Assembly: GCA_035480635.1 (NCBI GenBank)
Contig: DATIHN010000010.1
Span: 1-46,274, forward strand
DNA: 46,274 nucleotides
Source of the DNA: Candidatus Saccharimonadales bacterium
GTDB lineage: Bacteria > Patescibacteriota > Saccharimonadia > UBA4664 > DATIHN01
Reading direction: 5' to 3'
Shown here one piece after another: positions 1-46,274 of the stretch (position 1 is its first letter; each line of letters begins with the position of its first letter). A program made the position numbers and the translations under genes. The notes beneath the pieces were generated by a model. The model had not been told where the DNA came from. It made no database searches and saw nothing but the letters and a program-made list of their open reading frames with translations.

Positions 1-507
<507 letters not shown>

Positions 508-625
508 CTTATTTTTGTGAGCTTGGCCTTCGGGCTGATATCGCAAAAATTGAGATTTGTTTGACTAGCAATTTGGGCACGTAAACTTGAGAATCGAGTA
601 GGTTGCAGGATTTATCGTGCAGCTT

Positions 626-735
<110 letters not shown>

Positions 736-740
736 TAATC

Positions 741-770
741 AAAAACCACCCTTTACGGGGTGGTTTTTGG
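741..770 (+). terminator. rRNA operon terminator
   Basis: An 11-bp perfect stem (741-751 with 758-768) with loop TTTACG ends in a run of T. It directly follows 5S rRNA. Its 3' arm and downstream bases are duplicated at 1356-1386. Confidence 0.9.
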
Positions 771-776
771 CGTCTA
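746..776 (+). repeat. 31-bp direct repeat, copy 1
   Basis: Bases 746-776 are identical to 1356-1386, 610 bp further on. The repeat spans most of the rRNA terminator plus a few bases beyond it. The two copies bracket the gene at 871-1335. Confidence 0.95.
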
Positions 777-870
777 AATTGTCATCGTGAGTATCGCGCG
801 GCCATCTAATAGTGAAGTTGCTTTTCTTTTGCGACTATGAGAAATTTGAGGCAACTAGGAGGGAATTCAA

Positions 871-1335
871 ATGCCGATGCCAGAGGGCTCAAACCCCGGA
901 GAAGACGAGCTAAAGGGTTTAGGCCCCAATGAACTAGCTCAAGCTAGAAAATACGCTTCGAAAGAAGATTGGTCTGCTAGACAAGTTGAAGGTGACACTG
1001 AGGACAAAGAAGCGGCTGAAGCTAATGAAGAAACCTTGGCTCGTGCCGCTAATATGATAGTGAAGAATACGGGTGAAAAGCTCCCAGACGAGCTAAGATC
1101 AGCACAGAAGACCGCTCGGAAAGAGGCCGATGAACTGAGAGATTCTCTGCAGACTAACACAGACATCAGAGATGCTAACCTTTGGCGCTCAGAGCAACAT
1201 TTCCGTAAAGACGAAGAGGGCTACAAAGAGCAAGCCATCAAAGACGCGAGAGAGGCAGTTAGTGAGGCCCACCCCGACGGCATTGACGTGAAGTACCCAC
1301 CCTATACAGACGAAACTCCACCAGAAGTTAAATAG
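871..1335 (+). CDS. Charged hypothetical protein
   Basis: A 154-residue protein of unknown function. The start is an ATG with a strong ribosome binding site (AGGAGGG about 8 bases upstream). The product is soluble and very hydrophilic: Glu, Lys, Ala, Asp and Arg dominate, there is no signal peptide or membrane segment, and the stretch from about residue 25 to 135 looks helical and possibly coiled-coil. It has no Cys and no recognisable catalytic motif. It stands alone between two copies of the same terminator repeat, so it looks like a separate insertion downstream of the rRNA operon. Its opening (MP..., acidic, NPG) is loosely reminiscent of the unknown protein at 8500-9600, but I cannot show homology by eye. 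Confidence 0.75.
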   Translation: MPMPEGSNPGEDELKGLGPNELAQARKYASKEDWSARQVEGDTEDKEAAEANEETLARAANMIVKNTGEKLPDELRSAQKTARKEADELRDSLQTNTDIRDANLWRSEQHFRKDEEGYKEQAIKDAREAVSEAHPDGIDVKYPPYTDETPPEVK

Positions 1336-1353
1336 CTGAAAGATTCTTAACAA

Positions 1354-1378
1354 ACCCACCCTTTACGGGGTGGTTTTT
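1354..1378 (+). terminator. Terminator after the charged hypothetical gene
   Basis: A CCACCC...GGGTGG stem with loop TTTACG, followed by five T. It lies 20 bases after the stop codon of 871-1335. Confidence 0.8.
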
Positions 1379-1386
1379 GGCGTCTA
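1356..1386 (+). repeat. 31-bp direct repeat, copy 2
   Basis: Exact copy of 746-776. Here the 5' arm beyond the repeat has diverged (an AAACC stretch instead of five A), so the stem is shorter. It still gives a CCACCC/GGGTGG hairpin with a T run, and so serves as terminator for 871-1335. Confidence 0.95.
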
Positions 1387-1409
1387 GGCAAGCTAAGATA
1401 AGCATAATC

Positions 1410-2831
1410 GTGATAGCCTTGCCTTATTCTATCTTGCGCCATCCTAGGTTTAGGATCGTGACTTTTATTCTGCTCGCAGTCCTAATGGCTGCTATCGGAA
1501 TCTATTTGATTTATCACGCTCGGGCCACCAATGCTGACATCAATAATGACGGCAAAGTCGACGTCAGCGATCTTTCAATTCTGGCCAGCAATTATGGTTT
1601 GGGCGGGAAGACCTTTAGCCAGGGTGATCTCAACGGTGATGGTTATGTGACCATTCTAGACATCTCGATTCTAGCGGCCAATTGGGGCAGGATAACCATT
1701 TCGCCGCCGTCTAGTATTAACACAGATTGCTCGACCGACGTCACCGACGCCATGCAAGCCTGGTTGGATAGTGTGCCCAACAATTCAGTCATTGAACTAA
1801 AACCCGGGGCCTGCTATCGGTCCGAAAATACACTAGCCCTCATCAATAAAACCGGGATTATTCTAAACGGCAACGGCGCCACCATCAAAGCCATAACCGA
1901 TGGATCTGGTACGTCTAATCGCTATAAGAACGACCCCGATTGGCCTAGAAACCGCTACCATCTAGGAATCATCACAAGCACTAGCATTCAAGTTAATAAC
2001 TTGAAGATTATCGGCCCTAATCCCTCGAACGTTTATCTTGGCAACGGTAATTTTGATGATACTTGCTACAATCAAACCCTAGAGGCTCAACACGGCATCA
2101 TTGTTGATAGCTCTTCCGGCGTCGTTATCGATGGAGTGACGATAAATAATGTCTACGGAGACTTCGTTAATTTTACTGGCGGCAGCGAAGCTACTTGGTC
2201 TAACGGGGTAACGCTCAAGAATTCAACACTAAGCAAAAACGGCCGGCAAGGCCTCGGGCTGACTGGCGTCAAAAACTTAACAGTCAATAATAATACAATA
2301 GATAACGTTTGCCGGACGGCGCTGGACCTTGAACCCAACTCGGATACTGGCGGGGTCACAGATGCGGTATTTCAAAACAACACTTTTGGGGCTGTCCGCT
2401 TCAGTTTCTTCAGCGCTGGTGGCAGGAGTGCCAATATTCACCGCATCACCATCCAAAACAATAACGTTCAGCGCTTTAGCTTTAGTGCTGAGACAGGACC
2501 GCTGGCGTTGCCGTTTGGTCGCCGCAGTGGTTTTTATGTCATCGGTAATACTCGGGGCGATCCGGGGATTAATGAAGACAACATGAGTTTTGTGGAAATT
2601 GATGACATCATTGTCTCGGGTAATCACAACTTCTATCAATCACCCAAAACCGCTAAAGAAGGGGTCACCCTAAATGACACTAACCAGGTTAAGGTTTATC
2701 GCAATGACTTCAATAACTCGCCGGCGCCGCTGGGGCTAGTTGGGACCAATACCTCTGTAATTGAATGCGAGAACAAATCTAACGGCGTCTATTTGCCTAC
2801 TTCATTAGTACCTTGCCCAGGTGGGTTATAA
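1410..2831 (+). CDS. Dockerin-like, beta-helix surface protein
   Basis: A predicted exported or membrane-anchored protein of about 473 residues. A hydrophobic segment (FILLAVLMAAIGIYLIY) lies near the N-terminus. Two dockerin/EF-hand-like Ca-binding loops follow directly: DINNDGKVDVSDLSILA and DLNGDGYVTILDISILA. The remaining ~370 residues are rich in Asn, Thr, Gly and Val with repeated 'V.NN.' rungs, as in right-handed parallel beta-helix proteins of the pectate-lyase-like or NosD type. The start is uncertain. GTG 1410 is chosen because the in-frame TTG at 1377 lies inside the upstream terminator; GTG 1458 would also keep the signal anchor. No clear ribosome site is seen for any of them. A likely role is binding or cleaving a carbohydrate outside the cell; the substrate is unknown. 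Confidence 0.75.
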   Translation: MIALPYSILRHPRFRIVTFILLAVLMAAIGIYLIYHARATNADINNDGKVDVSDLSILASNYGLGGKTFSQGDLNGDGYVTILDISILAANWGRITISPPSSINTDCSTDVTDAMQAWLDSVPNNSVIELKPGACYRSENTLALINKTGIILNGNGATIKAITDGSGTSNRYKNDPDWPRNRYHLGIITSTSIQVNNLKIIGPNPSNVYLGNGNFDDTCYNQTLEAQHGIIVDSSSGVVIDGVTINNVYGDFVNFTGGSEATWSNGVTLKNSTLSKNGRQGLGLTGVKNLTVNNNTIDNVCRTALDLEPNSDTGGVTDAVFQNNTFGAVRFSFFSAGGRSANIHRITIQNNNVQRFSFSAETGPLALPFGRRSGFYVIGNTRGDPGINEDNMSFVEIDDIIVSGNHNFYQSPKTAKEGVTLNDTNQVKVYRNDFNNSPAPLGLVGTNTSVIECENKSNGVYLPTSLVPCPGGL

Positions 2832-2859
2832 ACCATAAGTAAAAAAATCGCTTATGCTA

Positions 2860-2888
2860 TTGACAGCATAACCGCATTATGCTAGAAT
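2860..2888 (+). promoter_or_regulatory. Strong sigma70-type promoter
   Basis: TTGACA (2860-2865), a 17-bp spacer, then TAGAAT (2883-2888). Transcription should begin near 2895, giving a leader of about 130 nt before the KGG gene. Confidence 0.85.
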
Positions 2889-2894
2889 TTGCCC

Positions 2895-3018
2895 AATTTG
2901 GTGGTGCCAGCGTCCTCAACCAAAAATCATAAGCATTATGGCTAGCTTTTTGTTGAAACGTCCAAAGGCAGATGAGGGTCCGCTGTGGCACCATATAAAG
3001 TAATTAAGCACTAAGGAG
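2895..3018 (+). ncRNA. Structured leader RNA of the KGG gene
   Basis: The transcript between the promoter and the KGG gene can fold into a closed domain. The arms TGGTGCCA (2902-2909) and TGGCACCA (2986-2993) are exact complements, extended by GCG/CGC across a small bulge and by CCTC (2914-2917)/GAGG (2974-2977). An inner hairpin CATAA-GCA-TTATG occupies 2928-2940. The ribosome site AAGGAG (3013-3018) lies outside the closed domain. I do not recognise it as a known riboswitch, SRP RNA or T-box. It may be a cis-regulator or a separate small RNA. Confidence 0.55.
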
Positions 3019-3024
3019 TTGACT

Positions 3025-3243
3025 ATGTCAGGCACAAACCTAGGTGGCACTAAGGCTGCTAAGACCAACAAGCAACGCTACGGGCTGAACTTCTACCAAG
3101 AAATCGGCCGCATGGGTGGTAAAAAGAGTACGGGTGGAGGCTTTGCCAAAAACCCTGAACTGGCTCGCGAAGCCGGCCGCAAAGGCGGCTTGCGATCACG
3201 CCGCTCAAAGAAAAGCGAAGCTAGCGACCAATTAGCGGCTTAA
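3025..3243 (+). CDS. KGG-domain general stress protein
   Basis: A small basic protein (72 residues) with the glycine/lysine-rich pattern of the stress-induced KGG family: GRMGGKKSTGGGFAKNP and then AREAGRKGGLRS. Such proteins occur in many bacteria, including Saccharibacteria, and relate to the B. subtilis GsiB and E. coli YciG type. Their biochemical role is unclear; they are associated with desiccation or general stress. The ATG at 3025 has AAGGAG 6 bases upstream; the in-frame TTG at 3019 touches the ribosome site and is rejected. It is transcribed alone from the strong promoter at 2860, through a long folded leader, and ends at a bidirectional terminator. Confidence 0.88.
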   Translation: MSGTNLGGTKAAKTNKQRYGLNFYQEIGRMGGKKSTGGGFAKNPELAREAGRKGGLRSRRSKKSEASDQLAA

Positions 3244-3251
3244 AGCCACTA

Positions 3252-3285
3252 AACTAAAAAAGACCCCTCGGGGTCTTTTTTAGTT
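3252..3285. terminator. Bidirectional terminator
   Basis: A perfect stem of about 16 bp, with A-rich and T-rich outer ends and the core AGACCCC-TC-GGGGTCT (3261-3276). It serves the KGG gene on the plus strand and the peptidase gene on the minus strand, whose stop codon lies within it. Confidence 0.9.
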
Positions 3286-3753
3286 GTGAGCTAGCCTGGG
3301 GCGCTCGAAATTATCTATGACTGTGCGTTTAACGCGGCTGAGTTGATTTTGATTAGTGGTCCACCTGGAGCCACAAATGAAGCAGCTGAAGCTGTGACGG
3401 CCGCTCTGGAGGCTAAAGTTATCACAACTGGGGCAGGTCGCCCGTTTGCTCAGCCATTCGTCGTAGCTGGCGATGCAGCGGTTAATGTGGGCCTCATCGA
3501 TTTTAATGCTATAAGTCATAGCCATCCGGCGGACAAAGTCCCAGGCGTCCATTTCCATGGTTAGAAGTTGCATATCGTAGGTGTAATATTTATGACCCAG
3601 ATAAGCGTGGCCGATTTCGTGTAATAAGCCGATTTTACCGTCGTTACGCTTCAAGCGCTTAGGGTCATAAGTAATGGTTTGAGCTTTGGGTGAGTACATA
3701 AAAAACCTTCCAGGGACGAATGTATACTCAGGAAAGTTCTTCAAAAAATCCAA
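3280..3753 (-). CDS. ImmA/IrrE-like zinc peptidase
   Basis: About 157 residues. The motif HEIGHAYLGH is a gluzincin HExxH site with a third ligand candidate, as in ImmA/IrrE (COG2856-like) peptidases that cleave repressors or act in stress control. The C-terminal third carries a four-cysteine zinc ribbon (CPSC...CFICG). There is no signal peptide, so it is cytoplasmic. The start is probably the TTG at 3753, because GGAGGG lies 8 bases before it; a TTG at 3777 in the same frame would put that site inside the gene. No helix-turn-helix partner gene is next to it. The regulatory role is inferred from the family; the metalloprotease assignment is well supported by motif. Confidence 0.75.
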   Translation of the reverse strand: MDFLKNFPEYTFVPGRFFMYSPKAQTITYDPKRLKRNDGKIGLLHEIGHAYLGHKYYTYDMQLLTMEMDAWDFVRRMAMTYSIKIDEAHINRCIASYDEWLSKRATCPSCDNFSLQSGRHSFSCFICGSRWTTNQNQLSRVKRTVIDNFERPRLAHN

Positions 3754-3813
3754 AATTGTGCACCCTCCAGTAGCCAATTACAGTATAGTTTTGCGGCCAC
3801 TTGCTGTCTAGCA

Positions 3814-4653
3814 TTAGAGCAATAGCCGCTCGGCCTGGCTGGCCAGGAGTAGAGCACCAATAACCGGGGCCGTTTCAACATACTTGGCCAGCTTAATTGG
3901 GGGGATGCCATAGCGAAAATCGGCCGCCATATAGTGAGCCAAGGGTCTCGCAAAACGGCGCCAGTGGACGCTAACCCCACCTGCTAGCACCAATACATCA
4001 GGGGCGTAGACGGCCACTAACGAACTCAAACCCGCGGCCAAATGCTGAGCGATTTGATCCCAAGTTTTGGCGTCATGAATCTCGTAAGCAAACTTGCCGT
4101 ATTGGCGCTTGATAGCGCGACCTGAAGCCAGGGCCTCAAAGTGGCCGCGAGCGCCACAGCTGCATTCAGGACCATCTTGAGCGATCGTGATATGGCCGGC
4201 CTCAATGTTTCTAGCGGCTCCATGATAAACTTGGCCATCCGTGATCAAACTAACACCAATACCAGTGCTGATAGTGACGTAGAGGACCCTTTGGTAGTCT
4301 TTGCCGGCACCCAAAATGGCTTCGGCCAGGCCGCCGCAAGCAGCATCATGCTGCACGACTACATTGGCGTGAAGGCTGCGTTCCAAACCGCGCTTAATCT
4401 CGACGTTATGCCACGGCAGATTAGGTGGCGTCAGGATGACACCTTTATGGAGATCCAACGGCCCGGGAGTTGAGACACCAATGCTGGCCACCGGCCGACC
4501 GGCTGAGACCTGATGCACCAATTCAATCATGGCCGCGAGGGCTGCCCGCGGGTCTTTGGGGGTGGCGATTTTGTGCGAGCGAATCATCCGGCGTCCGTCG
4601 TTTGAAGCCGCTGCTAGCAGCTTGGTACCGCCGATGTCGATGCCAACATACAT
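3814..4653 (-). CDS. ROK-family sugar kinase (glucokinase-like)
   Basis: About 280 residues of a ROK-type kinase. The N-terminal phosphate loop is GIDIGGTK (residues 4-11). The catalytic region has QHDAACGGLAEA, the ROK signature EAGHITI follows, and a CSCGARGHFEALASG zinc-site region comes after; one of the usual Cys ligands is replaced by His. The family phosphorylates glucose or N-acetyl sugars with ATP. The gene may feed sugar phosphate to the cell, but the substrate cannot be read from sequence. The start at 4653 is chosen because a promoter -10 box sits 6 bases before it; upstream in-frame sequence to 4725 would be promoter DNA. It is monocistronic and divergent from the small RNA at 4754. 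Confidence 0.88.
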   Translation of the reverse strand: MYVGIDIGGTKLLAAASNDGRRMIRSHKIATPKDPRAALAAMIELVHQVSAGRPVASIGVSTPGPLDLHKGVILTPPNLPWHNVEIKRGLERSLHANVVVQHDAACGGLAEAILGAGKDYQRVLYVTISTGIGVSLITDGQVYHGAARNIEAGHITIAQDGPECSCGARGHFEALASGRAIKRQYGKFAYEIHDAKTWDQIAQHLAAGLSSLVAVYAPDVLVLAGGVSVHWRRFARPLAHYMAADFRYGIPPIKLAKYVETAPVIGALLLASQAERLLL

Positions 4654-4659
4654 ACATGT

Positions 4660-4689
4660 ATTGTAGGCCGAAAAGCCATGATAATCCAA
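4660..4689 (-). promoter_or_regulatory. Promoter of the ROK kinase, leaderless
   Basis: On the minus strand: TTGGAT (4689-4684), an 18-bp spacer, TACAAT (4665-4660), then 6 bases to the ATG at 4653. The transcript is expected to begin at or next to the start codon. No Shine-Dalgarno site is present. Confidence 0.7.
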
Positions 4690-4718
4690 AACCTTAAGCG
4701 AAATAAGCGAGAAGTGTG

Positions 4719-4747
4719 TTGACAAAAAAATGCAATTGTGTTAGACT
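4719..4747 (+). promoter_or_regulatory. Strong promoter of the small RNA
   Basis: TTGACA (4719-4724), a 17-bp spacer, TAGACT (4742-4747). The start site is predicted near 4754. Confidence 0.85.
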
Positions 4748-4753
4748 CTTAAA

Positions 4754-4942
4754 CCATACCGTGATTATTGCCGAGGTGGTCCCAGGTTGGGGCTTTGTAA
4801 GTTTGGTATATGAGTGCTCACCTCCTTATATGCCATGTACCTTCCAAAAGCCCCATCCTCGGATCGGCTCACAAATGGCTCTCAAGTTGCTTGGGATGCG
4901 GCGCGCAAGCGATCCCTTCCTCAGCAGCTTGAGGGCTTTTTG
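4754..4942 (+). ncRNA. Small RNA with an anti-Shine-Dalgarno segment
   Basis: An independent transcription unit of about 190 nt with its own promoter (4719-4747) and intrinsic terminator, and no ORF that looks coding. It folds as nested helices: CCGAGG (4771-4776)/CCTCGG (4857-4862), GGGGCTTT (4789-4796)/AAAGCCCC (4847-4854), and GGTATAT (4805-4811)/ATATGCC (4828-4834). The top of this arm contains TCACCTCCTTA (4818-4828), the exact 3' tail of bacterial 16S rRNA. The S1-domain gene downstream has AAGGAGG (5027-5033), which could pair with CCTCCTT. It lacks the conserved cores of SRP RNA, RNase P RNA and tmRNA. It could instead be an attenuated leader of the S1 operon, but that operon has its own promoter at 4953. 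Confidence 0.72.
4878..4942 (+). terminator. Terminator of the small RNA
   Basis: A 14-bp outer stem (4878-4891 with 4923-4936, two G-U pairs) encloses a second GGGAT/ATCCC stem and is followed by five T (4937-4941). Confidence 0.85.
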
Positions 4943-4952
4943 ATTGCTAATC

Positions 4953-4982
4953 TTTACAGATGGGGTGTCATTAGGTTAGAAT
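4953..4982 (+). promoter_or_regulatory. Promoter of the S1-infB operon
   Basis: TTTACA (4953-4958), an 18-bp spacer, TAGAAT (4977-4982). The start is expected near 4989, which gives a leader of about 75 nt containing two short GC-rich hairpins. Confidence 0.75.
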
Positions 4983-5026
4983 AAGCCTAAATCGCCGCCG
5001 CATTTTGGGCGGAGAAAATTTGTTCG

Positions 5027-5054
5027 AAGGAGGAAGCCAGCCAAGAGGGCTGGC
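5027..5054 (+). promoter_or_regulatory. Distant ribosome site plus hairpin before the S1 gene
   Basis: A perfect AAGGAGGA (5027-5034) lies 30 bases before the ATG at 5065, too far for a normal start. Between them GCCAGCC (5036-5042) and GGCTGGC (5048-5054) form a 7-bp hairpin with loop AAGAG. Folding would bring the site to about 11-12 bases from the ATG. Translation may therefore depend on this hairpin. Confidence 0.5.
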
Positions 5055-5064
5055 CCTGTCTACT

Positions 5065-6177
5065 ATGCCTAGTAAAAGTAAAATCGAAAATCCAACCATG
5101 GAGGAGCTGTTAGCTGAGCAACCGGCCGTTGGCATGGCCGTGGGTGATGTGGCCGAAGGGACTGTGATTGCGGCCGAAAAGCATGAGGTCTGGTTAGACC
5201 TTGGCATGCGTGGCACCGGTCTAGTGGTCGGTCGCGAAATTGAACAAGCTAGTGATATCAAGCCGGGCGACGTTATTAGTGCTAGCGTGTTAGAACCTGA
5301 AACTGAGGGTGGTTACGCCGTTTTAAGTCTAAAGAAAGTGGCCAAAGAAAAGGGCTGGGAAGTCCTGGAGGAACGGGCTAAAACCGGCGAGGTCTTCAGC
5401 GTGCATCCCTATGATGCCAACAAAGGTGGCCTCTTGATCGAGGTCGAAGGCATCCGCGGATTCTTGCCAGTTTCGCAATTATCAGCCGAAAACTATCCCC
5501 GAGTATCTGGTGCCGACAAAGATGAAATCTTACATCGCTTGGTTAGCTTAGTTAATAAACCCTTGCAGGTTAGGATTCTGGACGTCAATCGCCGCGAGAG
5601 CAAATTGATTCTATCGGAGAAAGCCGCTCGGCGCGAGGACACCGAAGGCAAGGTGGCCAAACTGAAAGTCGGCGATGAAATTGAAGGTGTTGTAACCGGC
5701 GTAGTCGATTTTGGCATCTTCGTTAACGTCGATGGCATCGAAGGCTTGGTCCACATATCGGAAATCGCTTGGGACCGAGTTGAGAGCCCCGCCAAATACG
5801 TCAAAGTCGGGGATAGCGTCAAAGCTAAAATAATTTCGATTGATCGCGATAAACTGTCGCTTTCAATGAAACAGCTCCAGCCCGATCCTTGGCTCAAAGA
5901 AATTGCCAAACTGAAAGTTGGCGATGAGGTTGAGGGCAAAATCACGCGGATCACACCTTTTGGCGCCTTTGTCCAAGTTACCCCTGCCATTGAAGCTCTG
6001 GTGCACATTTCGGAACTGAGCGACGAGCACGTCGAAGACCCCAACAAATTGGTCAAGCTGGGTGAGAATAAACAATTCCGCGTTATTGCCATTGATCCGG
6101 AAGCTCACAAACTTTCCCTAAGCTTAAAAGCCAAAACCACCAAACCCCGGGCCAAGGCGGCTAAGAGTGAGGACTAG
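5065..6177 (+). CDS. rpsA: Four-domain S1 RNA-binding protein (S1-like)
   Basis: A 370-residue protein made of four S1 (OB-fold) domains at about residues 26-92, 107-184, 201-270 and 284-356. The last two are the most canonical (GIFVNVDGIEGLVHISE; GAFVQVTPAIEALVHISE). Bacterial S1 proteins bind mRNA at the 30S platform and help start translation; proteobacterial S1 has six domains, while many Gram-positives and CPR have about four. Start ATG 5065 is chosen because in-frame codons before it give a poor N-terminus. It is the first gene of an operon with ylxR, infB and rbfA, in the slot usually held by nusA; there are no KH domains, so it is not NusA. The C-terminus is a Lys-rich tail. Confidence 0.85.
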   Translation: MPSKSKIENPTMEELLAEQPAVGMAVGDVAEGTVIAAEKHEVWLDLGMRGTGLVVGREIEQASDIKPGDVISASVLEPETEGGYAVLSLKKVAKEKGWEVLEERAKTGEVFSVHPYDANKGGLLIEVEGIRGFLPVSQLSAENYPRVSGADKDEILHRLVSLVNKPLQVRILDVNRRESKLILSEKAARREDTEGKVAKLKVGDEIEGVVTGVVDFGIFVNVDGIEGLVHISEIAWDRVESPAKYVKVGDSVKAKIISIDRDKLSLSMKQLQPDPWLKEIAKLKVGDEVEGKITRITPFGAFVQVTPAIEALVHISELSDEHVEDPNKLVKLGENKQFRVIAIDPEAHKLSLSLKAKTTKPRAKAAKSED

Positions 6178-6365
6178 TGGCCGAAGTTCGGCGAATGTGT
6201 CGAATTTGCCGGCTGCACCATCCCAAAGCTGAAATGACTAGATGGGTCATTGACCGAGGCGAACCAAAACCAGACCCAAAACAAAATCAGCCCGGCCGAG
6301 GGCTCTACACCTGCAGCCCAGAATGCGCCACCAAATTAACCAAACTAACAGGTCTTAAACGATGA
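6177..6365 (+). CDS. ylxR: YlxR/RnpM family RNA-binding protein
   Basis: A 62-residue basic protein of the YlxR (DUF448) family. The family pattern is present: CRICRLHHPKAEM..W near the start, then PGRGLYTC...C. Homologues bind nucleic acid, and in B. subtilis the protein (RnpM) modulates RNase P. The GTG start at 6177 overlaps the last base of the S1 stop codon, so it is translationally coupled. It precedes infB, its standard neighbour. It is shorter than many homologues but complete. Confidence 0.88.
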   Translation: MAEVRRMCRICRLHHPKAEMTRWVIDRGEPKPDPKQNQPGRGLYTCSPECATKLTKLTGLKR

Positions 6366-8131
6366 GTGAAACGACAGATCAGTTAAAAAGCGTGGAACTA
6401 CCAGCCGTTATTTCGGTCGGCGACTTTAGTCAGGCCCTGGGTCTGCCAGTCACTAAGGTGATGGCTGAACTAATGCGCAATGGTGTGATGGCAACCATCA
6501 ACGAGCAGATTGATTTTGACACTGCGGCTATAATTGCCAGCGACTTGGGTTTTGAAGCCAAGCCAGAGGCCGAGGTGGCTAATGTGGCGTTGCCCCAAAG
6601 CGATCTGCCTAAAGGCGAGGGTGCACCCAGGCCGCCAGTAGTGGCCGTTATGGGCCATGTTGATCATGGTAAAACTTCTTTGCTCGATGCCATTCGCAGT
6701 GCCGATGTGGCCTCGGCCGAAGCCGGCGGCATTACTCAACACATCGGCGCCTACCAGGTCAAACGCAACGACCGGCTGATTACATTCTTGGACACACCGG
6801 GGCATGAAGCCTTTTCGGCTATTCGAGCTCATGGTGCCAGAATCACCGATGTAGCCATCATTGTGGTAGCCGCCGACGACGGGGTTAAGCCTCAAACCAA
6901 AGAGGCCATTCGATTTGCTAAAGAGGCTGGTGTTCAGATAGTGGTGGCAATTAATAAAATCGACAAACCCGGAGCCGATGTTAATCGGGTCAAGCAAGAA
7001 CTCAGTGAACTCGAACTGGTCCCAGAGGATTGGGGCGGCCAAACGGTGACAGTCGAAGTCTCAGCCAAAAGTGGCACCAACATCGATAAATTATTAGACA
7101 TGGTCTTGCTGGTGGTTGACCTAGAAGACTTACGGGCCAGAATTACTGGTTTAAGTGATGGCGTAGTGGTCGAATCTCATTTGGAAAGCGGCCGCGGCCC
7201 GGTAGCCACCCTCCTGGTTAGTAATGGCCAGCTGGATATCGGTGACGTTATCGTCTCCGGTGCCACCTACGGCAAGATCCGGAGCTTACAAGACTACCTA
7301 GGCCATCGGATCAAGCACGCTACCCCCGGGACCCCGGCGGTGGTAACTGGACTCAAAGCCGTTCCGGCCTTTGGTGATCCGTTCCGCGAGGTCGAGGACG
7401 AGCGTCAAGCCAAAGTCGATACCGTAAACGTAGCCCGTCAGAGCCAGGTCAAGAGTTTAATGGGGGTTAAAAAAATCGGCTTCGAAGAAATTAAAAGTGC
7501 GATTACGGCCGGTAAGGTCAAAGAGCTCAATATCGTCATCAAAGCCGATGTCCAGGGTTCGCTGGAAGCCCTATTGGAAAACCTGGGCAGCCTGCGTAAT
7601 GAAGAAGTCGGCGTTAAAGTTGTCCAATCCGGGTTGGGCGACATTGCCGAATCAGACGTTACTAGTGCTAAGACGGCCAGTGCGCTCCTGATCGGCTTCA
7701 ACGTCGGCATCAGCTCACCGGTGCGTCAATTAGCGATCAGAGAAAACGTTAAGATCCAACAGTACAAGGTCATCTACGAATTACTAGATGATATTCGCAA
7801 TGTGCTCTCTAGCATGCTTTCGCCTGAAGTCATCGAAACCACCGCTGCCAAACTGGAAATTCTAGGTGTCTTTAAAACCACCAAGACCCAAGTCGTTTGT
7901 GGCGGCCGAGTTACTAGTGGCAAAGTAGAGCCAAACCTCGAAATCAAAATTTTCCGCGCTGGGCAAGAGGTCGGGCGCGCCAAATTAGCCAGCTTGCAAA
8001 AGAATAAGCAAGCCGCCAAAGAAGTCCTAGAAGGGGAGGAGTGTGGGTTGAGTCTTAATACCACCACTAACATTGAACTTGGCGATGAGCTCGAATTCTA
8101 CACCACCGAGGAACGGTCCCGTAGTTTATGA
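6362..8131 (+). CDS. infB: Translation initiation factor IF-2
   Basis: 589 residues, the short form of IF-2. It has one IF2-N type domain (about residues 13-65), almost none of the long variable linker, and then the GTPase domain: GHVDHGKT (98-105), DTPGHEAF switch II, NKIDK. Domains II, III and IV follow and end with the fMet-tRNA-binding C2 region. IF-2 uses GTP to place initiator fMet-tRNA on the 30S subunit and join the 50S. The ATG overlaps the ylxR stop by 4 bases, and the stop overlaps the rbfA start by 4 bases. Together with fmt, def and map elsewhere in the window, this shows formyl-Met initiation. Confidence 0.98.
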   Translation: MSETTDQLKSVELPAVISVGDFSQALGLPVTKVMAELMRNGVMATINEQIDFDTAAIIASDLGFEAKPEAEVANVALPQSDLPKGEGAPRPPVVAVMGHVDHGKTSLLDAIRSADVASAEAGGITQHIGAYQVKRNDRLITFLDTPGHEAFSAIRAHGARITDVAIIVVAADDGVKPQTKEAIRFAKEAGVQIVVAINKIDKPGADVNRVKQELSELELVPEDWGGQTVTVEVSAKSGTNIDKLLDMVLLVVDLEDLRARITGLSDGVVVESHLESGRGPVATLLVSNGQLDIGDVIVSGATYGKIRSLQDYLGHRIKHATPGTPAVVTGLKAVPAFGDPFREVEDERQAKVDTVNVARQSQVKSLMGVKKIGFEEIKSAITAGKVKELNIVIKADVQGSLEALLENLGSLRNEEVGVKVVQSGLGDIAESDVTSAKTASALLIGFNVGISSPVRQLAIRENVKIQQYKVIYELLDDIRNVLSSMLSPEVIETTAAKLEILGVFKTTKTQVVCGGRVTSGKVEPNLEIKIFRAGQEVGRAKLASLQKNKQAAKEVLEGEECGLSLNTTTNIELGDELEFYTTEERSRSL

Positions 8132-8457
8132 GTCAAAGAACCGAAAAGGTTAAAAGTCTGTTGCGCCAAAGAGTTGCAAGTGAACTGAGCCAAGCCATTG
8201 GGCCCGGCTCAGCCAATATTACGGTGACGGCTATTGATGTCTCCCCAGATTTAAAACAAGCCACTGTCTGGTTAGGTCTGCTGGGTCAGCCCAAAGATCA
8301 AGAGGCTCTTTGGCAATCAGCTGAGGCTGTGCGCCCAGATGTTCAAGCTGCGGTGGCTAGCGTCATGACCACCAAGTTTGTACCGAAATTGGTTTTCAAA
8401 CGCGATCTCAGCGGCGACTACGCTCAGCACATCGAATCGATTATTCGAGAGCTTTAG
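8128..8457 (+). CDS. rbfA: Ribosome-binding factor A
   Basis: A 109-residue KH-like protein with the RbfA layout: a basic first helix (QRTEKVKSLLRQRVASELSQ), ITVTAIDVSPDLKQATVWLGLL, and the C-terminal region LVFKRDLSGDYAQHIESII. RbfA binds the 30S near the 16S 5' end and supports late maturation, especially in the cold. It overlaps infB by 4 bases, the classic infB-rbfA pairing. Confidence 0.93.
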   Translation: MSQRTEKVKSLLRQRVASELSQAIGPGSANITVTAIDVSPDLKQATVWLGLLGQPKDQEALWQSAEAVRPDVQAAVASVMTTKFVPKLVFKRDLSGDYAQHIESIIREL

Positions 8458-8465
8458 CGCTTTTG

Positions 8466-8474
8466 TGATATAGT
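8466..8474 (+). promoter_or_regulatory. Extended -10 promoter
   Basis: TGA followed by TATAGT (8469-8474) is an extended -10 element. It would start transcription near 8481, about 19 bases before the ATG at 8500, and leave the AGGAGG ribosome site inside the short leader. No clear -35 box. Confidence 0.5.
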
Positions 8475-8499
8475 TTAGGCAAATAGGAGGCCCAACCTG

Positions 8500-9600
8500 A
8501 TGCCAGGGGAAACCAACCCGACGCCGGATGAAATTACCGCCGAAATTGATCGAAACACCATTCAAAGCGACCGAGAAGAGGCTGGCGAAAAAGCCGGATA
8601 TATCCTAGACAAAGATCTAGCTCGGGCCATGGCCGAAAAACAGCTCGAAGTTCGCAATGAGGCTGAGGCCAAGGAGGCTGAGCTTAAGGCCAACCCAAAT
8701 AATGTTCGCAAAACCGATAACGAATTAACCAAACGAGCCAGGACTCGCGTCGAAAAAATCTTATCCAAAAGTCAGTCCGAGGGCGAAGCTGCTGGTCGGG
8801 CTCAGGTTGAAAGCGGGTTGAAGGAGCGGGCCAAGAAAGAGGCTGGCTATGAAGCCAATGAGGACAAAGCCTTTGAAATGGCTTCGGCCGAATACGCTGA
8901 TCGGACCATGGCCGATAACCTGACAGATATTGGTAGCCCGGATCTAGCCAAGGGGCGAGTTGAGCAAGCCAAAGCTCAAGGCGAAAAAGCTGGGCAAACT
9001 TATAAAACTGAAATGGATAAGGCGCTAACGGATGTTGATACGGTTAGTCGGGGGCCAGCTGGTGGTCGGGCTACCCTGCGGGGCGAACAAACCAAAATAA
9101 CTGACAGCTACATTGAGGCTGTGGCTGGTCGTGGTGCTCAGCCGGTTTTCGAGATGGATAAGGGCCGAGGATCGACCAAAATTCATGAAAGCTATTATCA
9201 AGCGGGGGTCAACGCCGAGACGGTCTCAGTCGTGCGCCAAAACGCCCGCACCGGTGAAGTTATTTCGGTTCACACTATGAAGCTTGAACGAACACCATTT
9301 ACTAACAAAAGGGGAGTCAAAGTACCTTCTGGCGCGCTGCAGCAGGCTATGCAAGAGCCTAGGGCTAAGGACAAAGAGTTGGGTGGCCAAGCCATTTCCG
9401 GCCGCGGTACGCCACTGGAGTTTCCACCCGGAGCTTCTAGTGTCGGCGAACTTAATTATTTGCGCCAGACCGGTTTTGGCTATAACCCCGGTGAGCAGTT
9501 TAGCCTTGGCCGAACTGAATCGGCCTTGAATGAATACCGCAAAAAGCAACGCCAGCAATCTCGAGCCTCCTTTTGGGATCGCCTGTTTGGCGGCTTATAA
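8500..9600 (+). CDS. Charged hypothetical protein
   Basis: A 366-residue protein not recognised. The ATG has AGGAGG 10 bases upstream. Residues 1 to about 170 are highly charged, Ala/Glu/Lys-rich and probably helical or coiled-coil. The C-terminal half is more mixed (AQPVFEMDKGRGSTKIHESYYQ), Gly/Pro-rich near residue 310, and ends with a basic stretch and an aromatic tail (SFWDRLFGGL) that could be amphipathic. There are no Cys, signal peptide or membrane segments. It follows rbfA by 42 bases but probably has its own promoter. Its stop overlaps that of the convergent fmt gene. It may be a lineage-specific structural or interaction protein. Confidence 0.8.
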   Translation: MPGETNPTPDEITAEIDRNTIQSDREEAGEKAGYILDKDLARAMAEKQLEVRNEAEAKEAELKANPNNVRKTDNELTKRARTRVEKILSKSQSEGEAAGRAQVESGLKERAKKEAGYEANEDKAFEMASAEYADRTMADNLTDIGSPDLAKGRVEQAKAQGEKAGQTYKTEMDKALTDVDTVSRGPAGGRATLRGEQTKITDSYIEAVAGRGAQPVFEMDKGRGSTKIHESYYQAGVNAETVSVVRQNARTGEVISVHTMKLERTPFTNKRGVKVPSGALQQAMQEPRAKDKELGGQAISGRGTPLEFPPGASSVGELNYLRQTGFGYNPGEQFSLGRTESALNEYRKKQRQQSRASFWDRLFGGL

Positions 9601-10497
9601 TTTACGGCCGGCTAGGAACTCTCTGCCGGTCATTTCGCGTTTGCCAGCCGGTTTGAGGCGCTCAATAACTAAGGCACCGGGATTGGCATAGACAGCCAAA
9701 TCTTTATTAGCTGTTACAAAAACCTGCCCAACAGGGCCGTTGGTAGGTTCGGTGTGGGCTTTGGTGATGGCCACATCAGTTTGCAAAAGATTAGTATAAC
9801 TACTAGGCCACCCCAGATAAGCTCGAACCTCGCGTTCGATTTGGACGGCCGGTTTATGCCAATCGATCAGGCCATCGGCTTTGGCTAATTTGTGGGTAAA
9901 GGTCGGTTGGCCAACTTGAGGTTTGGGTTTGATGCTACCGGCTAAATAGTTGGGTACAGTTGCGATCAGCATTTGGTTAGATAACTTAACGAGGTTGTCG
10001 GTTAACTCAGAAATAGTTTCGTGGCCAGACATTCGGTAAGTTTGCTGGACTAATATCGGTCCCTCGTCCATGCCAGCAGTAATTAGCATAATGGTCACCC
10101 CGGTTTCACTAGCGCCCTCTAGGATGGCTGGAGTAATCGGATCGGGTCCCCTCCACTGGGGCAAGAGCGAGTAGTGGCTATTCAAAATTCCCAGGGGGAA
10201 GGCATCAATAGTCGGTTGAGAAACGATGATGCCGAAATCAACCACCAAACCAGCCCTCGAGCTAAATTGCGCCAATTTAACTTGCTGCTCCAGCTCAGCC
10301 TTGTTGTCAGCGCAAATTACGGGAATTGAATGCTGGCGGCCCCAGACCTTAACCGGATGCTCAACTAGTTTGCCATGGACCTCGCGATCCGGGCGAGTGA
10401 TTATGGCCTCTAAATCAAAAACACCACCTAAACCCTGGAGCGTAGCTAAACTAACGGGTCCAGTACCAAAAAAAACCAGTTTGGGTTTAGCTGTCAT
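9595..10497 (-). CDS. fmt: Methionyl-tRNA formyltransferase
   Basis: 300 residues. It transfers a formyl group from 10-formyl-THF to Met-tRNA(fMet). The N-terminal Rossmann part starts LVFFGTGPVSLATL. The catalytic triad is visible: ILNSHYSLLPQWRGPDP (Asn106, His108) and GMDEGPIL (Asp144). A C-terminal OB-like domain follows. Start ATG 10497 is preferred because sequence upstream in frame lies inside def and is not Fmt-like. It overlaps the end of def by 11 bases in the priA-def-fmt operon. It meets 8500-9600 tail to tail with a 6-base overlap, and no terminator is seen between them. Confidence 0.95.
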   Translation of the reverse strand: MTAKPKLVFFGTGPVSLATLQGLGGVFDLEAIITRPDREVHGKLVEHPVKVWGRQHSIPVICADNKAELEQQVKLAQFSSRAGLVVDFGIIVSQPTIDAFPLGILNSHYSLLPQWRGPDPITPAILEGASETGVTIMLITAGMDEGPILVQQTYRMSGHETISELTDNLVKLSNQMLIATVPNYLAGSIKPKPQVGQPTFTHKLAKADGLIDWHKPAVQIEREVRAYLGWPSSYTNLLQTDVAITKAHTEPTNGPVGQVFVTANKDLAVYANPGALVIERLKPAGKREMTGREFLAGRKL

Positions 10498-11038
10498 CGC
10501 GGACGGCCTCGACCGGCGTAAACTTACCCGAATCTTGGAGCTGGAAGAGATCATTCGGGCTTTTAATGTGGTCGATAAATAATAAGCCTTTGGTGTGATC
10601 AATCTCGTGCTGAAAAACTCGGGCCAAAAAGCCATGGGCGGTCAGGCGAACTTCTTTGCCATCAAGATTCAGAGCCTTAACTTTAACTTTAGGGTAGCGC
10701 TCAATTTTGCCGTAAATATCCGGCACACTCAGGCAACCTTCCATATCGTGAGTGGGTTCGCCTTCACGTTTAACAATTTCGGCATTTATAAAAACCATGA
10801 AACTAGTGTTAGCGCGATTTTCAAAATCTTGGCGAATAATGATTAAGCGATAGGCCTGAGCAACTTGAATTGCCGCCAGAGCCGCACCCAATTCGTGCGG
10901 CCGGGATTGTTCCCAGTCCAAGGTGGCGGCGATCATGTTTTCGGCTAGCTGGCGGATCGAAGCATCGACATGACCAATTTTGGTCGATCGTTGCCGGAGC
11001 TTGGGATTAGGGAGGTGAATAATATCGTCTTTGGTCAT
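10487..11038 (-). CDS. def: Peptide deformylase
   Basis: 183 residues. It removes the formyl group from nascent proteins using a bound metal. Three family motifs are present: motif 1 as ELGAALAAIQV (consensus GxGLAAxQ, with the first Gly context altered), motif 2 EGCLS (Cys102) and motif 3 QHEIDH (His144, Glu145, His148). The start ATG is 1 base after the priA stop codon, so expression is coupled to priA. Confidence 0.96.
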   Translation of the reverse strand: MTKDDIIHLPNPKLRQRSTKIGHVDASIRQLAENMIAATLDWEQSRPHELGAALAAIQVAQAYRLIIIRQDFENRANTSFMVFINAEIVKREGEPTHDMEGCLSVPDIYGKIERYPKVKVKALNLDGKEVRLTAHGFLARVFQHEIDHTKGLLFIDHIKSPNDLFQLQDSGKFTPVEAVRDDS

Positions 11039-11039
11039 A

Positions 11040-12968
11040 TTAGAGCAGGTTAATGGGGTCTAGATCGCTGGTCCAACCAGTTGGAACTTGCCGGGCAACC
11101 TCGATTAAGTTCTGGCGCCGGCGAGACTTGGCAATGATTTGCCAGTGATTTTGGCCGCTGGCAAATTGGCGAAAGGCCGGGGCCGGGCCAGTCACGATAA
11201 TGTTCGGATTTGCGGACAAGTCTCGAGCCAATTTGATTCCAGCAGTTTTGGCAGTGGCTTCAGATTTGTGACTGTAACTTAATTTTAGCAGATAGTAGTA
11301 GGGCGGGTAACCAAGTTCCTGACGCTCACTCAACTCACCGTTGGCAAACCGCCAATAATCATCATGTGCCAGAGCTGCAATGGCCTGGTGATTGGGTGAA
11401 TAAGTTTGAATAATAGTCCGACCTGGGTGGCTGCCTCGACCAGCCCGGCCACTGACTTGGGTTAATAAATTGTAAGTCCGCTCAGTAGCACTGTAGTCGG
11501 GGAGGTAAAGCGAGGTATCGGCAAGCACTACGCCAACGGTTTCCATGGCAGGCAAATCTAGTCCTTTGGCAATCATTTGGGTCCCGATTAGGACATCGAT
11601 CTGGTGATTGTTAAGGTCTTGGTAGAGTTGGTCAAGGTTGGTTGAATTCAGGCTATCCTTATCGAGTCGCATGACCCGAGCTTTAGGAAAAACCAAATGT
11701 AACTCATCTTCAACCCGCTTGGTTCCAAGGCCCAAGAAACGCAGTTCGGCCAGGCCACAGTTGGAGCAGACGGCCGTGGGAGCCTTTGAGTAATTACAAA
11801 TATGACAGAGCATTAGGGCTCGATCGGCATGAAAGGTCAGGGGCAAGCGACAGCGTGGGCAGAGGGTTACATGCTGACAGTTGGTACAGAGCTGGCTGCT
11901 GGCACTACCCCGGCGGTTTAAAAAGAGTAGGGCCTGGCGCCCTCGTTCAAGCGTTTCATCCAAATGGCTTAAGAGGGTTTGGGAAAAGATTTTGTGGCCG
12001 CGAAATTCGCTAGGGTCTTTTAGATCAACGATAATCGGCGGTGCTGGGGCAATTTGGTTATAACGCTCTCTTAGCTCAACTAATTTTATAACTCCTTGTT
12101 TGGCCAAAAAGGCCTCGCGCAACCCCGGAGTGGCGCTGCCGAGTAATAACTTGGCTTGGTGTAAGTGCGCCAGTTTTGCCGCCACAATGGCGGCCTCATA
12201 GCGCGGCGCTTGCTCTTGCTTGTAAGAGCTTTCGTGGCATTCATCGATGACAATTAACCCCAGCTGCTTAATTGGCAAAAACAAGGCTGAGCGCGGCCCG
12301 ACCACAATTTGGGGGTCGCTAGATTCTAGAACCTGGCGCCACACCCGAAAGCGCTGAGCCTCTGTTAGACCAGAATGGGTCAGCAAGACCTGATTACCAA
12401 AACGGGTGCGAAAACGAGCCTCGGTTTGGGGGGTCAGGGCGATTTCTGGCACCAAAATGATACTCGAGCGTCCGGCGGCTAGGGTTTGTGTGACAATCTC
12501 CAAATAAACCTCGGTTTTACCGGCACCGGTCACACCGCGCAGCAATATAGTGGTTTTATCGCTTGAAGCGATGGCCTGAACAGTCGTAGTTTGTTCTCCA
12601 GTCAACTTTGGTATCTTGATTTCGGATTTAGTAGGCGACTTTTCGGTCGTGGCTCGGCGGGTTTTGAGGGCCCCGGCCGGAATGATGGTTTGCCAAGCTG
12701 CGGCGGCATCGCAGGCATAGTAGTGCCACAACCAATCGCCAAGCTCGACTAGCTGTGGTGGCAGGGCAGCCAGATCCAAAACGCGCTCCACTGCCTTAGT
12801 GGTAAAACTGGGTTTTGGCACGCTACTCAAGATAACCCCAGCCATTCGCCTCTGCCGCAGGCTAACTTCGACCAGCTGGCCAACCGCCAGCTCCCGCTCA
12901 GCGTGGTAGGTCAGGCCAGCACCGCCGGTGGGTTGAGTTACTCCAACCAAATAATAATGTCTTGCCAT
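11040..12968 (-). CDS. priA: Primosomal replication helicase PriA
   Basis: 642 residues, a shorter PriA (E. coli has 732). It reloads the replisome at stalled forks. It has an N-terminal 3'-DNA-binding region, Walker A GVTGAGKT (about 145-152), a DECH box (DECHESSYKQ; DEEH is more usual), and eight cysteines arranged CxxC...CxxC...CxxC...CxxC that bind two zincs. Helicase motifs follow (GTQMIAKGLD, QVSGRAGR). It heads priA-def-fmt, a common bacterial order. A TATAAT box ends 7 bases before the ATG, so the mRNA is probably leaderless. Confidence 0.96.
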   Translation of the reverse strand: MARHYYLVGVTQPTGGAGLTYHAERELAVGQLVEVSLRQRRMAGVILSSVPKPSFTTKAVERVLDLAALPPQLVELGDWLWHYYACDAAAAWQTIIPAGALKTRRATTEKSPTKSEIKIPKLTGEQTTTVQAIASSDKTTILLRGVTGAGKTEVYLEIVTQTLAAGRSSIILVPEIALTPQTEARFRTRFGNQVLLTHSGLTEAQRFRVWRQVLESSDPQIVVGPRSALFLPIKQLGLIVIDECHESSYKQEQAPRYEAAIVAAKLAHLHQAKLLLGSATPGLREAFLAKQGVIKLVELRERYNQIAPAPPIIVDLKDPSEFRGHKIFSQTLLSHLDETLERGRQALLFLNRRGSASSQLCTNCQHVTLCPRCRLPLTFHADRALMLCHICNYSKAPTAVCSNCGLAELRFLGLGTKRVEDELHLVFPKARVMRLDKDSLNSTNLDQLYQDLNNHQIDVLIGTQMIAKGLDLPAMETVGVVLADTSLYLPDYSATERTYNLLTQVSGRAGRGSHPGRTIIQTYSPNHQAIAALAHDDYWRFANGELSERQELGYPPYYYLLKLSYSHKSEATAKTAGIKLARDLSANPNIIVTGPAPAFRQFASGQNHWQIIAKSRRRQNLIEVARQVPTGWTSDLDPINLL

Positions 12969-12974
12969 AGGGTT

Positions 12975-12980
12975 ATTATA
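12975..12980 (-). promoter_or_regulatory. -10 box of priA, leaderless
   Basis: TATAAT on the minus strand (12980-12975), then 6 bases to the priA ATG at 12968. No good -35 box and no Shine-Dalgarno site is seen. Confidence 0.6.
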
Positions 12981-13027
12981 GAGGAAGCCGACACCTTAGG
13001 CTGCGCCTAGAGGCTAGAAGCTCTAGA

Positions 13028-13056
13028 TTGACGCCAGCAGGCCGTCTGGTTATAGT
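13028..13056 (+). promoter_or_regulatory. Promoter of secD-secF
   Basis: TTGACG (13028-13033), a 17-bp spacer, TATAGT (13051-13056), then 13 bases to the secD ATG at 13070. The predicted leader is only about 6 nt. The in-frame TTG at 13028 is the -35 box, not a start codon. Confidence 0.75.
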
Positions 13057-13069
13057 CCTTGCAAGAGCC

Positions 13070-14383
13070 ATGACAACAAAGACCAAACTCATTTTAATTG
13101 GAATTTTAACCCTGATAGTTGCGGTGCTGGCCTATCCCAAAGAGGATAGCTTACTGCATAAAATCGGCTTTAAACATTCACACCTCCAAGTTCGAGAGGG
13201 CCTTGATTTGCAGGGGGGTGCTCATTTGGTCTATCAAGCCGATTTAACTCAGACTAAAGCTAGCGATCAGGCCGCTGCCATGGCTTCGCTCAAGGATGTT
13301 ATTACTAAGCGAGTTAATAGCGTTGGTACCTCAGAAACCAATGTTCAACAGCTTGGCTCAGATAAGATTATCGTTGAATTACCAGGAGTAACTGATGTTA
13401 CCGCAGCTGAGAATCTGATTGGCCAGACTGCTAATTTGGTTTTTCTGGAAATTGATCCCAAAACCCAAGGCGCTAGCGACACTGGGATTTCAGGCAAGGA
13501 CGTTCAAAAAGCTACGGCTGACTTTGATCCCCAAAGTGGTCAACCAATTGTGACGCTGCAAATGAAATCGGGGGACTCAACCAAACGTTTCGGCCAAGTT
13601 ACCACCCGCATCAACCAAACCGGCACCCAGCTCCTAACCCTACTGGATCAGGATCCGATCTTTGGACCCGCGACCGTCTCGAGTCCGATTACCGATGGCA
13701 AAGCTCAGCTATCGGGTAATTTCGACGTCAAAACCGCTAAACGCATCGCTCAATTAATTAACGCTGGCGCCCTGCCGGTACCAATCCACCCGGTCCAACA
13801 ACAGACGGTCGGGCCGACTTTGGGTCGGGAGTCGGTTCGCCATAGCTTGGTAGCGGGTGTTATCGGGCTGGGTGTAGTGGCCCTGTTTATGATTATGTAT
13901 TATCGCTTGGCCGGCGTGGTGGCTGTGGCGGCGCTCGGAATTTACACCGCTCTAACACTAACAATCTATAAACTGAGCGCTTTTACGCCTTACGGAATAG
14001 TTTTAACACTGGCAGGTATTGCCGGCTTCATTTTAAGTATTGGTATGGCGGTTGATGCCAACATTTTAATTTTCGAGCGGATGAAAGAAGAATTGCGGGC
14101 CGGCAAGAGCTTTGTAGCGGCAGTTGAGGCTGGCTTTGATAGAGCTTGGCCCAGCATCCGTGATTCCAACGTCTCAACCCTAATTACTTGCGTGATTCTG
14201 TACTCATTTTCGAGCTCAATTCCAATCATCCGCGGTTTTGCTGTGACGCTTGGATTGGGAGTCGTCATCAGTATGTTTACGGCCGTGGTAGTGAGCCGAA
14301 CTTTCCTGCGGGGCATCATCATGACCAAAGTTGGCAAGAACCCTAAACTCTACGGATTAAAGCTGGAGGAGTCGCCCAAATGA
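13070..14383 (+). CDS. secD: Protein translocase subunit SecD
   Basis: 437 residues. Together with SecF it uses the proton motive force to help pull proteins through SecYEG. An N-terminal membrane helix (LILIGILTLIVAVLAY) is followed by the P1-type motif VREGLDLQGGAHLVY, a large extracytoplasmic domain, and five further membrane helices. The conserved VDANILIFERMKEELR segment lies in the membrane part. ATG 13070 is chosen because of the promoter upstream. It overlaps secF by 4 bases. Confidence 0.95.
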   Translation: MTTKTKLILIGILTLIVAVLAYPKEDSLLHKIGFKHSHLQVREGLDLQGGAHLVYQADLTQTKASDQAAAMASLKDVITKRVNSVGTSETNVQQLGSDKIIVELPGVTDVTAAENLIGQTANLVFLEIDPKTQGASDTGISGKDVQKATADFDPQSGQPIVTLQMKSGDSTKRFGQVTTRINQTGTQLLTLLDQDPIFGPATVSSPITDGKAQLSGNFDVKTAKRIAQLINAGALPVPIHPVQQQTVGPTLGRESVRHSLVAGVIGLGVVALFMIMYYRLAGVVAVAALGIYTALTLTIYKLSAFTPYGIVLTLAGIAGFILSIGMAVDANILIFERMKEELRAGKSFVAAVEAGFDRAWPSIRDSNVSTLITCVILYSFSSSIPIIRGFAVTLGLGVVISMFTAVVVSRTFLRGIIMTKVGKNPKLYGLKLEESPK

Positions 14384-15282
14384 ACATCATTGGCCGCCGC
14401 CGAATCTGGTACTCGATTTCATTAGCAGTCATTTTGCCAGGGCTAATTTCGCTAGTGGTCTTCCATTTAAAGTTGGGTATTGATTTCAAAGGCGGCTCCT
14501 TGCTCGAAATTCAAGGTGGGGGGAATGCTAGCGCCATTACGGCTCAGGCCAAAACTTTGGGTTTTCAGGACGTAACTGTTACCTCTGGCAGTGGTGAACA
14601 TTTGCTAATTCGCTACCGAGATCCCGGCAGCCCAGATCAAGCCGAAGCCCGTCACAAGGAATTCAAGGCTGCCTTAGCCACTACTGGTTTGAGTGAAATT
14701 AGCTATAGCACGATTGGTTCAAGTGTTAGCCGCGATATTACCCGCAATGCCTTGCTAGCAATTGCCGCAGCCTCATTTGCCATCGTTTGCTACGTGGCCT
14801 TTGCCTTTCGTAATGCGCCACCGCCGGTCAGCCCGTGGAGTTTTGGCGTTACCGCGATAATTGCCTTGTTGCATGATGCCTTCTTTGTACTAGGTGTTTT
14901 TTCGCTGCTAGGACACTTCTTTGGCATCGAGGTTGATGCCTTGTTCGTGACTGCGGTTCTAACCGTTATTGGCTTTAGTGTCCACGATACCATTGTGGTG
15001 TTCGACCGCATTCGCGAGAACTTGCGCCGCGAACGGGCCAGCTTTGAAACCGTCGTAAACGATAGCATTCTGGAAACCTTCGCCCGTTCCATTAATACTT
15101 CGCTAACCGTGCTACTAACGCTTCTAGCGCTCTTCCTCTTCGGCGGCGAAAGCATTCGCTACTTCGTGCTAGCGCTATTAGTCGGGGTAGCATCCGGTAC
15201 TTATTCATCGATCTTCAACGCCTCACCACTGCTAGTGAGCTGGCACAACTATAAATTGAAGCGAGCTAAAGCCAGGCCATGA
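14380..15282 (+). CDS. secF: Protein translocase subunit SecF
   Basis: 300 residues with six predicted membrane helices. It shows the SecF hallmarks GIDFKGGSLLEIQ near residue 31 and a membrane segment with VIGFSVHDTIVVFDRIREN. It is the partner of SecD; the ATG overlaps the secD stop. Genes for the two proteins are separate here, as in E. coli. Confidence 0.95.
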   Translation: MNIIGRRRIWYSISLAVILPGLISLVVFHLKLGIDFKGGSLLEIQGGGNASAITAQAKTLGFQDVTVTSGSGEHLLIRYRDPGSPDQAEARHKEFKAALATTGLSEISYSTIGSSVSRDITRNALLAIAAASFAIVCYVAFAFRNAPPPVSPWSFGVTAIIALLHDAFFVLGVFSLLGHFFGIEVDALFVTAVLTVIGFSVHDTIVVFDRIRENLRRERASFETVVNDSILETFARSINTSLTVLLTLLALFLFGGESIRYFVLALLVGVASGTYSSIFNASPLLVSWHNYKLKRAKARP

Positions 15283-15310
15283 GTCTTCAATTCGAACTAA
15301 TGAATTATGG

Positions 15311-15316
15311 TATCGT
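15311..15316 (+). promoter_or_regulatory. Extended -10 box of the Nudix gene, leaderless
   Basis: TGG then TATCGT (15311-15316), followed by 6 bases and the ATG at 15323. There is no ribosome site. Confidence 0.45.
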
Positions 15317-15322
15317 CAGTAT

Positions 15323-15796
15323 ATGATTGAGCACGAAACAGGTAACGAGCGACAGCCTACAAGCCGTGGTGCGGGTATTATCTTTCATATCAAGCCCACC
15401 GATCAATTGATGTTTTTCTTGCGAGACGATCGGCCCGATATATCATGTCCGGGCATGATTGATATTATTGGTGGTCACCTTGAAGGTGACGAATCCCCGG
15501 AAGAAGCTGCTCGTCGGGAAGTCGGTGAAGAATTAAAAGACAAAGATACAGGTCAGTCCTTTGTAGCGAGCGACATTAAGCTCTTCAAAACTTGGGTTGA
15601 TGATAGGCCTGGAGAGCATAATGTATTTGTAGCTGAGCTAGATAGTGTACCAAATCTTAGAACTGACGAGGGTCAGGGCCTGGTTTTTTTGACTAGAGAA
15701 CAAGCTCGCAGTACTAATTTTGCATATGGTTATAGCGAAGTGGTTAATGAATATCTCGATTCTCTTGAGGCAACTTCGGAAAACCCAGCTTCGTAG
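15323..15796 (+). CDS. Nudix hydrolase
   Basis: 157 residues with a complete Nudix box, GHLEGDESPEEAARREVGEEL (G-x5-E-x7-REVGEE), at about residues 53-73. The enzyme hydrolyses a nucleoside diphosphate linked to another group; the substrate cannot be assigned. It may clean up oxidised nucleotides or handle nucleotide sugars. It is monocistronic, meets the minus-strand gene at 15798 tail to tail with a 1-base gap, and has a leaderless-type start. Codon use is more A/T-rich than in its neighbours. Confidence 0.88.
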   Translation: MIEHETGNERQPTSRGAGIIFHIKPTDQLMFFLRDDRPDISCPGMIDIIGGHLEGDESPEEAARREVGEELKDKDTGQSFVASDIKLFKTWVDDRPGEHNVFVAELDSVPNLRTDEGQGLVFLTREQARSTNFAYGYSEVVNEYLDSLEATSENPAS

Positions 15797-15797
15797 T

Positions 15798-15956
15798 TTA
15801 GTGTTCCCAAATCCTGGCGATACCAACGCCTAGCTGCGGTTCCGGTTTGCTCTTGGCTCTGGCTTTTTTCTTGTTCAAAGAGGCCAATGTGCCGCAGTCG
15901 GTACAGAAGAGGCCATAGGTTGTAGCGAGGTTTTTGGGGTGGGGGCAATTGTTCAT
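15798..15956 (-). CDS. Small zinc-ribbon-like protein
   Basis: A predicted 52-residue protein: MNNCPHPKNLATTYGLFCTDC and a Lys-rich tail. The CPH...CTDC spacing suggests a small zinc knuckle. The ATG at 15956 is the most likely start; a longer frame to 16007 is possible. No clear ribosome site. It lies opposite the spacer between the Nudix gene and the DNA-binding gene at 16037. The composition looks protein-like, but its size leaves it uncertain. Confidence 0.45.
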   Translation of the reverse strand: MNNCPHPKNLATTYGLFCTDCGTLASLNKKKARAKSKPEPQLGVGIARIWEH

Positions 15957-15960
15957 AATC

Positions 15961-15989
15961 TTTACACCAGCTAGTAACAATGGTAACAT
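15961..15989 (+). promoter_or_regulatory. Promoter of the winged-helix gene
   Basis: TTTACA (15961-15966), a 17-bp spacer, TAACAT (15984-15989). The leader would be about 40 nt and contains AGGAGG. Confidence 0.6.
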
Positions 15990-16036
15990 AGCATAAGCGA
16001 AATCCAAGAGGTGGACGTAGCTGTAGGAGGGCCTGG

Positions 16037-16315
16037 ATGCTCGATCTCTTTATCACATCCAAAACGCGGCGTAAGATTATTACGTTATATACCAAGTATC
16101 CGGATTTTCGGATACATGTGCGCGGTTTGGCCAAAATGATTAAAGAAGATGCTGGCAATGTTCAGCGCGAGCTCCAACGCCTAGAAAAGGCCGGTTTTGT
16201 CAAAAGTGCCAAGGAGGGTAACTCCAAGGTTTACTTTGCCAACCAGCACTTTAAGCTCTACCGAGAGCTCCAAGGCATAGTCTTAAAATCTCAAGTGAGG
16301 CATATAAAAGCATAA
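16037..16315 (+). CDS. Winged-helix transcription regulator (ArsR-like)
   Basis: 92 residues forming a winged helix-turn-helix: FRIHVRGLAKMIKEDAGNVQRELQRLEKAGFVKSAKEGNSKVYFAN has the recognition helix (GNVQRELQRLEKAG) and the wing (VKSAKEGNSKVYF). It resembles ArsR/MarR-type small regulators; no metal-binding cysteines are present. ATG 16037 has AGGAGG 6 bases upstream. It probably regulates itself or the small ORF that follows 13 bases later; the target is unknown. Confidence 0.8.
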   Translation: MLDLFITSKTRRKIITLYTKYPDFRIHVRGLAKMIKEDAGNVQRELQRLEKAGFVKSAKEGNSKVYFANQHFKLYRELQGIVLKSQVRHIKA

Positions 16316-16328
16316 AAACCCCAACAAA

Positions 16329-16472
16329 ATGTTTAAAAAATTCAGACAAAAAACTAACCAAATAAATATCACAAGCAAGTACCAACTCCGCAATCTCTAC
16401 CAACCCGAACCGCCGGCCAATTTTGTACCCCGCAGCGATCCCAGCTTTGCGGGACTGCGTCGTTGGATTTAA
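16329..16472 (+). CDS. Possible 47-residue basic protein
   Basis: A short frame from ATG 16329 to TAA 16472, 13 bases after the winged-helix gene. It begins MFKKFRQKTNQINITSKYQL and ends FAGLRRWI. Composition is basic and aromatic, with Pro in the middle. No Shine-Dalgarno site is visible, so it may depend on coupling with the upstream gene. It fills most of an otherwise empty 200-base gap. Reality is uncertain. Confidence 0.4.
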   Translation: MFKKFRQKTNQINITSKYQLRNLYQPEPPANFVPRSDPSFAGLRRWI

Positions 16473-16483
16473 TTAAACTCAGC

Positions 16484-16512
16484 CTGGCAGTACCAACGGG
16501 TTGTGCTAACCT
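16484..16512 (+). promoter_or_regulatory. Possible promoter of recJ
   Basis: CTGGCA (16484-16489), a 17-bp spacer, TAACCT (16507-16512), then 6 bases to the ATG at 16519. It fits the leaderless pattern but is weaker than the others. Confidence 0.4.
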
Positions 16513-16518
16513 AGGGGT

Positions 16519-18168
16519 ATGCCTGAAGTTAGACAATCCACCCAGTTATCAGCTCTGGTAGCGCAGATTTTGGCTCAGCGCGGTTATACCACGCCGGGTC
16601 AGATCCAAGAGTTCCTGGATCCTGATTATAATAGTGGGCTGCATGATCCATTTTTGTTAACCGGAATGGCAGCGGCGGTTGAGAGAATTATTAGCGCCAT
16701 TAAAAATCGCCAGTCAATTGGCATTTACGGTGATTACGACATTGATGGCTTGACTGCCAGTGCCGCTATGCTGGACTTTCTGAGTAGCCTGGGCGCCAAG
16801 GCTGAGGTCTACATTCCTGATCGATTTGAAGAAGGTTATGGCATAAACACCGAAGCCTTAACTAAACTCAAAGCCAAGGGCATTGATCTAGTCATCAGTG
16901 TTGACTGTGGTATTACCAGTTTGGCTGAGGCCGATTGGGCTAGGACCAACAAGCTTGATTTAATTATTACTGATCACCACTCGGTGCCGGATCAACTGCC
17001 GCAGGCGTTAGCGGTTATCAATCCCAAACAACCTGGCGACAATTATCCCTTCAAGGATCTGGCTGGTGTTGGGGTGGCCTTTAAGTTGATTCAAGGTATC
17101 CAACAAAAGTTGGGGCGGCCGGAGCCCGGCCAGGAAAAGTGGCTGCTTGATCTAGTGGCCTTGGGTACGGTTTGTGATGTCGTGACTTTGGTCGGTGAGA
17201 ATCGCCTGCTGGTGAAATATGGGCTAAAAGTTATGGCCAAAAGCCGTCGGGTGGGTTTAAAGGCGTTGGCCGATGTGGCGGGTATCGATCTGGGTGGAAT
17301 TTCTAGTTATCACTTGGGCTTTATGCTTGGCCCCAGACTAAATGCGGCTGGCCGGTTGGAGCATGCCCAAAAGGCCTTAGCCCTATTAACGGCTACTAAT
17401 TCTAGTGAGGCGGGGCAACTAGCGGACTATCTTGATGGCTTGAACCAAGAGCGGCGTGACCAGCAGGCCCAAATTTTGGCCGAAGCTGGGACTCAGGCCG
17501 AACGCTACCAAAATGATCCCATCTTAGTACTAGCTAGCCCAGATTGGAGCCATGGCATAGTGGGGATAGTAGCTTCAAAACTAGTTGAGCGGTGGCATAA
17601 ACCAGTTCTGATCATGCAAATTATGGGAGATTTGGCCAAAGGATCGGCTAGGAGCACAGCAAATTTCAATTTGATTGAAAACTTACGGAAGCTAGACGAG
17701 CGCTTTGTTAAACTGGGCGGCCATCATTTTGCCGCTGGCTTCACAATTAAGAGCGCCGATATCGAAAAACTCCGCGCAGAGTTGATTGAACGAATGGCTG
17801 CTGCAGACCCGGCGCGTTCAGAAGGAGAAGAGGCTGACCTTGAGGTCGATAATTTTAGTAGCTTGAAGCTCGATTTAATTCGCGAAATCGATTTACTAGA
17901 GCCCTTTGGCAATGGTAATCCTAAACCTATCATTGCCATCCCAAACCTGAAAGTGGTTAGGGTCGGCCAGGTTGGAAAAGATCAAAAACACCTTAAACTG
18001 GCCTTGGCTGATACCGGCGGCGAAACTCTAACAGCCTTGGGCTTCAATATGGCTGATCGTCACCCCAACCTCAGCATTGGGCAGTCGATTGAGGTTAAAA
18101 CGCAGCTAGTTTCGAACGCTTTCTTTGGCCAGCCCGAACCAGAATTAGTTCTGATAAGCTTGCAATAA
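16519..18168 (+). CDS. recJ: Single-stranded-DNA exonuclease RecJ
   Basis: 549 residues, a normal size for RecJ. DHH-family motifs: GDYDIDG (71-77), SVDCGI, TDHHS (DHH 152-154), then the DHHA1 region with GGHHFAAGF and a C-terminal OB-like domain. It degrades single-stranded DNA 5' to 3' in recombination and mismatch repair with Mg or Mn. The gene stands alone between two spacers, and the ATG is close to a possible -10 box. Confidence 0.95.
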   Translation: MPEVRQSTQLSALVAQILAQRGYTTPGQIQEFLDPDYNSGLHDPFLLTGMAAAVERIISAIKNRQSIGIYGDYDIDGLTASAAMLDFLSSLGAKAEVYIPDRFEEGYGINTEALTKLKAKGIDLVISVDCGITSLAEADWARTNKLDLIITDHHSVPDQLPQALAVINPKQPGDNYPFKDLAGVGVAFKLIQGIQQKLGRPEPGQEKWLLDLVALGTVCDVVTLVGENRLLVKYGLKVMAKSRRVGLKALADVAGIDLGGISSYHLGFMLGPRLNAAGRLEHAQKALALLTATNSSEAGQLADYLDGLNQERRDQQAQILAEAGTQAERYQNDPILVLASPDWSHGIVGIVASKLVERWHKPVLIMQIMGDLAKGSARSTANFNLIENLRKLDERFVKLGGHHFAAGFTIKSADIEKLRAELIERMAAADPARSEGEEADLEVDNFSSLKLDLIREIDLLEPFGNGNPKPIIAIPNLKVVRVGQVGKDQKHLKLALADTGGETLTALGFNMADRHPNLSIGQSIEVKTQLVSNAFFGQPEPELVLISLQ

Positions 18169-18256
18169 AAACGAATTTTGAATAAATAAGTTTATCAATT
18201 AATTTTCGTACTCAAATTTAATAACATTTGTGTTCAGAAATCCGCAATTTGCGCCC

Positions 18257-18299
18257 CTCCATCAAGGATGATACGCTTGCGGTCTAGACAGCGGTGGAG
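18257..18299 (+). promoter_or_regulatory. Hairpin that may mask the hisS ribosome site
   Basis: CTCCAT (18257-18262) can pair with GTGGAG (18294-18299), which contains the hisS ribosome site, and CGCT (18274-18277) with AGCG (18290-18293) just inside. Opening of this fold could control hisS translation. No T-box sequence is present here. Confidence 0.35.
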
Positions 18300-18304
18300 T
18301 AGCG

Positions 18305-19582
18305 ATGGCTAAGAATAAGTTTCAAAATGTTCGCGGAATGCCCGACATTCTGCCTCCAGATCAACCTCGTTACGAGCAGGTAATGGGGCTTTTTGAGGTT
18401 TTGGCCAGCGACGCCGGCTACGAGCGCATCGATACACCAATCATTGAAGATTCAGGGCTATTTGAGCGCAGCGTTGGCCAAGAAACCGACATTGTGTCCA
18501 AGGAAATGTACACCTTTAGTGATAAATCGGATAATCAGTTAACGCTTAGGCCAGAGCCAACTGCCGGCGTTGTTAGGGCCTACATTCAGCATGGTATGGC
18601 TTCACTGGCGAAGCCAGTTAAGTTATTTGTAGCCGGGCCAATGTTTCGCTACGATCGGCCGCAGGCCGGCCGTCAGCGCCAATTTACCCAAGTGGGGGTA
18701 GAGGTCTTCGGCGAATCAAACCCGAGCATTGACGCCCAGGTGATTATTTTGTCGCATCGCTTTATTACTCAATTAGGGTTAAGGGATGTTTCGGTTCAAA
18801 TCAATTCGATCGGCGATGAAGTTTGTCGACCAAAATATAAAACCGCTTTGGTGGAATATTTGGAAGGCCAAAAATCCCAGCTGTGTGAGGATTGCCGCCA
18901 GCGACTTAAAACCAACCCGCTCAGAGTTCTAGATTGTAAGGAGCCGGGATGTGTGAAGGTGGTGGCAGGAGCACCCCAGATCCTGGATTTTCTCTGTAAA
19001 CCCTGCCGGGCTCATTTTACCGGAGTATTAGAGTACCTGGATGAATTTGAGGTGACCTACGAGCTCAATCATCTCTTAGTTCGAGGGTTGGATTACTATA
19101 CACGGACCGTTTTTGAGCTCTACGGCACCAGAGAGGGGGCTCAAAGTGCCCTGGGTGGAGGTGGCCGCTACGATAAGCTGGTCGAAGAATTAGGCGGCCA
19201 ACCAACCCCAGCTGTTGGCTTCGGCTTAGGCGTCGAACGCATCATCATCGAACTTGATCAAAATAATGTCCCAGTGATCAAAAGCACCGGTCGCAAGGTC
19301 TTTGTGGCAAGCCTAGGTGAGCCGGCTAGACTAGCTGGCTTCAAACTAATCGAAGAGCTGCTGGATGCCCGGGTCGGCGCCGTGGGCGTGATTGATAAGG
19401 ACGGCATCGCTTCACAGCTGACCAGGGCCGATAAATTGGGTGTGCCTTTTGCCATCATCATTGGTCAAAAGGAAGTTTTTGATAAAGTCGTGATACTAAG
19501 AGATATGACTTCCGGTGCCCAAGAAATGATCCCGCGCAATAAGATCGTTGGCGAATTGCGCAAACGCTTCGACCAAAAATAG
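18305..19582 (+). CDS. hisS: Histidyl-tRNA synthetase
   Basis: 425 residues, class II synthetase. Motif 2 is FRYDRPQAGRQRQFTQVGVE, the histidine-binding loop is LVRGLDYYTRTVFE, and motif 3 is GFGLGVERIIIEL. A C-terminal anticodon-binding domain follows (about 330-425). It charges tRNA-His. ATG 18305 has GGTGGAG 5 bases upstream. A spacer of 136 A/T-rich bases precedes it; no clear promoter was found there apart from the possible masking hairpin. Confidence 0.96.
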   Translation: MAKNKFQNVRGMPDILPPDQPRYEQVMGLFEVLASDAGYERIDTPIIEDSGLFERSVGQETDIVSKEMYTFSDKSDNQLTLRPEPTAGVVRAYIQHGMASLAKPVKLFVAGPMFRYDRPQAGRQRQFTQVGVEVFGESNPSIDAQVIILSHRFITQLGLRDVSVQINSIGDEVCRPKYKTALVEYLEGQKSQLCEDCRQRLKTNPLRVLDCKEPGCVKVVAGAPQILDFLCKPCRAHFTGVLEYLDEFEVTYELNHLLVRGLDYYTRTVFELYGTREGAQSALGGGGRYDKLVEELGGQPTPAVGFGLGVERIIIELDQNNVPVIKSTGRKVFVASLGEPARLAGFKLIEELLDARVGAVGVIDKDGIASQLTRADKLGVPFAIIIGQKEVFDKVVILRDMTSGAQEMIPRNKIVGELRKRFDQK

Positions 19583-19591
19583 ACTAGCTAG

Positions 19592-19620
19592 TTGACAGTT
19601 AGAACCAAAGTGGTTAATCT
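19592..19620 (+). promoter_or_regulatory. Promoter of the unknown gene at 19631
   Basis: TTGACA (19592-19597), a 17-bp spacer, TAATCT (19615-19620). The start site is expected near 19627. Confidence 0.7.
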
Positions 19621-19630
19621 ATCTTAGTTC

Positions 19631-20038
19631 TTGTGGTCTATTCGCCAAGGGGGCGTGGTGGTACAAACCAGTCGTTATGTACATGTTCGGACGACTACCA
19701 GGCAAATGGCTGAGGAGCGCCAAGAGCTGATAGAGACGAGATTGTATCAGCTCAAACAGCTGTGCCTTGAGCAATCGATCGATCGCCTCGGAGGGCAGTG
19801 GGTCAGCGAGATGATAGGCGTATGTGCCATGCGACGGTTGGAAGCAATATTGGAGCTTGAACCAATCGTCCTTCCGGGGGAGCGGCCGGTCCAATCAACG
19901 TATCAACGGCCCAGCCGGCCAACTCGGGAATACATGATCGCCGACCTGAGGGATTCTGGCTACAAAGGCAAGTTGAGGTCGTTGAGCACCCGAAAGCTCT
20001 ACTGCCTCTGGCGCCAACGCTGCGATGAAGCTAGCTAG
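19631..20038 (+). CDS. Hypothetical protein
   Basis: 135 residues, function not recognised. The start is uncertain: TTG 19631 lies 10 bases after the -10 box; GTG 19655 or 19658 after AAGGGGG, or ATG 19706, would give shorter products. The protein is basic and helical. The C-terminal part (YMIADLRDSGYKGKLRSL and RKLYCLWRQR) is faintly like a SAP or Rho-N type helix-extended loop-helix, which would suggest nucleic-acid binding. It is a single-gene unit between a clear promoter and a clear terminator. Confidence 0.6.
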   Translation: MWSIRQGGVVVQTSRYVHVRTTTRQMAEERQELIETRLYQLKQLCLEQSIDRLGGQWVSEMIGVCAMRRLEAILELEPIVLPGERPVQSTYQRPSRPTREYMIADLRDSGYKGKLRSLSTRKLYCLWRQRCDEAS

Positions 20039-20059
20039 TCGCATCGGCCCTAGTCCATA

Positions 20060-20090
20060 CCCCGTCCAAGTGACGGGGCTTTACTTTTTT
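20060..20090 (+). terminator. Terminator after the hypothetical gene
   Basis: A CCCCGTC/GACGGGG stem (20060-20066, 20072-20078) with a 5-base loop and a T-rich tail. The same stretch carries the possible -35 box of the HIT gene. Confidence 0.85.
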
Positions 20091-20099
20091 AGCTATAAT
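20070..20099 (+). promoter_or_regulatory. Promoter of the HIT gene, leaderless
   Basis: GTGACG (20070-20075), an 18-bp spacer, TATAAT (20094-20099), then 7 bases to the ATG at 20107. No ribosome site. The -35 box is inside the 3' arm of the preceding terminator. Confidence 0.6.
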
Positions 20100-20106
20100 A
20101 CTGGTT

Positions 20107-20427
20107 ATGAAAGACTGTTTGTTTTGCCAGATTGCTGGTGATAAATCTAAACTGGTTTGGGAAAACGCTATCGCAGCTGCCTTCCCGGATATCAACCCTA
20201 AGGCGCCAGTCCATGTATTGTTAGTGCCCAAAAAACATATTGAGAGCTTGGATCATTTGGAAGATCCAACTCTTGGTGGGCAGCTGCTGGAAGCTGTAGC
20301 GGCTTGTGCCAGGAGTTTGGGTATTGGCGGTGGCTACCGGGTGCAAATCAACGTCGGGCGCACCGGCGGCCAGATCATCGATCATCTTCACATTCACATC
20401 ATGGGCGGCCAGCGCTTCCGGGACTAA
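20107..20427 (+). CDS. HIT-family hydrolase
   Basis: 106 residues with the histidine triad HLHIHIMGG near the C-terminus and the family opening CLFCQIAGDKSKLVWENA. HIT proteins of the HinT branch hydrolyse nucleoside phosphoramidates such as aminoacyl-AMP; the physiological substrate is unknown. It begins a run of small conserved genes, but rpsU behind it has its own promoter. Confidence 0.92.
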   Translation: MKDCLFCQIAGDKSKLVWENAIAAAFPDINPKAPVHVLLVPKKHIESLDHLEDPTLGGQLLEAVAACARSLGIGGGYRVQINVGRTGGQIIDHLHIHIMGGQRFRD

Positions 20428-20432
20428 GCGTC

Positions 20433-20461
20433 TTGATAAACAGCTCCTGGTATAGTAGACT
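20433..20461 (+). promoter_or_regulatory. Promoter of rpsU and following genes
   Basis: TTGATA (20433-20438), a 17-bp spacer, TAGACT (20456-20461). It gives a leader of about 36 nt with AGGAGGTG. Confidence 0.65.
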
Positions 20462-20503
20462 ACTCAGGTTAGAATCATTACTCACCCAGGAGGTGAACTA
20501 AAC

Positions 20504-20716
20504 TTGTTACAAGTTACCCGTAAAGACGACCGCGAAAGTCTCGAAAACCTAATCCGACGCTTTAATAAAAAAGTTCAGCAGTCGGGTGTTTTGGGTGTGG
20601 CCAGACGCAAAAAATATTTTGAAAAGCCTCTAAGTAAACGCGAACAGCGCGAGATTGCAATTCGCAAACGAGCTCGCAAAGAGATTAAGGCCAAGCAATA
20701 CCTAGGAATCCGTTAA
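20504..20716 (+). CDS. rpsU: 30S ribosomal protein S21
   Basis: 70 residues, very basic. It matches S21 along its length: VTRKDDRESLENLIRRFNKKV, then KYFEKPLSKREQREIAIRKR. S21 sits at the 30S platform near the 16S anti-Shine-Dalgarno end and aids mRNA pairing. The start is TTG 20504, with AGGAGGTG about 8 bases upstream. The stop overlaps the yqeY start by 1 base. Confidence 0.93.
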   Translation: MLQVTRKDDRESLENLIRRFNKKVQQSGVLGVARRKKYFEKPLSKREQREIAIRKRARKEIKAKQYLGIR

Positions 20717-21150
20717 TGTTGGTTGATCAAATCAATCAGGAAACCACCCAGGCTTTGCGCGATGGAGCATCCGACAAGTTGGCGGTTATGCGCTTAATTA
20801 AAACCAGTTTGAAGAACGAAGAAATCAAACAAGGCCACGAGTTAGCTGATGGCGAAGCTATGGCGGTGTTAATCAAAGAGGCCAAACAGCGTCGTGATTC
20901 AATTGCGGCATACGAAGGCGCCGGGCGAGGTGATCTGGCCGCGGCCGAATCGGCTGAGCTGGACATCATCCAAACCTATTTACCAAAGCAATTAAACCCA
21001 GACGAACTCAAAGCGCTAGTTAGCGAAGCCATCACTGACGCCGGCCCCAATCCCCAGATGGGAGCCATTATTGGTGCCGTCAAAGCCAAGGCTGGTCCGA
21101 GTGCCGATGGGTCAGAAATCGCTAAATTAGTTCGCGAGAATTTAAGTTAG
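20716..21150 (+). CDS. yqeY: GatB/YqeY domain protein
   Basis: 144 residues matching YqeY: an N-terminal four-helix part (LRDGASDKLAVMRLIKTSLKNEEI) and the C-terminal tail-like domain (MGAIIGAVKAKAGPSADGSEIAKLVRENL) also found at the end of GatB. The family is linked to tRNA-dependent amidation or tRNA binding, but the free protein has no proven role. rpsU-yqeY is a frequent pair. It overlaps ybeY by 1 base. Confidence 0.93.
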   Translation: MLVDQINQETTQALRDGASDKLAVMRLIKTSLKNEEIKQGHELADGEAMAVLIKEAKQRRDSIAAYEGAGRGDLAAAESAELDIIQTYLPKQLNPDELKALVSEAITDAGPNPQMGAIIGAVKAKAGPSADGSEIAKLVRENLS

Positions 21151-21620
21151 TGGCCCTCAAATTAGCCCTTAGCGGCCCTTTACCCAAGGGCGTTAAAAAG
21201 GCTTTACTAGAAGCTGTTATCACCGCTCTAAATGCCACGGCGCAGAATCTGCCAAACGGCACAATTAACCTTAAGCTAGTTGACGATAGCGAGATTCGAG
21301 CCTTAAATAAGAAGTATAGCGGCAACGATTACGCCACCGATGTGTTGAGCTTCAATTACTTAGAAGATGGGGCAGAGCCGGGTGGCGAAATCGGCGATAT
21401 GGCGATAAGCCGTGAGACGGCCGAACGCCAGGCCGCTAAAGCCGGTACCGATCTAGAAACCGAAATCGTTTTGCTCTTCATCCACGGCTGCCTCCATCTG
21501 ATCGGACTTGATCACGCCGACTCAAGCGGCCGTAGGCGAATGGAGATCATCCAGGCCGGGCTGATGCACGATTTAGGATTAACCTATAGGAACTTTGAAT
21601 GGGATTCATCCGCAGCCTAA
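21150..21620 (+). CDS. ybeY: Endoribonuclease YbeY
   Basis: 156 residues. The zinc site HGCLHLIGLDH (consensus HGxLHLxGYDH) is complete. YbeY takes part in 16S 3'-end maturation and ribosome quality control. The GTG start at 21150 overlaps the yqeY stop. The last 22 bases overlap dgkA. Confidence 0.94.
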   Translation: MALKLALSGPLPKGVKKALLEAVITALNATAQNLPNGTINLKLVDDSEIRALNKKYSGNDYATDVLSFNYLEDGAEPGGEIGDMAISRETAERQAAKAGTDLETEIVLLFIHGCLHLIGLDHADSSGRRRMEIIQAGLMHDLGLTYRNFEWDSSAA

Positions 21621-21961
21621 CAGATGCTATGAACGGGGTAATCAGCGTTCTGCGTAGCGAGCGCAATGCTCGAATTCACGTTGTGATAGCGCTACTAACG
21701 CTCTTACTCGGTCTGATTTTAAATATTTCCAACGCTGAGATGGCAGCGATTTTCTTTGCTATCCTACTGGTCTTTTTGGCTGAACTCTTAAATACAGCTA
21801 TCGAAGAAACCCTAAACTTAGTTGATGGCAAAGAAAATCCCAAGGTTAGGCTGATCAAAGATATGACGGCCGGGGCGGTCCTAGTAGCGGCTTGTGGTGC
21901 TATTGTCATCGGTATCGCTATCTTTTGGCCCTATATATTGGGATTGGTATGGCAGGGCTAG
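21599..21961 (+). CDS. dgkA: Diacylglycerol/undecaprenol kinase (DgkA)
   Basis: 120 residues with three membrane helices. The family core AELLNTAIEETLNLVDGK...VRLIKDMTAGAVLVAA is intact, including the catalytic Glu and the Asn/Glu pair. Gram-positive type members phosphorylate undecaprenol and so recycle the lipid carrier for wall synthesis; others act on diacylglycerol. It overlaps ybeY by 22 bases and adk by 13. Confidence 0.92.
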   Translation: MGFIRSLTDAMNGVISVLRSERNARIHVVIALLTLLLGLILNISNAEMAAIFFAILLVFLAELLNTAIEETLNLVDGKENPKVRLIKDMTAGAVLVAACGAIVIGIAIFWPYILGLVWQG

Positions 21962-22485
21962 TCGATATTATCCTAGGGCCCCCAGGTTCGGGGAAATCCG
22001 AACAGGCTAGCCGGCTGGCCGCCAGCCACCGCTACGTCCAGATATCGACCGGGGCCTTGCTGCGGGCATCAAATGATTCGGCCATCAAGGCTACGATCGA
22101 TTCGGGAGAGTTGGAGTCCAGCGAAGTCGTTGAAAAGGTTCTGCTGGCCGCCATTGAGCAAATTGACGCTAGTCTACCAATTCTGCTTGATGGTTTTCCC
22201 AGACTCAAGGCTGAGGCTAAATGGCTAGATCAGGCCCTAAACAAACTAGGCCGGGAGTTGGGCCATATTTTCGTTATCAATGTTACTGAAGCCGAAGCTC
22301 TCAAACGCCTAGAGTCTCGCGGACGCTCAGATGATCCTAAGGCTGTGATCAAACATCGGTGGCAGGAATACACTACCCAGACTGAACCAGTCATTTCTAG
22401 CTACCGTCACGATGGGCGCTTAATCGAAATCGAGGGGGCTGGGACGCCAGAAGAAGTGGCTGAGCGCATTGCTGCAAGCCTATGA
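21949..22485 (+). CDS. adk: Adenylate kinase (short form)
   Basis: 178 residues. The P-loop is GPPGSGKS (9-16), the AMP-binding part is QISTGALLRA, and DGFPR lies in the middle; a short LID (RGRSDDPKAVIKHRWQEY) replaces the long zinc-binding LID. It interconverts ATP + AMP and 2 ADP. The ATG at 21949 is chosen because it directly precedes the P-loop strand; the longer frame would be dgkA coding sequence. adk-map is a conserved pair, here away from secY. Confidence 0.9.
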   Translation: MAGLVDIILGPPGSGKSEQASRLAASHRYVQISTGALLRASNDSAIKATIDSGELESSEVVEKVLLAAIEQIDASLPILLDGFPRLKAEAKWLDQALNKLGRELGHIFVINVTEAEALKRLESRGRSDDPKAVIKHRWQEYTTQTEPVISSYRHDGRLIEIEGAGTPEEVAERIAASL

Positions 22486-23231
22486 TGAACCGCGTCAAAA
22501 CTGAGAGCGAAATTACCGCCATGAGAACGGGTGGCCAAATTTTGGCCCAGGTGCTGGAATTTTTAAAACCCCAAACTGTGGCTGGGATCACCACTGGTGA
22601 GCTATCGGGCCTAGCAGCCTCGGAAACCAAGCGCTTGGGCGGCGGGACGCCGATTCTGGGCTATGAGGGCTACCCCGAACCAATCTGTATTTGTATTAAC
22701 GATGAGGTCGTTCACGGCATACCTGGAGATAGGGTAGTTCGTGATGGTGATATTGTCTCGTTTGATTTTTGTGTTTCATACGATGGCATGATTACCGATG
22801 CTGCTACCACCATCGGTGTGGGAGCGGTCTCAAAGGAGGCCAAGCGTTTAATGCATGCCACGGCCGACTCACTGGCCCTGGGTATAAAAGCTGCTCAAGC
22901 GGGCATTGTGGTCGATGACATCTCGGGTGTCATCGAGGACCGTTTGCGGCGCGATAAGCTAGGCGTAGTTGAAGCCCTCTGTGGGCATGGGGTTGGTCAC
23001 GGCATTCACGAGGATCCGGAAATACCCAATTTTCGGACCGGCTACCCTGGACCAAAATTATTAGCCGGCATGACCATTGCAATTGAACCGATGGCCACAC
23101 TGGGCCATCACGCCGTCCGGTTGGCTCCTGATCGCTGGACTTTCAAAACGGTTGATGGCAGCCTGTCAGCTCAATTTGAACACACTATTTTAATAACTGA
23201 TCGGGGCAGCGAGATTCTAACCAAGGCCTAG
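22482..23231 (+). CDS. map: Methionine aminopeptidase, type I
   Basis: 249 residues. The five metal ligands are recognisable: Asp in SFDF, Asp in TDAATT, His in GHGVGHGIHEDPEIPNF, Glu in IEPMA, and Glu in SAQFEHTIL. Type I enzymes remove the N-terminal Met after deformylation. It overlaps the adk stop by 4 bases. A second ATG 3 bases later is an equally possible start. Confidence 0.96.
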   Translation: MMNRVKTESEITAMRTGGQILAQVLEFLKPQTVAGITTGELSGLAASETKRLGGGTPILGYEGYPEPICICINDEVVHGIPGDRVVRDGDIVSFDFCVSYDGMITDAATTIGVGAVSKEAKRLMHATADSLALGIKAAQAGIVVDDISGVIEDRLRRDKLGVVEALCGHGVGHGIHEDPEIPNFRTGYPGPKLLAGMTIAIEPMATLGHHAVRLAPDRWTFKTVDGSLSAQFEHTILITDRGSEILTKA

Positions 23232-23253
23232 TGTATACTGGAGCGTGATACGC

Positions 23254-23283
23254 TTGAAAGCCCAGACCCTGGCAGTCTATAAT
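23254..23283 (+). promoter_or_regulatory. Promoter of ftsA
   Basis: TTGAAA (23254-23259), an 18-bp spacer, TATAAT (23278-23283). It gives a short leader of about 20 nt with TAGGA before the GTG. Confidence 0.75.
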
Positions 23284-23309
23284 AACCTAGAAAAATAGGA
23301 ACAAATTTT

Positions 23310-24545
23310 GTGTCCGCAAAACAGCCCGAACAAACTTACATAGGTCTCGACATCGGCAGCACCAAAGTCTGCTGCGTGGTTGGGCTAGCCGAGGAAGGTG
23401 CCACCAACCCCAGCATTATCGGCGTTGGCACCGCACCGACTACTGGCATGCGTAAGGGGGTGGTGGTAGACGTTGAGGAAACCGTTACTTCCATTACCAC
23501 AGCCGTTGATGAAGCTGAGAGAATTTCTGGGGTTACGATTGATCGAGCGACTATCAGCATTGATGGTGCCCACGTCACCAGCCTTAATTCCAAAGGCACT
23601 ATCGCTGTCGGTCGGGCTGATCAGGAAATCACATTGGATGATGTGCATCGGGCCGAAGAGGCCGCGACCGCGGTTCAATTGCCGCCCAACCAAGAAATTT
23701 TACAAGTTTTCCCCCGTAGTTATAACGTTGACACTCAAACCAATATCAAAGACCCAGTCGGCATGAATGGCGTTCGTCTGGAGGTTGAAGCCCACATTAT
23801 TACCGGAGCCAGCCCAGCCATTAAAAACCTCAATCGCAGTATTTATCAGGCTGGTATCGATATCGAAGGTCAGGTGTTGGTACCGCTGGCGGCCGCTCGG
23901 GCCGTGCTGACCAAGCGGCAGAAGGAGCTCGGTGTGGCTCTAGTCGACATCGGCGGCGGCACCACTGGCATTGCGGTTTTCGAAGAGGGGGATGTCCTCT
24001 ACAGCAGTGTGCTACCGATCGGGGCCGGACATATTACCAATGATCTAGCGATTGGCCTAAGAACCAGCATCGATGTAGCCGAAAAAATAAAACTCAAATA
24101 CGTCAACGCCCACCCGGGTAAGGTTAGTTCAACCGAGAAGTTACGCATTGAAGAACTAACCTCAGACGAAGTGGTCGTCTCCCGGCGTGAACTGAATCGA
24201 ATTGTCGGCGCTAGACTAGATGAGATGATGCAGATGATTAAAGCTGAACTTAAGAAAGTCAGTAAAGACGGGATGCTACCGGCCGGCGTGGTCTTAACTG
24301 GTGGTGGCGCTAAGCTACCGGGACTGGCTGATCTGGCCAAACAAGCCTTAGGCCTGCCAGTCGCAATTGGCAAGCCGGAGGGTTTGAGCGGCATCGCTGA
24401 TCGCGTGAGCGACCCAGCCTACGCCGCACCAGTCGGTTTGATGTTAGAAAATATGGCCTATTCGCATACCGAAGACAAAGCCAACCTCAAAATTGGCCAG
24501 ACCGTTGACCGCATCAAAAAGACACTTCGCAACCTGTTACCATAA
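23310..24545 (+). CDS. ftsA: Cell-division protein FtsA
   Basis: 411 residues of the actin-like FtsA. The phosphate loops are GLDIGSTKVCCVV (12-24) and ALVDIGGGTTGIAVFE, and the adenosine motif is VVLTGGGAKLPGLAD. The C-terminus ends with a basic amphipathic stretch (IGQTVDRIKKTLRNLLP) that fits the FtsA membrane-targeting helix. It ties FtsZ to the membrane. Start GTG 23310. It is followed by ftsZ after a 205-base spacer with its own promoter. Confidence 0.96.
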   Translation: MSAKQPEQTYIGLDIGSTKVCCVVGLAEEGATNPSIIGVGTAPTTGMRKGVVVDVEETVTSITTAVDEAERISGVTIDRATISIDGAHVTSLNSKGTIAVGRADQEITLDDVHRAEEAATAVQLPPNQEILQVFPRSYNVDTQTNIKDPVGMNGVRLEVEAHIITGASPAIKNLNRSIYQAGIDIEGQVLVPLAAARAVLTKRQKELGVALVDIGGGTTGIAVFEEGDVLYSSVLPIGAGHITNDLAIGLRTSIDVAEKIKLKYVNAHPGKVSSTEKLRIEELTSDEVVVSRRELNRIVGARLDEMMQMIKAELKKVSKDGMLPAGVVLTGGGAKLPGLADLAKQALGLPVAIGKPEGLSGIADRVSDPAYAAPVGLMLENMAYSHTEDKANLKIGQTVDRIKKTLRNLLP

Positions 24546-24606
24546 TTATCTTTAAGCCAACTGCGGCTGAATGAACCGCTACATAAATGAAATTGTTCAA
24601 AAAAAG

Positions 24607-24639
24607 TATTCGCCAGTATTAATGTATTCAGGGCGAATA
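24607..24639. repeat. Inverted repeat before the ftsZ promoter
   Basis: TATTCGCC (24607-24614) and GGCGAATA (24632-24639) are exact complements, separated by 17 bases, and end 6 bases before the ftsZ -35 box. There is no T run after it. It could be an operator or a weak ftsA terminator hairpin. Confidence 0.5.
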
Positions 24640-24645
24640 AAAAAG

Positions 24646-24674
24646 TTGCATTAACTAGGGCGTTTGCATATACT
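24646..24674 (+). promoter_or_regulatory. Promoter of ftsZ
   Basis: TTGCAT (24646-24651), a 17-bp spacer, TATACT (24669-24674). It predicts a leader of about 70 nt. Confidence 0.7.
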
Positions 24675-24751
24675 AACGACTGTACCCACGTGGGAATTGT
24701 TGGGTTTTTTATAACCAAATTAGAATTAAGGGTTTTCAAATAAAGGGGAAG

Positions 24752-26059
24752 ATGGCAGAGATAATTCCAGAAGTTCAGACCTTTGCTCGGATTAAGGTGG
24801 TTGGAGTTGGGGGAGCCGGCAGTGCCGCCATCGAGCGTATGATTACATCGAGAGTCCAGGGAGTGGAGTTTGTCGTGGTTAATACCGATGCCCAGGCTCT
24901 GCACTATTCTAGTGCCCCCAGGAAAGTCCACATTGGCAAGGAAACCACTCGGGGTCTTGGTTCTGGTTCGGATCCAGCCGTTGGGCGCAAAGCCGCTGAG
25001 GAAAGCGAAGCTGATATTTATGAAATGCTAAAAGGCGCCGATATGGTCTTCATCCCGATCGGGGCCGGCGGTGGCACCGGTTCTGGTGCTGGACCATTCA
25101 TTGCTGGCGCGGCCAAGGAGCTGGGCGCTTTGGTGGTCGGAATTGCTACCAAACCATTCACCTTCGAAGGCGAACGCCGGCGGCGTAATGCCGATGTGGC
25201 CATTGATGAGCTCAAAGATAACGTTGATACCCTGATTACTATTCCGAATGATCGCTTGCTCCAAATGATCGATCGCAAAACCTCACTAATGGATGCTTTC
25301 CATGTGGTTGATGAGGTCTTGCAGCAAGGCGTGCAAGGGATATCGGATCTAATTACCATTCATGGTTTGATCAACCTAGACTTCGCCGATATTAAGGCCA
25401 TTATGACTGATGCCGGGTCATCGCTGATGGGCATCGGCAAAGCCGGAGGCGAAAATCGCGCCATTCAGGCTGCCCGCCAGGCTATCGATTCACCGCTACT
25501 AGAAGTCAGCGTCGAAGGCGCCAAAGGCGTATTGTTCAACATTACTGGTGGGCGCAACATGACCATGCACGAAATCGACGAGGCTGCCAAAACCATTACC
25601 GATGCGGTTGATCCGGAGGCCAACATTATCTTTGGGGCTGTACTTGATGAAACCCTCGATGACGATATCAAAATCACGGTGGTAGCGACTGGTTTTGCCG
25701 GCCATATTAAATCGACCCCAGAGACGGCCGAAACCGAGCCGCTGTTTGAACCCGATGTTATTACCGAGGCCCGCCAGCCCTTCATCAACGAGCGACCCCA
25801 AGGCTTTGGCGAACCAATTCCAGCCGAGGTCGAAGAGCCTGAGGTTCAACCTGAGCCGGCCAGACGCTCGGCGCTGGCTAGCATCGAGCCCGAACCTGAC
25901 CCTAGCGAACTCGATACCACCATGAGTGTTGATCAAGCCATCAAAAGCGCTGATAAGCCGGTGGAAGCCAAAAGTTCAGTCGTAGCGGATGTTAGTAGCC
26001 TCAATTTAGAAGATGACGATTTAGATGTACCAGCCTTTATTCGCCGCAAAGTCGAATAG
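24752..26059 (+). CDS. ftsZ: Cell-division GTPase FtsZ
   Basis: 435 residues. The tubulin signature GGGTGSG is at 106-112, after the first loop VGVGGAGSAA; T7 has NLDFADIKAIM. A globular core (about 1-320) is followed by an acidic disordered linker and a C-terminal peptide, LDVPAFIRRKVE, matching the FtsZ tail (DIPAFLR) that binds FtsA and other partners. It forms the Z ring. ATG 24752 has AGGGGAAG close upstream. Confidence 0.97.
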   Translation: MAEIIPEVQTFARIKVVGVGGAGSAAIERMITSRVQGVEFVVVNTDAQALHYSSAPRKVHIGKETTRGLGSGSDPAVGRKAAEESEADIYEMLKGADMVFIPIGAGGGTGSGAGPFIAGAAKELGALVVGIATKPFTFEGERRRRNADVAIDELKDNVDTLITIPNDRLLQMIDRKTSLMDAFHVVDEVLQQGVQGISDLITIHGLINLDFADIKAIMTDAGSSLMGIGKAGGENRAIQAARQAIDSPLLEVSVEGAKGVLFNITGGRNMTMHEIDEAAKTITDAVDPEANIIFGAVLDETLDDDIKITVVATGFAGHIKSTPETAETEPLFEPDVITEARQPFINERPQGFGEPIPAEVEEPEVQPEPARRSALASIEPEPDPSELDTTMSVDQAIKSADKPVEAKSSVVADVSSLNLEDDDLDVPAFIRRKVE

Positions 26060-26085
26060 ACATTCAAGATAATCGTAAAAAAGTC

Positions 26086-26116
26086 TTGACGAGGGTAGTA
26101 AGCCTAGCGTTATACT
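26086..26116 (+). promoter_or_regulatory. Promoter of nrdR
   Basis: TTGACG (26086-26091), a 19-bp spacer, TATACT (26111-26116). The -10 box is part of a perfect 12-bp palindrome (26111-26122). A second possible -10, TATAGT, is at 26119-26124. Confidence 0.6.
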
Positions 26117-26128
26117 AGTATAGTACTT

Positions 26129-26144
26129 ACGCTATATATGGCGT
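26129..26144. promoter_or_regulatory. Probable NrdR box
   Basis: A 16-bp near-palindrome, ACGCTATATATGGCGT, agrees with the known NrdR-box consensus ACACWATATATWGTGT at 13 of 16 positions. It overlaps the predicted transcription start of nrdR, so NrdR likely represses its own gene. The palindrome at 26111-26122, 20 bp centre to centre, may be a partner site; the usual spacing in other bacteria is about 31 bp. Confidence 0.5.
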
Positions 26145-26180
26145 CTAAACAAATATAAGTCCGAATTCTTAGGAGGGGAA

Positions 26181-26639
26181 ATGAAATGCCGCGAGTGCGA
26201 TTATCTCGATTCGAAAGTCATTGAATCGCGGGATTTAGATGAAGGCACCGTGGTCAGGCGCCGCCGTCAGTGTTTGCGCTGCGGCCACCGCTTTACAACT
26301 TACGAGCGCTTGGAGATGCCCTCAATCGCTGTCGTCAAAAAGGACGGCCGGCGAGAGTTATTCGATCGTAGGAAGGTGGCTGGGGGGATTTATAAAGCTT
26401 GCGAGAAGCGACCGATTGCTATTGCCTTGGTGGAAGAAATCATTGCCCAAATCGAACGCGAAGTCCGTGGGTGGGGGGAGGCCGAGGTCGAGAGCGATCG
26501 CATCGGCGAATTAGTCATGCAAAAATTATTTTCGCTCGACGATGTGGCCTACGTTCGCTTTGCCAGTGTTTATCGCAGTTTTGCCGACGTGGCGAGCTTT
26601 GAACAAGAATTACTGAGGCTCAAAAATAAGGGGACTTAA
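26181..26639 (+). CDS. nrdR: Transcriptional repressor NrdR
   Basis: 152 residues, full length. The N-terminal zinc ribbon CREC...CLRCGHRFTTYE is followed by the ATP-cone domain (VVKKDGRRELFDRRKVAGGIYKACEKRPI). NrdR senses dATP/ATP and represses ribonucleotide reductase genes. ATG 26181 has AGGAGGGG 6 bases upstream. Its position just before nrdJ fits its role. Codon use is like the rest of the window, unlike nrdJ. Confidence 0.96.
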   Translation: MKCRECDYLDSKVIESRDLDEGTVVRRRRQCLRCGHRFTTYERLEMPSIAVVKKDGRRELFDRRKVAGGIYKACEKRPIAIALVEEIIAQIEREVRGWGEAEVESDRIGELVMQKLFSLDDVAYVRFASVYRSFADVASFEQELLRLKNKGT

Positions 26640-26750
26640 AGGGGTTTTTGATGGTTGGTTTTTGCCCCAGGGCAGGAACGAGCCATCAAGCTCGAAGAGA
26701 ACGTTGACAATATGTGACTAGCTAAATGGTCATGGCATGAGCGCCAGACT

Positions 26751-26809
26751 GACTGTACGGGCTATGAGGGTGCGTTAGGGGGTAACGTGCCCTGGTAGTC
26801 CGTACAGTC
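26751..26809 (+). promoter_or_regulatory. Structured leader RNA of nrdJ
   Basis: GACTGTACGG (26751-26760) and CCGTACAGTC (26800-26809) are perfect 10-bp complements. Inside them GGGTGCGTTA (26768-26777) pairs with TAACGTGCCC (26783-26792) around a GGGGG loop; the two stems are separated by a 7+7 internal loop. A TTGACA at 26704 may be the promoter -35 box, but the -10 box is unclear. No cobalamin (B12-box) riboswitch is seen. It may be a nucleotide- or cofactor-sensing leader; the published nrdJ RNA motif should be compared. Confidence 0.6.
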
Positions 26810-26849
26810 GAAGGCAGAACACCTCTGCTGCTCTACGGCAAACGAAAGT

Positions 26850-26872
26850 CTGCCGCCAGCGGCAGAAAGGAG
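26850..26872 (+). promoter_or_regulatory. Hairpin next to the nrdJ ribosome site
   Basis: CTGCCG (26850-26855) pairs with CGGCAG (26860-26865) around CCAG, ending 1 base before AAGGAG (26867-26872). The site itself is free. It could work with the larger leader fold to control translation. Confidence 0.45.
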
Positions 26873-26880
26873 CTACTACC

Positions 26881-29742
26881 ATGACCGCAACCATCGAACT
26901 CGAGCGACTGACCAAGCTGGACGCTCGGATCCAGGGGGCGTTTGCGATGGCCACCATCTTTGAGCCTCCGTACAACCCTAATTCCCTCAAGGTCTTCAAC
27001 AAGCGTTATCCGCGCAAGGACGACGATGGTGAGCCGACCGAATCGCCGGCCGAAACGCATTGGCGAGTCAACGTCAACGTAGCCAGCGTTACTGTGCTCT
27101 ACGTCGAAGGGGCCGACTGGGAAGAGGGCGACGTTGAGCCGGAGAGGATCGACCTCACAAGGCTGACTTACGAGGAGATGCCGTTCCCATACCGCACAAT
27201 TGTGCGCCAGTTCAACTGGCAGCTTGAGCACGGACGGAAGCTCAAGAGCTTCTGGGACTTGGTGGAAAACGGCATCGACGACTGGTTGGAGAGAGCCGCC
27301 GCCTACTACGAAATGACCAGCCGGCTCATTTTCATCCCGAACTCTCCCACCTGGACGGGTGCGGGTACACCGCTTGGTCAACTCGCCGCCTGCTTCGTAC
27401 TTCCCATTGAGGATACATTGGTGGACGGGTATGCCAACATCATGAAAACGGTGCGGGATGCCGTTGCCATTCAGAAGACTGGCGGCGGCAACGGTTTCTC
27501 GTTTGGGCGCTTGCGTCCGGAGGGGTCAATTGTTCGGTCGAGTATGGGGCAGTCTACCGGAGTGGTTGGCTATCTGCGGATGTACAACGCTGTCTTTGAG
27601 GAGATCCGGCAGGGCGGTAGCCGGAGGGGGGCTAACATGGGTGTCTGCCCAATCTGGCACCCGGATGCCCTAGCCTTTATTCGCGCAAAGGTAGAGGAGG
27701 GCTTACTCAAAAACTTCAATATCTCGGTCGGCGTGACTGATCGCTTCCTCGAAGCCGTCGAGAACAACAGCGACTGGAACTTCCACTTTCCCGGACCCGA
27801 TGGCCCCGTGGCCAAGGTTGAGTGGAAGGGCGAAAAGGTCACGAGTATTCCAGCTCGGGAACTGTGGGATTACATTGTGCGCTGCGCCTGGGAGAAGGGC
27901 GATCCTGGCCTCCTCTTCATCGACGAGGCCAACCGGTTCAACCCGTGCCCCACGCGCTACACACTGGAGTCCACTAACCCTTGTGGTGAACAGTGGCTTG
28001 CGCCATACGAGAACTGCTGCCTCGGCTCGATTGCCATCCAGAACTTTGTTCGTGAAGATGGCAGTCTTGACTGGGGCGAGTTCGACCGCTACCACCGCTT
28101 GGCCTACCAGATGTTGGATGACGTGGTCGATGCCAACGGCTACGTGCCCAGCGTTCCGGAGTTGGAGTTTGCCGCCCAGAACGGTCGGCGGGTTGGTCTG
28201 GGAGAGATGGGAGTGGCCGATGCCATGGTCAAAGTCTTCAATCCGGGTCGGGGCGCTATTGGCGTTCGGTACGGCTCTGAGGATGGGCTCGACTTCGCTA
28301 GCCAGGTGGCTGAGCGGATGCGCTTCATCTCCATGATGTCTGCTATCGAGCGGGCAGAGGAGCGCGGGGCCTTCCCCTGGATCGCCAACTCCATCTACGA
28401 CCCAGCGCTGCTGCGTGAGCACGGATTTGGGGCTAAGGTGCAGACGGTGATGGACGACGGTGAGACACCTTGCACCATCAACCTCTGGGAGACACCCAAG
28501 CCGCTGGTCGAGCACAAGCTTGACTTCGGCCGGCCGCCCTGCAACTGGCAGCTGGTGGAGGAGGGGCTGCTGGCTCACGGCATTCGCAACTCAGCCACCA
28601 ATACCTTCGCCCCAACAGGGACAATCGCCTCAACGGCCGGCGTCGAAGGATACGGTGGCGAGTGCATGTTCGCGTTGATCTACAAGCGCATCATGATGCA
28701 GGAAGCTGAGAACATCGAGCTTTCATACGTCTCAAGCCTCTTGGAAGAGGCATTGAGGCGTGAAGGCTTCGATGAGAACATGCTTGCAGTAGTTGCCGAG
28801 GCTGTTGCCATGAATAACGGCTCCTGTCAGGGGCTGGACTCAGTGCCCGAGTCAGTGCAATACGCCTTCGTGGTGGCAGCCGACCTGACTCCGGCCGAGC
28901 ATGTCATGACCCAAGCGGCATTACAGGCTTTCGTGGATAACTCCATTTCCAAGACCATCAACTTCGCTAATGCAGCGACGGTCGAGGATGTGAACGAGGC
29001 CTACCACCTTGCTACCCGAACGCGTTGCAAGGGGATCACGATCTACCGTCAAGGTAGCCGTGATCTCGAGGTGCTTTCGGTCAGTACTGAGACTCCGGAA
29101 ACTGGAGAGCTTGAGGTGCTCGACGAGGCTCACTGGCCATTTGTGCGGCCGTTGCCTCTGCCGGATTACATCAGCACTCCGGGCAGAGGGTTGCCCACAA
29201 TCGAGTACGCCGTTCGTACTCCGTTCGGCAAGCTCTGGGTTGACGTCTGCGAACTTCGAGAACACCCTGGGCGGCCGTATCACATCCGATGCAGCATCGG
29301 GAAGTCCGGTGAGGACATCCCGGCATTCATGGAGGCTATCGGGCGGCTCTTCTCGTGGGGCCTTCGGCTCGGTGGTGACGTCCGGGATGGCGCAGATGCC
29401 ATCATGGGAATTGGAGGTAGCACACGCGAAGAGGGACTTCGTCCCGAACGCAAGGCACTCTCGATTCCGGACGCGCTGGGTCATTTCTTGCTCCAGCATG
29501 CTGATGCCGTGGAAGCCGCCATCACTGCGGCAAGGGATGAGGCTTCTGAAACGCAGGCCCAGGTTTCAATGATCACCGAAGTGGTGGCATTGACACCCAC
29601 ACAGCCCGTCGAAGAGAAAGCTGTCGTGGAGACCCGTGGCAACATCTGCCCCGAGTGCCGCTCAGCTCAAGTCATCTACTCCGAGGGCTGCCAGAAGTGT
29701 GCAAACTTCCCCCATAGCTGCACCTATAACAAGTGCGGCTAG
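26881..29742 (+). CDS. nrdJ: Class II (adenosylcobalamin) ribonucleotide reductase
   Basis: 953 residues. It reduces ribonucleotides to deoxyribonucleotides with adenosylcobalamin, without oxygen. The first catalytic Cys is Cys171 ([10 protein letters not shown]); the Asn/Cys/Glu triad lies in NPCGEQ (Asn366, Cys368, Glu370); [11 protein letters not shown] forms the phosphate-binding part. There is no ATP cone at the N-terminus. The last ~30 residues form a cysteine-rich redox/zinc tail (CPECRS...GCQKC...C). ATG 26881 has AAGGAG 8 bases upstream. Base and codon use (third-position G/C, AAG, GAG, CTC) differ sharply from the neighbours, which suggests transfer. No cobalamin synthesis genes are in the window, so the cofactor would come from outside. 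Confidence 0.95.
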
Positions 29743-29771
29743 TCAGCTAGTCACAAAGTTCAACCCCCCAT

Positions 29772-29805
29772 GGGCCCGGGTTTGCCGCAAGGCGAACTCG
29801 GGCCC
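29772..29805 (+). terminator. GNRA-capped hairpin after nrdJ
   Basis: A 15-bp stem (29772-29786 with 29791-29805) capped by GCAA. The tail is A/T-rich rather than a pure T run. It is probably the nrdJ terminator or a 3' stabiliser. Its 3' arm is repeated in inverted form at 30395-30408. Confidence 0.7.
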
Positions 29806-29892
29806 GTAAACTTTATTAAGCTTTTGCTTGCAAGCAGGCAAACTTTATTTAATACTTACTTACGTCCAATTTCTTTGACACCTGGAGCCCGC

Positions 29893-30387
29893 ATGGAAAT
29901 GCTGATGCCTAAGGGTGGCGTCCACGTGACATCGCCAGCCGCCAATACCCGCTTGGAGCTTGAGGTCATCTGGTTTGATCACAGTTGGCAGATCAACCAC
30001 AAACGGGCTGGTCGTTGGCAAAGACTTGCGATCATTCCCAAGTTGTCGCTTGAAGCTCTCGATACTGAACCTTTGCCGGAGCCGAAACACAGGCTTATCA
30101 ATTTGAGACTCGACGAAGCACTTGAACTGCGGATCATTCATGCCCGCCGACCTGGCAATCCGGAAACGGACTTTGATCGGTTGCGTATCACCGCAACCCC
30201 CACTGGTTGGAACTTCGTGCGCTATTTCCGGGACCAAGAGTATCCTTGGCTGTATTTACCAATCCCAGCTGAGGACCGGCTGCCGGACAACGAGACCCGG
30301 ATCTGCCATGTCTGTGGCGACCACATGCAAAGAGCTGGCTCGTGTTGGGCCTGCCCCACCTGCGGCGCCACCTCTGGTTGTACCTAG
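29893..30387 (+). CDS. Unknown protein with NrdJ-like zinc tail
   Basis: About 164 residues. The N-terminal ~135 residues are not recognised; they look mostly beta and soluble. The C-terminus, CHVCGDHMQRAGSCWACPTCGATSGC, has the CxxC...GSCxxCxxCG...C layout of the redox tail of class II ribonucleotide reductases. The start at ATG 29893 has TGGAG 5 bases upstream; the open frame continues up to an ATG at 29770, but that lies in the nrdJ terminator hairpin. It sits directly after nrdJ between two related GC hairpins. It could be a reductase accessory factor or just another zinc-ribbon protein. Confidence 0.65.
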   Translation: MEMLMPKGGVHVTSPAANTRLELEVIWFDHSWQINHKRAGRWQRLAIIPKLSLEALDTEPLPEPKHRLINLRLDEALELRIIHARRPGNPETDFDRLRITATPTGWNFVRYFRDQEYPWLYLPIPAEDRLPDNETRICHVCGDHMQRAGSCWACPTCGATSGCT

Positions 30388-30394
30388 AACATCT

Positions 30395-30426
30395 GGGCCC
30401 GAGTTCGCATCAGCGGATCCGGGCCC
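30395..30426 (+). terminator. Terminator hairpin with inverted-repeat arm
   Basis: GGGCCCGAGTTCGC (30395-30408) pairs with GCGGATCCGGGCCC (30413-30426) with one mismatch. The 5' arm is the exact complement of 29792-29805, the 3' arm of the hairpin before this gene. An A/T-rich tail follows. Confidence 0.7.
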
Positions 30427-30445
30427 TAATACTTTGTGATCAATC

Positions 30446-30474
30446 TTGACTTTATCTACCTGCAGGAGTAGCCT
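30446..30474 (+). promoter_or_regulatory. Possible promoter of the second small RNA
   Basis: TTGACT (30446-30451), a 17-bp spacer, TAGCCT (30469-30474). The start is expected near 30481. Confidence 0.5.
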
Positions 30475-30480
30475 AGCTAA

Positions 30481-30621
30481 CGTGAAAGCTTTAAAGCAGC
30501 CAATTTGGGTAAGCATTTGCGGCATTACAGCCGACTTTATGCTGTTGCCCAATACATGCGCTTAAGGCCCGCCACAAATCGATTGCCCGGCCTTGAGCAA
30601 ACCGCCAAGGCTAATTTTTTT
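30481..30621 (+). ncRNA. Second candidate small RNA
   Basis: About 140 nt between a promoter-like sequence and an intrinsic terminator (GCCTTG 30590-30595 / CAAGGC 30606-30611, then seven or eight T to 30621). A hairpin arm is visible: TTGGG pairs with CCCAA, then AGCAT with ATGCT, then CGGC with GCCG, with small internal loops. No coding frame with a ribosome site is seen. I do not recognise it as SRP RNA, 6S RNA or tmRNA. It ends exactly where the tRNA-like gene begins, so part of it may be the tRNA's own upstream region. Confidence 0.45.
30590..30621 (+). terminator. Terminator of the second small RNA
   Basis: A 6-bp stem GCCTTG/CAAGGC with a 10-base loop, followed by TAA and a run of eight T. 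Confidence 0.65.
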
Positions 30622-30721
30622 CGGGGAGAGCGCGCATCAGCGCAGGCCGGTTGGTGTGAATGGTCGTTGTTGGACAGCGCCCATCCACATCAGTACGTGG
30701 GTTCGAATCCCACCTCCCCGG
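30622..30721 (+). tRNA. Noncanonical tRNA-Pro-like gene (TGG)
   Basis: A 100-nt tRNA-like sequence. The acceptor stem is a perfect 7 bp, CGGGGAG (30622-30628)/CTCCCCG (30714-30720), and the T arm GTGGG-TTCGAAT-CCCAC (30697-30713) is canonical. C1-G72 is a proline-tRNA feature. The D arm is shrunk (GCGC-GCATCA-GCGC, no GG in the loop, no T at position 8). The anticodon region can form a 17-position hairpin (30652-30668 with 30676-30692, 15 pairs) topped by a 7-base loop GTTGGAC, giving anticodon TGG. A second fold, GGCCG...TGGTC around GTTGG, also shows TGG. The discriminator is G and no CCA is encoded. It may be a degenerate tRNA, a tRNA needing processing, or a tRNA-like RNA with another role. 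Confidence 0.45.
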
Positions 30722-30803
30722 CTAGGGGCGAGTGAGGCCGGTGGTGGCTCTTGGATCGCCAATCCAGGAATAAGTCACTAACCAATGCCCGCTCAGTCCC
30801 TCT

Positions 30804-30878
30804 GGGGGCGTAGCTCAGTTACGGTAGAGCAGCCGAGGTCCAAACTCGGAAGGTCGTGGTTCGAATCCGCCGCCTCCA
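30804..30878 (+). tRNA. tRNA-Trp (CCA anticodon)
   Basis: A cloverleaf with acceptor GGGGGCG/CGCCTCC (one G-U), D arm TAGCTCAG...GAGC, anticodon stem CCGAG/CTCGG with loop GTCCAAA (T33, anticodon CCA, A37), and T loop TTCGAAT. Discriminator A, no encoded CCA. The T stem has only four clear pairs (GTGG/CCGC), one fewer than normal; it could be functional, or slightly degraded. Confidence 0.85.
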
Positions 30879-30911
30879 CTATATTTCACAATTCGGTTCA
30901 GAGAGGGATCT

Positions 30912-31109
30912 ATGGCCGATCTAGTGCGGTTCAAGGTCAAGCCCAACCTTCCGGCGGGCACGGTTCAGGATTGCCTCGCGGCCGTCATGGGTCGTGGTGC
31001 CCGGAAGGTCAGACCAGGTCAAATCGTGGAATTCCCACGCCGCAATCTGCGGGCCCTATCACAATCAGACCGGTGCTCGGTGCATCAAGTTCTGTCCAAG
31101 ATCACCTAG
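30912..31109 (+). CDS. Small basic hypothetical protein
   Basis: 65 residues (MADLVRFKVKPNLPAGTVQD...). The ATG has GAGAGGG 5 bases upstream and the frame ends 47 bases before a strong terminator. Base use is G/C-rich like nrdJ. The protein is Arg/Val/Pro-rich with one Cys pair far apart and no membrane segment. It could be a phage- or island-type small protein; no family is recognised. Confidence 0.5.
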   Translation: MADLVRFKVKPNLPAGTVQDCLAAVMGRGARKVRPGQIVEFPRRNLRALSQSDRCSVHQVLSKIT

Positions 31110-31156
31110 AAATAGCCCGCCCTCAGTCTGAAAAAGCGAGCCAGTCTCGCAAACGG

Positions 31157-31190
31157 CCCCTGCGCTCCATGCGCGGGGGTCTTTCCTTTT
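31157..31190 (+). terminator. Terminator at the end of the GC-rich block
   Basis: CCCCTGCGC (31157-31165) pairs with GCGCGGGGG (31171-31179) over 9 bp including one G-U, followed by a T-rich tail. Confidence 0.8.
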
Positions 31191-31191
31191 A

Positions 31192-31200
31192 TGCTACAAT
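31192..31200 (+). promoter_or_regulatory. Extended -10 promoter, leaderless
   Basis: TGC then TACAAT (31195-31200), followed by 7 bases and the ATG at 31208. No ribosome site and no clear -35 box. Confidence 0.6.
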
Positions 31201-31207
31201 TTTCTTG

Positions 31208-31465
31208 ATGAAAACTTATTTATTCTATACCACCGGCGCATCCAGTCAGGACCAAACCCAGGCTCTAACTGATCAGTTAACCAAGCTGCAAGTCGAAACT
31301 ATTAATCTGGACGCCGATAGCGTGGAGGGTGCGCGCCTCAGCGAACTCTACGATATGACCATGCGCCCCGGAGCTGTCATCACCCGCGATGATGGCCAAA
31401 TGATCCACCGTTGGCTAGGCGTTTTGCCGAACGCTAGCGACGTTAGTTACTACGTGAACGGCTGA
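31208..31465 (+). CDS. Thioredoxin-like/glutaredoxin-like small protein
   Basis: 85 residues: MKTYLFYTTGASSQDQTQAL and then IHRWLGVLPNASDVSYYV. The beta-alpha-beta pattern with the strand TYLFYTT resembles a glutaredoxin or thioredoxin fold, but the CxxC is replaced by GASS and there is no Cys in the protein, so it is not a redox enzyme by itself. Fold assignment is inference. The start is ATG 31208: a longer open frame runs back through the tRNA genes and the terminator and is not credible. It overlaps the YggT gene by 1 base. Confidence 0.6.
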   Translation: MKTYLFYTTGASSQDQTQALTDQLTKLQVETINLDADSVEGARLSELYDMTMRPGAVITRDDGQMIHRWLGVLPNASDVSYYVNG

Positions 31466-31734
31466 TGATTCCGATCATCGTCACTTTTATAGATCTGTTT
31501 TCGCTGGTGTTTACGATCTTGTTGTTGGGCCGAGTGGTGCTGAGTTGGATTTATCCTCATCCGGGCAGTAATGCAATAACCACCTGGCTCTATGAATTAA
31601 CCGAACCAGTGCTGGTACCCATTCGCAAGTTAATGCCTCAGACCGGCATGATAGATTTGGCACCGCTGGCGGCTTTCTTTTTACTTCAGGCTCTAGTCTG
31701 GGCGGCTCACTATTTACTTCTGCACCTGGGTTAG
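31465..31734 (+). CDS. yggT: YggT family membrane protein
   Basis: 89 residues with two to three membrane helices. It matches the YggT family: LGRVVLSWIYPHPGSNAITTWLYELTEPVLVPIRKLMPQTGMIDLAP. The family is widespread, often near division genes, and its role is poorly known (osmotic-shock tolerance and cell-surface functions are suggested). The ATG overlaps the previous stop. Confidence 0.9.
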   Translation: MIPIIVTFIDLFSLVFTILLLGRVVLSWIYPHPGSNAITTWLYELTEPVLVPIRKLMPQTGMIDLAPLAAFFLLQALVWAAHYLLLHLG

Positions 31735-31751
31735 GCATAATTAAGCCACAA

Positions 31752-31947
31752 TCATAAATGCGCCGGAGTGGTTATCAGCCACGAGCAGCCAGAAGAACCC
31801 TCCTTCGCTAAAGCTACGAAGGGCAAGCGAGAAAAAGGTAGTAGAACTGGTCGCAGCACCGCGTAAGAGTGCAGCAATGAAGTCCACCAAGCAGGGTGGT
31901 ACCGTTTGGCCTGAGGCCGAGCCCCTGTAGCGGTGGTTTTTAATTTG
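31752..31947 (+). promoter_or_regulatory. T-box leader of ileS
   Basis: The T-box sequence CAGGGTGGTACCG (31892-31904) binds the free 3' end of uncharged tRNA. A competing terminator can form from CACC...GCAGGG (about 31884-31896) with CCCTGT...GGTG (about 31923-31935) and ends in TTTTT. The 5' domain is very short: GTGG-TTATCAG-CCAC (31768-31782) puts ATC in an apical loop, which would be the isoleucine specifier, as in ultrashort stem I T-boxes. The terminator lies close to the ileS start, so control may be at transcription or at translation. Confidence 0.85.
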
Positions 31948-31956
31948 AGGACTGTG

Positions 31957-34854
31957 ATGAAGCGCGCCGAACCCGCTGATTTTCCAAAATTTGAAGCCGA
32001 GTTGTTAAAAGTCTGGGATCAGGAAAAGATTTTTGCAGCTAGCTTAGAGCAACGCCAGAGCGGCAAACGATTCCGCTTTTACGACGGCCCACCCTTTACC
32101 TCGGGGGAGCCACATTACGGCCACGTTGAGCAATCGGCCATTAAAGACGCCGTGGTGCGTTATAAAACCATGCGGGGCTACTACGTACCGCGTCGGACCG
32201 GATCTGATACCCACGGTCTGCCGATCGAGTATTTGGTCGAAAAAGAACTGGGCTTTACTGGCAAACAAGACATTATTAAATTCGGCATTGATAAATTTAA
32301 CCAAGCCTGCCGGGCCATTGTTTTCCGCCACAAAGCCGATTTCGAAGAGCTCTACCATCGCTTGGGGCGCTGGGATGATCCCAAAAATTCCTATGCCACT
32401 TTGGACCATGACTACATTGAATCCGTCTGGTGGGTCTTTAAATCGCTTTATGATAAGCAGTTAATTTACAAGGGCTTTAAGAGTATGCCGTATTGCCCCC
32501 GCTGCGCCACGCCTCTAAGTAACTTTGAGGTTAATGATGGTTATCAGGATAACATTGAAGATCCCAGTCTGTACGTCAAATTCAAGCTGAAAGGGGAAGA
32601 TCGCTATTTGTTGGCTTGGACGACCACACCTTGGTCCTTACCCGGCAATGCGGCTCTGGCCGTAAACCCTAAAGCCAAATACGTTGAAGTCGAAGTTTCA
32701 ACCGATGATGGCATGAGCCAGCGACTGGTTCTGGCAGCTGACATGCTGGAGGTTTTATCTCAAGACTATAAGCAAATTAAACAGTTTTTGGGTCAGGAAT
32801 TGGTGGGGTTGGGGTACGAAGCTCTGTTTGAAGTTGATCAGGCCAAAGGCGTCAAAAACATTTACCAAGTTTGGGCAGCCGACTTTGTATCGGTGGAGGA
32901 TGGAACCGGCATCTTACATGTGGCTCCGGCCTTTGGCGAAGACGACCTAAGTCTCGGCCAAGCCCATGATCTGCCGGTGCTAGCAACCATTGATCCTAAT
33001 GGCCGGGTGACGGGAGATATTGGTTTTGACGAAATTGAAGGTATGTTCTTCAAGGAGACCGACGACCATATTATTGAGCATTTAACCGAGCAAAATCGAG
33101 TCTTTTCGGCCGAGCGCTTCAAGCACACCTATCCCTTCTGCTGGCGTTGCGAAACGCCGCTGTTGTACTACGCGACGCCCAGCTGGTTTGTGGCTGTCAG
33201 CAACTTCCGGGATAAATTAGTTAAAACTGGACAGGCTACCAATTGGGTGCCAGCCCATGTTAAAGCCGGTCGGTTTGTGAAGTGGCTGGAAGGCGCTCGC
33301 GATTGGGCCATCTCGCGCAATCGATTTTGGGGTTCGCCAATCCCAGTTTGGCAATGCGAACGGGGTCATTTTAACGTCATCGGTTCTTTGGAAGAACTAA
33401 CAAAAAGAGCTGTAAATATGCCCAAAGAGCTTGATTTGCATCGCCCCGGCATCGATCAGATCGAGGTCAAGTGCACAGAATGTAGCGGAACTGCCAAACG
33501 GATCGAAGAAGTCTTTGATTGTTGGTTTGAGTCCGGGAGTATGCCTTATGGGCAAGACCACTACCCATTTGAGAACAAGGCTGATTTTGATGCCTCATTT
33601 CCGGCCGACTTCGTGGTCGAATCCATTGAACAAACTCATCTGTGGTTCTACACCCTGCACGTTCTAGCGACGGCTTTATTTGATCAACCAGCCTACCAAA
33701 GTGTGATTGCTAGCGGGCTGATCCTTGGTGGGGATGGACGTAAATTGAGCAAACGATTACGGAATTATCCTAATGTCGAGGAAGTTTTTAATCAGTATGG
33801 CGCCGACGTTCTGCGCTACTTCATCTTAGCCAGTCCGCTGATGACGGCCGGGGACATTCGCTTGAGCCAAGATGGTCTCAAAGATGTTCAGCGCAACATC
33901 TTCATGACCCTTTGGAACGTCCATAGCTTCTTTACCACCTATGCTGCCATTGATAAATGGCAACCGCCAAAACAGTTAAAGGCACCAGCCAGCGATAATT
34001 TGCTCGACCAATGGTTGTTAGCCCGTCTCAACCAAACCATTGCCGAAACCACCGAACAGGCTGAGCTTTACCAAATTGCCAAAGCAGTTCGGCCGATCAC
34101 AGAGCTGATTGATGATTTAAGCAACTGGTACGTTCGTCGCAGCCGCCGCCGGTTTTGGAAAAGCGAAGATGATGGCGATAAGCAAGCCGCCTATGCCACC
34201 TTGCATTACGCCTTGGTGCGCATCTGCCAATTGCTGGCACCGTGGTCGCCGTTTGTGGCTGACAAAATCTGGCGCGAGCTGACAAAGGGGATGGAAGTGC
34301 CGGCGTCAGTGCATTTGAGCGATTGGCCGGAGGCGGGGGAGAGCAAAGACAACCTTGGTTTAGATCAAATGAAATGGGCAAGAGAAATTATACGAGAGGC
34401 ACTTTCTCAAAGAGCGGCAGCAGGCATTAAAGTGAGACAGCCTTTGGGCAAGATTGAGCTCGCTGCAGCAAATGAACTAGCGTCCGGAATAAAAGAACTT
34501 ATTCGGGATGAGGTCAACGTCAAAGAAGTCGCATTTTCAATCAAAGATCACCCTGGTCTATTCTGTAATCTCGATACGACCATCACCCCCGAGCTCAAAC
34601 AAGAGGGGCTGGTGCGCGAGCTGATCCGCCACATTCAAAGTCGGCGCAAATCGGCTGAACTGGAAGTGGACGATCGAATAGAATTAACCGTTGGGACAGG
34701 GTCAAACGACCTTCAAGCCGCTATAAAAACTTTTGAAGATCTGATCAAGACCGAAACACTAGCTACTTCACTGACAGTTGTTGAACTGAACGCCGCAGCC
34801 GTACCCGTCAATGTCGACGGCGATGAGGCCTCGATCGGTCTTAAAAAAGCCTGA
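31957..34854 (+). CDS. ileS: Isoleucyl-tRNA synthetase
   Basis: 965 residues, class I. The HIGH motif is HYGH (53-56, in SGEPHYGHV), and KMSKS is the variant KLSKR near residue 600. The editing domain (CP1) lies between them (e.g. WTTTPWSLPGNAALAV). DTHGLPIE and WDDP match IleS rather than ValS or LeuS. It charges tRNA-Ile. ATG 31957 is chosen with GAGG about 7 bases upstream; the frame continues upstream into the T-box terminator. Expression is tied to uncharged tRNA-Ile by the T-box. Confidence 0.96.
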   Translation: MKRAEPADFPKFEAELLKVWDQEKIFAASLEQRQSGKRFRFYDGPPFTSGEPHYGHVEQSAIKDAVVRYKTMRGYYVPRRTGSDTHGLPIEYLVEKELGFTGKQDIIKFGIDKFNQACRAIVFRHKADFEELYHRLGRWDDPKNSYATLDHDYIESVWWVFKSLYDKQLIYKGFKSMPYCPRCATPLSNFEVNDGYQDNIEDPSLYVKFKLKGEDRYLLAWTTTPWSLPGNAALAVNPKAKYVEVEVSTDDGMSQRLVLAADMLEVLSQDYKQIKQFLGQELVGLGYEALFEVDQAKGVKNIYQVWAADFVSVEDGTGILHVAPAFGEDDLSLGQAHDLPVLATIDPNGRVTGDIGFDEIEGMFFKETDDHIIEHLTEQNRVFSAERFKHTYPFCWRCETPLLYYATPSWFVAVSNFRDKLVKTGQATNWVPAHVKAGRFVKWLEGARDWAISRNRFWGSPIPVWQCERGHFNVIGSLEELTKRAVNMPKELDLHRPGIDQIEVKCTECSGTAKRIEEVFDCWFESGSMPYGQDHYPFENKADFDASFPADFVVESIEQTHLWFYTLHVLATALFDQPAYQSVIASGLILGGDGRKLSKRLRNYPNVEEVFNQYGADVLRYFILASPLMTAGDIRLSQDGLKDVQRNIFMTLWNVHSFFTTYAAIDKWQPPKQLKAPASDNLLDQWLLARLNQTIAETTEQAELYQIAKAVRPITELIDDLSNWYVRRSRRRFWKSEDDGDKQAAYATLHYALVRICQLLAPWSPFVADKIWRELTKGMEVPASVHLSDWPEAGESKDNLGLDQMKWAREIIREALSQRAAAGIKVRQPLGKIELAAANELASGIKELIRDEVNVKEVAFSIKDHPGLFCNLDTTITPELKQEGLVRELIRHIQSRRKSAELEVDDRIELTVGTGSNDLQAAIKTFEDLIKTETLATSLTVVELNAAAVPVNVDGDEASIGLKKA

Positions 34855-34888
34855 TTGAATGCTAAACTAGAACGAGTTCGGAGGGGAT

Positions 34889-35998
34889 TTGCTTAGATCA
34901 CGTTTTTGGAAAAACTTTGATTGGTGGTTATTTGGTGGGGCAGCCTTGCTGTCGCTGGTCGGTATTCTGGTCATATTTTCGACCAACCTTAAAGCCGCCA
35001 GCGTAGCCTCGGCTACGGATGTGCGTAATCAAATCATTTTTTTGGGCCTGGCTCTGGCCGGATTCTTTTTGCTAGCTTATCTGGATTACCGCGTTTGGTC
35101 CAAGCTAACTAAACCGCTCTATGCCATTATGGTCGGCTTGCTGCTGGTGGTGATGGTCTTAGGTAAAACGGCGCTGGGGGCAACCCGCTGGATTAACTTG
35201 GGCTTTTTTCAATTTCAGCCCTCAGAACTTGCCAAGCTAGTCCTGATCATTGTTTTGGCTAAGTTTTTTAGCGATCATTACGACCGTTTAGACGACCCGC
35301 GCCAGGTTTTGCTATCGCTAGCGTATTTATTAGTTCCACTGGGTTTGATCCTGGCCCAGCCGGACTTAGGGACGGCCTTGGTGTTAATTGTGATTTGGCT
35401 GGCCATGGCGCTAATTAGCCCTATGCCTAAACGTTATCTCGTAGCACTGGCGGTGGCAGGGTTGGTGCTCTTGCCGACGGGTACTCATTTATTAAAACCT
35501 TACCAGCGGGCACGTCTAGACACTTTCTTGCAGCCAAAAGCTAACCCGCTCGGTAGCGGCTATAATGTGGTCCAATCAACCATTGCCGTCGGCAGCGGGC
35601 AGGTGTTTGGGCGCGGCTTAGCTGCCGGTAGTCAAAGCCAACTGAATTTTTTGCCGTCTCAGCACACTGATTTCATCTTTGCGGTGTTAGCCGAAAAGCT
35701 GGGCTTTGTCGGCGGCAGTATTTTGCTGGTGCTATTTGCGGCCTTGCTGGGCCGAGCGCTGATCGTGACGTATCGGGCTCAGGATCGATTTGGTCTGTTT
35801 TTGGGGGTAGGGATTGTAGCTATGCTAACTTTCCATATTCTAATTAATGTTGGTATGAACATGGGCATCATGCCAGTGACGGGCATTCCGCTACCATTCG
35901 TTAGCTATGGCGGCACCAGTTTGCTGATCAGCCTAGCGGCGGTTGGTTTGCTCGAAAGCATCTCAATTCGGCGTCAAAAAATTCAGTTCGGGGTCTGA
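34889..35998 (+). CDS. rodA: RodA/FtsW-family glycosyltransferase
   Basis: 369 residues with about ten membrane helices (SEDS family). The family ending GIPLPFVSYGGTSLLISL is intact, as are the FQPSELAKL motif and the region after it (NPLGSGYNVVQSTIAVGSGQ). SEDS proteins polymerise peptidoglycan from lipid II. RodA and FtsW cannot be separated safely by eye; the context (no division gene next to it) does not decide. Start TTG 34889 has GGAGGGG close upstream. Confidence 0.9.
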   Translation: MLRSRFWKNFDWWLFGGAALLSLVGILVIFSTNLKAASVASATDVRNQIIFLGLALAGFFLLAYLDYRVWSKLTKPLYAIMVGLLLVVMVLGKTALGATRWINLGFFQFQPSELAKLVLIIVLAKFFSDHYDRLDDPRQVLLSLAYLLVPLGLILAQPDLGTALVLIVIWLAMALISPMPKRYLVALAVAGLVLLPTGTHLLKPYQRARLDTFLQPKANPLGSGYNVVQSTIAVGSGQVFGRGLAAGSQSQLNFLPSQHTDFIFAVLAEKLGFVGGSILLVLFAALLGRALIVTYRAQDRFGLFLGVGIVAMLTFHILINVGMNMGIMPVTGIPLPFVSYGGTSLLISLAAVGLLESISIRRQKIQFGV

Positions 35999-36003
35999 AA
36001 AGC

Positions 36004-36070
36004 TGTCATTCTTGGACTTGATCCGAGAATCGACTGCCAATCAGGTCCCTCGACTTCGCTCGGGATGGAG
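36004..36070. repeat. Palindromic dispersed-repeat-like spacer
   Basis: Two hairpin units lie between the rodA/ftsW gene and rplU: an 8-bp one, ATTCTTGG (36007-36014)/CCGAGAAT (36023-36030), and an imperfect one in 36045-36066 with the TCGACTTCGCTCGGGAT element. Both resemble short palindromic repeats scattered in many bacterial genomes. Only one copy of each is in this window. Confidence 0.5.
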
Positions 36071-36081
36071 CAGCTTAACAC

Positions 36082-36110
36082 TTGCCCAGGGGCTCATTTT
36101 GTGTTAAGCT
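36082..36110 (+). promoter_or_regulatory. Promoter of rplU, nearly leaderless
   Basis: TTGCCC (36082-36087), a 17-bp spacer, TAAGCT (36105-36110), then 9 bases to the ATG at 36120. No ribosome site is seen. Confidence 0.55.
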
Positions 36111-36119
36111 ACTCCAGTT

Positions 36120-36425
36120 ATGAAAGCGGTAATTTCAACTGGCGGCAAGCAATATTTAGTTTCAGACAATGAAGTTCTGGAAGTGGAGAAAGTGCCAGCC
36201 GAAACTAATAAATTGGAGTTAGAGCCTCTACTCGTGATTGATGGCGAGAAGGTCCACGTTGGTACCCCGGTGGTCAAAGGCGCCAAAGTTACAGCCGAGG
36301 TCATGGGCGAGGTTAAAGGCGATAAAATTAAGGTCCTGAAATTCAAAGCCAAGAAGCGCGAAAAAACCCTGACCGGTCACCGCCAAACTTACTCCCAAAT
36401 CAAGATCACTAAAATAACCGTTTAA
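36120..36425 (+). CDS. rplU: 50S ribosomal protein L21
   Basis: 101 residues, the standard L21 length. It starts MKAVISTGGKQYLVSDNEVL and has KIKVLKFKAKKREKTLTGHRQTYSQIKI near the end, both diagnostic. It binds 23S rRNA. A terminator follows at once, so rpmA (L27), its usual partner, is not next to it. Confidence 0.95.
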   Translation: MKAVISTGGKQYLVSDNEVLEVEKVPAETNKLELEPLLVIDGEKVHVGTPVVKGAKVTAEVMGEVKGDKIKVLKFKAKKREKTLTGHRQTYSQIKITKITV

Positions 36426-36427
36426 CC

Positions 36428-36450
36428 AAACGACCCACCGGGTCGTTTTT
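36428..36450 (+). terminator. Terminator after rplU
   Basis: AAACGACCC (36428-36436) pairs with GGGTCGTTT (36440-36448), loop ACC, then T to 36450. Confidence 0.9.
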
Positions 36451-36458
36451 GCTATGAT
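36450..36458 (+). promoter_or_regulatory. Extended -10 promoter of the amidase, leaderless
   Basis: TGC then TATGAT (36453-36458), 7 bases, then ATG 36466. It abuts the rplU terminator. The ATG inside the -10 box at 36454 is not the likely start. Confidence 0.55.
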
Positions 36459-36465
36459 TACACTA

Positions 36466-36975
36466 ATGAAAATCGAAAAATTAAGCCTACCCTGGGTAGA
36501 TTCAACTAAGCGAATTCAACCCACAGCAATCGTATTACATTGGTGGCAGGTACCAACCTGGTTTGGCGGGATAAAGTGGTTTATTTTCGCACTGAAAAGG
36601 AAGAAGCTATCAGTTCAATTTGCGGTTACGAAAGATGGGGAAGTCTATCAGTTAACCGAATCACCAGACGTTTGGTGTCGCCACGCCCGTTGCGCAAACA
36701 ATAGCAGTATCGGGATTGAGATCCAGGGACTAGGCCGTCGTGATCTGGATGAAAACCAGCTTCAGTTCCAAGCGGTCGTGGGGCTAGTTAAGGAACTCTG
36801 CCGCCAGTTTATAATTGACCCCAAGTTTAGAGTAGAGCAAGGAGAAAACACTCGCTTTTATGGCATCACATCTCACAAAGTCGTCGATAAGTATTGTTCG
36901 GGTAAACGAAGGCTACCGAAACGTGATGTCCATGACGAGTACGTGACGCGTCTAATAGAAGCATTGCAACGATGA
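36466..36975 (+). CDS. N-acetylmuramoyl-L-alanine amidase (Amidase_2)
   Basis: 169 residues of the PGRP/T7-lysozyme type. The zinc ligands are visible: His in IVLHWW, and SHKVVDKYCSGKR plus KRDVH near the C-terminus; IGIEIQG is the conserved core strand. It cuts the bond between MurNAc and the stem peptide, either in wall turnover or against other cells. No signal peptide is evident, so export or an internal recycling role is open. The start at 36466 follows from the promoter. It overlaps the next gene by 4 bases. Confidence 0.88.
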   Translation: MKIEKLSLPWVDSTKRIQPTAIVLHWWQVPTWFGGIKWFIFALKRKKLSVQFAVTKDGEVYQLTESPDVWCRHARCANNSSIGIEIQGLGRRDLDENQLQFQAVVGLVKELCRQFIIDPKFRVEQGENTRFYGITSHKVVDKYCSGKRRLPKRDVHDEYVTRLIEALQR

Positions 36976-37226
36976 GCATAAATTGGTTTTTGGCTGTTAG
37001 TCTCTTCTTTGCCTATATGTTAGTCGATGGGCTCTACGCCTATTACACCATCGCGGTCGTTAAAAACCGGGCATTGGTGGCAGCATCCACCAGCTTTTTC
37101 ATGCATTTTTTATTGGCGGCGGGAGTTTTTGCCTACACCAAAAATTTCGCCTATGTTTTACCCCTGGCCCTTGGATCTTTTGTCGGCACATTCTTAGTGG
37201 TTAAGCACCATTCGGCTGTGATCTGA
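36972..37226 (+). CDS. Small membrane protein
   Basis: 84 residues with three predicted membrane helices (LAVSLFFAYMLVDGLYAYYT; STSFFMHFLLAAGVFAYT; YVLPLALGSFVGTFLVV). No motif is recognised beyond a general resemblance to small CPR membrane proteins. It overlaps the amidase by 4 bases and precedes the glycosyltransferase, which has its own -10 box inside this gene's end. Confidence 0.75.
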   Translation: MSINWFLAVSLFFAYMLVDGLYAYYTIAVVKNRALVAASTSFFMHFLLAAGVFAYTKNFAYVLPLALGSFVGTFLVVKHHSAVI

Positions 37227-37232
37227 TATCAT
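37224..37232 (+). promoter_or_regulatory. Extended -10 promoter of the glycosyltransferase, leaderless
   Basis: TGA then TATCAT (37227-37232), 6 bases, then ATG 37239. The AGGA between them is too close to the ATG to act as a normal ribosome site. Confidence 0.55.
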
Positions 37233-37238
37233 AGGAAC

Positions 37239-38477
37239 ATGTTCGAAGACATTACTGTTACGCCGAAAAAGTTTAGCGATTATAAAACGATTATTGAACC
37301 AGAACTCTATGACGAGGTTATTGATCTGGCCCACAAGCTAAAGGGTCGGCGAATCGTGGAGATTAATGCGACTGCCAACGGTGGTGGGGTGGCCGAAATT
37401 CTGCGTAGCTCGATAGCCCTGCAACGGGATTTGGGCATTGATGCTCATTGGTATGTACTTAGTGCCAACCAGGCTTTTTTTGAAGTTACAAAAATGCTCC
37501 ACAATGCTCTCCAGGGCGATAAGCTGGCTCCCGATGATCAGCAGTGGGACATTTACCAAAACCACAACCGTGAGCTAGCCGATAATTTTTTGGCCAACGC
37601 CTGGGATTTTGTGTTGGTGCACGACCCGCAACCGCTAGCCATGCGCCAGTTCAGTTCGGTATCCAAAGCTAAATGGGGTTGGCGTTGCCACATTGATACC
37701 TCATTCCCAAATATCGAGGTCGGAGATCGCATTGCGGGTTATTTAAATGATTACGAAGGCGCCATTTTTACGCTTGATCAATTTGTCTTACCGAACCTCA
37801 AAAACGCGCGTCCAGCCGAGCACCTGGCCATTATTCCGCCGGCCATCGATCCGCTCAGTCGGAAAAATCAGCCCATGGATAGCGCCAAGGCCCGCGCGTT
37901 AGTGGCTGGAGCCGGCATTGATACCAAGCGGCCCTACATTACTCAAATTTCGCGTTTCGATCCCTGGAAAGATCCAATCGGAGTAATTAAAGCTTGGCAA
38001 AAGGCTAGAGAGCAAATCCCTAATTTGCAGCTAGTCCTAATGGGTGACATGGCCGATGATGACCCCCAGGGGGCCAAAATATTGGTCATGGTTAAAGCCG
38101 CGGCTGAATCGTATTCCGACATTCATCTAATTACTGAGAATGATGAATTGCTGGTGCACGCCTTGCAACTAACTTCCAACGTCATTTTACAAAAGTCGTT
38201 GCGCGAAGGCTTTGGGTTGACGGTTTCGGAAGCCCTATGGGCAGCCACGCCAGTTATTGGGGGTGATGTCGGTGGCATTCCCTTGCAAATTTCTGATGGC
38301 CAAACCGGCTTCTTGGTCCTAGATACCAAGACTACTGCTCAGAGAATTGTTGAGCTAGTGAACAATCCAACCAAGGCCAAAGCCATGGGTCAGGCCGGTC
38401 GCGAGCAGGTTCGTAAGCATTTTCTGCTGCCCAGATTGCTGCGCGATCAATTAGCTTTTTGGCTGGAATTAGCTTAG
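37239..38477 (+). CDS. treT: Glycosyltransferase family 4, trehalose synthase TreT-like
   Basis: 412 residues with the two-Rossmann GT-B layout. N-terminal features of trehalose synthase (TreT) are present: RIVEINATANGGGVAEIL, HDPQPLAMRQF and WGWRCHIDTSFPN. The donor-site part has SRFDPWKDPIGVIKAW and the E-x7-E type segment REGFGLTVSEALWAATPVI. TreT makes trehalose from a nucleotide-glucose and glucose and is reversible. This could supply an osmoprotectant or use scavenged trehalose. The exact acceptor is inferred from family resemblance. Confidence 0.85.
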   Translation: MFEDITVTPKKFSDYKTIIEPELYDEVIDLAHKLKGRRIVEINATANGGGVAEILRSSIALQRDLGIDAHWYVLSANQAFFEVTKMLHNALQGDKLAPDDQQWDIYQNHNRELADNFLANAWDFVLVHDPQPLAMRQFSSVSKAKWGWRCHIDTSFPNIEVGDRIAGYLNDYEGAIFTLDQFVLPNLKNARPAEHLAIIPPAIDPLSRKNQPMDSAKARALVAGAGIDTKRPYITQISRFDPWKDPIGVIKAWQKAREQIPNLQLVLMGDMADDDPQGAKILVMVKAAAESYSDIHLITENDELLVHALQLTSNVILQKSLREGFGLTVSEALWAATPVIGGDVGGIPLQISDGQTGFLVLDTKTTAQRIVELVNNPTKAKAMGQAGREQVRKHFLLPRLLRDQLAFWLELA

Positions 38478-38482
38478 GCGCT

Positions 38483-38512
38483 TTGCGGCTGAACCTGTCC
38501 AGATGGTACAAT
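38483..38512 (+). promoter_or_regulatory. Promoter of parA-parB
   Basis: TTGCGG (38483-38488), an 18-bp spacer, TACAAT (38507-38512). It leaves a leader of about 18 nt containing AGAGGG. Confidence 0.65.
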
Positions 38513-38535
38513 AAAGCCGGCAGTAAGAGGGTAAT

Positions 38536-39294
38536 GTGGCAACAATAATTGCAGTGGCAAATCAGAAGGGCGGAGTGGGCAAGACTACTACCACCATCAA
38601 CCTGGGGGCTTATTTAGCTAAATCCAGGCGCAAAGTTCTGATCGTCGATCTCGATCCGCAGGGTAATACTTCGACTGGTCTGGGTATTGCCAAAGAGGGC
38701 TTGGAAAAAGACCTTTATAGCGTACTACTAAACGGTTTGCATCCGAGTGAGGCCACTCAAGTTACACCCTATCATGGGCTCTCAGTCCTACCGACTTCGC
38801 CCGAGCTGGCCGCTGCCGAAATTGAATTAGTTTCTCGCAGTGGCCGGGAATTTCAACTCAAACAAGCGCTAGCGGACTTAGATTATGATTACATTTTGAT
38901 TGATTGTCCGCCCTCGCTCGGGCTGCTGACCATTAATGGGTTAGTAGCGGCTGATTCGGTCCTAATCCCGGTCCAAGCTGAGTTTTATGCCCTCGAGGGA
39001 CTAGGGCAGTTGATTTCGACCATTAATCGGGTCAAAAAAGCCCTCAACCCCAACCTGGAGCTCTTGGGTGTAGTTATGACCATGCATAATGGTCGGACGT
39101 CTTTGAGCGGGCAGGTTCACGATGAAGTCAAAAAGCATTTTAGCGATAAAGTCTTTGAAACCGTCATCCCGCGTAATGTCCGTTTAGCCGAGGCTCCCAG
39201 CTACGGCATGCCAATTGTTCACTATGATAAGTGGAGTAAGGGTGCCAAAGGTTACAAACAATTAGCCCGGGAGGTGATTAGTCGTGCCAAATAA
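38536..39294 (+). CDS. parA: Chromosome partitioning ATPase ParA
   Basis: 252 residues. Deviant Walker A: KGGVGKTT (11-18, in ANQKGGVGKTTTTINLG), and the Walker B DCPPSLGLLT. It is the Soj type without an N-terminal DNA-binding extension. It moves ParB-parS complexes during chromosome segregation. The start is GTG 38536, with AGAGGG about 4-5 bases upstream. It overlaps parB by 11 bases. Confidence 0.95.
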   Translation: MATIIAVANQKGGVGKTTTTINLGAYLAKSRRKVLIVDLDPQGNTSTGLGIAKEGLEKDLYSVLLNGLHPSEATQVTPYHGLSVLPTSPELAAAEIELVSRSGREFQLKQALADLDYDYILIDCPPSLGLLTINGLVAADSVLIPVQAEFYALEGLGQLISTINRVKKALNPNLELLGVVMTMHNGRTSLSGQVHDEVKKHFSDKVFETVIPRNVRLAEAPSYGMPIVHYDKWSKGAKGYKQLAREVISRAK

Positions 39295-40168
39295 TCGCCG
39301 TGGTTTGGGACGGGGTTTGGAAGGGTTAATTCCCACCGAACTGCCAGATGATCCCGAGTTTGATCCGATTGCTAAGGTTTCGAATCAATCTGAGCAGGTA
39401 GTAAATATTGCCGCAAATGATATCAGCCCCAACCCCCACCAACCCCGCCAGCAATTCGATGAAGCCGGCTTAGAAGATCTGGCCACCTCAATTCGCCAAT
39501 ATGGCATAATTCAACCTTTGATCGTGACGCAAACGGCTAATGGGTATGAACTGATCGCGGGGGAGCGACGCCTGCGAGCTGCCAAGTTGGCTGGACTATC
39601 AGAGGTGCCGGTGATTGTTCGTAGCATCGATGATCAGTCCAAGCTCGAATTAGCCCTGATCGAGAACATCCAGCGTTCAGAATTAAACCCAATTGAAACG
39701 GCGGCGGCCTACCGCAAATTAGTCGATCAGTTCAATCTAAAACTCGAAGATATTTCCAAGCGGGTGGGGCGCGAAACTTCAACCGTCTCAAATACTATGA
39801 GGTTGTTGGGGCTGCCAACCGAGGCCAAGCGGGCGTTAGTCGAAGGCCGCATCAGCGAAGGGCATGCCAGAGCGGTCTTATCCCAACCAAATCCGAAAAA
39901 ACAGTTGGAGTTACTGAGTTTAATTATTTCGCGCAATTTGACGGTGCGCCAAGCCGAGACTTTGGCGAGGGGCTTAAAGCCAAAAGGCGCAGCTACAGCT
40001 GCGGCCTTGGGCCATTTGGAGACTCAGAATCAGTGGACTAAACGTTTAGGGCAAACCCTCGGTACAGTCGTTAGTATTGCCCGCTCAGCTAAAGGCAACC
40101 GCCTGATTATTAATTACCAAGACGATACCGAACTCGAACGAATTGCCCGCCAGCTACTCGGAGATTAA
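39284..40168 (+). CDS. parB: Chromosome partitioning protein ParB
   Basis: 294 residues. The ParB/Srx CTPase region has ISPNPHQPRQQFDEAGLEDLA and GERRLRAAKLAGL (GERRxRA motif) with LALIENIQRSELNPIETA; the HTH region includes RVGRETSTVSNTMRLLGLP. A C-terminal dimerisation domain follows. It binds parS sites and spreads as a clamp. No perfect parS (TGTTTCACGTGAAACA) was noticed in the window. The start is GTG 39284. The stop overlaps the lepB stop on the other strand. Confidence 0.95.
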   Translation: MPNNRRGLGRGLEGLIPTELPDDPEFDPIAKVSNQSEQVVNIAANDISPNPHQPRQQFDEAGLEDLATSIRQYGIIQPLIVTQTANGYELIAGERRLRAAKLAGLSEVPVIVRSIDDQSKLELALIENIQRSELNPIETAAAYRKLVDQFNLKLEDISKRVGRETSTVSNTMRLLGLPTEAKRALVEGRISEGHARAVLSQPNPKKQLELLSLIISRNLTVRQAETLARGLKPKGAATAAALGHLETQNQWTKRLGQTLGTVVSIARSAKGNRLIINYQDDTELERIARQLLGD

Positions 40169-40974
40169 AGGATCTTTATTTGGTCAATCGGCAGCAAACG
40201 AAAGACGGCTTCGCCAATAATGTAGCGATAGGGTAGAGTGCCCCATTCTCTGGAATCATAAGAACCGTTGGGCGTGCGATTATCGCCAACTACAAAAACG
40301 TTGGCCCCAGGTACAATTTCATCGATTTCACCAAGCGTTGCGGTATCAGCTCGATTGGTACCTGAGTCTGGATCAAAGCCCTCCGGATGGGCTTGATTGT
40401 AAATCGTGACATGACCGTTATGTACGACGACTCGCTCGCCGGGCAAGCCGAGCACCCGTTTAACGAAGACCAGCGATGGGTCTTGGGGATAATGAAAGAC
40501 GATGATTTGATCGCGCTTGGGGATATAGGGCTGGCTTCGACCAAAGCCCCTCAGTAGGGCTGATTGGCTGGCTCCAACTTTGGAGACAATTAGATAATCG
40601 GTGTCGTGCAGAGTCGGTACCATGCTACTACCGATGACGTGGAAGGCTTGAAAGACAAAATTATGAAGGATAAGGACAATGGCCAAGGGAATCAGTAACC
40701 AATTGACCACACCCAACAGGATGGTTTTGAGCCAAGATTTTTCTGGCGTGAGTGTTGGTTCGGGTGTTGGTTCAGGCTGGTTTGGCGACGGATAAATTAA
40801 TGGTTCCTGCGGCGGAATTGGCGGCGCAACTGGGCCTGGAGTTGGGGGATCGGGCGCTGGGGCTGGCGGCGGGGTAGCAGGAGGGGAGATTGGCTCGGTT
40901 GCCGGCACTGGGGTGGGGGCTGGAATACCTTCAGGATCAGGTTGAGCGGGGGGTTGGGGAGGAGTTGGGTCCAT
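40165..40974 (-). CDS. lepB: Signal peptidase I with proline-rich N-terminus
   Basis: 269 residues. A long Pro-rich cytoplasmic segment (about 1-75) precedes one membrane helix (ILLGVVNWLLIPLAIVLILH). The catalytic Ser is Ser117 (GSSMVPTL), the Lys Lys172 (VFVKRVLGLPGE), and the conserved box VFVVGDNR..S.DSR follows. It cuts signal peptides outside the membrane. The start is ATG 40974: a -10 box lies 8 bases upstream, and the longer frame to 41088 would run through the divergent promoter. The Pro/Pro-Glu segment is unusual for LepB. Confidence 0.93.
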   Translation of the reverse strand: MDPTPPQPPAQPDPEGIPAPTPVPATEPISPPATPPPAPAPDPPTPGPVAPPIPPQEPLIYPSPNQPEPTPEPTLTPEKSWLKTILLGVVNWLLIPLAIVLILHNFVFQAFHVIGSSMVPTLHDTDYLIVSKVGASQSALLRGFGRSQPYIPKRDQIIVFHYPQDPSLVFVKRVLGLPGERVVVHNGHVTIYNQAHPEGFDPDSGTNRADTATLGEIDEIVPGANVFVVGDNRTPNGSYDSREWGTLPYRYIIGEAVFRLLPIDQIKIL

Positions 40975-40982
40975 ATTAATTA

Positions 40983-41012
40983 AGTATAACGGCTGAAGCG
41001 ACCTACCAACAA
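40983..41012 (-). promoter_or_regulatory. Promoter of lepB, nearly leaderless
   Basis: On the minus strand TTGTTG (41012-41007), an 18-bp spacer, TATACT (40988-40983), then 8 bases to ATG 40974. Confidence 0.55.
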
Positions 41013-41016
41013 GCGC

Positions 41017-41046
41017 TTTACCAGTCCTATCCACCTCCGCTATACT
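41017..41046 (+). promoter_or_regulatory. Promoter of the LCP gene, nearly leaderless
   Basis: TTTACC (41017-41022), an 18-bp spacer, TATACT (41041-41046), then 8 bases to ATG 41055. It is divergent from lepB with the same arrangement. Confidence 0.6.
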
Positions 41047-41054
41047 TAGGCACA

Positions 41055-42461
41055 ATGGATATTTTCCCCAGACCCGGTAAGGAAGCACCTGAGCGGCGGG
41101 TAGTTAAACCAGTCCCAATAGCAGGCGATAATCCCGCCCAACCTGAAGTTAGTAAACCAACTAGGTTTCGATTCGCGAAATCATTTCCGGTTTCGTGGAA
41201 GAAGCGGCTGATAGTAATTGGCGGCGGCTTAGTTTTGGCCGTTGGTTTATTTTTTGGTACCAAACTGGTCCTAGCCGCCAAACGCATTATTGCTCACAAC
41301 AATGGCGGTGGGGCACCGGCTCTAGCTGGCAATATTGACCCCACTAAATTGCGGGGCGAAGGCGACGGCCGGATTAATATTTTGCTTTTAGGTATTGGCG
41401 GCCAGGGCTGGGATGGTCCCTATTTAAGCGATACCATCATGGTACTAAGTATCGATCCTAGGACCAAGGATGTGGCCATGCTTTCAATTCCCAGAGATCT
41501 CTACGTTAAGATTCCTGGTTACGGCTGGAGTAAAATTAACGCGGCCGATGCCTATGGTGAAAGTAAAAAGGCCGGCGACGGACCCAATCTAACCAAACAG
41601 GTTGTCCAACAGGTTTTAGGCATTCCCATACATTACTATGTGCGGGTTGATTTTTCGGGCTTTAAAAAAGCTGTTGATTCTGTTGGTGGGGTCGATATCA
41701 ACGTTGATAAAGCTCTCTACGACCCCGAATATCCGGGCGGAACAGTTAATATCAAAGCCGGTTATCAGCACATGAATGGCGATACAGCCCTCAAATATGC
41801 CAGATCGCGTAAAACCACCAGCGACTTTGATCGAGCTGCTCGGCAGCAAAAGCTCTTGTTGGCGTTACGCACCAAAGCGCTGAGCGTCAAGACATTATCA
41901 AACCCAGCCAAAATCGCTAGTTTAATAGATGCATTGGGTTCAAGCGTTCGAACTGATTTGCAGCTTTCGGAAATGAAGAAGCTAGCCGAAATCGCCCAAT
42001 CGATTAATGGCAACCAAGTCACTAACCAGGTGCTGGACACCACTCCCAACGGCCTGCTGGTCTTTGGTGATATTCCGGGGGCCGGTTCAATTGAGATTCC
42101 TAGAGCCGGGATCGGCAATTATACTGAAATTCAGCAGTTGGCTCATACCATCTTTGCCGACAGTTACATTAAGCAAGAGAACGCCACTGTTGAGGTTCAA
42201 AATGGGACGACCCAGAGTGGCTTAGCCACCAGTGTCGGCAATCTGTTAAAGAGTTATAATTATAACGTCATCTCAATGGTGACCGCGGATCGCCAAACTT
42301 ATGCCACAACGGTAATCTATGACTATACCGGAGGGAGTAAACCATACACCATCAATTATCTAGAAAACCGTTTTGGTGTAAGGTCAACGCGGGCAAATCG
42401 CGGACCAAGTGATCCAGATATTCGAATTATTGTGGGGGCGAGCTACCAACCGCCTAGGTAA
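41055..42461 (+). CDS. LytR-CpsA-Psr (LCP) family protein
   Basis: 468 residues. A cytoplasmic N-terminus and one membrane helix (LIVIGGGLVLAVGLFFGTKLVL) precede the LCP domain, with RINILLLGIGG, LSDTIMVLSIDP, SIPRDLYVKIPG and the Arg-rich ALKYARSRKTTSDFDRAARQQ. A C-terminal LytR_C domain follows (VEVQNGTTQSGLATSVGNLL). LCP proteins join polymers such as wall teichoic acid or arabinogalactan to peptidoglycan from a lipid-linked donor. This points to a wall glycopolymer in a cell with an otherwise minimal gene set. Confidence 0.93.
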   Translation: MDIFPRPGKEAPERRVVKPVPIAGDNPAQPEVSKPTRFRFAKSFPVSWKKRLIVIGGGLVLAVGLFFGTKLVLAAKRIIAHNNGGGAPALAGNIDPTKLRGEGDGRINILLLGIGGQGWDGPYLSDTIMVLSIDPRTKDVAMLSIPRDLYVKIPGYGWSKINAADAYGESKKAGDGPNLTKQVVQQVLGIPIHYYVRVDFSGFKKAVDSVGGVDINVDKALYDPEYPGGTVNIKAGYQHMNGDTALKYARSRKTTSDFDRAARQQKLLLALRTKALSVKTLSNPAKIASLIDALGSSVRTDLQLSEMKKLAEIAQSINGNQVTNQVLDTTPNGLLVFGDIPGAGSIEIPRAGIGNYTEIQQLAHTIFADSYIKQENATVEVQNGTTQSGLATSVGNLLKSYNYNVISMVTADRQTYATTVIYDYTGGSKPYTINYLENRFGVRSTRANRGPSDPDIRIIVGASYQPPR

Positions 42462-42475
42462 GGGCTCGTAAAACT

Positions 42476-43189
42476 ATGCTTAGCTTAAGACGATTCCTAA
42501 TCGCAACAGCCGAAGGCGCCAGCATCTTAGCGCTGGGACGGCTGTTTAGCGTGTGGTGGGCGCTGGCGCTAGTGGTTGGATTATGGCTCTACTGGCGCCA
42601 AAGCCTAGATTTGGAGCACCAATCGCTCTTTGCCATTGGCTTGGTCAGCTTAGCTTTGGTACTGTCGCTAAATCATAACTTGATTGGGCAGCTGATTATT
42701 CTGGCGGGATACGTTTGGTGGCGTAGCGGCCTGCTGGCTGATCAAACCACGACTCACTTTGACATTTGGCAAGCCGCTTGGCTAGAGTTCATTAGTATTA
42801 GTGCAATTTTTAGCGCTGAAGCGATTTGGCACTGGCCCCTGACGTTAGTTTTAGTCAGCGCCTATGTCTCGAGTGTCATTATCGCCTACAGCTTCTTTGG
42901 TGAGGGCGAGCGAGCAACTCGAGCGCTGTCGGCGGCCTGGGGGTTGATAGTAGCTGAATCTAGTTATGTTTTTTCGATCTGGCTGGTGCACTATGTCTTG
43001 CCCGGTAATATTCTCTTAATTCCCCAAGCGGCAGTCGTATTGACCGCCCTGGGTTACTGTTTTGGCAGTATTTACTTAGCCCACACTAGCTCCAAATTAT
43101 CCAAAGCCAGACTGGCCGAATATGCCATAATAGGACTATGCCTAATTGTCATTGTGATTGCCGGCACCAAATGGAGTGGGTCGGTTTAA
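42476..43189 (+). CDS. Polytopic membrane protein, unknown
   Basis: 237 residues with about seven membrane helices and short polar loops, rich in Leu, Ile, Ala and Trp. No family motif is recognised. It follows the LCP gene by 14 bases and precedes htrA by 23 bases, so the three may be one envelope operon. It could be a polymer or lipid-handling membrane protein; nothing in the sequence decides this. Confidence 0.75.
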   Translation: MLSLRRFLIATAEGASILALGRLFSVWWALALVVGLWLYWRQSLDLEHQSLFAIGLVSLALVLSLNHNLIGQLIILAGYVWWRSGLLADQTTTHFDIWQAAWLEFISISAIFSAEAIWHWPLTLVLVSAYVSSVIIAYSFFGEGERATRALSAAWGLIVAESSYVFSIWLVHYVLPGNILLIPQAAVVLTALGYCFGSIYLAHTSSKLSKARLAEYAIIGLCLIVIVIAGTKWSGSV

Positions 43190-43212
43190 ATCTAGAAGGA
43201 GTGATTTAAAAA

Positions 43213-43908
43213 GTGTTAGAATCAGTCTTCAAGCAACTTAAAGCCTCCAAAGTGGTCTTAATCTCGGCCCTAGTAATCGGTCTTGTGGGTGGAGCGGCTG
43301 GCGGGGTCCTGTTTGTGCGCTTCGGCGCCAGCCACATTCCGGTTGATAAGAAACAGATTCTGGTCCAGGAAAATTCAGCTGTCATTGATACGATCAAAAA
43401 GGTTTCACCCAGTGTCGTTAGTATCACCTCTGAAGCCACTGCCACCAGCCTATTCGGAGCAAATCAGACTATCGAGGGAGCGGGAAGCGGGATTATTATG
43501 AGTAGCGATGGTTTGATCCTAACCAACAAGCATGTTGTCAGCGACGCTTCAGCTAGCTACAACGTCTTTACCTCCGACGGGAAACAACACAAAGCCACCG
43601 TGGTGGCTAGGGATTCAATTAACGATGTCGCCTTTGTGCGAATTGATGCCAAAGGGCTAAAAGCCGCTGAGCTGGGGGATTCTAGCGGTGCACAAGTTGG
43701 CCAGTCTGTCATTGCGATTGGTAATGCCCTCGGCCAATTCCAAAATACTGCCACCCAAGGCATAATTTCTGGCTTGGGCCGACCGATTGTGGCCGGCAGC
43801 AGCGGATCACAAGAAAGCCTCCAAGATCTAATTCAAACTGATGCCGCCATTAACCCTGGTAATTCTGGTGGCCCATTGGTCAACCTAGAAGGTCAGGTTA
43901 TTGCATGA
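43213..43908 (+). CDS. htrA: HtrA/DegP protease domain (frame-broken 5' part)
   Basis: 231 residues. An N-terminal membrane anchor (VVLISALVIGLVGGAAGGVLFV) precedes a trypsin-like domain with the triad His107 (NKHVV), Asp138 (NDVAFV) and Ser218 (GNSGGPLV). The frame ends with TGA 13 residues after Ser218, inside the last part of the protease domain. The continuation is in the -1 frame from ATG 43905, overlapping by 4 bases. One missing base near 43903 (GGC reduced to GC would restore VIG-MNTAV) explains it. It could be a sequencing error, a recent mutation, coupled two-gene expression or frameshifting. The start is the GTG 43213 with AAGGAG upstream. Confidence 0.8.
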   Translation: MLESVFKQLKASKVVLISALVIGLVGGAAGGVLFVRFGASHIPVDKKQILVQENSAVIDTIKKVSPSVVSITSEATATSLFGANQTIEGAGSGIIMSSDGLILTNKHVVSDASASYNVFTSDGKQHKATVVARDSINDVAFVRIDAKGLKAAELGDSSGAQVGQSVIAIGNALGQFQNTATQGIISGLGRPIVAGSSGSQESLQDLIQTDAAINPGNSGGPLVNLEGQVIA

Positions 43909-44324
43909 ATACAGCTGTTGCCGGTAATGGCCAAAATATCAGCTTCGCCATTCCTATTAACGAAATCAAATCCACAATCACAACGGTTAAAACCCAAGGC
44001 AAAATCATCCGGCCTTATCTGGGCGTGCGGTATTTGCCGATCACCAAACAGATCGCCAGCCAATATTCTCTCTCGACTGATCAAGGCGCCTACGTTATTG
44101 GTAATAGTGCCAATGCAGCGGTTCTGGCTGGCAGTCCAGCCGATAAAGCCGGTCTGAAAAATGGTGATATTATCGTTCGCGTTGGTAGTGATAGCATTAC
44201 CGATAGTGCCTCACTGACAACTCTGATAGCCAAACACAGCGTTGGTGAAACGGTTCAGCTAACGATTATTCGTGATGGCAAAAGCCAGAGCGTTAATGTG
44301 ACGCTAGAGGCTGCTCCACAATAA
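43905..44324 (+). CDS. HtrA 3' part: end of protease domain plus PDZ
   Basis: 139 residues beginning MNTAVAGNGQNISFAIPINEI, the part of HtrA that normally follows the catalytic serine loop, and then a PDZ domain (YLGVRYLPITKQIA...AGSPADKAGLKNGDIIVRVGSDSI...LTIIRDGK). The ATG overlaps the upstream stop as ATGA. As a separate protein it would lack the triad, so it is best seen as half of one htrA gene. Its end overlaps prmC tail to tail by 32 bases. Confidence 0.8.
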   Translation: MNTAVAGNGQNISFAIPINEIKSTITTVKTQGKIIRPYLGVRYLPITKQIASQYSLSTDQGAYVIGNSANAAVLAGSPADKAGLKNGDIIVRVGSDSITDSASLTTLIAKHSVGETVQLTIIRDGKSQSVNVTLEAAPQ

Positions 44325-45102
44325 CCGGCTGTTTGAAACCCAAAATAAAATAATCTTCGAACATTGGTTTAAGTCCAGCTGCTCGGGCCAGCTCGACCAA
44401 CTCTGGATGCTGCCAGGGATCGGCTTCAATGTATATCAGGCCTAATGGTTTTAGGTGGGTCTGGGTTTGCCGGAAGAATCGCCGGTATAGATCAAGACCG
44501 TCGCTGCCGCCGATTAGGGCAACTCTTGGCTCGTGCTGTCTAACTTCCGGCATTAGTTCAGCATCCTCGCATAAATAGGGTAGGTTGGCCGTAATGCAAT
44601 CGAACCTCTCGTTTACGTCTTGAAATAAATCGCTGGTCAAAAAGTTTATTTCCGCCCCATGCTTTTGGGCGTTTTGCTGGGCGATAGCTAGGGCCGAGGG
44701 ACTAATATCGGACGCAGTCAAGACAAGATCAGGCCGGTGCCTGGCGATAGCAATGGCAATGGCGCCGCAGCCAGTCCCTAGATCTAACAACACCCCGGCC
44801 TTTGGTGCCTGAGCTATGACTTGCTCAACCAACACCTCGGTTTCACTTCGGGGAGTTAGGACATCCGGGGTGATTTTGAATTCGAGGCCGTAGAATTCCC
44901 GCTGGCCCAGCACTTGCGACATCGGTTTGTGGGTTAAGCGTTGACTTGCCAGGCGATCGGATCGCTCAAGTTCTGTCGGCGAAAGGGCAGTATCCGGATG
45001 AGCTAGTAAATATTCTCGTTTGCGCCCAGTGGCTTTTTCTAAAATCAGGCGACTATCGAGTTCAGTAAGTTTGGATTTAGCTAACCACTCTTGAGCCGTC
45101 AT
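44293..45102 (-). CDS. prmC: Release factor glutamine methyltransferase PrmC
   Basis: 269 residues. An N-terminal helical domain binds the release factor; the SAM-binding motif is LLDLGTGCGAIAIAIA (about 105-120), and the catalytic motif is NLPY (173-176; NPPY in most members). It methylates the Gln of the GGQ motif in RF1 and RF2. It starts directly after the prfA stop (TAA ATG), the standard prfA-prmC order. Confidence 0.94.
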   Translation of the reverse strand: MTAQEWLAKSKLTELDSRLILEKATGRKREYLLAHPDTALSPTELERSDRLASQRLTHKPMSQVLGQREFYGLEFKITPDVLTPRSETEVLVEQVIAQAPKAGVLLDLGTGCGAIAIAIARHRPDLVLTASDISPSALAIAQQNAQKHGAEINFLTSDLFQDVNERFDCITANLPYLCEDAELMPEVRQHEPRVALIGGSDGLDLYRRFFRQTQTHLKPLGLIYIEADPWQHPELVELARAAGLKPMFEDYFILGFKQPVIVEQPLASH

Positions 45103-46161
45103 TTATGAATTCTCAGCGGCCAAGGCTTTGGCTAGGCTGGCGGCCGCCAGAGCATCAACCATTTCCTGGATCTGCCCACCCAAAAAGCCAGGGACATTAT
45201 GGAGGGTTTTAGCGATCCGGTGGTCGGTGATGCGATCTTGGGGGAAATTATAGGTGCGAATCTTTTCGCTGCGATCGCCGGTCCCAATTTGGCTGCGCCT
45301 AGTGGCATCCTGCTTGGACCGCTCAGCCTCAATCTGCTGAGCATACAATCTGGCTCTTAGCACACTCATCGCTTTAAGCTTGTTCTTAAGCTGGCTTTTT
45401 TCGTCTTGGCAGGTTACCACCAATCCAGTCGGCAGATGTGTAATACGCACGGCCGAATCGGTCGTATTGACCGACTGCCCGCCGTGGCCGCTAGAGCGAT
45501 AGACATCAATGCGCAGATCATTCGGGTTAATTTCGACCTCAGCTTCTTCGGCCTCCGGCATAATAGCCACCGTCACGGTCGAAGTGTGAATGCGGCCGCC
45601 GGATTCGGTCGCCGGCACCCGCTGGACTCTGTGGACGCCCGATTCAAATTTGAGCGCTTGATAAGCATTGGTGCCTTTGATTGAGAAAATAACTTCTTTG
45701 TATCCACCAACTTCGCTGGCACTTTCGCTCAACATTTCTGTCTTCCAGCCCTTGATTTCGGCGTAGCGCAGATACATACGCGTAAGCTCGCCAGCAAATA
45801 AGCTGGCCTCGTCGCCGCCGGCTCCGGCTCTAATTTCGACAATCACATCTTTGCTATCGGACGGATCGGTTGAAACCAGCGCCAGCTTCAATTGATCTTC
45901 CAGCTTGGCGGCCTCAGTCTCCAATGTCGGCAGCTCGTCGCGGGCCAAATCTCCCAGGATTGGATCGCCGACCAACTGCTTGGTTTCAGCCATATCTGAC
46001 TTAAAGCGAGCCAAAGCCCTTATTTGCTCAACGATTGGTTCCAGTTGGGCTTGGCGCTTGGAAATTTTAACCATTTCTGGAGTGCCAGCCAACCCCGGAT
46101 CAGCCAGCTTCAAGTCATTAGCTTCGTATTCAGCCAAAATGTTTTCGATCATTTGTTCCAT
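45103..46161 (-). CDS. prfA: Peptide chain release factor 1
   Basis: 352 residues. The GGQ catalytic motif is at 227-229 ([16 protein letters not shown]), and the stop-reading motif PAT at 183-185 (RVPATES) identifies RF1, which reads UAA and UAG. Many genes here end in TGA, so RF2 must be encoded elsewhere. ATG 46161 is preceded by GGCAGGG at about 9 bases. It is coupled to prmC. Confidence 0.96.
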
Positions 46162-46208
46162 AGCTAAAGCCCTGCCTTAATAGTAGCAGAGCGGCCTCGA
46201 CTAGTAAT

Positions 46209-46274
46209 TTAGCTGTCTTGAGCTTCGTGGGTAGTTTCGACTGTATCGGCCTGGAGTTCGTCTTGAACTTCAGC
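46209..46274 (-). CDS. C-terminal end of a gene, possibly L31
   Basis: Only the last 21 codons (AEVQDELQADTVETTHEAQD and a final Ser) and a TAA stop are inside the window. The acidic tail has no motif. rpmE (L31) commonly sits upstream of prfA, and CPR ribosomal proteins often carry acidic tails, so L31 is a guess from context. Confidence 0.55.
   Translation of the reverse strand, partial: AEVQDELQADTVETTHEAQDS

Follow-up and report, generated by a model that had tools for sequence, protein, structure and literature searches.

A putative trans-encoded antisense small RNA with a loop complementary to the ribosome binding site of a type IV prepilin gene in Saccharimonadia

The window, a 46,274-nt stretch of DNA from a Candidatus Saccharimonadales bacterium, raised the question of what is encoded immediately 5' of the gene for ribosomal protein S1, and what would be bound by a segment there that resembles the 3' end of 16S rRNA. 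The original prediction was of an independent, structured and terminated small RNA (sRNA) whose loop, complementary to Shine-Dalgarno (SD) sequences, should act on translation start, with S1 or many mRNAs as targets. The first part of this prediction was supported, but the proposed targets were not. Comparison with related genomes indicates that the element is very probably a trans-encoded antisense sRNA that would block translation of the major type IV prepilin.

The small RNA gene and its antisense hairpin

The promoter of the sRNA (positions 4719 to 4747, + strand) consists of TTGACA, starting at 4719, a 17-nt spacer, and TAGACT, ending at 4747, with TG preceding the -10 element. Homologues in related genomes had a promoter of the same architecture 53-64 nt 5' of the sRNA core, as exemplified by the in-register promoter TTGACATTATTGATATAATGTGCTACATT of genome G005. 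The predicted RNA, with ends inferred from promoter and terminator, is approximately 189 nt long (4754 to 4942, + strand). The region from 4748 to 4946 was calculated to fold with an energy of -87.9 kcal/mol (z = -7.0), which was equaled by none of 200 shuffled sequences. Folding, sequence, and alignment delimited a 3' hairpin and intrinsic terminator at 4872 to 4942 (+ strand), having a U-tract at 4937-4941 and an end read from the sequence at approximately 4941. The complete transcription unit of promoter, folded RNA, and terminator that had been predicted was thus borne out by the sequence, by the z-score, and by a layout kept in the homologues.

An inner motif, GTTGCTTGGGT.TCGGCCCCTCCAAGGTG.CCA.TCCTCGGCAAC, was strongly conserved in the 3' hairpin of the largest family, where the stem around it is variable but paired. 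The sRNA of the window has this motif partly in common with the largest family, and two other families had plain terminators in place of the 3' hairpin. A search for a second target matching the motif gave nothing consistent.

The window and eight homologous loci were searched against Rfam 15, as had been proposed at the outset, and no family, including SRP RNA, 6S RNA, RNase P RNA, and tmRNA among others, reached its gathering threshold. Permissive settings returned only microRNA and snoRNA models far under the cut-off. This result is in keeping with the earlier statement that the element lacks the core sequences of SRP RNA, RNase P RNA, and tmRNA.

The 5' portion of the RNA forms a hairpin (4773 to 4870, + strand), delimited by folding and covariation, that presents the antisense loop. 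Covariance model R1, for which eight homologues including the window's own sequence were used, matches 4786 to 4857 (+ strand) within it. The ten-base apical loop, UGCUCACCUC (4815 to 4824, + strand), was mostly unpaired in the ensemble fold, the unpaired probability being 0.77-1.0 except for one G at 0.5. When the eight hairpins were aligned, 93.7% of the pair cells were standard pairs, with changes on both sides in 7 of the 18 pairs and double changes in 15 cells. By each of three measures (percentage paired, cell count, and covariation score), the alignment exceeded all 500 shuffles; shuffling does not remove the effect of relatedness, but the slid controls of the alignment do, and these gave only 41-56% paired. 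The compensatory changes suggested earlier as a check were therefore found in the hairpin stems of the eight genomes, and both the architecture and the structure of the element are shown by comparison.

While the stems of the hairpin covary, a 16-nt core around the loop stays constant. This core, GAGUGCUCACCUCCUU, consists of the loop and its closing pairs, and each of its columns was identical in 8 of 8 sRNAs, such that the SD-complementary segment is conserved as the original prediction had asked. In the window, the conserved unit reads GAGTGCTCACCTCCTT (4812-4827) and reaches 5' past anything found in 16S rRNA. The sequence TCACCTCCTTA does lie at 4818-4828, where an 11-base identity to the 16S 3' end had been reported; however, the 16S rRNA of this genome itself ends in GGATCACCTCCTTT, and only 10 nt (TCACCTCCTT) are common to it and the sRNA.

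Complementarity to the prepilin ribosome binding site

Examination of the remainder of the genome revealed that 4811 to 4827 (+ strand) is a perfect 17-nt complement of the ribosome binding site (RBS) of a prepilin gene. The RBS reads AAGGAGGTGAGCACTC-AC-ATG, and the complementarity takes in the SD and the spacer. The gene product has a KQGGFTLLELLIVIVIIGILA-type segment at its N terminus and carries the N-methylation motif PF07963 of prepilins. The gene lies in the order pilB (T2SSE), pilC (T2SSF), prepilin, and pilM/N/O, with minor pilins also found in several genomes, and has its own promoter approximately 40 nt 5' of the SD. The prepilin promoters of five loci (L009, L011, L012, L015, and L017) had a conserved CGTAAGCGCTT-like sequence between the -35 and -10 elements, and similar sequences were also found near other promoters of these genomes. 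The sRNA is encoded on contig C10 and the prepilin on C19, and in G001 the two are approximately 316 kb apart on one contig.

In the whole 788,404-nt assembly, the 17-mer complement occurred at two sites only, the antisense strand of the sRNA and the prepilin RBS; all others had at least three mismatches, with two having exactly three. Assuming uniform bases, approximately 1e-4 perfect 17-mers were expected in this genome. For the approximately five gene starts that have AAGGAGGTGA, a match of the extra seven bases had a chance probability of approximately 3e-4, with the other families uncounted. In a genome-wide comparison of duplex energies, the prepilin RBS (-39.0) was best after the sRNA's own strand, and the next site (-33.3) formed an interrupted duplex. 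A second prepilin-like gene carrying PF07963 (G000 C13:22504, + strand, in L095) has the RBS AAGGAGGTGAGAACCTA, with three mismatches, and is a possible second target of the sRNA.

Across the order, only sRNA loops and prepilin RBSs matched the 16-mer with no more than one mismatch. Both partners were present in eight genomes of four families, with 16 of 16 positions complementary in six genomes, 15 of 16 in G001, and 14 of 16 in G004; the exact and exclusive complementarity and its conservation in four families are likewise shown by comparison. The departures, one base in G001 and two in G004, lie on the pilin side and are not answered by changes in the sRNA; no compensatory change between sRNA and mRNA was seen in the core, the sRNA core being invariant and leaving nothing to covary. 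Among ten pilin leaders, the 16 columns of AAGGAGGTGAGCACTC were identical in 8-10 of 10, and the flanks were lower and mixed. The conserved block therefore has the same 16-column boundaries in sRNA and pilin mRNA, and this shared boundary together with exact complementarity points to RNA-RNA pairing. Shine-Dalgarno function accounts for AAGGAGGTGA, but not for the spacer GCACTC.

Duplexes of 20 or more pairs were predicted between sRNA and pilin leader in the largest family, and cognate duplexes exceeded in strength those obtained by re-dealing the partners (1.2% of permutations, in which relatedness was not controlled). The SD region was predicted to be partly paired in some pilin leaders. 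The loop could also pair over approximately 10 nt with other strong SD sequences, and specificity would therefore rest on duplex length. Taken together, the pairing of sRNA and pilin mRNA is well supported by comparison.

Distribution, synteny, and alternative explanations

Among 99 relatives searched at the DNA level, two genomes, from other families of the order, contained the loop. When the loop pattern was searched in 393 genomes of the class, 11 of them from the order, it was found in 9 order members, among them Candidatus Saccharibacteria bacterium G2_22, CullarsAll.DT.42, UBA6017, and RYN_427, and in no others. Genomes with the pattern usually had two sites each, one being the sRNA hairpin (eight genomes, four families) and the other the prepilin RBS on the opposite strand. 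Exact hits in Solibacillus, Cryobacterium, Bacteroidaceae, and others were single sites without a partner and were taken as chance. The covariance model detected one copy of the sRNA per genome in every one of the eight order genomes that are at least 90% complete; these come from four families and had themselves supplied the model's sequences. No match was obtained in approximately 380 other genomes of the class, nor, when 380 genomes sampled from the phylum were searched, in any that lay outside the order; searches over 40 genomes apply stricter filters, such that weak relatives could be missed.

The sRNA was located upstream of the S1 cluster in all eight homologues, which answers the question of conservation upstream of S1 genes posed by the original prediction, and the genes for IF-2 and RbfA come next where the contig extends. 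Between sRNA and S1 in seven of the eight is a gene for a small membrane protein (L058-L063, e.g. L063:5248-5775, - strand) with an N-terminal transmembrane helix; no such gene is found at this position in the genome of the window. In L002 and L003, the intervening protein has a C-terminal TPKTG/TPETG-like motif followed by a hydrophobic stretch and a basic tail, resembling a sortase substrate.

The order member G010 (a 71% assembly) shows neither S1 nor pilin, and in G008 the S1 match starts 127 bp from the contig end, making the missing sRNA uninformative. In G003 (84% complete), the S1 locus is intact and the sRNA is absent there; no diverged copy was found with up to two mismatches, at the S1 locus, or by the covariance model. 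The pilin RBS of G003 reads AAGGAGGTGAACATTC, in which the spacer has drifted and the SD is kept. Loss and drift in this one case from an 84% assembly would be expected if the sRNA holds the pilin spacer fixed.

The location of the element had suggested that it serves the S1 operon as an attenuator or leader, in keeping with its constant position 5' of S1, with the terminator between element and gene, and with the ability of the S1 SD, AAGGAGG, to pair with CCTCCTT. We consider this explanation highly improbable, as S1 has its own promoter-like site (4953 to 4982, + strand) 3' of the terminator and outside the sRNA, a separate gene intervenes in 7 of 8 genomes, and the S1 locus of G003 lacks the element. 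The duplex with the S1 RBS is also much weaker than that with the pilin RBS (-23.8 versus -41.2 kcal/mol), and the S1 gene (5065 to 6177, + strand; PF00575, E 1.4e-56) is better described as a syntenic neighbor than as the target. A free anti-SD decoy mimicking 16S rRNA, which would bind many mRNAs and tune translation start globally, is also improbable. The identity of TCACCTCCTT to the 16S tail, the exposed loop, and the presence of AAGGAGGTGAG in the second prepilin RBS as well are consistent with a decoy, and several targets could explain an invariant core. Nevertheless, the conserved unit runs six nucleotides (GAGUGC) past 16S, and these match the pilin spacer in relatives; AAGGAGGTGA occurs at only approximately five gene starts in the genome; and the sRNA is not found in sister orders, in several of which the pilin genes have SD sequences too. 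The core would resemble 16S rRNA because the sRNA targets an SD sequence.

Conservation of the block in both genes might also arise if a single transcription factor bound AAGGAGGTGAGCACTC as DNA at the sRNA and prepilin genes, the TGAG-CA-CTCA within it being near-palindromic and both copies lying approximately 40-65 bp 3' of a -10 element. Only two close sites per genome, the inclusion of the whole SD in the invariant block, and the placement of the sRNA copy, antisense, in the loop of an RNA hairpin that covaries make such an operator very improbable. A short leader-peptide ORF (MSAHLL...) in place of an RNA was tried and rejected by the comparison and has next to no probability: in three genomes AT precedes the core, giving ATG AGT GCT CAC CTC CTT, but most relatives lack this ATG, having ACG, GTG, or GCG instead; in addition, the third codon positions show no variation and changes in the stem are compensatory. 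The conserved block is best explained by pairing of the antisense sRNA with the prepilin mRNA.

Two further observations concern neighboring subjects. The AAGGAGG of S1 lies approximately 31 nt before its ATG (window 5027-5065) with a CCAGCC...GGCTGG hairpin between, and in the S1 leader of G003 an inverted repeat separates GAAGGAGA from the ATG; start selection on S1 mRNA may use a structured spacer. Prepilin genes of several other families of the class (L155, L158, L159, L160, L161, and L163) have their own extended RBS motif, approximately GGAGGGTGGGCT, before the ATG, which is longer than an SD sequence needs. An analogous antisense RNA was sought in the sister orders and rejected, the pattern AGYCCACCCTCCT having at most one site per genome and no sRNA-like second copy, and the longest S1-upstream match to a sister genome's own pilin RBS was 7-11 nt, at the level of chance.

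Proposed mechanism and relation to known RNAs

The element has its own promoter and terminator, as judged from sequence only, an unlinked target, conserved complementarity, and a covarying structure, all in keeping with a trans-encoded sRNA. We infer that it is transcribed, pairs with its target in the cell, represses it, and affects host attachment. Transcription would start at the dedicated promoter and stop at the intrinsic terminator, and the RNA would fold into a long hairpin exposing UGCUCACCUC. The loop would most likely nucleate on GAGGUGAGCA in the pilin leader, upon which the GAG/CUU closing pairs could open and 16-17 pairs form across SD and spacer. In the resulting duplex, GAGUGCUCACCUCCUU would pair with AAGGAGGUGAGCACUC(A) in the short prepilin leader, covering the whole SD and the spacer to the start codon, and in several relatives the duplex would extend on both sides into the stem arms. 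The 30S subunit would be shut out and major-pilin synthesis lowered; expression of the downstream operon (minor pilins, pilM, pilN, and pilO) might be lowered too.

C-rich hairpin loops with anti-SD motifs are used by Staphylococcus aureus RNAIII and RsaE to block ribosome binding, and such RNAs act through short seed motifs on many targets, whereas the present sRNA, from a lineage of Patescibacteria, has a long match to one site. FinP, which acts on traJ, and the plasmid copy-number antisense RNAs are stem-loops perfectly complementary to the target leader and encoded opposite it; the present sRNA is unlinked to its target and conserved in trans across families. The csRNAs of Streptococcus pneumoniae R6, encoded by the ccn genes, are trans-encoded, pair with the RBS and start region of comC, and repress it, as demonstrated by breaking and then restoring the complementarity between SD and AUG (PMC4507080). 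They resemble this sRNA as small trans-encoded RNAs complementary to an RBS, repression being predicted here. The five csRNAs are siblings under CiaR with predicted partial complementarity to comC (PMC4507080), whereas this sRNA comes from an unrelated phylum, is present as a single copy in each genome, matches a prepilin RBS perfectly over 16-17 nt in most of them, and matches no Rfam family. The pilE gene of Neisseria meningitidis, which encodes a type IV major pilin, likewise has an antisense RNA, but this RNA is cis-encoded, overlaps pilE, and was reported to have no significant effect on pilE or pilin levels (PMC4402397); the present sRNA is encoded in trans on another contig, and its complementarity is limited to 16-17 nt centered on the RBS. 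The sRNA constitutes a new family within a known class of RNAs, and it carries the caution that a segment of a noncoding RNA resembling the 16S tail may indicate one particular SD sequence and not mimicry of the ribosome.

All cultivated Patescibacteria are obligate episymbionts, and in cultured Saccharibacteria type IV pili drive host binding and twitching (PMC12206443). In the open-access literature that we searched, no sRNA regulator in Saccharibacteria and no report of this RNA were found. It is possible, though rather unlikely, that the sRNA is a dedicated switch connecting growth state, through the S1/IF-2/RbfA neighborhood, to piliation, moving cells between host-seeking and settled states and perhaps acting on the second prepilin also. 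If so, major-pilin synthesis would stop in an episymbiotic lineage whenever the sRNA is made. The specific sRNA-target pair, which is conserved over four families, is open to reporter assays in a laboratory host and does not require cultivation of these bacteria, and comparison of these genomes suggests that the sRNA probably switches off the pili used for host attachment.
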